A DNA stretch of 64,000 nucleotides. Source: Circinella umbellata (Eukaryota > Mucoromycota > Mucoromycetes > Mucorales > Lichtheimiaceae). Location: contig JAIWNF010000009.1 of NCBI GenBank assembly GCA_025093555.1, positions 124,001 through 188,000 on the forward strand, given 5' to 3'. Shown here piece after piece: positions 1-64,000 of the stretch; position 1 is the stretch's first letter, and the number at the start of each line of letters is the position of its first letter. The notes under the pieces are model-generated. The model did no database searches and was not told the origin of the DNA. It saw only the letters and a program-made list of their open reading frames with translations. The position numbers were made by a program, and so were the translations under genes.

Positions 1-1944
1 TATTATTTAATTTAAACCTTTGAATTATAAAAAAAAGACGGAACTTATCTAATCTGTATAATTGAATGAGTATTTTTTTTTTTGGGGGGGGGGTCGCGAT
101 CGGATTATATATTGTGTGTATGTAACATTTATTTTCTATGATTGTGAAATGTTACACGCTTTCTCAGAAAATCATATATTGGTTTTTTCCTACTTACGTT
201 TTTAACTTGGCTGAATGATAATCTCAATTTTACAGAACAAAGGGTTTCAAAACTTTGCATCATTTATAGTACAAACCTGCCAGGATTTCTACAAAGTGGC
301 AAATCTTTCTTTCGCAAAATTATTAAATTATCATTCAGTCAAGTTAGAGATGAGAGACTGAAAACTATTAGAAAAAATCAATATGGGTATAAGTTTATTG
401 CACTTGATTAATTTTGAAATATCACACACTGTACCTATGTACATAGTAGGTATCTAATAATATAATATGAATAATGACAAAGTACAATTTGAATAAATTC
501 TTGGAACAAAAGTCCTTAATTATTAGTTTTAGATTTCTCAAACGAACTCTACTTTCGCTGATGAATGGTACAGTTATTATTAGTTCTCGAACATGTACAT
601 AAAAAAAGAGCAATTAATTGAGAATATAATTGTATAATTTATTTTTTCTTCTTTGTACACAGGTAGCACAAATATGTAATTATCATATTCCACTACTCAC
701 GCCGTCGGTCAGTACATCTTGAATATCCCGTTTCTTTTTTTTTAATCAATACTTATAGCCAAAGCAATTTTTTTAACACTAATAAAATCAGAGGAAGTAT
801 ATTGCGCTTTTAAACAAACTGGCCGAAAGAAAATAATAATAAAGCGATTTTGAGACACGTATTTCAATCGACTGGACGTTCCTAGTAACCAGCAGCTATT
901 ATACACCCGGAGTTTTCTTTTCAAAAAGGAGATTTACATTGTCTTACCTACTGTAGCGTTCAAATACTCCTTTTGAACCGTGGGTATAGTGCTTAGTTTA
1001 TTAATACAAATGTCAATTTTAACGATGTGGGAATGTGTATCCAATTATCCGCGGATACCATCAGGTTCAAATAGTAAGAATGAAATGAATGATTTTCTGC
1101 AGTGGGAACCACCGAGAATCTTTTTTTTTTGACACTTTAATAAAATATGCCAAGTTTTTTTTTATAGTTAGTTAACATACCATATGTGTAGGCAAGTATA
1201 TATTGCAGCATATATTGGGCTTTTACTAATAGTTCACAGCCTTGTATATGTACTTTTGACTAATTTCTAATATCAAGGATAGCACGGTAATTTTTTTGAG
1301 TTTACGCAGTTTACAATACAAATATACAAGTAATTCCGCGAACTTGAAAAAAATACTATTTGCAATATAAAAATTATCGTAAAAATGCGAGGACGCAAAC
1401 TATTATAAAAAGCCAAATAAAAAAGAACCGCTGTAATATAGTATTATCGGTGTTACTGTTGTGGCTATAAAAAAACATGTTTATACTAACCTGTTATCCT
1501 ATTAATACCACTACTATAATTAGTGTTTTCCCCTGTAATAACATTGAAAGGTAGTTAACAGAGTCCTCTACCTTTTCAGCCGAGGAATTAGAGACGTTGT
1601 TGGACGGGATGTACCACCTTTGATTTTCTGTGTCCTTGATATACCTGAAGTGATGAGCGGAATACCTTTTCGCTTCTACGCATATCGATGAATCAATTTA
1701 TTGTTACATAGAAGCAAACAGAGTTTTTACTTCATTGAAACATATTAATTGAAAACAGAACAACAGCATGAAGAAGTGATAAACTCTTGTTTCTAAACAA
1801 TCAATGAAACAAAACAGAAATTGGTCATCGGATCCAAATCCGACCTCGATCATGCTACAACTGACAACAACTCCGCTAAACTTCGTGGTTCTTTCTCTTG
1901 GTTTTTTTCTTTCTTTCTTTCTTTCTTGATTCAGTTTAAACATT
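1..1944. other. intergenic, gene-poor AT-rich DNA
   Basis: No coding exon is recognised here. The stretch has A/T homopolymers, a T-run followed by a G-run near 70-91, a 141-bp hairpin-like repeat at 204-345 (listed separately) and a TTTC microsatellite at about 1904-1926 just before the first gene. The last 150 bases before 1945 probably hold the promoter and 5' leader of the Rab GAP gene. Confidence 0.5.
204..345. repeat. 141-bp imperfect palindrome (possible MITE or hairpin)
   Basis: Positions 204-222 and 327-345 are inverted copies of a 19-base sequence with one mismatch (core CTGAATGATAAT). They enclose about 104 bases, and weaker inverted similarity continues inward. No flanking duplication was identified, so it may be a small foldback element or a chance hairpin in AT-rich DNA. 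Confidence 0.45.
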
Positions 1945-4900
1945 ATGGACAACAGTACAGCTGGAGACGACGGTTTTGATGTATGTACATATAAAAGTTA
2001 AATACTTTATAAAAAAAAAATGTTAGTAGTGGTGTTAAGGCATGTAGAAAAAAAATAAGAAGTTCAATAAAGATGTATCATAGATCGTCAACGATCCCAG
2101 TATCACTTCCATTCCTTCTTCGGCTCACAAAGACAACAATGCAAGCCGATCTGTTGACACTACTAAAGAAGGAAGCATTAGTGTCAAGCTTGTTTATTCG
2201 AAATCTAAAGTTTATGTCCATCCTTCTACCAATGCAGGTGATTTTATTCCTGGTTATATATCCATTGTTGAAAAAGTAAATTACGTTTTTATTTTGTCTT
2301 GGCACATAAACGGCAACGCAACTCCACATACACATATAAATCAAAAGGGGCCAATCATTTTTGTAATATGAAAAAAAATTGCATTATCACTTTTCTTTTA
2401 GGCCTCACGTGAATATTTGATCGCGTGGACACCAGAATCCGAGATCCTTTCCAAGGATATGGATGCTTATGTCAAAGTGGATTGTAATCCTGAAGAAAAT
2501 AATACTCACGATGATCACGAAGATGGTAGTGTATATGAATAGAATGAATAAATCTATAATTGACTAGAGGAATCAAATATGTAAAAAAAAATCGCTTTTA
2601 TATTAAGCTATTCTTATTAATATTGTTAGTAACATCAACAATCATGCTCTCTTCCGTCATCGATTTACCTAATCAATATTCTCTCTATGCATTATCGATT
2701 CCATTGAAGAATGTTCGTTCAATATTGGTTCATCCTCCCTCATTTACAAAGTGGTATGGAAGTCTTGTAATTAATTTCCAAGACGGATCTTCATCTGCAC
2801 CACTTTGGTTTCATGATGATGAAAGTCGTAGTACTGTATTACAGAAAAATACACAAGGTGGTAAATTTAGTGAAGGAGAAACATCGAACCATGGAAAAAA
2901 TCAACAAGTTCGATGGGGTGGTGATGAGTTTATGTATCGACTTAGTCAATTGACATATATCCAACAGTACGTTTATTTTTGTTGAACTTTTTTTTTCGAT
3001 GATTTTATTTTACTGACAACAATTACATGACTCATTTTTTTTTCTTATATAGATCAAAAGAAGACAGACATCTTTATATTGTGGGAGATAAAAATCCACA
3101 ACAAAGTCAAGAAGAATCAACAAGTACAAAGAAAGTTGAAGACAAGGGTGAAAATAATAAATCAGTTTCAGGAACCAAATCTACTCAAAACGTCAGTAAG
3201 AATGATACCCATCAATTCGATACATCCGTTTTTGACTCTGCACAAATGGATCCATGGGTAGCTACTTGGAAAGAGTTCAGATGGAATGCATTAGAAAAAC
3301 TTTCTCGTATTACAACATTTACACGTAATACTACTGCAGGTAACATCACTGTAAACTAAGATCACTTATTTTGTCTATTTTTTTTCACTTTATCGATTAC
3401 AATGGATCTCATACATACGAATACTCACGATCCATGTATCTAATATAGCTGCTACTAGTCAAGTTGTACCTCATCTTCCACCAAATATTCAATTAGCTCT
3501 AAACACTGATGCCGTCAGAGCAACTACTCAAGAGTATGACTCAGCTAGAATATATCTTGCAAAATGGGCCGCAGATTTAGCTGCAAGATCGGAACAAGAT
3601 ACACCTTTGGAAAGAAGATATCGCCGTGTTGGTGTTTGGGGACATGGTGATGGATGGGAAGAAGAAACTGCACTTGGTGTCTTTGAAGTATTAAATGTAA
3701 GTACCATTTTTTTTATCTTTGAGTGACGCATAAGCCCTTCGTCTTTGTTTATATGTTATAGGGAGCCATATATTAACTTATATATATATTATAGTCTGAA
3801 AATGATTTCTCTATTCCAACCCATACCAGAACAAAACCAATTACCAAAGAAGAGTGGGACAGCTTTTTTGATAGCGAAAGTGGTAAAATTTCTGTCGGTG
3901 AACCATATGTTCGAAAAAGAATATTTTGTGGTGGGTTGGATCCTAGCATCAGAAGAGATGCGTGGCTTTTCTTGACAAACGTGTATCCATGGGATTCAAC
4001 TACTGTTGAAAGAGAAAGGATGGCCAACAAATACAGGTAAATATATTAATGACATGCCTGCACGCATATATACGATATACATATGTATAAAGAAGAAGAA
4101 AGAAAAAACAATACTGATAAAGATATTTGATTGATTAATCATTTTTATTTATCATAGAGAATCGTATGCAGAGCTCCGAAGTCGTTGGTTGGATAATCCA
4201 GAAGTAAGAGAAAGTGCTGAATTTATGGATCAAAAGCATCGAATAGATAAGGATGTTCATCGAACAGATCGAACTGTTGAATTCTATGCCAAAGAAGATA
4301 TGCCTAATCCAGACCCACTTATGCATGTTGGTACTAACAAGAATCTTGAGAAACTCAAAGAGCTTTTATGTACATACAATATGTTGGATAACGATTTGGG
4401 TAAGTAAAAAAAAAAAATTGGTTCCTTTGCCAAATTTGAATCAACTAATGCTGTTTTTTTTTTCTGTGTATATTTTGATAATATAAATACAGGCTATGTT
4501 CAAGGCATGTCAGATTTATTATCCCCATTATATATAGTTATTGAAGACGATTTAGTTTTCCAAGCTTTTGTTGGATTTATGAACAGAGCTGTGAGTAGAC
4601 CTATTAATATTCGTGGGTGCGATGACCTTAGTATGAGAATTGAATTCCTTGTTTTGTTTTTTGCTCACATAGAACTGAATCTTATTTTATTTTAGAAATC
4701 TAACTTTTATATGGATCAAACAGGGATGCGTCGACACTTGTTGACCATGGACGCGTTATTACAATTTATGGATCCCAAATTATATAAACACCTTCAACGA
4801 ACAGATAGTGATAATTTGTTTTTCTGCTTCCGATGGTTCTTAGTATGGTTTAAAAGAGAACTTTCATGGGATGACACCTTGACCATGTGGGAAGTTTTAT

Positions 4901-5415
4901 GGAGTAACTACCTTACGGAGTATTTTACATTTTTTGTTGCACTTTCTATTTTGGATCAACATCGAGATGCCATTATTGATTATTTGCAAAGTTTCGATGA
5001 AATTCTCAAAGTAAGCGTTTTATATATATTACGATACTATCCATTATCAAATGCATACATAAATGGGATACGCTATTTTATTAATCATTAATCATACATT
5101 TTCTTTTATTATCATTACCAGTATATCAATGACCTTTCCATGGCAATTAATTTACAAGAAACATTACAAAGAGCAGAAATTCTGTATTATCAATTCCGAC
5201 AACGTGTTGAAGCAGTTGATAATAAGAAACAAAAATTACAAGAATTACTTTCCACCAAAAATAAGGAAGGGGGACCTGGATATATTGATGACAAAGAAAG
5301 GGAACAGGCTGAAAAGGATTTATCAAAACTACCTGTTATGAGCGAGTTATTACGCAGACTTTATTCTGGTAATGATGATAGTGAAGGTAGTTCATCATTA
5401 AATGAGAAACAATAA
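1945..5415 (+). CDS. Gyp7/TBC1D15-type Rab GTPase-activating protein
   Basis: Predicted to stimulate GTP hydrolysis on a Rab GTPase (Ypt7/Rab7 for the family), acting in endosome-vacuole traffic. Eleven exons: 1945-1980, 2084-2275, 2402-2525, 2630-2966, 3053-3339, 3449-3696, 3795-4036, 4158-4399, 4493-4590, 4696-5010, 5122-5415; together 804 aa. The N-terminal third has the family's lipid/Rab-binding-like region (KSKVYVHPSTNAGDFIPGY; later WFHDDES). The TBC domain starts near residue 435 with RKRIFCGGLDPSIRRDAW. Both catalytic fingers are present: IDKDVHR (Arg finger, about residue 520) and YVQG (Gln finger, about 571). The C-terminus is a charged coiled-coil-like tail. The start is the only ATG before a good donor in exon 1. 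Family identity is secure; the first three introns are less certain. Confidence 0.9.
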
Positions 5416-5885
5416 TATGAATATAGTGTGCTTTAAATTGAATGAGTCATTTATCTGTGTTTTGTGATGACTTTTCTCTTTCCCCTTTACTGTTATAAAT
5501 ATTTTTATATCCAATATGTAATATCATCCATTCAATATCTTGACAACATGCAATTAACAGCAATAACATCATCCTGTATATAAATAAATAAATAAATATT
5601 CTTTTTTGAAATAGTTGAACATGCACCACAAATATCGATCCTTTTTTTTTATCACTATACGTAATACTTTTTTTTCAATGTAAAATATAATCCTTCAAAA
5701 TCTAGATCACGTACCGTATTTGGTTATATAAACACCAGCATCCAAAAATATTTATACTTGGTGTAACATACATCTTTCGTGAACAACCACTGAAACGGGT
5801 TTTTATTGTTTCATCCATTTGTTTTTTTTTTTTCGTTTTCTTCCTTCTCTTCCATTTTACCTTCTTCTCTTATACAAGTATAAAA
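5416..5885. other. intergenic spacer
   Basis: Holds the 3' end of the Rab GAP transcript and the promoter of the MFS gene. A pyrimidine-rich tract (T-run, then CTTCC/CTCTTCC repeats) at about 5820-5875 sits just before the ATG, as is common in fungal promoters. No other feature is seen. Confidence 0.5.
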
Positions 5886-8386
5886 ATGACAGAATATGGA
5901 ACCATAAAATCAAATTCAAGTCATGATACTGATAATAATAATTTCAACAAACATCACCAGAATTTTCAACAGGATGACAATGAAAGACCAAATAATGAAC
6001 TTGAGTCGAGTGATAATGAACAAGAAGAAGTAGAGGATGATACTATCCAATATAAAAGTCGACTTGGTAGTCTAAGTTTTACAACTTTAATAATTTGGTA
6101 CGTAAAATAATATAAATACTTATGCATCTCATATTCTTGTGAAAAAAAAAACATGATACCAATTCTATTTCAACTACTATTTAGTTTATGTATTACCGGT
6201 TTCTTTCCGTCATTAGATACAACAGTTATCTTTACGATCCTAAATGATATTGGAACAGAGTTTGAATGGTAATAGTAAACATTTGTTAATATGACTGTTA
6301 TGAATTATATATATATATATATAAGGATACGTGGATATCGTATTGGTGTAAAAAGTTTAATAATGACGTTACAAATTGTTTTGATAAACATTTATGCAAC
6401 ATAGCTCTAATATTGCGGCTTGGGTTCATACATCCTATTTACTTGTTACTGTCATGACCCAGCTACTTTGTAATGTATTATTTATTACATAGCATATAAA
6501 CAATATATGTATATCATTATCCAAGTAAGCTAGACTTTACTATACTAACTGTGTTTACGTATATATATTTAGACTCAAAACTATCTAGTTTATTTGGGCG
6601 TCAGCCCATGCTTGTATGCGTTTCTGCATTTTTTCTTATTGGTTCTATTGGGTGTAGCTACGCTACTAGTTTTTCTCAATTGTTGGTCTCTCGAGTAATT
6701 GCTGGCTTAGGGGGAGGTGGAAGTAGTGTCATGATTCTAACTGTCCTTCACGATCTTTTGCCACCTCGTGAACGGAGCCAATACCAATCGTATACTTACA
6801 CTGCACAAATGGTATGTGCGTTCCTTTTCTCTGTATACATACAATTCATGCAATTGTTGTTTATTTACTTTCTTTTTAGTTCCTCGTTACTAAATTATTG
6901 TTTATTTAGCTTGGATTAGTGTGTGGTTCACCTGTAGGTGGTTTCATTACAGAATACTTTGGTTGGCGTATTTGTTTCAAGATCAACATCATTCCATTTT
7001 TAATAGTACTATATGTTTTCGCTTTTCGACTTCCAAATTATGATCCACCAGGAAATGACCATACTCCTACGACCAAGAAGGGCCAGTCCACGCTAATTAT
7101 TCGAGAACAGCAACAACAAATTACGAGGGATAGTGACGGAAGGGATAGTATATTCAAAAAACTCTATTCAATTGATTTTCTGGGCGCTATACTTTTAGGT
7201 GCTGCCAATACGACTTTCACAACTGGTATCACGCTTGGTGGTAACACACGATCATGGACGGATCCATTTATCTTATCCATGCTGGGAATGTCAGCTGTAT
7301 TCTTTCTGATATTTGGATTATATGAAATGATGGGGGCTGCTTATCCATTAGTGTCACGGCTTGTTATTTCCAGTCGCAACATTATTAGTTTATGTGTTGG
7401 AAACCATCTTTGGGGATTAGGTACTTCGGTATCGTTTTATGTTTTGCCACAACTTTTCATGGTACGAAAAAAAAAAAACAGTCTTTGTCGTTTTGTGTTG
7501 ATGAATGTCTATAAAAATTACCATGTGATAATACCTGATCAAATTAATGCTTATATACATAGGGAGTATTTGGAATGAATTCAGCTCATACAGGACTGTC
7601 CATCATGGTAGAATCACTCTCAATTTCATTTGCATCTCTTTGTACGGGTCGTTATCTTCGTCATCAGCCCCATTATCGTAATTTTGTATTATCTACTACT
7701 ATTGTTTATACACTAGCTATTGCAGTACTTTCTATGTGGACATCATCTGGGTTTCCGTTTGTATTAGGGATTATATGTATTATCATAGAAGGATGTATGT
7801 CAGGTGCATTTGTGTTATCTACCCTATTAGCTGTTGGCACTGAAATTCCTCGTGAAGGTAAATTTACTATATGGAAATAAACTACGTATGACAACGTACA
7901 TATGGCATATCATATAACAGTCTATAAAAAAATACATTCCATCTATGTATGCAATTGATATAATATATAGATGTGTCGATTGTTTCATCGTTGGCTGTTA
8001 TGTGTCGACTTATGGGATATATGAATGGTGTTGCCATTGCATCGGCTATTTTACAAGGTACTCTTAAAATATATCTGTATCAACATATTCAAGGTGATGA
8101 TATAGAACAATTACTTGAATTTATTCGCACATCCATACGAAAAGTACCTACACTTTCGCCAAAAATACAACACATTGTTGCTGATGGATTAAGTCTTGCT
8201 ATTCAAAGAACCTTTTGGTTTGCTATAGCATGTACTTTTGCTACTTTTCTAATTTTGTTTTTCTTTATGGAAGATAATTTACTTTGGTCATCAACAACAT
8301 CATCAATAACAACAGCTGATAACAATGGAAATAATAATAATAATACTAATAATAATAATGTACCCACTATCAATAAAAAAAGATAG
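5886..8386 (+). CDS. MFS drug:H+ antiporter-type transporter (Vba/Fnx1-like, DHA2)
   Basis: Membrane transporter of the 14-TM DHA2 branch, whose fungal members include vacuolar basic amino acid and multidrug exporters; the substrate cannot be told from sequence. Seven exons: 5886-6097, 6185-6268, 6405-6469, 6573-6811, 6910-7461, 7563-7857, 7971-8386, giving 620 aa. The acidic, Asn-rich cytosolic N-terminus (about 65 aa) precedes TM1, which carries FPSLDTTVIFTILNDI (motif D1-like). A loop motif KLSSLFGRQP corresponds to MFS motif A, and RVIAGLGGGG and GSPVGGFITEYFGWR (motif C-like) follow. Late motif VSIVSSLAVMCRLMGYMNG is typical of Vba proteins. The Asn-rich C-terminal tail is cytosolic by prediction. 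It converges with the F-box gene downstream, with only about 210 bp between stop codons. Confidence 0.88.
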
Positions 8387-8597
8387 CAAGATTTAATTTT
8401 GTAGTACTGTAGTCTCTCTATTCAGCAAGTTATAGCAAATAAAAAAGGAACATATTTTCTAATGTGTAATGATGAACGAATAATTTGTATATGTATATAT
8501 ATATTTACAGCTGTCTAGTTTGTTTAAATGTAGAATAATATTTGTTTAAGCAAAAAGTGTCTAATAATAATATTTATGATAAGGTGACAGGAATGAT

Positions 8598-10503
8598 TTA
8601 CATAAAGCAAACCCAAGAATGACCGACAGTTTGTCTATGAGAATGTTGTTGAATGTCATTGTCATCATAATGTTGTCCATCAATTTGTACAACTGAATAA
8701 GAATCCGATGACGGATAACCTTTTTCCTTTCCTGCAAAATCCCAACAAAATAATTTTTCTTGTCGACAATGACGTCTACGTAATTCAACACAAGCATATA
8801 CTTTAGAAGAATCTGGACTTGTTCTAATATCCGTGATGGTGTATCCAGTTTCTGGTGGTGGTGGTTGATCAAATTCGGGTACAAGACGAAAAGCAATATT
8901 TCCAGTTTGCAAATCCCATACATTGATACAACCACGAATGATGTTTCTTGATGACGATGCTGATGATAAAGATGATGATGCTTGTTCGTTAGAAGATGAT
9001 GATAATGATGAATAAGAAGATACAGATGAATATGCTGAAATGGAAGATGATTGAGTATTATTATTATTAGTGTTTGTGTTGATGCTTTGATAATATTGAT
9101 AAAGCTGATACGGTGTCATTCGTTGAGTAGATAGAGGTGGTGTATGTGGTAAAGATGAATCGTCTAATCGAGCGATATATCCAAATGAATGATCTTTGTT
9201 TGATGATGATGATGAAGATGCTGTGTTTGATGATGTATGTTGTTGGATAGGAGATCGTGGTAGCACTGGTATATTGTCATTGTGGTTAGGTAATTTACCT
9301 TTGGTTAATAAAAAATAAGGTGTCAAGCATAATTTTGTAAATCCTGTCATTTCTTCTTCCTCTTCTTCTACTGAATCCCAACGTAATGCGGGTCTTAAAT
9401 GTGGTTTTGTAGATGTAGTTAACTCATAAACAAGTGATCCAGTTAAAAGTGAGAATACCAAAATGGGACCAGAAGCATCAGGTGAACAAGCTACTAAATG
9501 TTCATTGACAGCAATTTCTCCTACACCTTGGATCCAATCGCTTCTTGCTGATAAATAAGATGAAATATCGATCATTCCACGTCCTCCACCAGGGGAGATG
9601 GCTGATTCCCCATGCAAATCCCATACACGAATCATACTATCTGATCCACCACTTACAACCACTAAATTTTTTTTGAGGGGGTATATTTAATTTATATGGA
9701 AATAGAGGAAAATAAAACTTTTAACGTTATCTATTGGAGTTTTTTTTTTTTTGTTTACCTTGATCATTCATGGCAACACATAATACACGACCTCGATGAC
9801 CTTCCCATAATCGTACCATACATTTTTCAGCAGTATCCCATAAAGCCACAGTACCATCCAAACTGCCTGTTACTAACCAATTGGATGCAAGATGTGAATA
9901 ATGACAAAATACAGTATGTGATCGACGTTCGGTTTCATTTAAATACTCATATTCTCTAGACGATGGTGATTGAACTATGAGACATTGTTGACCATCAGGT
10001 CGACGATAGGTTGGATTTGATCGAATAATATGACCGGTTGATGTCACTGTCAGAGTAGTTGAAAAAGTGTGTTCCTGTGGAATACCAACAACAACTTGTG
10101 GACGAGCTCCCTTCATTATTGATCTAGTACTCTCCATAATAGTAGGAAATGAACCATGACAATTGCCATTAAACCAATTTTTGGTAATACGATACATATC
10201 TTGCCAAGTACGTTTTTTTTGACCTTCATGTTTTAAATCTACTCCAAAATTATTATATTGTTCAGGATCTGGAAAATGAAGTGACCAAAAACGCCGTGTT
10301 GGTTTTCGTTTATGAAAATCTCGAAGGGAACAAGCTTTCCAAATAATGTCGTCATAAGTATTGATAATAAACTGCCATTCTCGACATACAGTAGTACACG
10401 ATGCCAAGGTTGAACCGTCTAGATGAATAAATATTGAAAGTAAAAGTTCTGTTGGAAGAGGATCAGTGGTTGTTTTTGTTGTTGTGGTACTTGAACCAGG
10501 CAT
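8598..10503 (-). CDS. F-box/WD40 repeat protein
   Basis: Probable SCF ubiquitin-ligase substrate receptor. Two exons on the minus strand, 10503-9759 and 9661-8598, give about 602 aa; an in-frame upstream ATG at 10536 would add 11 residues. The F-box lies near the start (LPTELLLSIFIHL ... CTTVCREWQFI). WD40 blades follow, including WLVTGSLDGTVALWD and VVSGGSDSMIRVWDL, and the single intron falls between these two. Between later blades is a long Ser/Asn-rich insertion (residues about 390-480), which is low complexity. Further blade-like stretches are GCINVWDLQTGNIAFRL and YACVELRRRH. F-box plus WD40 order is clear; the target is unknown. Confidence 0.85.
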
Positions 10504-10847
10504 ATGTAAAAGAGAAAACAGGATAGAAGGAAACAAGGAAAAAAAAAAGACAAAGGGAGAATGAGTTAATTGGTCCGAGTTGAATAGTAATTAATAAAAA
10601 GTTAAAAGAGTTAAAGCAGTAAAAAGGAAAAAAAAAAACGGAAAAAGCTTTTTTATCTGTTATTTTTAATGGGTAAATAATAATAATATTAATGGTAATA
10701 ATAAACAATAAAAAAAAAATTAAAGATTGAACTGAACCAACACAACCCTTTTCGGTTCTATAATGAATTTATTACCGCTCTCTTTGCTTTGTTTATACAG
10801 TGTATGCACGCATAATAATAAGATTAAAATAATAATAATAATAATGT

Positions 10848-11198
10848 TTAATGTGATTCTTTCTTGCCGTATTTTTTCTTTGGACAACAAGGACTACTTC
10901 CTCCTTTTTCAAGTAATTCTTCACAGCAAGTTCTTAAAGCTTGAATAACTTTTTCACATTTGGTTTCTTGGTAATTGTTCTTTGAAAGACAATCTTGAAT
11001 GTCACATGCTAAAAAAATAATAATATACCTTAAAGAATGAGTAGAATGTTTTCAAGAAAGTTTTACGTTACTTAAAAGTATTAAATACCAAATTTTTGAC
11101 ACGGTGGAAACTACCAGTTTAAGTTTATTTTAGTTTAAAAAATAATTGTTTAAGTTGGGGTAAATAAGGAGAAATTTACTTACTGTCTGTTGTGGCAT
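10848..11198 (-). CDS. CMC4: Cmc4-like twin CX9C mitochondrial protein
   Basis: Small intermembrane-space protein of the CMC4/MTCP1 family. Three exons on the minus strand, 11198-11184, 11110-11089 and 11008-10848, encode 65 aa, too short for ordinary ORF filters. The protein begins MPQQTFPPCQKFACDIQDCL and shows the family's Cys pattern: CX6CX4C, then CX9C spacing (C-EKVIQALRT-C) and an extra CC pair near the end. Twin CX9C proteins are imported by the Mia40 disulfide relay. The middle exon is only 22 nt, and the tail is basic (KKKYGKK). Splice sites are all GT-AG and the frame is maintained. Family match rests on Cys spacing and the CDIQDCL motif. Confidence 0.85.
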
Positions 11199-11458
11199 AT
11201 TATTTATTTATTATTTTTAAGCGGATAGAATAGAAGAGATGAAAAGAGAGAGTAGAAGTAACGTAAAAAATAATAAAGCTAACAATTGTGAAACATTGGA
11301 TCTTAATTTCCTAAAACAGCTTTTCTATTAACATATTAGATTTTTTTGTGTCACCTTCTTTTTTTCTTCTTTTTATATATTAACTTTATTGAGTTCTTGT
11401 CTGCCTTTTGACTTTTTATTATTATTATTAATATTCTTCTTCTTTTTGACAAGACTTT

Positions 11459-14400
11459 ATGAAATATCCCCATTTGAATGTCATGGACCAGTTAAAAACT
11501 GTAAAAGTCACACATGACTTTATTGGTGAAAATGAAGACGAAATCTCTTTAAAAAAAGGTGAACATGTTATTGTCATTGAAAAAGACGACGAGTTTCAAG
11601 ACGGTTGGTGGCGAGTATGTGTCAATAACAATAACAATATAATTATATTTAATATTATTCACTTTATTAAATGAATATCCACAAAGTAAATCAAACTCAA
11701 TTTATAATGATTATATATATACATATAAAATAGGGACGTAATGCTCATGGTGAAATTGGTTTATTTCCAATGAACTATGTTTTAGAAACACCAGGAAAGC
11801 AACAAGTCTCACCACCACCAGTTTCTTCTTTGGAACAGAAAATTGATACTTTGGAAGATACTTTATCAGCTATGCAACTCACAAATACAAATACAACGAC
11901 AACAAGAACCAATTCATCTAACGTCTTGACTACAACAACTTCATCACCCCTTTTATCATCTATAAAAAGTCGACGTAGTAGTACATATAGTAGTCGAAGT
12001 AATACAAGTGCACAAACATACAATAGTAATAATAACAATAATACTACTAACCGAATGGGTCCCGTTACAAAACCAAATATTCAACAAGTGATTGTCAATT
12101 CAATGTCATCCCCCATACTATCTGATACGCCTCCTGAAGAATGGACAATAGGACAAGTTGCCTCATGGTTAGATATAATTGGATTTAAGGATATTATCGA
12201 TTCTTTTAAGGGTAAGAAAAGAACATTAGTTAGAATGTACATGATAATAACAATAAGAATATTATGAGAGAGAAAGGGTGATAAAACAAAAAGGAGATAT
12301 GTTTGAAAGGGGGTTTAATCTGTTGATTGATCGTTTTTAGTTGATTATTATTAATTGTGGAGATTATTTTAATAGATCAAGAAATAACTGGCGATGTATT
12401 ATTGGAACTTACACAACAATCATTAAAAGAATTGGGAATTGGTACTTTTGGAAAACGATACAAGTTACACAGTGCTATTCAATCATTAAAGGAAGAGGCG
12501 TCGCGTCGTGACCAAATAATTAATGAGAATCCGGATATACTACCCCAGCATCAGGTAATTATCAAACTATTGTCTGTGTAAACGCTAGCTAAGAGTTTTT
12601 TTTTATAAAATATGTAATTATTTAGATCGAATCAGAAAAACCATATCAGCATCATCGAAGAAATGGATCATTTGATGATGATAGTAGTTTATATAATGGT
12701 GGTAGGTCTACTACAACGAACAGTGTGCTATACAGCGATAATAGACTCTCAGATCTTGAACGTCGTGTTATGAATAGTATATCAAATACTAGTGGTTATA
12801 ATACGCACAGAGGAAATGATATCAGCAGAGCTCCTTCTATTTCAGGTAAAATGTTTATTATCAACATTTTTTAATATTATCAAATCTTAATTTTAACAAA
12901 TTCATGTGACAAACTATTATCATTGTAGCTCCTTTAAATAATCGACAAAGAACTTCAAATGTGCCTCGTTCTTCATCAGAATATACTTTTAGACAACCAT
13001 CAACTACTCCTTCTTCACATGATAATTATGCTTCGTATCCATCATCACCCGTACGTATATATATATATATAGAATTGATTTTTTTATTAGTATCATTATT
13101 ATTATTAACATTTTTTTTTGGGGGGGGGGAATAATGACTTTATTTTAGCCTTCATCAATTATTAAGCAAGGACCATCTATTGATCAAATCAAATCAATAC
13201 GATCAAGTCAATCACCACAACAAAGTAACAAGTAAGTGTTTCTCTCGTTATTATCAACAAATATTATATTAGTATAACGTTTTGAATGTATCTAATTCAT
13301 AATTGCAAATTATTATTCATATTATTAGCCGACCTAGTTTCTTCCGTGGATCATTTCTTGGTGGTGGTGGAGGAACATCACCATTAATAGGAGGAAATAG
13401 TTATGGAACTGGCCTTTTCTCATCATTAGGACGCAGTTCAGTGGATATGCCGACTAAACGTGATACAATGAATGGGAAGGATGGAAAGGCCGAGATGGAA
13501 GGATGGCTCCATAAGCAAGGTGATCGTTATAAAACATGGAACAAACGATGGTTTGTTTTACGTGGTGCTAACCTCTTTTATTTTAAAAGTCCAAAGGTAA
13601 AAATATCATTTCTTTTACATTATTTTTCGATATATGATCATATGGTTATTGATTGCAAAAGTTTTAATAATTGATAGGATCCACGCGTAAAAGGCATTAT
13701 TAATTTGGTTGGATATAATGTTATTGCAGATGAAACTATCCAATCAGGGAAATATTGTTTCAAAATGCAACATGATACTGAACGCACTTTTTATTTTTAC
13801 ACAAATTCTGAAAAGGCATTAAAAAGTTGGATGCGTGCGTTGATGAAAGTTAATATTTCTCGCAACTATGCAGGTAAATATATATATTATGATTTGATTT
13901 TGGATGTAGTAACAATGATTTCGATTTTTTACGATAAGTATGCTGAGATGTAAAATTCACATGTGAAATTTTATAGATCCCGTTTTATCATCTAGCTCCA
14001 TAGCAACAGTATCGTTAGAAACAGCACGTCGAATGCGACCACGACCTCCATCTATTATAATGGGAAGTAATAACGATGAGAATTCTAGTCATACTACTCA
14101 CGAAGATCATCATCCTATGAGAAACATATCTGAATCACAAGCATTCGCAAGACTGACAGGATCTCCACAACACCAAACAACATCACTCCCTCCACCACCT
14201 ATCATGCGCCAATCACGCTCTGAAAATTTAACATCATCTACACCATCTATATTCCGTCAACCTTCGCAACAGCAGCACTACCACCCATCATCAGCTTCAT
14301 CTTTATCAAGACAAAATTATCCATTATCACAACAAATATTTGAACCTAACTTTTTAAATAGTACGAATGGTCGGGGTTCCATTGATCACCAAAGTGTGGA

Positions 14401-14938
14401 TACAGCATTTGAGCATTCACTTGATGATCGAGATCCTACTATATCTTCTCCCAATGAAAGTAGTATCCATGGTGGCCAAGCACATCTTAGTACCGTTTAT
14501 GATGTTCCGGATGAAAATGATGAAGATTTAATCGATCCGCAACAAAAACATATCACGAAATTGGAATCCACAGATAATATACACGATTTGGAATGGAAAT
14601 CGAGTGACTATGTCGTATGGGTGAATGATCATATAATGAACGAACCAATTCAATGTCTTGAACAAATGCGAACAGGTGAACCATTAATTGGATTATTAGA
14701 AGGATTAACGGGCAAGACGGTACGAAGGCAAAATAATGATAAATCAAAAACATCTAGTATGAAAGCATTAGATACAATTGTAGCTGCTTTTAGATTCATG
14801 GGGCGTGAAGGAATTACAGTGGATGGAAGCTTTACTATTAAGGATATATTTGGTGCTGATGAGGGTAAAATTATGGTCATGTTGGATACCATCAAGGATT
14901 GGTATGATATTAAATCTAAAAAGGATCAAATATTATAG
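11459..14938 (+). CDS. Boi1/Boi2-like SH3-SAM-PH polarity scaffold with a C-terminal CH-like domain
   Basis: Likely membrane-associated scaffold for polarised growth, by analogy with yeast Boi1/2 (Cdc42/Bem1/exocyst partners). Nine exons: 11459-11614, 11734-12211, 12376-12554, 12626-12845, 12929-13050, 13149-13231, 13329-13596, 13678-13873, 13977-14938; 887 aa. Domains in order: SH3 (residues about 12-78; ALYDF-like VTHDFIGENEDEISLKKGE, then GEIGLFPMNYV), SAM (about 185-265; EEWTIGQVASWLDIIGF), PH (about 465-565; MEGWLHKQGDRYKTWNKRWF), and a C-terminal segment (about 765-880; YVVWVNDHI, EPLIGLLEGLTGK, MLDTIKDWY) that fits a calponin-homology fold. Ser/Pro/Asn-rich linkers join them. In-frame ATG at 11483 is an alternative start. 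The first three domains are secure; the CH call is by eye. Confidence 0.88.
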
Positions 14939-15875
14939 TTAATACGATGAAAACACGTATCCTTTCTGATAAATAGAACGAAATTACACTTTTAATTGTC
15001 CTTTTCCCTCTGCCTGTCTCTCCTTTTCAATTTATCTTCTCATCCCTCTTAGACATCACTTGTCTCTATTTTTTATTATTTTTTGTTTTTTACTATTACG
15101 ATTATCAATGGTATTGCTACTCTGCATATTCTATACATAGATTCTGATACTCTCATTACTTTTATTATTATTACTACTACTATTATTATTATTACTATTA
15201 TCATTATATTATTATTATTTATGTACTTTTTATATTCTATTTATAATTATTTCATTATTTTTGACATTTTTCTTACATAATTGATAGCCTATATTATATT
15301 ATGTAACTAATATATTTGCTTCCAACTAAAATGAAAACATTTTATTTTTCTATTATTAATACACAGCGTATTAGGGATCTTATATATACATATAAAACAT
15401 ACTTCTTTGGAGCAACTTGGAATGGATTCCATCTTACCGAATTTTTAGCATCAAATGTCTGACACTGACAGGGAAAAAATAAATATTCGCTTCCCCACTT
15501 TTATTAAAAATGAACAATAACAGCTAATACTACTTCTACTTTGGGCCTCTACCAATGAATCAACCATCGCTACTACCGTCACCGAAGTTGTTGAGCAACT
15601 TGATTGAAGATGATGATAGTAGGATCCATTGAAAAAATTCAGCTCAAAATAAGTTACAAGCTAATTTTACAAGGACCATTGTGAGTATTTGTCTTGTAGT
15701 GTTACAAAGCTCGACTTACAAGCTTTTTTTTTTTACAAGGACCGTTCCGAGTGCTCTGATGAGACAAGCTATCTTTACCTCTTTTTCAAGATTACGATCT
15801 TTTAAATTTTAAAATACCACCAGAGCACAAGCCGGGAATAGATCTCCATGTCAAAAGCAATACTCGAAGATAAGC
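14939..15875. other. intergenic; low-complexity and edge of transposon island
   Basis: Contains the Boi-like gene's 3' flank, then TTA/ATT/ACT triplet-rich DNA at about 15150-15250. From about 15650 onward, short related pieces (TTACAAGCT, TACAAGGACC) recur, suggesting decayed repeat DNA. No coding region is recognised. Confidence 0.4.
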
Positions 15876-16025
15876 GTGTTATCAATCTCATTGTTTCAAG
15901 AGTCATTGGTAAGTTCTAAACTGGAAAAGTCAAAGCTCGTGGTACTAACAGTAAAGTATCTGGGTGACCACACTAAAGACCCACTATGTATAAATCCTTC
16001 CAGCCAAAATTTTAAGAAAAAAAAA

Positions 16026-16080
16026 AACTCAACCTGTTCCGTTTCACTGCTTAGAAAATTCTGGAACTGGTCCATTTCAT
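16026..16080 (-). repeat. isolated, diverged inverted copies of the 18.36-19.56 kb satellite unit
   Basis: Reads CTCAACCTGTTCCGTTTCAC then TGCTTAGAAAATT, followed by a second partial copy with GGTCCATTTCA. The satellite unit, read on the opposite strand, is CTCAACCGGTCCATTTCCC then TGCTTAGAGAATT. So solo monomers of the satellite lie about 2.3 kb from the array and in the opposite orientation. Confidence 0.6.
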
Positions 16081-16116
16081 GAATTTTGCACAACCTTTTT
16101 AGGACCCCATGGCTTA

Positions 16117-17764
16117 CAGTAGTTTGCGAGTAAATTTGCGTACTGAAATTTTAATGATTTATAGTTTAAAGATTCATCTCACCAGCTAGACACCTATCAA
16201 AAAATGATACATAATGTCTAATGTATTCTTGACAGTCAGATTCTGTGACCTTATTGGCTGCCTCAGTAATTCTGTCACTAAGATTATCCTTAACTGTCAG
16301 ACGATCTCTTCTTACACCACCTTTAACCTTGGCCCAGAACTCCTCAATCGGATTCAAAAATGGTGGATAAGGTGGCAAGTAAGCAGCTTTGAAGCCTCGT
16401 TTTGTGATGTATTTTTGGATATCATCTGTTTTATGGATTGTTGCATTATCCATAACAATGTATCTTCCACTCATCCCATTATGATCTAAACATGTCATGA
16501 CTCCATCAAGAAATTCGAGGAAGTGAATCGCTCTGGTGCCTACTCTTCCGTTAAATTCCTCAACAGTTTCTTCAACAGAATTGTCGTTTCTTTTTCTTTT
16601 TTTCTTTCCACCTGAGGAAGCCCTTTTAGCAACTGGCTTTGGTTTTCTCAATGTCAAATCAATGACACCATACTCGCATATGGCACCTAGAATAGAGATA
16701 GAGACCCCCCTGTTCGACGCTACAACTTGTTTGGCAGGAGTTCCTTTCTTTGATCTTCCAAAGTTTCTTCGTAGATGCATATTGAAGCCGCCCTCGTCAA
16801 CAAAAACACAACTGGACATATATTCCATGTCTAGATCAGCCTTCCATTCGTTGATTCGCTCGATCCGTGCTTCAATAGTTTTAGGCGAATTTCTTTCGTC
16901 CAAAAGCTTATTGAGCTTCTTTAGTGTCAAACTGCAGTGATTGACAAGATGACGGTGGAGGTTGGACAAATCGATTGAGAGTGTCGTGAATTCGTCATAC
17001 AGTGCAGCGCGTGCGTCCCATAGTACAGTCGAAGGATTGTTGTCGAAAAATTCCAATAAGAACTTGGTATGTTCTTCTTTCAACTTACGGATATTACCTC
17101 TAAGATGGCTCATCTTTTGTCCTGGAAGCCATCCAGGATCATTCTGTAACTTATATTGACAAACATAGTTTTAAGCAGTACGTACAACAATACCTATGAT
17201 AAATGCTGCTTTCCTGGCAGACAACCCACAGAATATTGTTAGATCTATAAGTTCTTAAATCTGCTCTGCTGTATAGTCTCTATAATGACCCCTTTCTTTA
17301 CGAGAAACTATTTTCTTTTTTTCAGATTTTTTCTTTGCTTTCTTCTATTCTTCCAACTTTTTTGCTGTTGCTTTTCTGACTGCCACATGGTCGACTTCCA
17401 TAGAAACAATCTCTTGTCTATTCTCTTTCCAGCTATCAAAAGACATAGTTCGTCTTACTGCTGGTTCCGGAAGAGATTTAGCTTCAGCAGTATCTGTCAC
17501 GCCGGGATTGTATTGGATCCATTCCATGTTGGCAACATCAAACAAATCACGAGATTCTTCCTCAGAATCCATTGTTTCATCTTGAATAAGTAGAATCTCG
17601 TCATTCACGTTGAAATAATTCATGTACTCTTGTGGTACATCTGAAGAGAAGTTGTCTTTACTCATTAAATTGAAGTAAATAAAAAGGTGACTAGGAACAG
17701 TATGGATGAAAGAAAGGTACTGCGCAAATATTTTCGACTGCGCAAACTGGAAAAGAAAGTACTG
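16117..17764 (-). mobile_element. Tc1/mariner-type DNA transposon with TIRs and TA target site
   Basis: Left end: TA then CAGTAGTTTGCGAGTAAATT. Right end on the other strand: TA then CAGTACTTTC, followed by repeated TTTGCGCAGT motifs. Both ends therefore start with CAGT next to TA, as expected for Tc1/mariner insertion, and both carry TTTGCG sub-repeats. Length is about 1.65 kb, the normal size for the superfamily. The single internal gene is a transposase on the minus strand, broken by stops. Confidence 0.8.
16166..17665 (-). pseudogene. Tc1/mariner DD34E transposase with three in-frame stops
   Basis: Reading from ATG at 17665 to the stop at 16166 stays in one frame over 500 codons except for three stops (TAG near 17342, TAA near 17253 and 17175). 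The last 315 codons are open from 17113. Catalytic residues are all present: D in CVFVDEGGFN, D in RYIVMDNATIH, E in PIEEFWAKVK, with 34 residues between the last two. A helix-turn-helix region (GLSARKAAFIIGI) lies between the stops. All three stops could come from a single C-to-T change in a Gln codon, so this looks like a young, point-mutated copy. The catalytic part alone might still be expressed, but not the DNA-binding domain. Confidence 0.8.
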
Positions 17765-17766
17765 TA

Positions 17767-18355
17767 TATTCATAACCTCAATCCGTTACATGTACAAAAA
17801 AAAGACCCCATGGCTGAAAATATAACAAGAGAACAAGCACTATGTATTTTCTTTTGCCTCGAATACACTGAAGCTAATGCAAATATAGCTAAAAAAAATT
17901 GGAAAACATTAAAGATGTCGACGTTTGTTTTGAAAAAGATCCATATGAACCCCTATTGCATTGCAATGAAAGAATAAATTCGAATCCTTTAATTTATAAA
18001 AGATATCGAAGCAGCTTACATTTAGTAAAAAGAATGTAGATTAGAACTTCAAATTTAAATAAACAATAATAAATTTAGTCGCCATAAAATTCCTTATAAA
18101 AAAAAAGGTTTATGTCCTAATTCTAGTATATTCCTATCTTCCCCTTTGTTTAGAGCCTGGGCGACAGTTAAACAATTTTAAATTTTCAGGACTATTTAGT
18201 AGTTGTTCATTATTAAAATACTTGAACTGGTTTTCGTAAAAAAATTGATCAATAACTATTTTTTGGAGGCTTGGGTGTTCTCTAAATACAAGATTTTTGT
18301 TAGTTTGTTGTTACTATTTTAGAATTTGTGTTGTTTGTTACCTTATTTTTTTTAA
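17767..18355. other. no recognised gene; repeat-island DNA
   Basis: Contains a 17.69-17.98 kb open frame that starts inside the transposon end, so it is probably fortuitous. It shows no family resemblance. The rest is AT-rich spacer leading into the satellite. Confidence 0.35.
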
Positions 18356-18357
18356 TT

Positions 18358-19571
18358 CTCTAAGCAGCGAAATGGACCGGTTAAGTTATTTTTTTTAATT
18401 CTCTAAGCAGGGAAATGGACCGGTTGAGTTATTTTTTTTAATTCTCTAAGCAGGGAAATGGACCGGTTGAGTTATTTTTTTTATTTTTTTAAGCAGGGAA
18501 ATGGACCGGTTGAGATTTTTTTTAATTTTTTTTAATTCTCTAAGCAGGGAAATGGACCGGTTGAGTTATTTTTTTTTATTTTTTTAAGCAGGGAAATGGA
18601 CCGGTTGAGATTTTTTTTTCAATTCTCTAAGCAGGGAAATAGACCGGTTAAGTTATTTTTTTTTAATTCTCTAAGCAGGGAAATGGACCGGTTAAGTTAT
18701 TTTTTTTTAATTCTCTAAGCAGGGAAATGGACCGGTTGAGATCTTTTTTAATTCTCTAAGCAGGGAAATGGACCGGTTGAAATTTTTTTTTAATTCTCTA
18801 AGCAGGGAAATGGACCGGTTAAGTTATTTTTTTCAATCCGCTAAGCAGGGAAATGGACCGGTTAAGTTATTTTTTTTTAATCCGCTAAGCAGGGAAATGG
18901 ACCGGTTAAGTTATTTTTTTTTAATTCTCTAAGCAGGGAAATGGACCGGTTAAGTTATTTTTTTTAATTCTCTAAGCAGGGAAATGGACCGGTTGAGATC
19001 TTTTTTAATTCTCTAAGCAGGGAAATGGACCGGTTAAGTTATTTTTTTTTTAATTCTCTAAGCAGGGAAATGGACCGGTTGAGTTATTTTTTTTAATCTC
19101 TAAGCAGGGAAATGGACCGGTTAAGTTATTTTTTTTAATTCTCTAAGCAGGGAAATGGACCGGTTGAGATCTTTTTTAATTCTCTAAGCAGGGAAATGGA
19201 CCGGTTAAGTTATTTTTTTCAATCCGCTAAGCAGGGAAATGGACCGGTTAAGTTATTTTTTTTTAATTCTCTAAGCAGGGAAATGGACCGGTTAAGTTAT
19301 TTTTTTTAATTCTCTAAGCAGGGAAATGGACCGGTTGAGATCTTTTTTAATTCTCTAAGCAGGGAAATGGACCGGTTGAGTTATTTTTTTTTAATTCTCT
19401 AAGCAGGGAAATGGACCGGTTAAGTTATTTTTTTCAATCCGCTAAGCAGGGAAATGGACCGGTTGAGTTATTTTTTTTTAATTCTCTAAGCAGGGAAATG
19501 GACCGGTTGAGATCTTTTTTAATTCTCTAAGCAGGGAAATGGACCGGTTGAAATTTTTTTTAATTCTCTAA
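18358..19571 (+). repeat. tandem satellite, about 28 copies of a roughly 43-bp unit
   Basis: The unit is a T-run, AATTCTCTAAGCAGGGAAAT, then GGACCGGTTGAG or GGACCGGTTAAGTTA. Every copy has the palindrome ACCGGT. Copies differ mainly in the linker (AAGTTA, GAGTTA, GAGATC) and in ATTCTC versus ATCCG, and linker types recur in blocks, which suggests higher-order duplication. The array runs straight into the left end of the Harbinger element at 19572. Confidence 0.93.
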
Positions 19572-19775
19572 GAGCATGAGCAGCGGTAGTGTTAAAAAAA
19601 ACTGTAACTTTAAATTTTTTTTCGGGCTATAATAAATTTACAGCCCTTCCTCTGCAGCGGTTGGCTTTAACTTCGGGCTTTAACTTTTTCGCTTCGTAAA
19701 AAATAAGAATAAAAAATAAGAAAATAAAATTGACCCTGTAAAAAAATTTAGTTACTTATACTTCAAACATTTAAA

Positions 19776-21162
19776 ATGAATCCATCAGTCTCAAACAGCG
19801 TTAATCTCATGAAAAGCATGTACTCTGATCTCGATCAGAGCTGTCCTGAATGGGGTCTTCTTTTTTCGCGTATCTGCAACCAAAATGAAACAGAAGCTGT
19901 CGAACCAAAAAAAAAAAACGTAAAGTCGTCAATCGCAATCGCTTGTTCTTCCAAGACATTGTATTAGGAGATTACTTTAAGCCTAATCCACGATACGATG
20001 AAGTTTTCTTTCGACGTCGATTCCGTATGCAACGCTCGTTGTTTACCGGCATTATGGAAAAGCTAGCGGTTAATTCTACCTACTTCCAACAGAAAAATGA
20101 TGCCACAGGATACTCTGGCTTCCACCCTTTTATTAAGGGAACCGCAGCTATGCGTATGTTGGCATACGGTGGTCCTGCAGATGCTGTTGACGAGTACTTG
20201 AAGATGGGGGCTTCAACGGCTAGAGAAGCACTAATTCGTTTTTGCGAGGGGGTTATTGAATGCTACGGTGACCAATACCTTCGTTCGCCAAATGAAGATG
20301 ATTTGGACCGTCTCCTCAAGACCAATGCGAAGCGCGGGTTCCCAGGTATGCTTGGCTCAATCGACTGCATGCATTGGGAATGGAAAAACTGCCCGACAGG
20401 ATGGGAAGGACAGTATAAGGGTAAGGAAGGTGCAACTACCATTATTTTGGAAGCTGTTGCTTCCCATGATCTCTTTATCTGGCACTCGTTCTTCGGTGTT
20501 CCTGGTACGTGTAATGACATCAACGTCTTGCATAAATCTCCATTGTTCAATGATGCCATACAAGGCAAAGCACCAGAAGTCACGTATACCATCAATGACC
20601 ATGAATATAACATGGGGTATTACTTGGCTGATGGCATATACCCTCCTTGGGCTACATTTGTCAGATCGTTCCCTGTCCCCCAAGGAAAAAAACAAAAGGT
20701 ATATTTTTAAAATCACAACATGATATAACGATTTATTTATTAAAAAACAGAACATGTATCTAATGTAAAAAAAATACTCTCATATAGCATTTTGTTGAAA
20801 GGCAAGAATCTGCTCGAAAAGATATTGAACGTGCTTTCGGCGTTCTTCAAGCACGCTTCAATATTATTAGAGAACCTGCAAGATCTTGGAGTTTGGCCCA
20901 CATCTCCAATATAATGAAAACAGCTATTATATTGCATAATATGATTGTTGATGATGAGCGTGACACATATAAGCGACACGTGAGCATAGATGACTACGAC
21001 ACCAGTAGTTATTCTGTGTCGCCATCATACAATAGAGGAAGTATAGCAAGTGATCATGTATATATCTCACGTATAAGTGAGATCCGCGATTCATCTATAC
21101 ATACCCAATTACGAAATGACCTCGTAGAACATCTATGGGAAGAACTTGGAAACAGTAATTAG
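19776..21162 (+). pseudogene. Harbinger DDE nuclease, one homopolymer frameshift
   Basis: Two exons, 19776-20698 and 20788-21162. The catalytic core is complete: D in MLGSIDCMHW, D in GTCNDINVLHKSPL, E in ARKDIERAFGVLQARF, all signature motifs of the PF04827/ALP1-like nuclease. The intron gives KQKHFVERQESARKDIERAF across the junction, as in relatives. The first 46 or so codons are one frame off from the rest. The shift falls in a run of 12 A at about 19907-19918, inside a would-be nuclear signal (EPKKKKRKV). One extra A restores a continuous frame, so this may be a real decay event or a homopolymer sequencing error. An internal ATG at 19943 would still give the nuclease domain. Confidence 0.82.
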
Positions 21163-21226
21163 ATGAGTATTCTCTACACAAATGTTAATTACCTATTTTT
21201 CTTTTAAATAATATTCATATTCATAT

Positions 21227-22257
21227 TTATTCTTCATCAAAATATTTCTTCATGACTTTCTCCTGCAAATGTTTGAAAAATGCGAGACGAGTGCCAGTGT
21301 AGGTTGAGATATCTCTATCCATAATAGAGATATCATCCGCCGTGTTCATGGATTCGAAACGAGATTTCTCAAGATCAAGACGAGATTTCTCAACGCCTAA
21401 ACGAGCTTTCTCAACATCAAAACGAGATCGATCAAAATCAAAACGAGATCGATCAAGTTCGATCCGTTCCCGCAACAATGCCACCTCTGGCGCTACTCTT
21501 TCTTCCTCATCACCATCCTCATCCAAACGTCGCTTCTTGGCTTGCTGCAGTGCCTTGGCCTTCTTTTTGCCCATTGGCCTCTTTGGGTCTTGCGCGGCAT
21601 CTTCTGGCTGGCTCTTCTCCTTCTCTAAAAACACACGCCATTTGTGCTGTCCCTTAAGAACGCGCCAGCAATGCATGTTCCTAAACTTCATTGAGCTTCC
21701 TTTAGGAGGATGGCTTGCATAAATTTTGAGAGCACGTGCCATCTATTACATGTTTGTTAATTACTATGAATAACTTTTAATCATAACTATAGACTATAAA
21801 GACACCTTACCACATCATCCTCGGATTCACCACTCCCTTTTTTGTCTTGGGCTAACCCAAAAGCAGCAGAGAACACAGAACAAGTCCTGGAAATGATTGC
21901 CCACCGATTTTTCAAGGCCTTCCAATCCCTGCTGCTGGGATTACCAGTAGATCCAAAGGCAATGAGAATTTGTTCCCATAGCCCTTATTCTCGGTGCTCA
22001 GCACCTTTTGCGGGATCGGTGGAAACAGTACACCAGGCATTGACCAGCTTCAGGTCTTCTTCATCGGTCCAGTTCAACCCACGTTGTTTTTGGGTATTTC
22101 TACCCTGCTCGCTAACAACGATTCCATCTTCGTTGTCATCGGAATCGCTTGCGCCATTGTCAGAGTTCGAAGGAATGGGGGTGGTAGTGGTAGAAGTGGT
22201 AGGAGTGGTAGGAGTGGTAGGAGTGGCAGTAATGTTGCAAGCAGCGTTTGATTCCAT
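21227..22257 (-). pseudogene. Harbinger accessory DNA-binding protein (Myb/trihelix with NAM-associated C-terminus), one stop
   Basis: Two exons on the minus strand, 22257-21811 and 21742-21227. Exon 1 has a Thr/Pro-rich start, an acidic stretch and a Myb/SANT-like helix set (LNWTDEEDLKLVNAWCTVST; WKALKNRWAII). Exon 2 has KFRNMHCWRVLKGQHKW, a basic segment GKKKAKALQQAKKRR, and a regular coiled coil made of SRFDFDR/EKARLG-type heptads. In Harbinger elements such a protein binds the ends and recruits the nuclease. One in-frame TAA (near 21997) lies inside exon 1, right before GLWEQILIAFG; a Gln codon with C-to-T change would explain it. It converges tail to tail with the nuclease gene, 64 bp apart. 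Confidence 0.78.
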
Positions 22258-22428
22258 TTTTATATGAAAGAAAGAAAAAACTATTTTGTAGAGGGGAAAA
22301 CAAAAAAAATTATTCTACACAAAGTGCGGGCTGTAACTTTATAGCCTGATGGCGATGGCTTTAATTTTAAAGCCCAAGTTACAGCCGCCGCTGCACCACT
22401 TCGTTGTAAAAATTGGGCGAGTCTCCAG

Positions 22429-23294
22429 AAAAATCGTGTAGTCCCCCCATCGTGTAATTTAAGTCACACTGTAATATTATATACCCGCCTTGATAAAAAG
22501 CATGCTTCATAGTGTACCTTTTTTTTTTGATCGTGTACTTTACAATTTGATCATGTACTTTCTCTTTAAATCTTATCATTGAGTGGGTAATGAGGAATGT
22601 TTGAAGACACTTTACAAATAATGTCTTCTTACATATTTTCGAGTTAAAGAAATTAGGGCTTATCGTGATTCATCGAATGAAATGCGTCGTCTCTTTCATA
22701 ATCCATTGAATCAATTATACGATCCTCCTCAAGGGTTTTACAAATTTATTTAGTTGTTTACTTGGAACAAACATCGAAGCAACTATAGTCAGCATTTACA
22801 CATCAGCTTATTCGCTACAAAATGTGTCACAGAGACCTTCAACATGTCGTCTCAAACTTACCCGACCAAAAACTACATTATTATTTTTTCTTGACAAGTT
22901 AATTTCCATACCAAGATGTTCGGACAACATAATATTGAACTATAATATTCAATTATTCTCACAATAGTATCAACCCTCTGCAGTGATACATTCAACAAAT
23001 CGAGAAGGAACCGCTTCAAAACAACAGTAGTAATCAATAATTTTTGAAGACTAGGTATGAAAATCATCACGAATGATTCAACAAGTAGATTTTAACTTTA
23101 TTTTCTATTACTAAAAGTTCTCCTACCGTAGTAGATAAAAATATCGATGAATTCAACAACCAAAATGGATTCTTCATCTTCAAACTGAAATCGATGATCG
23201 TGTAGTATGGATCATGTAGCATGACTGGTACACGATGATGACCATAATTGGCAGTGTGACTTGAACTACACGATGGGGGGACTACACGATTTTT
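22429..23294. mobile_element. nested 866-bp non-autonomous element with 43-bp TIRs
   Basis: Positions 22429-22471 and 23252-23294 are inverted copies beginning AAAAATCGTGTAGTCCCCCC and ending AAGTCACACTG, with only two or so differences. AG lies outside both ends, perhaps a 2-bp target duplication. No transposase is seen inside; the interior has short open frames without family resemblance. It splits the right-end repeats of the Harbinger element, so it is the younger insertion. Confidence 0.8.
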
Positions 23295-23361
23295 AGTGGG
23301 ATCCAAATTGGGCTGTAAATTTAAAACCCTGGTTGATTTACAGCCCCCGCTGCACATGCTC

Positions 23362-23722
23362 TTACAATGTAGAAAATGATAGTCAAATTGTTGACTTCAT
23401 TAATTACGTTTTCAGACCGAAAGAGGAAAACTGTTCTGATGCACGTTACAAGTTAGCCACTGTATTTGATAAGGATATTTTGTCAATCATTTGGAAATTT
23501 AGTTATAAATTTGACAACAAAACCCCTTTGGCGTTTAGCCAGTGGTTGAATGCACAAAACGTTGATTTGACTTCCACTGGCCCTAACAGAAAAATCTTAA
23601 AAACAAACGAAAATGTAGTAAAATTAAGAAGCAGGCAGCTGAATGTCCTTGACCATACATACTATGGTAAGCTTAAAATGATAATCAAAAATAGGAAACT
23701 TACTGATTATCTCCTTGTATAG
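23362..23722 (+). other. unidentified open frame to the right of the Harbinger element
   Basis: An open frame of roughly 120 codons runs from the Harbinger boundary to the stop at 23722 (NVENDSQIVDFINYVF at the start, LDHTYYGKLKMIIKNRKLTD near the end). It has ordinary protein composition rather than low complexity. Its upstream part is cut by the transposon and its left neighbour is satellite, so it may be the 3' remainder of a disrupted gene. No function can be given. Confidence 0.35.
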
Positions 23723-23740
23723 ATTCCGTAGCAGATATAC

Positions 23741-23802
23741 TTGGATTTGGATGATGAATATTTGGATGATGAATATTTGGATGATGAACATTTGGATTGT
23801 AC
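23741..23802 (+). repeat. 15-bp tandem repeat
   Basis: About four copies of ATTTGGATGATGAAT, the last copies diverging. It lies immediately after the unidentified open frame. Confidence 0.7.
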
Positions 23803-24389
23803 AAAATAGAGAGAGTATTGGGGTTTATAATTATATTATATATATCACTATGGTAATACAAATATCAAATAAACTATTCTAGATGTCTTCTTCAACAATG
23901 GTTATTTTTTTTATTTGCTATTCTTCGTTTTGGAAAGGGACAAATATTAGTATTATTATGAAATAATATAGGAAATGTTGTGACATAAATAATTTGAGGA
24001 ATAATATGTTATAAGAAATATAATGAATAGGGATCAAGCAATAACATTTCAACATCTTTGGGATTAGATCATTTCAAAAAGTTTAGATCTAAAAAGTTTG
24101 ATGAATCTTCGAGTTGATAAAATAATATTTGTCACATTTATTGACTTGCTACACTTGCATTAAAAATGCGGCACACTTTTTCAATCCAATATTTTTATGT
24201 TTTTTTATAAACACCTATAAAAAAACCCATTACCACTTTCAATCTTTCGGATGACTGCATCATCGGATCGGATGAGCGGATGTCGGATGAGATGAAGAAC
24301 GCTAGTTGATGTTGCTGTTGCTCTGTATTTTGTTGAAAATCATCGTCCTATGAGAAATTAAAATCTCTTGTTACTGGTAATGACCTTCT

Positions 24390-25730
24390 ATTCCTTAGCA
24401 GACTACGTAGGTAGACTATTAATATATATAGAATATAAAAAGGGGGATAGAATAGAGCCTTGTAGTACTTCTGTTATAGGGGAAAAACGATGAGAAACGG
24501 GATTAGCTATTATTACGTCAATCATTACATTATTAAACAAATTTTTAACTAATGATAAAAGTGGTGTAGGGACTGTATTGCTAAGGATATTCCATATAAT
24601 ATCACGGTTTACTGTATTATATGTGGATTGTATGTCTAAAAATGCCATGACGGGAGCTTTCCATTTGTGTGTCATTTTATGATGACGGCATACTTCTTGT
24701 AGACAAAGTACTTGGTCGAGTGAGCTGCGTGCTTGGCGGAATCCTCCTTGAGCTATGTCGAGTTGTGGGCTTGATTCTTGTAAAAGGTCTTGTAAACAGT
24801 ATTCTAATATTTTTCATATTATAGATGTTAAACCAATTGGTCTGAAGTTACCTGGGTTGTCTGGTGGGCCCCATTTGTGGATTGGTGTTATTTGTGCTAT
24901 TCTCCATTCTTGTGCTGTATAAGAAGCAATCCAACATAGGTGGAAAAGCTGGTGGAGAAAAGGAGCTAATGGGTTGATCAGGGGTTTTAACATTTCACCC
25001 CTTATATGGTCGATACCTGGCGCTTTTTTGTTTGGAAGACGTTCAAGTACATCTTTGATTTTTTCAATGGTTATTGGGAAGACTGCTGTTGGTAATGTTG
25101 CTGATGAGGTAAATTATGTTGAAGATGCTGTTGATGTTGTCGATAATGTTGTTGCTGTTGTTGGTGTGATTTGCATTTGGTGTTATGAAGTTTGGTTGTT
25201 AATGGATAATAAATTACTACTGTATATTTTTTAAGGTGATCAGCCATAGTTGTTGCCGCAGCCTCCGGACTATTTTGATTGCTAAATGCTGGTTGTATTG
25301 TTCTGTTTTGTCGAATCTTTTTGATTGTTGCTATTGTTTTATTGTAATCATTACTTTCAAGTTGTTTGCAGAAGTGATTCCATGTTTCCCGACCTCTTTT
25401 GCTGATTGCCCTTCGGACTTGCGCTTTTGCTTGTTGGAATTTGAGCCACCAGGTTAGTTTACTCATTCCTTGAGCTGATCGCCATTTCTTATAACATAAT
25501 TCTCGGTGTTTAGCCAAGCGCAGCAATTCAGTGTTCCAAAAATTTGATCTAATTATATACCCATTAGATTTGGTGCCTAACGTTGTATCCAAACTGCTAT
25601 AGAGTATATCATAAAATTTGGTAGAGTATTCATCAATTAGTTGTGTAATGTCTAAGGGTGGGGTGTTTTGTGATATTTCATTAATGTGATCTGTAAGTTG
25701 GTTGGTGATTGGTGTAATTTGGTTGAGGGA
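24390..25730 (-). pseudogene. non-LTR (LINE) retrotransposon fragment with reverse transcriptase
   Basis: Read on the minus strand from 25730 downward: a pre-RT region (SKLTWWLKFQQAKAQVRRAI; GRETWNHFCKQLESNDYNKT), then RT motifs IEKIKDVLERLPNKKAPGID, NFRPIGLTSII, DIAQGGFRQARSSLDQVL and AFLDIQSTYNTVN. The last should carry a catalytic-type Asp; the following YADD block is missing because the element ends near 24390. There is a TGA stop after FRPIGLTSII and a frame change between the two halves (near 25090). The segment lacks an endonuclease and 3' end, so it is a dead internal piece. Confidence 0.8.
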
Positions 25731-25734
25731 CGTT

Positions 25735-26142
25735 TCTTCAGCAAAGGAAACAACAATAGCAAATTGGGTCAAGGAAATAATGAAACAAGCAGGTGTTGAC
25801 ACAGCTGAATACCCTCCACACTCGATACGTTCGGCAGCCAGCACAAAAGCAGTAGAAAAAGGGCACAGTATTGAACAAGTCAAAGAACATGCCAATTGGA
25901 GTAGAAATACCCAAACTTTTGAACGCTTTTATTATAAACCTACAACGACAGTTACTTTGGGATCACAAATTACAAATTCAATTTTTTCTACGGACAACCT
26001 TACCACATTGGAAGCCGGAGCGGAGGCAACTGAGATTGTTCTAGGAACGACCAACAATGAAAATGTTGCCGAAGCGAAGGCTGAAAATGCGGTAAATACC
26101 CACCCTACTTCTTGGTTACATAATATTCGAAACTTATTTTAA
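25735..26142 (+). pseudogene. C-terminal fragment of a DIRS/Ngaro-type tyrosine recombinase
   Basis: The frame ends in a tyrosine recombinase catalytic region: HSIRSAAS (HxxR box), VKEHANWSRNTQTFERFYY with the His/Trp position and the nucleophilic Tyr. DIRS elements encode such recombinases instead of integrases. The first catalytic Arg is absent because the fragment starts abruptly at about 25735, where the oppositely oriented LINE fragment begins. The tail (NENVAEAKAENAV) overlaps one arm of an inverted repeat. Confidence 0.75.
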
Positions 26143-26330
26143 TTCAATACACCACCCTTAAAAAATTACCACATAACAAAAAAAAATTGAATATTATTAT
26201 TATTATTAGCTACGTTGAAAGATATAAGGAAGAAAGAGATTAGAAAATTATTATTATATTTATATGAAAAATAAAGCGCGGCTCGTGAGAGTATTTACCA
26301 CATTTTCAGCCTTCGCTTCGGCAACATTTT
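26060..26330. repeat. 39-bp inverted repeat at the end of the DIRS fragment
   Basis: 26060-26098 (AAAATGTTGCCGAAGCGAAG then GCTGAAAATGCGG) and 26291-26330 are inverted copies with about one mismatch and a spacer near 190 bp. A third, partial copy (CACATTTTCAGCCTTCG) lies at 27081-27105 in the orientation of the second. DIRS elements have split inverted and internal complementary repeats rather than LTRs, so these fit remnants of such ends. Confidence 0.7.
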
Positions 26331-26334
26331 GATT

Positions 26335-27240
26335 TTATAAATTAATGTTTTTTTATAAATTAATATTTTTTTTTGCAGTTAAAGATGGAATCAAAATGAT
26401 TATTTTTCGATATGATAAAAAAAAAACAAAAAAAAAAAAAAAACTTTTCTCCCTCTCTATACAAATATATACACACCAATTTACATAGCCAGACACCTTA
26501 TGGAATAATATATCCCCCTTTATGTACCTAGTTCTTTCTCCTATAACATTTTCCTTGTCATCCCAACAAGGTTTTTTAAATATTCTTTTTCCAAAATTAT
26601 GAACTGTCTCAAACAAGTATGTCCAACCGGACGTTCTGTTTAAAGGGGACATTAAATAAAGCAAATAAATTTATCGTATCGAAACACAGACACCTATTAT
26701 GATAATATAACAACCTTATTTGGAAATAATTTCATTGTTAATTTTAGATGCTTACTTTACAGAAGTGTGAAAGGACAAATAGGGTATAAGTCAATACTAC
26801 CATTTTTTCTTACTATTGTATTTAATCTATAATACGTACGTAGACTTATATATATATATATATATATGTATGTATATAGTGACTTCACATTTAGACAATG
26901 GTATATAAGAGCAATGAAGCTAATAATAGTAACTAACAGGTGAACCGATAGATCAAATAATCAACTAGTATGTGACAATGACTATTATAAGAACTTCCGT
27001 TACCAATTGGACGGTGTTTTAATTATTAAAAAAAAATAAAGAATTGACTATTTACGTTTATACCAATGTCAGGCATGTCTCACATTTTCAGCCTTCGTTT
27101 TGTCAATATATGTATTTGAATTTGTTATGTAAAGATGCAAAAATAAAAAAGCAAACCGCCCTCGCCATCATAAAGCATATTGGTTCGAGAATCAGACTAT
27201 TTTAATATACTAGGTGATATCACTGTTTAGAAAGCTAAAA
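26335..27240. other. no gene seen; AT-rich spacer
   Basis: Contains A-runs near 26420-26440, a TA microsatellite at about 26851-26866 and the third copy of the DIRS-associated repeat. No coding exon is supported. Confidence 0.4.
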
Positions 27241-27241
27241 A

Positions 27242-27304
27242 AAATACTCAACAGGTCCATTTCACTGCTAAGAAAATTCAAACTCAACCGGTCCCTTTCA
27301 CTGC
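27242..27304 (-). repeat. two solo inverted copies of the satellite unit
   Basis: Two consecutive units, CTCAACAGGTCCATTTCACT then GCTAAGAAAATTC, and CTCAACCGGTCCCTTTCACT then GCTACATCG. They match the reverse complement of the 18.4-19.6 kb satellite, about 7.7 kb from the array. Confidence 0.75.
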
Positions 27305-27343
27305 TACATCGTTATCAATTAATTCTGAGGCTAAATACACGAT

Positions 27344-27656
27344 ATGTCGCGTAGCGGCGAGTGGATAGATGGTCGACGCGTAGATATTCTTTATGCACCC
27401 GACATGTCACTGTCCAGTGTTCTTCCACCAATAGTAGTGGAGGTTCAAAATGTTGTTGACAAGCCCTTTCATCCACCGCTTACAAAAGTACTACGACCAC
27501 ATTTATGAAACCCACAACAATACCAAACCAATTGCATTGACTTTCTGTGTGAAAGCAATAAGGACAGAGATCGTTAAGGACTTTCAAGATACTGACAAGG
27601 GCTCATTTTTGAAAAGACTACAGTATTATTATTGTTATATGTTTCATTTGGTATAA
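27344..27656 (+). pseudogene. short frameshifted remnant of a conserved fungal protein
   Basis: Begins near ATGTCGCGTAGC with GEWIDGRRVDILYAPDM and LPPIVVEVQNVVD in one frame. It continues in another frame with ETHNNTKPIALTFCVKAIRT. The D-then-EVQ pattern is reminiscent of a PD-(D/E)XK nuclease-like core, but that is only an impression. At least one frameshift near 27470 breaks it, and it ends after about 100 codons. Confidence 0.35.
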
Positions 27657-28330
27657 TAGAGAAGTAACCGATATTATTATTATTTATTATTGATAAAAGA
27701 TAATATGTACTTGATAGGTTATTAACATTGATTAATAAAAATAAACTGGAGTTTCTTTTGATATAACAAGTTTATCTAATTATATTAAATTACTTATCAA
27801 ATATAAAGTTATCGCAAGTTACGTATGTATAAATAAATTGATTGTTCTACATATATTTTAACCTGTTAAATGAGTAATATAATAGCCAAAAGACAGGAAT
27901 CATAATAAAAAGTTATAAGACCATGTTTAATATTATAAATATGATATAAAATTTTATAGGCGAATTGGTTGAACCACAACGGAACAATAAAAAAAAGTAC
28001 TCCAATACATAATCAATATTTATTTCTGCTATTCAGCGAACTGAAATTTTACATACAAACGATTATGCAAAAACCAACAAAGCATAATGCATGAATACAG
28101 GCTGCGCATACACATGTGCTCATTGAAGTGGCGGTGCCATTCCGTCCAAAGTGTCATTTTTTTTTTTTATCTTTTCTCACACAGCCAAACGCCATGAATA
28201 TATATTTCCCTTCTCCACAAGAAAAATAAAATACGATTTTCAGACTTTTTTTTATATACACGCAAAAAAAAAATAGAAGTAGGAAAAAATAAAAGTAATA
28301 GTAATAACTAAAGGAAAAAAAAATAAACAG

Positions 28331-30556
28331 TTACACATTTCCTTTCTTATTGTAATGTTTGGTATAATTTGATTGTGGCGTAATATTCATTCCAGCCGCC
28401 ATCGCCTGATCCACTTGTAAACATGCAGTCAACATCTCATCCGCACCAGCAAATGCTTCAGTTGCTGTTTGAATAAAATCTTTATTCTTGAATCCTTGTT
28501 GATTTTCCAACAATCTTCCAAAATCCATCACTTTTTGACGTAATGTATCAAATTGTTGTTCAATTTGTTTTGCTTTACGTTGTTGAAGTAATCGTTTTTG
28601 TTGTTGTCTTTGTTGTTGTTGTTGAGCGCTTGCTTGTGGATTACCACCTTGTTGTGATGAAGATGCTGGTGAATTATTATTATTATTGCTATTATTATTA
28701 TTCTTATTGTTATGATAATGGTGATGATGATGCGGAACGAAAGGTGGATGAGAATGCTTGTGTATTAACGTCACATGGGCTGTCTTTTTATGTAGATCGA
28801 TAATGATGGTCAGTGCGCCTGCGCAATCGTATCGGTTCGTTGCTTTGGGATGATCACTGGCTTTTCTTGGTTTTGCTGTATCAGCACGTTGTGAACAATA
28901 ATATCGTAGTGTAGATAAGGTATCAGGCATCTTGATTGATCTTCGCTGATCTTTCAAACTATTATATGCAATTATGTTTTAGTTGCCTTTTTTTCTCTCT
29001 CCTTAATTCCCTTCCTCCCTCTCTCCCTCTTTACATATATATCTATACTTTTAACTTTCTTCCCCCGTCAATTATTACCTAAAATTAAATTTGGTTCCTG
29101 ATAGAACATGTTCACATACACCTCGACCCAATTGCGAAAATCCCGCACCCTGACCCATACGGTGAATCAATGGAGTAATATCAACATCATAATGTTTTCG
29201 ATCAAATTCAGTCTCTTGTTGCAATGCATGTACGAATCCTTCCAAAGTTAATACTTCTTGTTTTACTTGTTGCTGCTTTGGTGATATTCGCCCATTTGTA
29301 CCCGTATTTGTACTGGTTGTAGTAGCAGTAGATGTGTTATTAACAGTAGTATTCGTATTACCTCCTGGTCTTCCATGTCCATTCATCATTGGTGGTTGTT
29401 GAGATGGGGTGGGTGGGGTTGGTTGTTGTGGAGGTGGTTGCGATGCAGCAGCGGCCGCAGCAACGGCAGCCATACTCGATGCCACACTAGTTGGAACTGG
29501 TGCAATAGTGGTTGCACCAGAAGGTATGGAAGGTGGTGGTATGGGAGATTGCGAAGGACGATGTTCCACATTGGATGGTGGCTGGGTTGGAGGTGGCTGT
29601 TGTTGTTGTTGTTGCTGTTGTGTTTGTTGATGATGTTGATGTTGATGTTGAGGGGCAGCTTGATACGGTGGTAAGTGAAGATGTTGAGGTTGCTGCTGTT
29701 GATGTTGTTGAGGAGGCATAGGTAATGATGGTAACGATGGTTGCATTACCTGAGCTTGCACGTGAGATTGTAATTGAGACTGAGTACGCAAGGGCGATGC
29801 CGAAAAGTTGGGTGGAGATGTTTTGACTTGAATGGATGATGGTGAACCGCCAGTAGGTGGTGTGTGTAAAAATCTCGAAGTTAATTGTTGTTGCTGATGA
29901 TGATGTGATGGGGGTTGTTGTTGTTGAGGAGGGGGTTGTGGCTGATGATGTTGCTGTTGTTGCTGCTGTTGTTGATATTGTGAATATCGTGCATGTTTAA
30001 ACGCCCGCTCCTGTTCTTCATATATTTGTTTGCGTTTCTGCAACTGGGTAGGTGCTCGACACAAAATGCATACATTGTACTTTATACCACGATCATCTGT
30101 AAAATATGTTACATGACGAAGGACCTGGCAGCTATCACAATACATTGTATCTAATGACGGTGGTGGTCTTGTTCTTTGTTGTTGTTGTTGTTGTTGTTGT
30201 TGCTGTTGCTGCTGTTGTTGTTGCTGTTGTTGTTGTTGATGTTGCTGTTGTTGATGACTATTAATAGGACTTGTATGATGATTATTAGGTGTAGCAGTTG
30301 TGGTAGGGTTATTGCTACCAGGACCTCCACCGCTTGCCGCAGCCGCAACAGCCACAGCAGCGGCAGCAGCATGGTGATGGTTACTACTATATGCAGAAGT
30401 GGTACTAGGAGTGGAAACACTAGTCATGACAGCTTGTTGTTGTTGTTGAACATATTGTTGTTGCTGATTTAGCATGGATTGACGATGAGCCCTTAATGCA
30501 TCAGGTGAAATGGCTGAGTACCCATGTGTTTGGAATGCACGACCACCATGTGACAT
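28331..30556 (-). CDS. Gln-rich putative transcriptional regulator with Cys-cluster motifs
   Basis: Two exons on the minus strand, 30556-29079 and 28958-28331, 701 aa. The N-terminal 130 residues are Gln/Ala-rich with a polyQ run encoded by CAA/CAG. A four-Cys cluster follows (YCDSCQVLRHVTYF ... YNVCILC), like a small zinc knuckle. Then come long Gln/Pro/Ala-rich stretches. A second conserved block spans the intron: LTLEGFVHALQQETEFDRKH, then RYYCSQRADT, NRYDCAGALTIIID and HVTLIHKHSHPP. The C-C...H-H order resembles FLYWCH/FAR1-type zinc modules, but I cannot name the family. The C-terminal 150 residues are a helical Gln-rich region. Composition suggests a nuclear coregulator; the function is inferred. 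Confidence 0.7.
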
Positions 30557-31641
30557 TGGTAATGAAAAAGAAAAAAAAAATAAGAAATAAGATTATGGGG
30601 GTTCTGTTTTTTTTTCTTCAAAATGGGATGTGGGGAATATAAAAGTTTATGTATATTATTATTTTTAAGTGTGAGGTAATTACTTTTTTTTTGCCCCTAT
30701 GAAAAAGATCTCGAAAGGAGAGAAGAATAAAAAAAAAGAGTGTCTGTATTTGTTGTGTAGAGTAAGAGAGAAGAGAGGAAAAAGAATAGAAAAAATTGGG
30801 GGGTGAACGCAAGACCAACTCAAGAAAAGAGAAAAAAACTTTACCAAGATCAAATATGATTGGTCTAGTTCCAGTACTCATGACGTAGCAATGAGGTTAC
30901 ACACAAAGTAACTTTTTTTTATACTTAACATAGAAACAATCACTGTGGCAACCTCTTTAATTAATCTTTTGGAATCTCTCCCCCCACTAGCAAAGTGACA
31001 CTCTCCCCCATAATAATCTGTATTTTTGACATTCAAGCATTTTTTTATATTATGTAATCAAAACAAATTTAGGTCTCTTACACCCTTTTTTCTTTTTGAA
31101 ACAATCAATATTTTTGTATTCAGACAAATGTAAACATATCTTTGATTTTCCTCAACCCCCTTCATTCATACTCAACTAAATTGGATTCACTTTTTGTAGC
31201 AAAAGATCATGATCAACTTTTTACTAGATAAACTGAAAATAGTTATGGTGCTGAGTATAATAGCCCACCAATGAAAAATATCCTGAAGACTTGAACAACA
31301 CAAGATGTATTTTTGGTGATAAGAAAAATAGTAATTACATAAAAAAACTGGTACTATATTCGCCAGAATTACTGCATGCACTTGATTAGATTTACAAATA
31401 TTACTTAATCTTAATGTTTTTCTTCAGCTATTTATTATATGATATGTGAACATCAGCATGCTTTTCACATGTTATACTCGCCACATTATATATTATTTTC
31501 TAAGCATGGGATCATATAGAAAAATTAGTATACATAAATATTCTATTAATGATTTATAAGTAAAAATTACAAAACGTTATATATTAATTATTCCTCATGA
31601 AAATTTCATAATAATAATAAAGTCAATAGCATTTTTTTTTT
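30557..31641. other. intergenic spacer
   Basis: Contains the leader of the Gln-rich gene (minus strand) and the 3' flank of the Cmr1 gene. A short minus-strand ATG with a good donor (30881, MSTGTRPIIFDLG then GTAAAG) is seen without a partner exon. Nothing else is supported. Confidence 0.4.
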
Positions 31642-33515
31642 TTACGAGTAGCATACCATCCTTCCACTACCATTTCCTGTTACGACAGTCATATTTTCAG
31701 TAGTAGGATGGAATTGAGCTACGGCTTGAATGGCTGTAATTCGTTCTTCGTCATATAATTCACCAATTTCTTCACTAGTTTCACCGGAGAAAATATCAAC
31801 AGGATGCTTCATATTGCCAATCAAGAAAAGCTGATGTTCTTTTGCTGTTTGATGCCATCGTGCTCGAAAATTGGTTACCCATCTATATTTGAAAACAATT
31901 TAGTATGTTAATTAAATATAAACTAGAGAACCATATCAGAAACTTATTATCTATCTTTTTTTATTATTACCTTCCAGTGTGGTTATTATGGCGTATAGCA
32001 GACTGTAACTTCGTTTCATTTTTGCTTTCATTAAAATCAAATAATCGGATATAATCATCATAGGATGCTGTAACCAATTTATCGCCCCTTGGAGACCAAT
32101 AAGCACTTGTTACTGAATAACCGTGACTAAATTCATGTGTCTGTTCTGACAATGATCGGATATCCCATACAGTCAACGTTCGATCGTTACTAGCTACTGC
32201 CAATAAGTTTTGATTTACAGGATTCAAATGAACACATCCAACCTTCTTATCTCGTAACTGATGAAGCTCAAGTTCTGATGGACCATCCTTAACTCGAATA
32301 TCTCGAAATCCAACTTGTCCTTCTGATGTTGAATACCATACCTGCATGTAAATAATAACACTCATCAGATACTATCGTTTTATTTTCAATCCACTATTAA
32401 TCACGCCCCTTTCCTTTTCCTTCCCTCTACATCCATTTTGTTCTTTTTTTCCCGTCTTTCCTAGTCTATTCCCCTCTTACATTATGACCATCTTGAGACA
32501 TGTCAAAATTTGTAAATGGAACACGTTCACCACCAAAATCCACAAGCCCAAAGCTAGCATTTTTCATATCAAAGTATCGTAATGTTCCGTCATATGAAGA
32601 TGTATACAATCTATCGCTATTAGTTGGATCAAATAACATGTTCGTAATACCACGTGTATGAGGTCGATATGTATACACTACAGGCTCTTCATCTTCGTCA
32701 TCTTCTTCCTTTTTCATATTGTTAACGTCCCAAAATCCAAGTGAACCGGATACATCTGCAGCACACGCTAAAATCTTGCTGCTAGATGGATGGAATCTGT
32801 GGTATTCATAAAAGTATAGATCCAAAAAAAAGAGTGTTAAGCAAAACACACACGCCAGCATTTTCAATACCATTCGACTCACTGTTATACTTTATAAGTA
32901 CTTACACACAAGCATTGATACGATCTGGAGTTACCTTGACTGTAGCCCATGTATGATTTACCTTTAACCCTGTAATTTCTTCACGTAATCTTTCTTGTGC
33001 ATCTTGATCTTCCTTTTTCACTGGTTTTGTATCTTCAGGTTTTAAATTAGGATATCGACGAATATCATCCAGCATTTGCATAAATTCTTGTTGTTTTGTA
33101 TCTTCGAGTTTATCAACACGTTTTGCTTCTTCTTTAACTTTGGAATCACCACCACTGGTTTCACCCATGGCGGTATGATCGGGTGCATTTTCCGCAGCAA
33201 TGCCACGAAGTCGAGCAGAAACACGAGTAGGTGCTTGTTTTTCTTTGTGCTGTTTTTTGGGTATGTGCTTCTTAATAGTGTGGGTCGATGGTGAAGCAGA
33301 TCGCTTATGATCAACCTTTAATCTTGGGATTTCAAGTTGTCGTAATAGTTCATTGTTACGCCTATATAATTTTTTTTTTTTAGTTTGAGTTAAAAAGATC
33401 ACATTCCAAGTCTTTTTTGTATGTTTTTTTTTTCTTCTTGAAGGATCAACTAGTTAAAGATTTCCATTTACTCTATATTCTCCAAACGTTGTTTTTCATA
33501 TTCTGATAATGGCAT
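31642..33515 (-). CDS. CMR1: Cmr1/WDR76-type WD40 protein
   Basis: Nuclear WD40 protein of the CMR1/WDR76 family, linked in other organisms to DNA-damage response and protein quality control. Five exons on the minus strand: 33515-33472, 33361-32906, 32796-32481, 32341-31971, 31882-31642; 475 aa. Starts MPLSEYEKQRLENIERNNEL, the family's N-terminal coil. A basic linker (SARLRGIAAENAP) and FMQMLDDIRRYP follow. WD40 blades include ACAADVSGSLGFWDVNN, RLYTSSYDGTLRYFDM, LLAVASNDRTLTVWDIRSL and LVTASYDDYIRLFDFNESK. The late family signature HTGRWVTNFRARWH spans the last intron. Acidic insert KKEEDDEDEEP lies after the first blade. Confidence 0.92.
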
Positions 33516-34440
33516 TTTGTTCCCTTGTACACAATAAAATAGGTGAGGAGATAAGCGCGTACTCCAGGGGAATAAAAAGACAGAGAAGCGTTATCTAAAT
33601 TGTTGCCAAACAACCAATAATTGTAATTCATTTCATTCAGCAATTTTTATTTAACTTTATGCAAGCCAGCTTTTATATAAACTTTAAATTACACTTGTAT
33701 AAATCTCACAGGTTAACCAAAAATTTGTTATTACTCAAGAATTAGAAAAAAAATTAATCTGTTTCTATACTAATCATTATATAAGGAGATATGGTTCATA
33801 GCTCCCCATTTAATATACTAATACCTTTTGACGATATAGATGTCGATACGATTGAAAAAATTCACTATATTGTAAGTACATACATCTTGGTATATGATAT
33901 TCTCACAATACCATTTGGTGGTAACTAGTAAGTGGAATATTTTTCAATAATGAATAAATTTCAGTAGCCAGATTTTTTTATTTCTCAAGGCATGGTCAAC
34001 ATTCCTAGGGGTAACAAAATTTGTTGAATGTATGCAAAAGAAATAATACGGAGTACAGACATAGTTGTCCATAAAATCGAATGAAATTACAGTATATGTA
34101 ATACCGTCTTTAGTTCCTGTTTTTTTCCACTACGTATTGTAGTGAGTGACAATTATATATACAACGGATCAGAGATTATATATTTTTACGTCTATTTCTG
34201 AATACATAATGAGAATATGAAAAAAAAAAGAATAAAATAAAATAAAGAAAGAACAGAAAAGACACAAAGTCATGGTAGAAGAACTAATGATTATTTACTC
34301 TACGTACTTCAGGCATGGCGGAGGAGGAGGAACAGCTCATTGAACAAAAGCTTCTCGGATGCGGGTGGTGATATACATATATACAGTTTATTTGATTTTT
34401 GATATACAATATAGGATAAATTGAATTAAGGTACATAGGA
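33516..34440. other. gene-poor spacer
   Basis: Holds the Cmr1 promoter side and AT-rich DNA. No coding exon is supported. Confidence 0.4.
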
Positions 34441-34441
34441 T

Positions 34442-34922
34442 ATGCATTTTTTGGTTGATATTAACTTCGAAAAGCTAATTCTTCAAGATAGTTTTGGTAT
34501 TGTTGGTTCGACTTCTGGTGATAGAACTGATAATATTATTCAGAATACTTTGACAATGGAGCAGCAAATTCATCAATTAATTAGTCAACAAGAAAGGATA
34601 TAATTGTATAGAACAATATGGTGAGTAGCTAAATCTAAATATATAAAGTTGAACTGAGTATGTATCGAAAGCACATTCACCTTTTAGATGATAAAGAACA
34701 GATATATAAAGATATTAAGGAAAGAGTAGACAAGAAAGAAGAATATCTATGAAGTTAGCGAAGAGACATTATCACGCTATTATCAATAATTTGCTGACAA
34801 ACTTTCTCTTGGCAACAAGAATGATTTGGATATTTTTAATATTATTTACTGCCCAAAATAATTAGGCAATTGAAAACAACAAGGAGAGAGCTGAAATGAC
34901 ATTTAATCAGGTATCATACATA
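34442..34922 (+). pseudogene. decayed gene related to the relic at 55.35-55.56 kb
   Basis: A 53-codon open frame (34442-34603, MHFLVDINFEKLILQDSFGI...) is followed by a segment with KEQIYKDIKERVDKKEEYL and, in another frame, AIINNLLTNFLLAT. The second part matches 55.35-55.56 kb (IINNLLVNFLLTT; both followed by GA(G/A)ATGAC). Several stops and frame changes show decay. The family is not recognised. Confidence 0.4.
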
Positions 34923-36199
34923 CGATTAATTTTATTAATTACGTAGAAAAGTAATATTATATAAAGTCATAAAAAAAAAACTTTTATAAATCCATGAATA
35001 TTTCGAACAGTTTTATATTGGTATGATATTTTATTAAGCTTATAAAAATAATAGAAAGATGCTACCAGTCTAACGAAATACTGGTCGAACGATCATCGGT
35101 TCAAAGAGAAATTACTGTAGTATGAAGATGAACGCTCAAAAACCATTTTTCGTGAGTATCTTTAATGGACGATTTGATTCCTCTTTCTCTGATTTGCTCA
35201 TCTTGGTAGGTAGTTCTGAACTATTCAAGTTAGATTTATCTTTTTGTTCGTGTACATTTCATTCTCTTAAGAAGCACAAATAAGGTTCATGATGGAAAGT
35301 CTAAGGTTGGGCAATTTGACGTTCGTTTATATTACTCCTTAACTGTAAGCGTTCAATCGAAAATAACAATAAAGTATATCTTTGATGAATATACATTAAA
35401 CATAAAGATATATACTTGTATGTGATTATTGCTGTTTTTAGAAAATAGCGAATTATATGTATCTGCTACCCTTATACGTAGCCAAAATTGTATATTCTCT
35501 GGTTTGTAAAATAGTTTTCATATTGCAGCATTGGTGAATATTAAAGCTTTTGTATTCAACACATATCTTTTATGCACGTAATCATCATTTGTCATGTAAT
35601 TCTAAGATAACGATATAAGTAGGGGAAATCAAAATAAGAAGGGGAAACTGGTGAATGTAGGGTAAATAAGATTTGTTTTTTGAGTGTATATTTGGTGCAG
35701 TTGATAATATTTTTTGAAGAAAATGGGGCGATACTGCTGTTTCTTTTTAAAATGTATGTGCGGCCACAACAAACAAGCTGTGTAGAGAAAAAAACACTAG
35801 AGAATATAGTAATTGATAAGATAGAACAAAGAATAGGATAAGAAAACAAAAATGAAAGTAAGGAAAGTAATGATACTTTGAGCGAAAAGTAAATTATCAA
35901 GCTGTTCGGAAAAACAAAATCAAAAAAGAAATGTAACCTTTAAGCTTTAACCTTTAACACGTATCAATTTTCAACGTGTCGTCAAGAGATAAAAAAAATC
36001 TGATAAACAGCTCATTTTAGTTTATAATATTCTTGCAATATATCAGATTATGCAACCCCAAAGATGGCATTCAGAGCCTCGATTATTTGGCTGGAAATAG
36101 GCTTAAAAGGCCTGGCGACTTTGCCGAGTAAAGTCCACAAATAGTTAGACTTAATTTAAGACACAAAGTAACTCATTTACTCTCTATCTATATATATAA

Positions 36200-37160
36200 A
36201 ATGTATCCTAACTTCCATAACAACACTCTTAAACGGATTTCTGACTTGCGCGAACGCCATCAACAAGAGTTGATGAGAGAGATCTTGCAGCAATTTTAAC
36301 TGTGACGTCGGCGACATTCAGAATGTTATGCGCGATTAAGACGGAGCCGTAGGGATTCATCCCCTTGTTCAGCCAAGACAGTCCGTATCTTAATTGGTTT
36401 GCTCCGAAGTCGGTAAAGGTTACTTCGGCAAAAGTAAGTACTATAATGGATATATGAAAGAATGAGTTGACATTAATAGTTCAAACAAACCTATTGCCTC
36501 TAGGAAACAACGAGACTGACCAGTTTGCGACAGACGGATCTGAGGTATATAAGCACCTCAAAGTTGATCCAGAACAGCTAAGCCAGTGCACCAAAAAAGG
36601 TCGATAACTCGTCAGGTGTAAAAAGAAAGATTAATATACATTAGGTACGTGGCATGGGTAGTAATTAGAGTCGTTAATTTTTTTTTAGATTTGGCAATCA
36701 GTATTGCTATTGATCATCAAATGATCACGACCTTCAATGCTGAAGTGTTGCTCAAACAAAAAGGTGAGCTTACATAACTTTACTCTTTTTTCAAATTTTA
36801 AGTTGCTGTGCATCTTAAAATGATCATCGCTTTTATTTATTTAAACATAATGAAAACTACAACTTTCCGTAAAGCTTGTCGCATCCCAACACAATAACTA
36901 TGTGTAAAAAGCAGCTCGTTTCAAAATGTAGGAGCTGGTGATCTGGAAGAGCAGTTCCAACAATGGAACGGAATAATTTATGTCTGCAAGAATAAAGAAC
37001 AAGAGTAAGTCTGAAAGGCTTCCTTCTTTAATGATTATTGGTAGCTAACAGTCCATTATTTTAGCTGTGCATATGTACACTTCACAAGCGATGATCTGGC
37101 CTTTGTCCGTGATCACAGCTGTGATAATGCAACAATTAATGGTGAAAGTTTTAAATAAAA
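36200..37160 (+). pseudogene. unidentified multi-exon pseudogene
   Basis: The 3' exons splice cleanly with conserved phases: about 36506-36602 (NNETDQFATDGSEVYKHLKV), 36691-36762 (DLAISIAIDHQMITTFNAEV), 36933-37002 (GAGDLEEQFQQWNGIIYVCK) and 37065-37158 (CAYVHFTSDDLAFVRDHSCD). All junctions are GT-AG. The upstream exon (near 36305-36434) reads DIQNVMRD and SEVGKGYFGK in the matching frame but has two TAA stops. A start such as MYPNFHNNTLKRISDLRER (36200) lies upstream in another frame. It was therefore a real spliced gene that has recently lost its 5' part. No family is recognised. Confidence 0.45.
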
Positions 37161-37410
37161 AAATATACTTCATATTATTGATGAAAAAGATAAATTTTAT
37201 GATAATTAACTTTTATAAAAATATAGAAAACATAGAAATGAATTACAAGAGAAAGAAGTTTTAGAATTTGCTATTAGTACAAAATATAAAACAAAAAGAG
37301 AAGTACAGAATTATTAAAAGAATTCGATATCATCTTTAGAATATAAAGATAAGAAGTTCTTTTTTGTGCTGTACATTAATTTTAAGCTTCTAAAAAGTTT
37401 TATATTATAT

Positions 37411-38000
37411 TTAGGATGGCAACATTATAAATAAACATATTTTACTACTCCTGTTGATATCAAACCCAGAATCATCCACAAAAACACAATTTTCTAAATA
37501 GTCCATACCCTTATCACTCCACTTAATAGCCCAACCCTTGTGAGCTTGAATCTCGGTTGGACTATTTCCAGCAACTGGCTGAGTCGTTAGTTTTTTATAA
37601 AAGAAATGTTGCACTTATCTTTCAGGAAGTCGTGGACTATAATTTCTTCACAGTCAGATCGGATAATTTCTGGGAAAGGAAGTTCATTGCATCAAGCACT
37701 CGTGCTTGTGGCCAATCATCGTAAAACTTCACAAGGTGAACCTTGTGCCTACCATCCAATTGTAGTTTCACTCTATTGATCAAATTGATTTATTTGCTTT
37801 TCAAAAACATTCCAATCTTTATCCTTTTTGAGTTTCTTAACTCATTTTTGTGCTGTTCGCTCGTTTATGCTGCCTGCTAAGCGTCCACGTTTAGCTGCGT
37901 TGAATAGCTTAATTCTGTTATAGTACAACAAACTGAAGCTTTTGCTCGTTAGGTTATTTCCTTGCTCATCGACCATCCTGCCTTAGCCGTCTTCATAATA
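37411..38000 (-). pseudogene. mariner-type transposase relic
   Basis: On the minus strand, ENCVFVDDSGFDIN is the first-Asp motif of DDE transposases, preceded by a KWSDKGMDYL stretch. Upstream pieces (KRGRLAGSINERTAQK; NYNRIKLFN-like) can be read through several stops and frameshifts. The second Asp and the Glu are missing because the relic ends at about 37411. Confidence 0.5.
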
Positions 38001-38100
38001 AAAAAAAACTGAAAGCCCCCTTTTGAGTAACGGAACCCCCCCCCCAAAAAAAAAGCCGCCCTCTGAAACATTTTATTACCCGCCCTTTCGCATATTGGAG

Positions 38101-39735
38101 CGACTGTATTTATACACCTTTTATTGGCGCAAATTTGTTGAGCACATTTTATTTTATTGAATGATACAAAATTATGGCATGAAGTATGCCAAAGTTAAAG
38201 CGGAAGCTTGTATCAACAAACTTACCATTTTGAATCAGAATACCTACAAAAACCCTACAAATCACTGAAGAGAACACTGTTACGAGCTTTGCTTATTCCT
38301 CAAGTTAGCGTTTCCTTTTCTAAGAGTTTTTCTCTTTTCAATTTACTCTTGACAACAGACCAGAAGTGTTCAATCGGAGTCAACTCAGGTATACAAGGTG
38401 GAAGATAAACACAACCGTATTCGCGGTTAACTATATATATACCTTTCGATATCGACGTTTCTATGGAATAGAACATTGTCCATGACGATGTAAAAGCCCT
38501 TAAATTGTTCGTGCTTGTCTAACACATTAAGAGTACTAGCAATGAAGTTGGAATAATGGTCAGTAACGGTGCTTGTTGCTTTGACTGCAGTAAATCCGGA
38601 GGCTTTAGATGGTGCCCTTTGTAATTTTCGCTCCTTTGAAGTAGATTGATAGGACCGTCTTACTTTCACACTGGTAATTCCATAAGGAGATATAGCACCC
38701 AAAATGTTTGTCGTTTGTGCCTTAGTTATAGGTATCTCCACGACGGCTTTCGCCTTTTTTTGACCAGACCATAGTTTTCTTAAGGTTGATATGAAATACC
38801 GCTTCATTAATAAAAACGCAATTACTCTGGCAGTCTAAATCTGTTTTTGACCAATTGATAACCCACTCATATTAGATATCTCTACTGAATCTTCTCAGGA
38901 GAGTTTCTCTCTGTGGAGTAAAAATAAGTTTTTTTGAAGGACAATACGCATTCATCTACCATAAAATCCCGAATAGTCTGTTTACTAAACTTTAGGCCTT
39001 CAAAGTTATTAGTCAGATTACCCATAGCGTGATCTATCATTCTAGAGGAGTCATCGCTGAATGTTTCCTCAAGATATCTTTTATGATCGGTGATCAGTAG
39101 TTTTTTCCTGCCTCGATTCTCTGTCAAATTATCATCGACATCGACTTTTCCTTCTAATCAATTAATGAGGTTCTTTTGGTCTTCCTGAAGCCACTTGTAG
39201 CCGGTTCTGCGAGGGATGTTCATCAAGCTTAATGTAATACCAGAAGTCAAGCCTTTCTCGTAAATGTAGAAAGAGAACATCTCCTTGATACCATTTCCGC
39301 AGTGTATATTGTTGATATCTTGTTTACTTGCATCTCTAGAGTTTGTGGTCTTCTTAGCAGTTTTAAGTTCAATTTTTTTTCAGCTGGCTTCAGGTCCATA
39401 TATAAATCATAATGGGTAATACGTATCGTCTAGATGATATGCTTCTTCATCTACTTCCATTTGTGCAGACTCTAAACAATCCTCATCCATGGCGTTTCTT
39501 TTCCATCTTCGAAATAAACTTTAAATGACATATTTAAGTAATGTATAAAATAATATTCTTTATATGAAAAAAGAGAAATGTACCGAAGAAATTACAAATA
39601 TGTGTTCTCATTGATTTCTTTCTATGCCAACTCATTTTGTATTAGTGTGCCGAAAAAGAAGAAAAACGTGTGCCATTTTTTTTTCGGAGTGTGCACCAAC
39701 TATTTCCATAAAAGGTGTATCTATTCAGTCGATCG
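38101..39735 (-). mobile_element. decayed mariner-like element with recognisable TIRs
   Basis: 38101-38145 (CGACTGTATTTATACACCTT then TTATTGGCGCAAATT) and the reverse strand of 39690-39735 (CGACTGAATAGATACACCTT then TTATGG) are inverted copies, diverged by a few indels. They bracket a transposase pseudogene on the minus strand, giving a normal mariner size of about 1.6 kb. Confidence 0.6.
38208..39492 (-). pseudogene. mariner-type transposase, decayed
   Basis: Fragments in order on the minus strand: MDEDCLESAQMEVDEEAY (39492), SLMNIPRRTGYKWLQEDQ, a long open piece 39127-38882 (TENRGRKKLLITDHKRYLEE), then CVFINEAVFHINL (about 38840), an open piece 38807-38427 containing FYIVMDNVLFHRN, and LTPIEHFWSVVKSK (about 38380). 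The first catalytic Asp is replaced by Asn (INE instead of VDE/IDE). Stops separate the pieces. It belongs to a different lineage from the 16-17.8 kb transposase, judging by sequence. Confidence 0.7.
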
Positions 39736-39739
39736 TAGC

Positions 39740-40002
39740 ACGCATTTGGTTCTTCTGTTACATGTAAATAAAAGCGGCGGTAAATTTAAATTTTTATTTT
39801 ATTTAAAATATTGGCTGGGCTAGAAGCTCAATTTGTACCTGTTTTTATTCCCTTTTTCCTTTTTGTCCTGCATACCATCGTCTTTTAGTTTTCCTCTCTT
39901 TCTCTCTTTCTCTCTTTCTTCTTCTTTTTCTCTATTTCTTTTTCCCATTGATAACCTTCCGTTTTTTAATAGAGATATTTTGATATAATAAAATTGACGC
40001 TT
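39740..40002 (+). promoter_or_regulatory. pyrimidine-rich promoter region
   Basis: A CT-rich strand (TTTCTCTCTTTCTCTCTTTC at about 39895-39920) precedes the start codon at 40003. Such tracts are usual in fungal core promoters. No TATA box was singled out. Confidence 0.4.
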
Positions 40003-43000
40003 ATGGACGTTCAGGACGACATTCGATTTTTGACGAAAACTTTAGAGAAGTAAATATTACATATTCATAACGGCTTAATACTATTTTCGGTTATCCTCGA
40101 TTTTATGTATATGCAATAAATTATGCAACATATTCTTATGCAATTATAATAGATTCAAAAAAAACCAACGACGAAAATCGCAAATTGTTGAACAAACACT
40201 ATTAGTATGGTTACGAAATAATTCATCGAATGATACCAATGTACGACCTACACCAAAAACAAGCCATAGCGAGAGTGTCCGAAGTACAACTGATAAACAT
40301 ACTGCCAAGAAAAAGAGTGATGATCCTGTTTATAAAAAAAAGAAAACCCTTAAGGGGATCTTGAGTCTGCGAAATAACTCCAAAAAGTCCGTGTCACAGC
40401 AGCAACCATCAGGAGATAGTAAAAAGGTTAATCCATCATCAAATCCATCATCTTCAATGATCTTGATATTACTTCAATGGTATGATTTTCTTTCATCTAT
40501 ATATGCTATATATGATACAATGACAAATAGAAAGAGAAAAGAAAAACTATCATTAACAACATGAATGATTAATGACAAATCTTTTATATATAATTATGTT
40601 ACCTCCTGTAATAACCTTATTTACACAACGCCAGGTGGAGAGCATTAATTGAAACTGTTCAATTTCTTCAACATACAGAAAGAACACGTTATTTTGATTC
40701 CCTTATAGAAATTGTTTCTCGGTAGGTCAACTAGCACTATACTTAATATACTCCCAAACGCCATATATGAATCAAGAAATAGGTCACACGCAACAAAATT
40801 TTGACAAACAAACAGTAATAAATAAGCTATTTCTGTTTTAACTAACTCAAAATCTATTTTTTCTTCATTTCTATAAAAAAAATTACAACATTGATAGAGA
40901 GGAGTTTCTTTACTATGGTAAGTAACAAGGGTGAATATGTTTATTAGTATTAGAATTTTAAACCAATTGATAAGCTGGAAACTGACCATGCGATCCGTTA
41001 TTCTATCTTCGCTTCAACCCTTTTTTCAATCCCCTTTTCCCTTTTTACCATTATTTTCACCCCAAACAGATCATGCACCCACAGCAGAAATATTAGGGAG
41101 AAACTGTTCTAATGATGTCAAATCTAAATGGCCATACCTATCGGAATACCATGAATTGTTAAACTCGACATTAAATTACGCTATCGTCACTGCAGATACC
41201 TCAGCAGTTCATCCTGGAACTGTTATTTTTTGTGCTCATACTCTCGGTAAAAAACAAAAAACCAAAAAAAAAAAAAAAAAAATTATGCATTTCTCTTTAT
41301 CTCTTATCAAACATTATAAACATAATGATACTAAATGCATCTATAAATATTTAATATTAGCATTGTGTTTCTTTAAAGTACCAGGGCTTGCATCTGCTTT
41401 GCTACAAACATTACCTGTAGAAGAAGATACCGTTTTAAGTATACGCAAAGAACTAATCGGTGATGACGACGTTTCAGCCCAAGAATATTCTTCGTAGTAC
41501 GTATGATATGATTGAAGGGGTTTTGTTTTCTATATTAAGCTATGCTTTTTATTTTTAATTGTGAAACGGCTCTGGTGGTGGCGTATTTTTGGGTCTGGTT
41601 ACACCACTAAAATATACTCATTATTTATAATATAGTCAAACTCGATTATGCAAAGCCATGCCAGTTCACCTGACAAACTGCAATGAAGATCGACAATTAC
41701 AAGTTCCGCTAAAATCTACTGGTCATTGGATCTCCAGGTACTTTTTTCCCTTCCCTTATTTTATATCATAATTCCAAAGATATGTTAATAATCTATATAA
41801 CTATACATGTAGATGGAAGACAAGCGATCGATCCTTATTTATTATGTTTTATCAAAAATACCATATAAATCTAAATGCATACATCAATGCAGCCCAAGGA
41901 GGAAATGATAAGCGAGAACCATTACCTATCGAAACAAGAAATATTTTTTTAGTTTTATCACCTGGATATGTACATTTTGCAAGTTATTTGACGGAAAAAG
42001 TCAGTTCCCTTTTAAGGACATCTGTAATGGATGAAATGTCGCGGTGTAACGAATACACTGCAGCTACTGTAAGCGCAAGTACCGCAGCAACACAACATCA
42101 ACAAACACTTTCATCTTTGTTACATGAGAGACCTTCCTCAGTAGCTGCTGCCAAGACCACTGCTGCTGAGCTTCCTAACAGACCGGGTTCTCCAGCAGTT
42201 CTTCCGATGGTAACACGGACACCTCCTATTACTAGACCTTCATCTCCGACAACAACAACAATTGGATTGGAACCAGCACCTTCCACATCCCGTTCCAATT
42301 CATCTGTTAGCACTGGGACACCAGAAATCAATGTAATTTCGGCTAATACCAATAATATCAATAATGTGGACCAGAAACAAACTCATACTGGAAAACCAAA
42401 AGGACTTGATTCTGCAACTCGTCGATATGCTTACTGCTTAACATCGTGCGCTATTGATCCTGCTGGTAGCTCTAGTGATAATAGCGGTCGTAACCACCAC
42501 CATCATAAAAACACATTTGATATAACTGCTTACCAAGATATGATCAATGTTTGGCTTAGAGCAATTACCAAGACAATTAGTTGGACATCACCAGAGAGTG
42601 CTTTTTGTGAGTTTCTTTTTAAGTCTGTTTTAAGTGGTATTATAAAATACATTGTTTTATCCAAGTACTCATTCACATTTCTTTTTTTTTATAAATTCTT
42701 CCAATATAGGTCTTATCGACTTCTTTGAAAATGTGATTATTGAACTTCAAAAGTATGGCTCATTTTTTATATCATCTAAGTTTTTTTTTTGCTTTTTGAA
42801 ACCTTTATATTAACAGACAAACTGCTATTATAGAAACCATTATAATGGGATCTTTCCTCTTGTCGACATACCGTTTATATTACATGTAGTTCATCTTTTA
42901 TTAGTTAAAACTGATAACACTATTGTTCACATGCGTACACTGGCATTTGTATTTACAAATTTTGGTTTTTTGACACAACGTCCCGAATTACTTGATATGT

Positions 43001-44548
43001 TGTGCAACAAGATTTTATTACATCCATATCTTTTTGAGAGGTTTATCATACATTGGAATAGTGGTGTACGAATATTTTACTTGCAATGCCTATTCTGGCG
43101 GATTCGCCCGCTCTGGTCTTTTTCTACTGTTCAATGGGGTTTCAAAGATAATTTGAAAAGTGCTTGTGACGGCTTCAAATGTTGGAATGCTTGGAATGAA
43201 GAGCAGCATGACGATAATGGTAAGCTCAAATGTTTATACGCAAACAATAAAATATATGGCATTTATTTTTTTACTGATTATTGTTCTTTCTTAATTTTTT
43301 TTACCCTACATACATATTTATTTATCATATTTTAGACCCGTTCATATCAGGTCATAACCAAACACAAATGAAGGGCGATATATCTATATCAGAGCATCGG
43401 AAATATGCACTGTATGTGTTTGTGTTTTTGTTTTTGTTTTATTTGGCTTTTTTTTATTTCCTTATATATTTAAAATTTATAATAACTATTGTGTTACTAT
43501 GCGATTTATTTTTAGTGAGGTCCACCTTACACTTGAAACGTTACTTGCATCTTTCCTCCAACAATACACACGTCTTGACTCTTTATTAAAAGATTTAACC
43601 AATCGTCGAGACCGTCATAACGCGATAAATAAACTACAATCCAACAATGTTGAACCAGAACCATTTCTTCCGACATTTAGATCACATCTCACAAGAGCTG
43701 TATCACCACGTCCTTCTTCACCATCACGATTATCACACTCTTCTACTGCTACTCTTCAGGTGCAGGAAAATTCACCAGTTTCTCTTCGACCGGGACCTCC
43801 ACCCCCTCCCCCGCCGCATGATCCTTATCTGGCACCACCTTCAGAACACTTACTTGGACGACGTACTCGTGGCTTTAGCAACAATTTGAGAAGATTATCC
43901 CGCACATTTCTTAGAGACATAGATGATGAAGAGGATAGAAGCAGTGAATCGGGTAGTTCCACACCTCCACGTCGATACAGTACATCAGCTGTACTTTCTA
44001 CACCCAATTTGTCTTCATTGAATATTGATAAGCATAATAGCAAAAACAAAAAGCCAGCTCAATACTATGCAGTTCCTTCTACGTATACAAAACTCGCGTG
44101 TCGTCAGACTAAAAACCCATCTTCTAGTACAGACGAAAATGCCACCGGCAACAATGACGATTCATTTGACCAAGGAAGTAACCACAGTAGCAGTAGCAGT
44201 ACATGCGAGGATTCCGCATATGCAAGCGGTAGAACAACACCGACTGGATTACCTTCTATTCTTCATAATACAAAAAAATCTACATGGTCTTATGTTCCGC
44301 CAGATGTATCCACCGCCAATAATTGGCGGTATGCTCCAACTGCACATATTTATGCATCTAAAGCAATTGATGAAATGGAATTGATTATGAATAGTAGCAT
44401 TACTGGATCATCTGGTGGATCATCATCATCATCATCATCGCGTAGAACGTCAACTGTTTCCTCCTCCATCCTCAAAAAGACGACCATTCAAACAGCAAGT
44501 GTTCCTGAGATTTCAGTCGATTGGCCAAGAGCTTGGTGCTCTTCTTAA
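40003..44548 (+). CDS. DUF1765-like fungal protein
   Basis: Large fungal protein, probably of the DUF1765 family; the molecular role of the family is not established. Twelve exons: 40003-40049, 40153-40479, 40635-40721, 40898-40917, 41070-41246, 41379-41496, 41636-41737, 41813-42606, 42710-42752, 42834-43219, 43336-43411, 43516-44548; 1069 aa. Exon 4 is a 20-nt microexon (REEFLYY across its junctions). The conserved core spans exons 9-10: LIDFFENVIIELQKNHYNG, LAFVFTNFGFLTQRPELLD, FERFIIHWNSGVRIFYLQCL. Before it is a Ser/Thr/Pro-rich insertion with Ala runs (residues about 370-500). The C-terminal third is Ser-rich, with a Pro run near 43796-43815. Some exon ends (exon 6 donor) have near-equal alternatives. 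Confidence 0.75.
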
Positions 44549-45212
44549 TTATAATCTTTCTTTTAATCTGTTATAGCTGCCATTTTTTTTTGCTCTATAA
44601 TAATTTTGTATAGTCCAGTTTTATTAATAACTTGTTTTTTTATATCTACCCATTATCATCGTACGTATGATGAAAAATTTAAATTAATTCTTTGTTCAGC
44701 ATTTCATGTACATTATACTTTTATCTTTTATTCTTTATAAAAAAAAGTATGCTTTATACCAGCACCCCTTTCGCTTTTTTCCAGTCATCCGACAGGCTTT
44801 ATTCCAATACCCTCAACCCTAATAAAACAAAATATAATTATATTTGTCGACGTATAAGATATCAGTTTTTTATTCTAAATGAGTATCGAAAAGTATACAC
44901 GTTCTTTTTTTTTTCTATCAATATTGTGTAACCTATAAATTTGAACATAGGTATTGCTAATGATAGATTGGTCCATTCTACTATTTTTTTTATGTACGTA
45001 CGTAGAGAATTTGGTCAAGATATGATATTGATCATCATTGATTTTCCAAAGTTTGTCAGTAACATACATTTAGTGTAGAGCTGATTTATTCCCATATTAT
45101 AATAAAAAACTATATCTTGAGCTTTAATCGATGTTTATTGCCGACTACTACTTGGCTGTAAATAATACAAATAATACACTGGAATTTAAAGTATTATAAT
45201 AAGATAAAATAT
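44549..45212. other. intergenic between convergent genes
   Basis: Contains the 3' flanks of the DUF1765-like gene (+) and the ligase fragment (-). No other feature is seen. Confidence 0.4.
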
Positions 45213-46219
45213 CTACAACTTGGAAGCTTGCTTTTGTTGCTTATTATATAGCACTTTGGCTTCTCTACGTAAGAGTTTTCCAGCTGCATTTCTTGGAATT
45301 TTATCAATTACAAGTACACCACCACGAAGTTGTTTATGATTTGCTACCCGTTCATTCACCCAAGCCAGGATTTTGGATGACATACTTCTAACTACTTCGT
45401 TATCATTTTTGTCAGCACCAGAAGGTAATACTACTAATGCCAATGGAACTTCTGTATTTCGCTTATTATCATTGATACCAACGACAGCTGCATCAGCGAC
45501 ATAAGGACAGTCGTGAAGAACGGATTCCAAATCAGCAGGCGCAACCTCATGAAAAAAAAAAGCAGGAGTAATAATAAGTAAAAGAAGATTGAAAGAATTA
45601 TTGACAATTAATCACTTGCACATCAATCCAACCAACCTGGAATCCTTTATATTTGATTAGTTCTTTAATACGATCCACAAGGAATATATTACCATCTTTA
45701 TCTGCCTTGACGATGTCACCGCTATGGAGATATCCATCTCTGTCAATTGTTTCAGCCGTTGCTTCGGGATTACCTTTATATCCAATCATGATATTAGGTC
45801 CCTTGAGATAAAGTTCACCAGCTTGACCAATCGCGACCTCTTTGAACATCATATAACAGCATTTTATTAATATACCCTACAATAGTCCATTTTACTTTTT
45901 TGGCCAGCATAATAAGTCATATACCTTTTCCGTCAATGGGGTTCACAATCTTATATTTCATAAATGGTACGACACGGCCAATGGTATCCGGTCTAGCCCA
46001 TTCAGGGAGCTGATGCGTAATTACAGGGGATGCCTCAGACATTCCTACCAATTTATTATGTTTTCATATCAATAATACTACAAACGAAAAAGCTTGATAC
46101 CCTAACTATAATATAAACAACTGTCTTTTACCATAAGTATTATGCAAAACTGCATTGAACTTTTTCTCAAAACGGGTCACGAAACTGGCAGCAATTGGCG
46201 CAGCTCCGACACTCAAATT
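45213..46219 (-). pseudogene. C-terminal half of a peroxisomal acyl-CoA ligase (4CL-like)
   Basis: Exons on the minus strand: 46219-46132, 46044-45925, 45839-45637, 45545-45213. It carries AMP-forming ligase motifs from the middle on: VGAAPIAASFVTRFEKKF, TYGMSEASP, GELYLKGPNIMIGYKG, YLHSGDIVK, DRIKELIKYKGFQ and the C-terminal lysine motif NAAGKLLRRE. It ends SKL, a type 1 peroxisomal signal. Exon boundaries match the last four exons of the complete gene at 60.8-63.3 kb. At 46219 the homology stops inside what is exon 7 in that gene, and unrelated DNA follows. The missing N-terminal half lies at 58.43-59.88 kb on the same strand. Confidence 0.85.
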
Positions 46220-47087
46220 ACACCCCCCAGCCGTTTCCCAAAAAACGCGAGCACGTGATCTAACAAAATCAAAAAAAAAATCTCCCGTCTTTTGTTATGC
46301 ATTGAGAAATGAGATCAATTTTAGTGCCAACTTTTCTTTCAGTAACAGATTTAATATGAATTCAAATAAAAAGTATTGGAACGATTGAAAAATTAAAAAG
46401 TTGATGAAGAATGAGAAAACGAACATGGTGTTATATGTATCATCGAGTGAATGGGGAATATGTCTTTTAGATGTAATAACATAATCTATAGTATAGTGCG
46501 TCACATTATATGTATTCTGTTCATCCGAGTATCTGTTTATATGCAAAAAAGGGCGGTGCTACACCTATAATAATTATTGTAATTCTGTTTAAATACTTTG
46601 CGCTGGAAAGATGTGATCGACTTCCCTTGTTCAATACTACGTACTTTTAGATCAACGAGTCACCTTGTAAAGAGACCTTAAATATTAATGTGTTGGAAAT
46701 ATCTGTTGGAAAAAAGGAAGAACATCATAATTTTTAAATGATGATTATGTGTTGGATGAGTTTGGAAATATACCTTTATTTTGAGAAGGGTTAATTTTCC
46801 TTCTTGTTGTTAATGATTTTTCAATAGTATTACATACGTACGTAGCAATTATATTAGTGTTTCCTTTTAGCTAATGATGTTCACAATATTGATAGTATTC
46901 TTTTTGTTATGATGAAAAAAAAATTGTGGAATTCGGAAAACAATGAAAATGACAGGCACTTGAATGTTTTTTGGTGTGTAGGTATAAATGAGTTAATGGT
47001 AGAAGAAATAGAGCTGCTTAGGAAAAAGAGATAAAAGGAAAATATATATTTTCGTAAAAAAAAATCAATAGATAGAGAATATGAATA
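46220..47087 (-). other. region between ligase break and Fanzor stop; possible guide-RNA (omega RNA) region
   Basis: No protein gene is seen. The end at the ligase break is locally GC-rich (CACCCCCCAGCCGTTTCCC then AAAAAACGCGAGCACGTGAT). In TnpB/Fanzor systems the guide RNA is transcribed from the end of the nuclease gene into the adjacent element end, so this is where one would look. No fold or boundary can be assigned from inspection. Confidence 0.3.
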
Positions 47088-48912
47088 TTAATTCAAAAAT
47101 CCCACAAATTGAATCTTTCCTGATTCAACTGCTTTAGCAAAAATATTCTTTCCGCTGTTCAGGTCACGATCGAAAACTGAACCGCATTCACGACAGCGGT
47201 ACACCTCAGCACCACCAACTACACGAGCATTACCACATGAACTACATGTGACAGATGTACGTCTTTCTTCTTGCACCACAACAATTTTACCTAAAAGTTG
47301 TGCTGATCATTTATAGCGGTATTAGTTTAATTTACCATCTTATATAATGTAATAGTGAACACTACTTTTAATTTCTATATAAATTACCTCTTTGCGTAAG
47401 CTTAAGACGGAATTTGTAATGAGACCATAACAGCATCTGTCGTACTGTTCGATTTCTAATTACACGGAAGCCACGAAGACTCGAGTGTGCAATCATACTT
47501 TGCACATTAAACGGTGGTATGATAATTCCATCATAAGTGTTGAGAAGATAGTGGATCGTGCTGTTATGGTATTCGTCAGTCAAATTTCTAAGCACCTTTC
47601 TTTCTTTTCTTATAGCACTGTCAATGCATGCTGCTCTCTTTAATTTTCTCTTTGAACCAACGTTTCGTAAATTATCTCTCATTGAAATTAAAGTATCAAT
47701 TATTCTTCCACGACGCCATAATCTTTGAATGGCACTTGACCCAATTTTGGCCACCCCAACAGTTGGTGAATATAGCGAATGAGGGGTTCTAACACCTGGA
47801 TCAATTGCTGCCCAATTGATTGGATTTTGAATCAATTGCTCATTATCTAATCGTTCATTCCAAGCCATATACCAGTGTTTTATGTGTTGATCGTAGTAAA
47901 CTCGAATTCTTCCGGCACGAAGGGGAAGCGTGAAATTTCTCATGCCTCGAATGCGGCATACATTAGCCCAATTATTACGATAGTACGATGAGCGCACTAC
48001 GAAATGCAACAACTTGAACTAAATTACAAAAAAAAAAAAGATACATATGTGCATTTAATGAGAAACTATTACACAATTCTTTCCAACTTATTTTAAAATT
48101 ACCTTCTTAGTCCTGAACTTTATAGCACGAATATTGAGACGATGATTTCTTACTGTCGACAATGCCTGTCGCATACCATTTTCAATAGCATCAAACGTTG
48201 GGGCTTGCTGACGTTCTTCCTTCGCCAAATATATATTGATAATAATTCTTACAAGTCTTCGAAAAAACGCACCTCTTGACAGCACCCCTCGTGTATTCTC
48301 GAGTGCGGTTGTACGTATAAAGTTACTATTTTGCAGTTCTTGCGCAATTTCTCGTTCTTCATGATCATAATCGTTAATATTTAAGAAGTTACCCACTGTG
48401 AAATAAATTATATTGTTAGAGCTATTTATTGTTGTATCATTTTTATATGATGGAAAAGAAGAGAAATATTTACCTTCAAAACTGACTAACGATAGTCTTT
48501 TATACCAATTCAAGACAGTGTTATACGCTACTCGTGCGTATTGCGTGTTAAGAACCCATAACTGTTGAACTTCAGGGCTTGGGTATACTCGGACCTTTCT
48601 TGTACGGTATGTACCAACGTTATCAGGGACATCTAGTATCATATCATCGCCATCTTGATTGGGATCAAAATTGATGCTTTTTAAATCCTCATCAACATCT
48701 TCATCAATATCATCTTCGCCCGCTTCATCATCATTAGCTCCTCGGTTAATTTGATACAACGGTCTCAGTGCATTATGCGGAGGAGGACTCGTTTGAATGT
48801 TGAACCAAGAGAGATCTTGTTGAACAAGATTTACGTTTTCAATTGTGGGAGACCACAGGTTTGCCATGATATCTGGGGTGTTTTCTGTCCAAAAACTGTT
48901 AGCTTGGGCCAT
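47088..48912 (-). CDS. Fanzor (eukaryotic TnpB-like RNA-guided nuclease)
   Basis: Four exons on the minus strand, 48912-48474, 48395-48103, 48018-47388 and 47290-47088, give 521 aa. Intron 1 (79 bp) contains no in-frame stop, so a retained form is also readable for a stretch. Features: an acidic N-terminal extension (DDEAGEDDIDEDVDEDL); a TnpB-like N-domain (RKVRVYPSPEVQQLWVLNTQ); RuvC-I with Asp317 in NWAAIDPGVRTPHSLYSP; IIIPPFNVQSM at the canonical RuvC-II site, lacking Glu; WSHYKFRLKL; then VVVQEERRTSVTCSSCG, where Glu463 aligns with the alternative catalytic Glu of rearranged TnpB/Fanzor sites; a C4 zinc ribbon (C470, C473, C487, C490); and RuvC-III Asp497 in FDRDLNSGKNI. All key residues are present, so it may be active. 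Family assignment is firm; activity is inferred. Confidence 0.88.
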
Positions 48913-49075
48913 ATTTTCGAAAAATGAAATAAAATGATGTTAAAAAAAACCAAGAAGTTGGATTAAAAAAAGTTTTTATTGTTTCTTTTTATAAGACTGA
49001 TCATCCTCCATAAAGGTAAGTATCATTGATACAATGATTGGCTATTGTAAAGTTATATCACTGATAAATAATTAA
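48913..49075. other. 5' flank of the Fanzor gene
   Basis: AT-rich leader with a small perfect inverted repeat ATCATTG-ATA-CAATGAT near 49022-49038. This could be part of a promoter or of an element end; neither is shown. Confidence 0.3.
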
Positions 49076-49079
49076 GGAG

Positions 49080-49520
49080 TAATGCAGGAACCCCGACTTT
49101 ATCGATACATTCATTGTTCACCTCGTGTTACAGAGATTACTGCAGCTCAATGGACCAAATTTTGGTCCCTCGCAATGCTCAGATCGGTGCATCGCACTCT
49201 TCCAACCTCACAACGTTTACATGACTTAATCCAGGAACACTGAGTCACCAATATCTGCCAACCATGTCATATCACAATTGACAGTTCTTCTCAGCTGTCC
49301 ATTACGCTGGTCAGTTTGGACTTGTACATGGGACCGATATTTTATTGTGAGCCTGTCTTCGCTGGGATCTGATACACACGCACGATTTTGTTGAACACGC
49401 AATGTACTTTGCTGCCCATATGACACTCATGCTAGAATTTGATTTATCACAATCATCCTTTTAACCCTGTACAAGTTTCTCGTTCGGTCTTAAATAAATT
49501 ATTCACTCGTTGCAAGCTCC
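49080..49520 (+). pseudogene. relic of a LINE-type C-terminal region
   Basis: Reads MQEPRLYRYIHCSPRVTEIT and AAQWTKFWSLAMLRSVHRTL in one frame, then is broken by several stops. The KFW...M motif resembles the C-terminal part of fungal LINE polyproteins, before a Cys-rich end. The assignment is from memory of such elements and is tentative. The motif AAGGAGTAATGCRGGA occurs at its left edge (about 49073) and again at about 49789. Confidence 0.35.
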
Positions 49521-49891
49521 CTCTGATGATCAGTTGCATATGCTGATCAGTTCATTCTCTTTTTCTCAAAACATCGTTTTTTTTTCTATCTCTTTCCTCT
49601 ATGTATAGATTTACAAAAAAAACATTCTTGCTCTCTCGTTTTACTTATAATACTTTAATATTATTTGTATGTTATTACTATTATATTTTTACTCTCGACA
49701 ATAAAAGAAAGATAGATTACACAATCAATTGAGCCACAACTCGATGAATGATAAAATTTTTTTATCTCACCTGATTATTTATAAAAAAAGGAGTAATGCG
49801 GGATCGCTTTTTTGAATTCCGGATATACTCAAGTTTGGGAATTCGTGTATCTTTTTCTTGAATAGTATTTTAGTCATTGTCAATATTCGAC

Positions 49892-50928
49892 ATGGTAATA
49901 TAACTTGACGAATATTCTTGTTATGTTTTTTTTCCAATTTTGTATGTTTATGTTCCTTATTAACTTAATAATGACATACGTGTCGTCTACAGCAACAGCA
50001 ACAACTAAATGATGACGAAGATGTTATGCCACTTTTTGATGTTATCCAACGTAGACGTCGTAGCCGTCTTATTGACAGTCTGGAAAGAATTGGTTTAGAA
50101 TTACGTGATGATTCAAAACTTTGTCGAACGTACATAACAACGGGTATACCACCAGTTGATGAAGTGGTTTTTACTATGGAAGAAATGAGATGGTATTATT
50201 CACAAACGCAGTATCAGTTTACCGTTATGAATATTGATCATGCAGATGATAATTCTAGAAGGTAATAAATAACAACTTTTTGTTCTTGAACCAAAAATAA
50301 GTATAAGTATATATATATATATAATAGATTCGGTGTAGAAGCAGGAAAAAAAGAAGCAAGGAGAAGATGGCTTCAAGACCGGCTATTGAACGCTAGTAGT
50401 AGTATAAATGTTGAAGCAGTACCTTTCACAATGATGATAACTCTCGTTTCCGAAATGTATGATGTGTATATCGACTTGGTATCTGATGTTGTATTAAAAC
50501 AAGATAACCAATATCTCTATAATTGTATTATTCAGGCACCTCGTCAACAAGTAAGAATGGAACAAACTGCAAAGAGTATAATGATGGATATGATTCCTGA
50601 ACGTGTCAGACGAATCATGGCAAGTGAAATAAGTTCTGATTATGAAGATACAATTGAAAACCGTGTTTATGAAAAATTAAAAATCCGTTCTTATAAAGCC
50701 AAACTTAATGAATTAAATAATCTGACTCACCATCCTCAATCTTTGATAAACTTAATGCAACAGCAACGTCAAATACAGCCACGAAGAACAGCAAAAGAGT
50801 GGCATGAAATAAGAATTCATTACTATACTGCAAATGGTCTTATGCTGTCTGAATATTGGCATGTTCATCCTTCTTACTGTAAAGAGTTATTCTTTGCAGT
50901 TACAGATAAATATAAAAAGCATCAATGA
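49892..50928 (+). CDS. hypothetical 290-aa spliced protein
   Basis: Three exons, 49892-49894, 49993-50261 and 50328-50928, all with GT-AG borders and consistent phases; 290 aa. The first coding exon would be just the ATG, followed by QQQQLNDDEDVMPLFDVIQR. A start at the internal ATG (50026) is the alternative. The protein is charged and mostly helical (RRRRSRLIDSLERIGLELRD; MIPERVRRIMASEISSDYED; SLINLMQQQRQIQPRRTAKE), without a signal peptide or membrane segment. I do not recognise the family. It lies in the 12.2-kb segment with the Fanzor, divergent from it, so cargo or host gene are both possible. Confidence 0.55.
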
Positions 50929-51442
50929 TATATTTTTTTTTTATTTGCTACAGTAGTGTCAGCAATATAACCGATCGCGACATCATTATCATCATCAATA
51001 TCATGGTACATCTACAGTTGATATACATTGAACTTTTTTTTTTATTCTTTTTAACAGTATATTTGGCCTACAGCTATAACGTTGAATCATAAGATGGATC
51101 CGTCGATGGAAAGGTTATAACTTAAAAGGGTTATCACGTAGTTTATTTTAAATAAACTAGTATTATTTGACATTATCATTTTGTACTTGTTTTTTAATGG
51201 TTGATACATTACGTATATATGATTCTTTTTTTTTTGTTGAATCGGCTTGACATGCGTTATCATTATTACTATCGTCTCCTTGACTGAAAAAGAACAAAAT
51301 ACGTAATTTGACATGGTAAATTATTAAGCGGAGAGTTATACATTATTTCATTGCAAAATGTTTCTCAAAAGGGCTACTTATAATACGTAGAAAAAAAAAT
51401 TCTGCTTTTCAACCTCTTTTGTTCCATAAAGTTTTTTTTATA
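50929..51442. other. spacer
   Basis: AT-rich spacer between two plus-strand hypothetical genes; no coding exon is supported. Confidence 0.4.
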
Positions 51443-52653
51443 ATGGCACAACATCGTGGAAAAAACAAAAACAAAAAGAATAGCAATAGTGAAACTGCTA
51501 GTCATCCCACTCCTGCTAAAAGAAAAATACAAAATGTAATAACATTTGAAGACAAATGAATAATATTAGTATAAAAATATGATACGTAGTAATATTTTTT
51601 TATTGTATGTAGGATCAGTTTGTTGAGTACGAGCGCCCAAAGAAACGAGTGACAATGAAGAGCTGTAGAAGCTCAGGCACAACTCACGGACAACCAAGGT
51701 GTGCACCTTGCAAGAAGGCTCACGTAATATTTTCAATAGATATGTTGTTATAATTGAATAAATAGATAAACTTCATATCCATTATTTTTATAGAGAAAAT
51801 GTGATGGAACTCAACATAATTGTCTTTTCCGTGCTTCGTCGTCAACATCACCAGCAGTAGCAGCATCTACAACAATACTACCAGCGGTAGTAGAGCAAGA
51901 ACAGCAGGAAATATTTGTGTCCAAACACAAGAAAGAAGAAATTGATATCCCTTCTTTTAAACGAATATATGAATTGGTCAACGAGTACATGAACAAAATA
52001 AATTTACAGTATCCTTTATTTAAGCCATTTGATATCAAGAAAAAAATTTCAAAAGCAACAATTGATCGTTCGCTTTTGTTAGCATTGATTATAATTGGCG
52101 CAAAGTAAGATAAAAAAGCTGGCATGTTAATGTATATGTTTTTATAGGTATGTTTAAGGTTGAAGCTAAACAATATCTCTGTATTATTATGCATACATTC
52201 AGAATCAAAAAAGATGAACAAGCCATCGTAAAACTTGTCCACGAATTGAAAAAAAACATTGATATTACTAGCATGCATGTTAGCGAGTCAAATTGGTTGG
52301 TCTGGTTTACATTGGGCTGTACTACGGACAATAATGACAGGTACATAATTATTCATGTGTCACTATATAATAAAAACAAAGTATTTTATAGATACTGACG
52401 ATGTTTATATTAGCTCGATGTACAAAGATATTGCAAACATGTTAGTTTCTTTCATAAATATTTCAGATATATGTAGGGGGAAAATATGCCTATATGAATG
52501 TCTATGTTAACTAGCCCATTTTGTTGAAAATTTTTAATTAGAATTTCACAGAAACTTCTTTCTACTGACATTTTGTCAGTATTACAAAAAAAAGCAATTG
52601 AAGAGATGCAAAACAATGATGCTATATATTCTTTATTCCATGCTAAAAGCTAA
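51443..52653 (+). pseudogene. Zn-cluster-like hypothetical gene, one phase break
   Basis: Exons 51443-51535, 51613-51723, 51794-52104, about 52150-52340, 52414-52440 and 52542-52653. Except for the third junction, all introns are GT-AG with matching phases. The N-terminus is basic (MAQHRGKNKNKKNSNSE). A Cys cluster PRCAPCKKAHRKCDG then TQHNC resembles the first half of a fungal Zn(II)2Cys6 domain but has only four Cys. Later parts are helical (IPSFKRIYELVNEYMNKINL; DILSVLQKKAIEEMQNNDAI). The exon 3 to exon 4 join shifts frame, so either a splice site is missed, the gene ends at 52156, or it is broken. Function unknown; a DNA-binding role is only suggested. Confidence 0.45.
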
Positions 52654-53578
52654 ATTCATCAACAATATAATTCTTCATGATGAACGTGACCTATTCGCTT
52701 TTATTACTACAGAAAAAATATGTTTTCTATTACTTTCACTTATTATATCATTGCAAAAACAACAAGAACAAGGAAAGGATAATTGGCAAAAAACAAGATC
52801 GTATGTTGACCAACAAGGTAATTATTCACATGTTTATATGACAACTGATAATGTAACTGAAGTCCAAAACATTATCATCTGCATCACTTGCTTATACCAA
52901 AGCTATTCTTTTTGGGTATACTACATATTGTATCTGTTCTCTTTGGATCTTAAATATTATAGCATAACGTCTTCGGTTTTTTTCAAGAACAACCTTTCCT
53001 TTCTTTTCTTAGTATTGTTCCATATCAATATTATTCTTTGGCATGTACTCAAGCATATAAACACTGTAGTTATACATATTTCATTAAAATTAACCAACTA
53101 TACATTCAACGTGTTGGGTGAGCATGGTTCCCGACAATAGTATAAGCCTTTTTTATATTTGTATAAACAATCAAGATGATAAGTAATAAAAGCTGATAAT
53201 TTCGCAATACATTATTATGGTAAATAAACGTGAGCGTCATATTTTTAATTCACAAATACTTATAAATTTCTGCCTCTCTCAATATATACATAACTGCTTT
53301 TTTTCGTTCCACAAATTCATACGTACATATAATTTTTGTAATAATCAAGGTTGATTTGATAAAACATTTTTTTGTGAACTCTTCTTTCGTTTTAGTTTTC
53401 AAAGATAGAGAATCAATATCATTATACATTGGAGTCCATCGTCCAATAATATAAATGTTCTATCACCACGGCTAAAATGAGTAGTAGAAATGAATGGATT
53501 TCCATGAATCTGCATGATCACTATTGAGATCAATCTCTATGAAATGTGTCAGTTCATGGAGATCCATAGATCTATGTA
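52654..53578. other. no supported gene
   Basis: An open frame at 52598-53140 overlaps the previous gene's last exon in another frame and has the Phe/Ile/Tyr-rich composition of AT-rich noncoding DNA. ATGAATCTGCATGA at about 53503-53516 is repeated inverted on the far side of the next element (about 54437). Confidence 0.35.
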
Positions 53579-54389
53579 CCGTTACGGCTCGCTATAACGA
53601 TACACCCCGTCAGACCAAAAGTGCATCGTTATATCGAATTATCGTTATATCGAATTCTTGATTTGAGTTATAATGATCGGGTAAAATCCTATCCATATGT
53701 ACTTGACCTCACATATATATATATATGTCTTACAAAAAGAATAAAACTTTAACACCACATTATATCATTCATACAATAAATAAGCTATAAAAATATAAAA
53801 CCGTCCTTTTTTTTTCTTTGTGCAGTTTTTTTTATTAAATATTTCTTGACTTATTACTTCTGACTGAATTACAATCATATGGTCACATATAATTAATGCT
53901 GATCCCATATTAGTAAAGAAATGCGAGTATTGTACTTTTAAAATAAGCATCAAAAAACTGTCTATTGTTTATAAAGACATGCAAAATGACAAGAACAAGT
54001 ACGACCTGCATAGTTGATAAAAAAATTATGATTTTTATAAGAAAGAAGCAGAAGCAGGATATCACTGGCTTTCTTTTTGTGGAAAAGGCGATTCCTGAAG
54101 ATAAATTTGATGTTCAAATTATTTAACTCTTGACAAAAATGTTTACGTAAAAACTAAAGTAATAAAGTAAGAGCATAAAAAAATGCCCAACAAACTAGTA
54201 TTATTTCCTTTTAAAAAAATAAAGATATCATTTGTACTTTCGATATAACGATATTTTTGCTAAAATCCTATCGGATATCGTTATATAAAATTAACGATAT
54301 TTCCATGCTTAATCTGTATTGAACCCCAAAACCCTATCGTTATATCGAAATATCGTTATATCGAATATCGTTATAGCGAGCGGTAACGG
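53579..54389. mobile_element. pogo/Tigger-like MITE, 811 bp, TA target site
   Basis: TA lies outside both ends. Terminal repeats are CCGTTACGGCTCGCTATAAC (left) and CCGTTACCGCTCGCTATAAC (right, reversed), followed by repeated TATAACGATA/TATCGTTATA palindromes on both sides (about 53630-53660 and 54239-54370). Iterated CGATATAACGA motifs near the ends are typical of pogo/Tigger-type elements. No transposase lies inside, so it is non-autonomous. Confidence 0.8.
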
Positions 54390-55287
54390 TAGAATCATAG
54401 ATATTCAGTCATATCCATTACCTAGTTATAAGTAGATTCATGCAGATTCATTGATGCTTTATAGCCTAGTTTCTAAATGATATATATTTTAGTTTATGAA
54501 CATATACCTTATACTGTGGCTGTAACATGGTTGAACCAGTTCTACTATATTATAATAGACAATTTGAATAATAAAATATATTTTTTTGTGAGTCATTAAC
54601 TTTATGAGATAATGAGAAAAGTAGTAAAAGAAGTGCGTGGGAATACTACTTCTCTCCAAGCGATTATGGTTTCACGAAGTATAAGTATGCGATTTCATAG
54701 ATTATCACTCGTATTTACAAAGCATGATATTTTTTTTATAGATATTTGTTCAGTTTTATCCAGATTTATATATTATTCAGAGTCATACATTGTCACTCAG
54801 ATCCGTTAATTTTTGTAATAAAGATTCATGGATTTATGTCCTTGAAAATGAATGATTGTCTCTTTTCATGCATATTCATAGAGAAGCATGGTATTTCATA
54901 ACCTATAAATTCTTATTCATAGAAAATTAGGTAATTACATGCAATTTTTAGCTACGGTATCAGGTTTTACAGTAGCTTCTCGTTGAACCGGTTCTCTTGA
55001 TATGTACGAATCTGTACCGCTTTAGAAGTGCCAGTTGAGTTTTTGAAATTCAAGTGAGAGCAACAGAACATGGTGGAAGATGAAATATAAATGGTTTAAG
55101 CCGTACAAAATAAAAAAAATGGCAGTTAATATAATGTATCAAACTGTATAGTCTTAACATCGTGATCTTAACTTCTAGTAATAGAAAAGGTAATATTGAT
55201 AAAATTTTGAGTTCAATGAGCCAGGGCTTGGATCAATAATAGATTCACAACAAAGTGTGTATTCGTATAGACAATGGTTGTTAGTAG
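54390..55287. other. no supported gene; ATTCATG-motif-rich flank
   Basis: Short ATTCATG/ATGAAT motifs recur at about 54430-54450 and 54820-54890, and also left of the MITE at 53485-53560. This suggests an outer, older repeat into which the MITE inserted. No coding exon is supported. Confidence 0.3.
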
Positions 55288-55565
55288 TTGAGTAAATTTA
55301 TGTGTATGAATGAATCGTATCAACGTCGTAATTACATATTTAACTACGATGACCAGTTGCACAAAGAAGTAGACGAAAAAGAGGAAAATAGCATCCGTTT
55401 GAAGTTGGAAGGGAAAAACAAAATAATCAACAATTTGTTGGTAAATTTTCTCTTGACAACAAAAAAAACTGTATATTGCTATTTGGTGCGCTTAAAAATC
55501 TAGTAGCTGGAAAAAAAGGGAAGGTCTGAGATGACGTTTTAGCGAGGTCATATTACTGATTTACC
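55288..55565 (+). pseudogene. relic paralogous to the 34.7-34.9 kb segment
   Basis: Open frame 55288-55503 contains DDQLHKEVDEKEENSIRLKL and NKIINNLLVNFLLTT. The equivalent segment at 34.69-34.92 kb reads KERVDKKEE and IINNLLTNFLLAT. The nucleotides also match (TTTCTCTTG(A/G)CAACAA; GA(G/A)ATGAC(G/A)TTT). Both lose frame afterwards. Likely two decayed members of a dispersed repeat or gene family. Confidence 0.45.
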
Positions 55566-55569
55566 AATC

Positions 55570-57410
55570 AAAAGAGTAATAGTTTTATACAAAATAAAAA
55601 AAAATACTATTAGTATAAATCCGGTAAAAGTGTGAACAATTCCACCAGATAAGTTACCTTTTTATTTAATCATCAGTATTTTACCAAGTACTATATATAT
55701 ATATATATATATGAGAAATACTACCGGTTTAGAGAAATACTTGTCTAAACTGGTACTAGTCTTATGAAAAGTTACCATATCATAACGAGGATCAATTCTG
55801 TTAATTATAATAGTAACTTTCGCGATTTTCTTATTGTGGATGTATCCGTACATTTTGCTTTCGTTGGTTAATATAAGATATTAGTGTATCAATAATCTTT
55901 ATTATTTTTGATGTCTCATTAGTTATTGCTAATATTTTTCCTTCGATAAAATATATTAAGAGCAAAATATAGTAGTGGTATATATATAAATATATCGATT
56001 ATTAAGCGTATTATATTTTGTTTATTAGTCAATTACTGTAGTAGTTGTATATTAAAAAATCAATGGCTTTTAAGAACGTTGACAAGTTGATTACTTGTTT
56101 GATACGTATTTATTTATATCACAAGAATTTGCACATTTACACTACTGGCGATAATAAAAAAAAAACCAAGACTTTATCTCTTTATTATTTTGCTTTCCAA
56201 TAATAAGAGTACCCGAGTACATCATCCTTCATGAACCAATGGAAAAATTACCTCAATTCTACTTTAGTTAATTATTCTATCTATTCGTTACGTATGAGTT
56301 TTACATCTACAGTGATTTATTTATCAAATCCTATGGGTTTATGCAGAATTCCGATGTTCTATAAAAAAAGGCCTTTTTCAAACTTGTACGTATCATATAA
56401 GCACAATATCATAAAATATAAAGCCAATTGAAAAAATTGATCAAAAGGATGTACATTTTCTTAATATTATAAACATGTACATCTTATCATTCTTGGACTG
56501 ATAAATCATTTTCAATACAAGTGATCAAAATTACGTACGTAATGATCCTTTTTTTTTCATTGATAACAAAACCATCCGTAAAAATAATCGTTTTAATTCT
56601 CACGACTTACAACAGACTTTTTACTAATACTTTTAACGAAATGTATATATTGTTACTATTAAAAATAGTAACCAAAATAATAATATGCTTCTTGCCTATC
56701 CAGTGACATTCGTCTCGTTTATTTTCAATAAGGTTATCGTTGAGATCTAGTTATCTAGAAGATGTCGATGTAGTTTTTTTTTGTTGTTGTCAAAAGTCCA
56801 ATTCTGTTGTCATTATAATTTTTAAAGGCGCTAAGAATGATATAAACATTGCATAAAACAAAGTTTTTTCAATCTCATGATTTGACTCATAATAAAAAGA
56901 TATAAATAGGTTCGAATATAATTTTTATCACTCTCTCTCTCTTTTATAATTATCATCGTACACTGAATACTACATATTGTACATCCTCGTTTTTTTTAAC
57001 ATTTTTGTCGTCTCAGCCGATACTCAAACAAGCAAATCATGATGCATTCTTGTATTGAATTTCTACTGGTTCAATGACAAATTGTTTCTTTTTCCATCCG
57101 GTCTTTCTTCTGGTACTACTCGTAGGCCATCCTGGCTTTTTTCAAGATGTCTCTTCCGGTTAACAAGATTATCCTGAATAAGATCAGTGTTTTTCAACTG
57201 CTATTTGGTTTTTTTTAATGGTCAAGTGGGTTGTCAGTCTATATTTTCGCTACTGTCACTACTGGTTACAGGTGCCATTTATTACTTTTCAAACGATACA
57301 TTGTTTAGAGTAAGTAATTATTATGATTATTTTTTTGGTAACGGATGATGATAGAAATTATATGTCATATTCATATACAGAAGACTAACTCTGAATATAT
57401 TCTTTTTCCC
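55570..57410. other. no supported gene; AT-rich DNA
   Basis: Contains a TA microsatellite (about 55693-55712) and many ACGTAC palindromes. A stretch at 57050-57300 has near-normal codon composition but no recognisable protein. No further feature is supported. Confidence 0.35.
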
Positions 57411-57420
57411 TGATTCATGG

Positions 57421-57652
57421 GGGGGGTCCTTTGGACCTGCTCCATTTTTTATACTAGATCCTTAGAAAGACAACGCTCGATAACCAAGAGCATTTATGTT
57501 GCTTCTTTCTGGATATTAAAATCTGTGAGCATGTTGTCAGAAGCTTCGGCTGACGACCTCATGCGTTGTGGGACGCACCGCCTCCGGGCGCAGGCATAGG
57601 GACCAGTTACTTCTGTCCTTCGGGACTTCTGTACACTGGAGTAGCCCTATGC
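57421..57652. ncRNA. GC-rich island with stable hairpins (structured RNA or element remnant)
   Basis: In strongly AT-rich surroundings, 57540-57652 is GC-rich. 57594-57652 folds into a closed hairpin: GCATAGGG pairs with CCCTATGC, CCAGT with ACTGG, and the tip is GTCC-TTCG-GGAC, a UUCG tetraloop. Upstream, GGTCC-TTT-GGACC (about 57426) and TGCG...CGCA pairs add further stems. It could be part of a SINE, a LINE 5' region or an independent structured RNA. No class can be assigned. Confidence 0.35.
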
Positions 57653-57837
57653 TTAAAAACGTGTAAGCTAATTTCTTATTTTCTGCAGTTTTTGGGAGAA
57701 AAAAATTAAAAGATTTCAGTAATTAACCCGCGCTTTTTTTGAAACTCCTGGGTAGCACCTCAAATTTTTAAGACTGGATAAATCATACTGTAAAGTATAA
57801 AAATTAAAAACATTTTTATACCGACATAATCATCGTC

Positions 57838-57868
57838 ATCACCATTATTATTATTATTATCATTATTA

Positions 57869-57937
<69 letters not shown>

Positions 57938-57945
57938 GTGTCACA
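57838..57945. repeat. ATT/ATC triplet microsatellite
   Basis: About 35 triplets of ATT with scattered ATC. The minus strand reads as poly-Asn, which is why it mimics an open frame. Confidence 0.95.
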
Positions 57946-57969
57946 ATGTAACCTCATTATGAGATATTA

Positions 57970-58115
57970 TTGGCTGGCGCAAGGCCACTTTTCTGGTAGA
58001 GCAATGCCACTTTTCTGGCAAACCAATACCACATTTCTGGCAAACCAATGCCACTTTTCTGGCAAATCAATGCCACTTTTCTGACGAAGCATTGCCACTT
58101 TTCCGGCATTGCTAC
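57970..58115 (+). repeat. tandem repeat of a roughly 24-26-bp unit, about six copies
   Basis: The unit is GCCACTTTTCTGGCAAACCA with minor changes (CACATTTCTGGC, CACTTTTCTGACGAAGC). It lies just inside the right end of the 12.2-kb segment between the ligase halves. Confidence 0.85.
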
Positions 58116-58428
58116 TAGTATAAATAGCCCAAATTATTTTAATAAAATCTTTTCTTTAGTTCTATCTTTACCTTTAAAATCTTTTAGTCTTTTAACAATT
58201 AAATTGACCTAACAATAGTTTCCTTTGAGCATAAAGTCTCTTAAACTCATTATAAGATTTCTCTTTTGTGGATTCAGACGTAATATTCCTGAATATAAGA
58301 ACTCCCACAACCCATATTTCTATCATATTTTATATAATTTATTACTCTAATACAACAACATAGTGTATTATTTCTTCTTTATTTTATATCTTTATACGAA
58401 GTACTTCAATCACACATTGAACGCTTCA

Positions 58429-59877
58429 ATACTTGTCAACTTGTGGATCACTCAAGAAATTGATAATGATAGGAGGTGCTAATATTTTGGTAACAATCAG
58501 TATTTTTAGTTTGAAAAACGACTAACAACAAAATAAATAATAAAATACAATATACCTGTTTGAAAATCAGTCACTTTAAATCGCTGAATTGCTTCACATG
58601 CACTTCTAATCGAATATTTTTCTAATATTATTGTGGTCGCACCTGCAGGAATACCAATCTATTTTTTATTGCATTTAATACACAATAAAATTAATTATGA
58701 TTATATGATATTTTTACATGTTAAACGAATAAAAAAAAACGTACAGTAAATGCACGATGAATGCCACCGAAATGGTACAACCTAAATACAATTTTTATGT
58801 GGTATAAAATTTGTCATTTATGAAATCTTTGACCCAGCTGGGAATAGTAATCTAAAAAATAGCAATACTTACGGAAGGGCTGCGAGAATAATTTTACGAA
58901 TAGAAGGATCCTTAAAAGTACCGTAATAGCTATCAGATTCCACTATAAGTGAAATAATGTTGTAGTGACTAATAAAAAATATTTTTTCAGCAGATCGTTA
59001 TAAACACACCTGACTATCATGCATTGTATACGTATCACTAGTATTCAATTCATTTATATGTCTATACCTAGTCATTACTCCTTTACTACGGCCTGTTGTT
59101 CCTCCAGAAAAGCACAAGTATCCAACAGTGTTCACACTTTCTTCGTGAGTCATTTTGACAGGAGAAAGCGGAGGCTGTTTAAAATTGATAAAGGCATCTA
59201 ACCATAATGGAGCTCTTTTTTGTGGGTCAGGGACAATGGAGAATACGTTTGAGACTGGAATTCCTGCAAGAGCAGCAGCCTCAAGTGCTTTATCTAAGTT
59301 ACTTGGATGTGCAATAAGCACTTTAGCTTCTCCGACCTGAAGCTGATATTGTAATTCATGTGAAACGTAAGATGTGTTTGCAGGGCTAATTGTCATGCCT
59401 ATGATATACAACAAGTTGTTTAAAAAGAGGTGAGTAATAGGTCCATGTATACATTCTTACTTTGGTTCAAAATTGCCGGGTTCGTACTATATTAGCACAT
59501 AAAAAGGAGTATTAGATACCTGCAGACATAACTCCAAGATATATAGGTGCCATGTAGATCTATATAGATTTTCATTCATGTTTTTATTAATAATCATAGT
59601 GCCAGCTGATGATTCGCAAAGAATATCTAAGATAATAAAACAAATTACAGTACGTACGTACATTATTAGGAGTGTATATACAAACCGTATCACCTCTTTT
59701 CAAACCAAGGCGCTTCAACCCCGCATGAAAGTAATAGACCAATTGACGAAAATAATGCAAAGTAATTGATTCGCCAGTGTACGCATCAACAAACATCGGA
59801 TGATGCTGAGGACGACCCATAGGATTACTGAGCATTATCTCTGCAACATTTGTAAACTCGTATTGTTTTGAATACAT
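58429..59877 (-). pseudogene. N-terminal half of a peroxisomal acyl-CoA ligase (4CL-like)
   Basis: Exons on the minus strand: 59877-59662, 59559-59520, 59398-59068, 58968-58873, about 58780-58744, about 58661-58559 and a cut exon 58478-58429. Starts MYSKQYEFTNVAEIMLSNPM. The nucleotide-binding loop YLCFSGGTTGRSKGV is intact, as are PLYHFGGIHRAF and GATTIILEKYS. Exon lengths equal those of the complete gene next door where they can be measured (216, 40, 331, 96 nt). Homology stops after DPQVDKY, and TGA follows at once. The matching C-terminal half is 12.2 kb away at 45.2-46.2 kb. A truncated protein could be made but would lack the C-terminal catalytic lid and peroxisomal signal. Confidence 0.87.
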
Positions 59878-60813
59878 GTGTAATCTCTAGTCTAGTGTTG
59901 TTGATCTATCAATATTTTGAATGAAGTATAAAAAATAAAAGTCAAGAAGAGACGTGATTGTAAAAGAAAAAACGAGGAGAAGGAATGCACATATCTGCAC
60001 GCTTTGAAGTAATATTTTTTTTTTCATTTTTCCTCACACGCATTTTTGTTATATGTCGTAGTAATCACTTAACACACGATGATACCAAATTCCCAGGGTA
60101 TGATTTATTCTTACTCGTAGTAAATAGCGCTGGTACGCAAACATTTTGTCTAATACTTCAGATAAAACAAAGCAATGAACCAAAATATGACTAGGTATGC
60201 TTCAGTTTTTACAGCAGTAATGGTGCAGCACATCAAAAAATTAATTAATATACCATTAAGAAAAACAACCCTATGAATGATCATACCACCAATACGTAAA
60301 GATAATAATATTTTTCAAAACGAAAAAGAAAAAATAAACTTTTATGGGAAATAGATCCCCCATCAAACCATCAATTAATAGTACAATGCTTATTAATATG
60401 TAAATAAAAAATATTTTGTGAGGGGGTAATCACTCGGCGTGTTACGTAGTCGCTATTTAGAATAAATTATGCAGCAATTAGATGTGACATAAATCTATAT
60501 ATGCCGCAATTCTGATACGTAAATTCTGTAGTGTTTTCGAAGTATCAATTGGTTCTACTATAGATTTATACATGTAGTTCTTCTCATGTTTGCGTCACTA
60601 ATACTTAAATAATATAATGTCTGTTTCTACGTTACATAGAAATAAAGCTAATCATTTGATTACTGTGTAAGCGTTAGTTTTTCAACAAGTCAGAGCACCA
60701 TTAGCACTAAAATATTGGTAGCAAAGGGTACTAGTATTTTATTCGGCAATATATTTTTCATTCTTTGTTATTAATAATGACTTTTTGGTGCCTCTTTTTA
60801 TACATAATATATA
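59878..60813. other. spacer between tandem ligase genes
   Basis: Contains the promoter of the broken ligase and the 3' flank of the complete one. No coding exon is supported. Confidence 0.4.
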
Positions 60814-63305
60814 TTATAACTTGGATACTCGGTCACCAAAAAGTTCCTTTTGTTGTTTTTCATAAATTATCTTCATATTTTTACGCAAAATTTTTCCAGC
60901 TGGATTCTTAGGGATTTCATCAATTATACGAACGCCACCACGAAGTCGCTTATGGTTTGCTACCCTTTTATCAACCCAGGTATTAATTTTTTCTGGTAAG
61001 CTGCGAGATTGGCTTTTATAGCTCTCAGTTAAAACGACAAACGCCAATGGGATTTCAGTCCCTTGTGCTTCGTCATAAACGCCAATGACCCCAGCATCAG
61101 CGACATATGGACATTGCATGAGAACTGATTCTAATTCAACAGGTGCAACCTATACGTATATAAAAAAAATAACAATAGTACTCTCATATTAAGTAAAAAA
61201 AGAAGGAGAAAACTTTCAACTAATCAGTTATATTAATCCAACCAACCTGAAAACCTTTGTATTTAATTAACTCCTTGATGCGGTCAACAATATAATAGTT
61301 TCCTTCCTCATCTCTCTTCAAAATGTCACCGGTATGTAGCCAATTATCCTTATCAATGGCATTTGCTGTAGATTTAATATCACCTTTATATCCAAGCATT
61401 ACATTAGGCCCCTTGACAAGCAGCTCGCCTGCTTCATTGTTTCCCAATTCTAAAAATTGATTGTGTAGATAAGGAGTCTCGTTTTATCAGTATTCTGTCA
61501 CTATTCCAATTTAACCACACTAATTATCTATCCAGTATGAAAAGGTTATTGTATACGTACCATTTCCATTTTCATCAACAATTTTAGCTTTCATCATAGG
61601 AACTAGACGGCCGACAGAATCAGGTCTAGCAAAACTAGGTAATTGATAAGTAATTGCAGGTGAAACTTCAGTCATCCCTATACAAAATAAATATTGCTGA
61701 ATGTTAATATACATAGTACTACAACTTTGGTATATTTTATAGATATTCCATCCCTCTATTATTTAATCATCGTACCGTAACCCTGCAATAAAGTAGCATG
61801 ATTAAATTTCTCATGAAATCGAGTTACAACACTAGGGGCAATGGGTGCAGATCCACAAGTCAACGTCTTGAGACTAGATAAATTATATTTATCAACCTTT
61901 GGATTATTCACCAAATGTATAATAATAGGAGGAGCTAGAAAGAGCAACAATTGGAATATCATATTTATAATTCTGCGCGCTATCATTGATAATATTATAA
62001 AAGTTGAAAAAATTTACCTGATGGAAGATCAGTCACCTTAAAACGCTGAATTACCTCACATACTGTGGTAACAGAATATTTCTCTACTATTATAGTAGTT
62101 GCTCCTTGCGCAATACCAACCTATCATTGATTGTCCAATTATTGAATTAATTTTCTGTAACCATTTTTAGAATTTATAAACAAACTTACATTAAATACAC
62201 GATGGATACCACTAAAATGATATAATCTATGATACATATTCAAAGATTTTGATATTATTATAACCTCAATTCTTTTACGTTCTTTTGAAATCAGCAATTT
62301 TCTAATAAACTACTATTCTTACGGAATTACACCAGCAATAATTTTTTTGACAGATGGATCTGCAAAAACTCCAGAAAATACGTTAGACTCCTGCACCATA
62401 GCAATACAATTATAATGACTACGTAGCAATAAAAAAAAGTGCCCAAGGTATGTTAGTACATTTTCTTCAGTAGTTTATATATATTATATTTAAATAAACC
62501 AATTTACCTCGTCATTACTCCCTTGCTCTTGCCAGTGGTACCAGAGGAGAAACACAAATAAGCAGTGGTATTTACGCTTTCATCATGTGTCAATTTAATA
62601 GGTGAAAGTTCAGGCTCATCGTAATCAATGAGAATATCTGACCATATAGGCACTCTTTTCTTTGGATCATGAATAACAGAAAAAATACTAGATCGTGGTA
62701 ATCCTGCAGCAGCCGCTGCTTCGAATGCAGTATCCAAATTATTTGGATGTGAAATAAGAATTTTGGCTTCACTGACTTCTAATTGACGCTGTAATTCACT
62801 TGTAACATATGATGTGTTTGCTGGGCTAATCGTCATACCTATATTTAACTCGATTATTTAATTATAACTTTTTTTTACTAATTATAATAGGTCATATTGC
62901 ACTTATTCCCAATGTTACGTATAATATAGTATTGCAATAAAATTACCTGCAGACATCACTCCAGTATAAATGGGTGCCATATTGATCTGAACACCAAAAA
63001 TGACATGTTGATTTAATATTCAAATACAAACAGACAGCATGATTGTATAACTTATTTGTGTTTTTTTGAAAAGATATAGATTAACTTACATTATTGGGAG
63101 AATAAAAGCATACAGTATCACCCTTTTCCAATCCAAATTTTTTTAAACCAAAATGAATAGATCCAACCATTCGACGAAGGTGAAACAAGGTAATTGACTC
63201 ACCAGTATGTGCGTCAATAAACAACGGTTCATGTTCAGCGCGACCCATAGGATTGCTCAGCATCATATCTGCAATATTGGTGAAAGGATAATTTTTGGTA
63301 TACAT
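60814..63305 (-). CDS. peroxisomal acyl-CoA ligase (4-coumarate-CoA ligase-like)
   Basis: AMP-forming ligase that would activate a carboxylic acid to its CoA thioester in peroxisomes. Ten exons on the minus strand: 63305-63090, 62986-62947, 62838-62508, 62418-62323, 62226-62190, 62120-62018, 61934-61776, 61677-61561, 61449-61247, 61149-60814; 545 aa, the normal family length. Motifs: YLCFSSGTTGKSKGVMT (P-loop), TCGSAPI, QGYGMTEVSP, WLHTGDILKRDEEGN, DRIKELIKYKGFQ, PAGKILRKN (catalytic Lys). It ends VSKL, a PTS1 signal. The start was chosen to match the paralog's MYSKQYEF; an ATG two codons upstream (63311) is possible. Substrate (fatty, phenylpropanoid or other acid) cannot be decided. Confidence 0.92.
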
Positions 63306-64000
63306 TTCCATTTGTTTATGTAAATATGCAATCTTGTAGCAGTGGTGTATATAAATGAGTTGTGAAAAGAAGAAGAAAAAAAAAGTGAAAGAAAAGACGA
63401 AAAAGATTACTTTGAAGATAGTTTTTCTTAAACTTACACGCATTAATCTATGCATAAGTTGTTCTATATTATTGCAAAGTACAAGTGGTACTACTGTACT
63501 TCCTAACTTGGAACAAAGGTTCCCAGGATATTAATCTTTTTGTGACAGAGTGGAAAAAGATATAAGCTTTTTTACTAGCAATCTCCTTGTAACAAAAATA
63601 TGGTAAGTCACTCACAACTTTTTCCCTAGCTTACAAATATGTTTGTAAATAAAAAGTGTGTCAAAGGGTTGGCTCAAGATACATTTACCCTTTTTCACTA
63701 TTTTTATGTGTATGTCATGCTTTATTAAGATACATGAAGAATAATGAGAAAGAGATTTATGCTTTTTTAAAATCTCAATAACGATAAAAGAATTCGCACA
63801 AATAAAAGAAGAAACCAATCCCTAACAAAAGTATACATATTTAAATAATAATTCTTTATTCTGCCTTTCTTACTGCGACATGATGTAATGGTTAAATGGT
63901 ATTTTGTTTAACAAAACAATTGAAATGATGTCATTACGTAGCAACTCTAAAATTATAAACAATTCGATACACCAATTTTATATTAATATCATAGGTAGCA
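63306..64000. other. upstream region of the ligase gene; no other gene seen
   Basis: The first 150 bases hold the promoter side of the complete ligase, with purine-rich tracts (GAAAAGAAGAAG) on the plus strand, that is pyrimidine-rich on the coding strand. The rest is AT-rich without a supported exon. Confidence 0.4.

Follow-up and report, generated by a model that had tools for sequence, protein, structure and literature searches.

An intact, probably Fanzor2-type gene carried by a cut-and-paste transposon within an acyl-CoA ligase exon

The stretch of DNA analysed here (64,000 nucleotides, hereafter the window) contains an intact gene for a Fanzor of the TnpB family, whose sequence predicts endonuclease activity. 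In the explanation that fits the locus best, to which we assign a probability of roughly 80%, the product is a probably Fanzor2-type endonuclease that is carried as cargo by a cut-and-paste, non-IS607 transposon and would bring about its RNA-guided homing. Fanzors, the RNA-guided DNA endonucleases of eukaryotes, are related to the RNA-guided nucleases behind CRISPR-Cas12. Others of this kind have been described before, and the present locus is clean enough for testing: the gene is intact, the element ends are precise, a target duplication lies within a coding exon and a family of copies lacks the protein, so that guide, target and homing can be predicted.

The Fanzor gene and its predicted active site

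The gene runs from 48912 to 47088 on the minus strand, in four exons that are joined at GT...AG introns and have no internal stop. Its predicted parts are as follows.

48474..48912, minus strand: Fanzor exon 1, with the ATG at 48912-48910
48396..48473, minus strand: intron 1, 78 nt, GTAAAT...CACAG, CTAAC 19 nt before its end, no in-frame stops
48103..48395, minus strand: Fanzor exon 2
48019..48102, minus strand: intron 2, GTAATT...TTTAG; search for a CTRAY motif, none found
47388..48018, minus strand: Fanzor exon 3, with RuvC-I D317 (DPG) and IIIPPF at the lost canonical Glu site
47303..47387, minus strand: intron 3, preferred form, with acceptor 47303 (first-pass form ends at 47291)
47088..47302, minus strand: Fanzor exon 4, with the relocated E467, the C4 zinc ribbon, RuvC-III D501 and the stop TAA

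The first-pass annotation, made from the sequence alone, had proposed a four-exon gene free of stops and frameshifts, and we recovered the same open protein from exons 48912-48474, 48395-48103, 48018-47388 and 47290-47088 (522 codons including the stop). The motifs it listed were found as well: in the numbering of that splice form, D317 in IDPGVR, the C4 ribbon, D497 in DRDLNSGKN, and IIIPPF at the usual RuvC-II Glu site with E463 before RRTSVTC. Exons and motifs thus stand, but the last acceptor is probably a different one: 47303 fits the relatives better than 47291. Acceptor 47303 lies 12 bases earlier, keeps the frame and adds AQLL ahead of GKIVVV, which would give a protein of 525 aa with D317, E467 and D501. 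We prefer it because it closes a four-residue gap in the alignment with mimivirus L79, because the alignment with a cyanobacterial TnpB (L103, below) then crosses this stretch without a gap, and because a CTAAT branch-like motif lies 18 nt upstream. The splice sites are predictions; three GT...AG introns, two of them with a branch-like motif, in a genome of 50.8 Mb that has no relatives among the prokaryotic genomes compared, point to eukaryotic coding. Since intron 1 contains no in-frame stop, its retention would also leave the frame open.

The identification as a Fanzor is supported by family profiles. The C-terminal TNB zinc ribbon (PF07282) matches with 48.4 bits (cut-off 26.3, E 1.1e-12), and residues 106-506 align to positions 2-388 of the 389 in the NCBIfam guided_TnpB model (NF040570; E 8.8e-14), at 51.6 bits, below the cut-off of 100 of a model set built for bacterial and archaeal proteins. 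The best PDB chain is the mimivirus TnpB-like protein L79 (9b0l; E 2.4e-20). The profile search proposed along with the first identification therefore favours the TnpB/Fanzor families. Other zinc-ribbon models match more weakly, all under their own cut-offs, and the PF07282, guided_TnpB and L79 matches rule out another kind of zinc-ribbon protein.

The protein also fits the pattern published for Fanzors, DPG-x(120,160)-E-x6-CxxC-x(12,18)-CxxC-x(4,8)-D (PMC10711439), and none of 20,000 shuffled versions of it does so. The same paper describes the relocated Glu as a Fanzor hallmark, in agreement with the first-pass annotation. At the canonical Glu site the window protein reads IIIPPF, L79 ICIGKL and L103 IFLPTF, and in all three a Glu lies six residues ahead of the first zinc Cys. 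D317, E467 and D501 are the predicted RuvC active site.

The host transposon and the interrupted ligase gene

The first-pass annotation did not include the 11.5-kb transposon around the gene or the interruption of another gene by it. The features concerned are listed here.

46220..57758: Fanzor-carrying transposon, 11,539 bp
46220..46251, plus strand: left terminal inverted repeat, imperfect, paired by eye
57727..57758, minus strand: right terminal inverted repeat, imperfect, paired by eye
46212..46219, plus strand: target site duplication CTCAAATT, left copy
57759..57766, plus strand: target site duplication CTCAAATT, right copy
45213..46219, minus strand: acyl-CoA ligase, 3' half, Pfam AMP-binding_C
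57759..59886, minus strand: acyl-CoA ligase, 5' half, Pfam AMP-binding, with a second interruption at about 57795-58430
60814..63530, minus strand: tandem related ligase gene, uninterrupted at the insertion site; empty-site yardstick, compared at this site only
49975..50928, plus strand: companion gene of no known family, two exons joined by eye at about 50265/50329

The transposon sits in a coding exon of an acyl-CoA ligase, which we take to be a 4CL, and splits this metabolic gene in two. When the flanks are joined with one copy of the duplication they stay in frame and read QYDLSSLKNLSVGAAPIAASFVTRFEKK, where the tandem relative has the similar KYNLSSLKTLTCGSAPIAPSVVTRFHEK; the corresponding joined-flank reading is QYDLSSLKNLSVGAAPIAAS, for which the relative has KYNLSSLKTLTCGSAPIAPS. 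At 57795-58430 the same ligase gene is broken by a second insertion, about 640 bp long, which by eye contains short tandem repeats and has an AGTAT-like repeat at its borders.

We set the element's bounds at 46220 and 57758 because a short copy on contig C151 aligns first to 46229-46542 and then piecewise to 55903-57758, and because 13 aligned rows become more conserved at 46220. Twelve copies were examined, 11 of which could be compared (the copy on C90 has no recognisable left end). The target duplication agrees at 8 of 8 bases for the window element, 9 of 9 on C24 and 8 of 9 on C6; at least eight matching bases were thus found in 3 of the 11 compared copies and never more than six in mismatched flank pairs (n = 110). 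The other eight have no clear duplication; for at least three copies (C151, C140 and C127) the automatic placement of the ends was wrong.

Duplications of 8 to 9 bp and imperfect inverted ends tentatively mark the element as Mutator-like. The label is tentative because no transposase was found in the element and 8 of the 11 copies lack a clear duplication. None of the MULE transposase matches (PF10551) in the genome, at least 77 of which lie elsewhere, is within the element, and frames of at least 60 aa in the inspected 2.5 kb of the copy on C136 (about 5 kb), judged by eye, suggest no transposase there either. Many MULEs lack a transposase of their own, and the MULE transposases encoded elsewhere could act on the element in trans. 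An IS607 origin was considered and ruled out by the inverted ends, the target duplication and the absence of any serine recombinase (PF00239) match in the genome, in a search that was positive in 10 of 14 control genomes; canonical IS607 Fanzor2 elements have that recombinase and neither terminal inverted repeats (TIRs) nor a target duplication, and the window element has the reverse.

The companion gene has no Pfam match over cut-off, and its second exon none in the PDB; among the matches listed, the sole other genome match of that exon adjoins a Fanzor fragment on C178. Exon-like pieces at 51440-52700 (plus strand), also inside the element, would by eye join to a zinc-cluster-like motif (CAPCKKAH and RKCDG); three of the pieces had no Pfam match. 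A dispersed repeat is nested at 53573-54000 (at least 33 of 41 rows, 79-94% identity, 40 of 185 candidates scored). Elsewhere in the window, DDE_3 and Plant_tran transposase frames lie at 16166-17170 (minus strand) and 19889-20707 (plus strand).

Placement among Fanzor and TnpB proteins

A scan of prokaryotic genomes returned 71 loci, with 58 usable open frames and 13 without a frame carrying the motif. The top scorer among the 58 frames was a TnpB of the cyanobacterium Okeania sp. SIO2C9 (L103; 33% over 202 aa). Nine frames shorter than 300 aa were left out of the tree and 49 were kept, for 52 rows in all. A looser expression for DPG plus the relocated Glu matched two of these 49 frames (at least 300 aa), L130, spurious by eye, and L103, which is the sole true case among the prokaryotic frames. 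Five archaeal, mostly haloarchaeal TnpBs (L116, L130, L133, L159 and L165) have a Glu at the relocated position and no DPG at RuvC-I, and form a separate clade (100/98).

In the 52-row tree the window protein groups with L103 (99/94), and with L103 and L79 (98/87). When L103 and the Fanzor1-type row were removed it paired with L79 (98/91; identity to the compared part of L79 is 28.6% over 220 residues). Removal of L103 and L79 left it beside two archaeal TnpBs with the canonical Glu, in a three-row set (98/84) that was marked as a long-branch join, and it did not join the Fanzor1-type row. The reduced trees were also made without L157, all trees drew a long-branch warning from the tree tool, and the Fanzor1 side is a single Fanzor1-type row from the same genome. 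Given its fit to the Fanzor pattern, the TnpB models and L79, and given that L103, its best match among the prokaryotic loci found, shares its rare active site, the window protein is probably Fanzor2-like, a placement that long branches leave unsettled. Scans for viral relatives found none.

A Fanzor1 in a Mutator-like element would be a different account of the locus, and one that we consider rather improbable. What speaks for it is a parallel in Mucor, Rhizopus and Phycomyces: Bao and Jurka place Fanzor1 in the MuDr elements MCi-4, PBl-3 and ROr-4, which have inverted ends, duplicate about 9 bp at the target and encode no transposase of their own (PMC3627910); the window element looks similar. 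However, this likeness is by description rather than by inverted-repeat sequence, and those proteins are classed as Fanzor1, whereas the one here is probably Fanzor2-like.

The same genome offers a direct comparison. On C134 (locus L028, 4758-7253) lies a gene that we take to be Fanzor1-type by its motifs (DPG, RTSKECSHLC; PF07282 25 bits, under cut-off), with a 90% copy at C138:584968 that has two stops. The best match between it and the window protein covers only 28 residues (E 0.003), and two pieces of it (241 and 142 aa) matched none of the TnpB models, whereas the alignment of the window protein to a bacterial one extends over 400 residues; the grouping with L79 and the cyanobacterial TnpB likewise argues against Fanzor1. 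A PDB search with a profile of the window protein and L79 met no Fanzor1 chain; the C134 gene, run as a control, met no Fanzor chain either, so the search was dropped as a test.

With the Fanzor2-like placement preferred, the locus resembles the rare Fanzor2*, a Fanzor2 within a TIR transposon: the TIRs and target duplication are present, and the Fanzor2 part is probable from the protein comparisons. The likeness rests in part on the serine recombinase not being found in the genome. Fanzor2* has been described for the alga Chloropicon primus and for molluscs such as Mercenaria mercenaria (PMC10711439). Shared with it are the DPG at RuvC-I, the Glu six residues before the zinc ribbon, the TnpB-like layout and a cut-and-paste element with TIRs and target duplication. 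By description, the present case differs in its host lineage (probably fungal), its 8-9 bp duplication and its 11.5-kb element, and it has both a companion gene and a set of short ghost copies. If the placement is true, it adds one more case to the few TIR-transposon Fanzor2 proteins, which have been suggested as a stepping stone to Fanzor1 (PMC10711439).

Other systems share fewer features. Mimivirus L79, the closest solved chain by sequence, has likewise lost the canonical Glu and relocated it, and is presumably one of the IS607-type Fanzor2 genes of that virus. Those genes, as described in PMC3627910, sit in IS607-type elements without TIRs or target duplication, in contrast to the window Fanzor. 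The pro-Fanzor TnpB L103 has the same DPG and relocated Glu but is prokaryotic. As described in PMC10432273, SpuFz1 of Spizellomyces punctatus and its ghost Spu-1 also show more protein-less than Fanzor copies, with common transposon ends, and a guide RNA at the gene's 3' end, where one is expected here by analogy. SpuFz1, however, is a Fanzor1 with many copies, whereas here one of at least four loci is intact and the omega RNA is a prediction (PMC10432273). Since Saito and co-workers report Fz2 broadly in fungi, a fungal Fanzor2 alone is not new (PMC10432273). Within the open papers on Fanzor, MuDR and Mucoromycota, Fanzor is mentioned, among the matches listed, only in PMC3627910.

The locus may go further than these precedents: a Mutator-like transposon may have captured a Fanzor2 independently, in what is probably an early-diverging fungus with a Fanzor1-type gene as well. 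The one intact protein would then serve a genome-wide set of ghost elements in trans, and the whole would be an extant intermediate for the origin that has been proposed for Fanzor1, from captured Fanzor2, with an insertion site that predicts guide and target. For this combined proposal we would give somewhat less than even odds.

Candidate guide RNA, related copies and the state of the gene

Two segments beside the gene would be involved in guiding.

46220..47087, minus strand: 3' non-coding region to the transposon end, expected place of the putative omega RNA scaffold
46195..46219, minus strand: predicted guide segment AATTTGAGTGTCGGAGCTGCGCCAA, the first host bases past the element end

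For those Fanzors that have been studied, PMC10432273 reports a guide RNA that arises at the gene's 3' end and can pass the transposon end, with guide lengths of about 11-21 nt. By analogy, the window protein would bind an omega RNA produced from the transposon end on the 3' side of the gene; the 3' tail of this RNA would read into host DNA past 46220 and serve as the guide. Such a guide would begin AATTTGAGTGTCGGAGC and fit the empty ligase exon, and its natural target would be the allele of this exon that lacks the element. The RuvC site (D317/E467/D501) may cut the matching sequence beside a target-adjacent motif, and cutting would favour repair from the element-bearing copy, by which the element would be kept.

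The end region itself gave little at the RNA level. On the expected strand it folds no better than shuffled sequence (z -0.87; 35 of 200 shuffles fold as well), and in an alignment of 14 sequences 1 of 18 consensus pairs changed on both sides, which 160 of 500 shuffles equalled; the covariation score was equalled in 26 of 500. Although 96.2% of cells pair, against 35-54% when the alignment is slid, this is expected anyway for a structure drawn from the same alignment. An Rfam search of the region returned one chance-level match (22 bits, gathering threshold 50). A conserved RNA structure across these 14 sequences is thus unsupported by fold and covariation, and the flanks of the few copies gave no consensus for a target-adjacent motif by eye. 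Because RNA-level support is little, Fanzor activity at this locus is something that we infer.

The end region has been copied far more often than the gene (genome-wide counts are lower bounds). A search with 46100-47087 returned at least 34 rows, or at least 31 loci including the window, that share all or part of 46220-46542; at least 18 of these, the window not counted, have the other element end within 6 kb (four continuation rows were omitted from the end pairing). At least 27 dispersed repeats carry all or part of the end region and have no Fanzor coding match. Such ghost loci with working omega RNAs have been reported (PMC10432273).

Protein similarity to the Fanzor was found at at least four loci, of which only the window copy reads open. 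The copy on C156 is about 95% identical in exons 2-4, truncated at its 5' end and broken by stops and frame-shifting indels; C101 holds a 3.5-kb element with many stops and indels, and C178 a fragment with stops. The C156 and C101 copies share a 31-bp deletion (47810-47840) that lies directly ahead of the RuvC-I motif and puts the coding sequence out of frame. The two are not each other's closest relatives and, by eye, direct repeats flank the deletion, so recurrence or gene conversion is possible.

Is the open frame, then, a sign of function? An intact but inactive TnpB-family relic, open by chance and with no functional guide RNA, is the strongest of the competing accounts, though an unlikely one. 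The decay of the other family loci and the absence of a convincing RNA structure are in its favour, as is the recent history of the gene: since the split from C156, neither the substitution count nor the codon positions give a positive signal of selection. On the window branch there are 10 non-synonymous to 6 synonymous changes (p 0.23; positions up to 48640, 398 codons, with exon-1 positions non-homologous in C156 excluded), some of which may be parallel changes in both decayed copies, and the differences from C156 by codon position are 17/26/21. Of simulated copies, 27.5% were still stop-free after 22 neutral changes. Against a relic stands the retention of all catalytic and zinc residues and of the published Fanzor spacing. 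The comparison with C101 also points away from it, with differences of 80/497, 55/495 and 87/493 by codon position; the second position differs least, a mild coding signature only. After 111 neutral changes just 0.65% of simulated copies were stop-free, a figure to be read with the window branch's share of the 222 C101 differences not fixed. A host gene domesticated from a Fanzor would also be the only open copy among at least four family loci and have introns, but the gene still lies between complete transposon ends, inside another gene that the element has broken and with the target duplication still legible, as expected of a mobile passenger, and we consider domestication very improbable.

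The decayed copies differ in how they have changed. In the C156 copy, 30 of 38 changes are G-to-A or C-to-T, and C-to-T changes fall at 38 of 142 CpG sites, 14 of 267 CA, 6 of 115 CC and 1 of 213 CT; its decay is mostly at CpG, and the C101 copy has no CpG preference.
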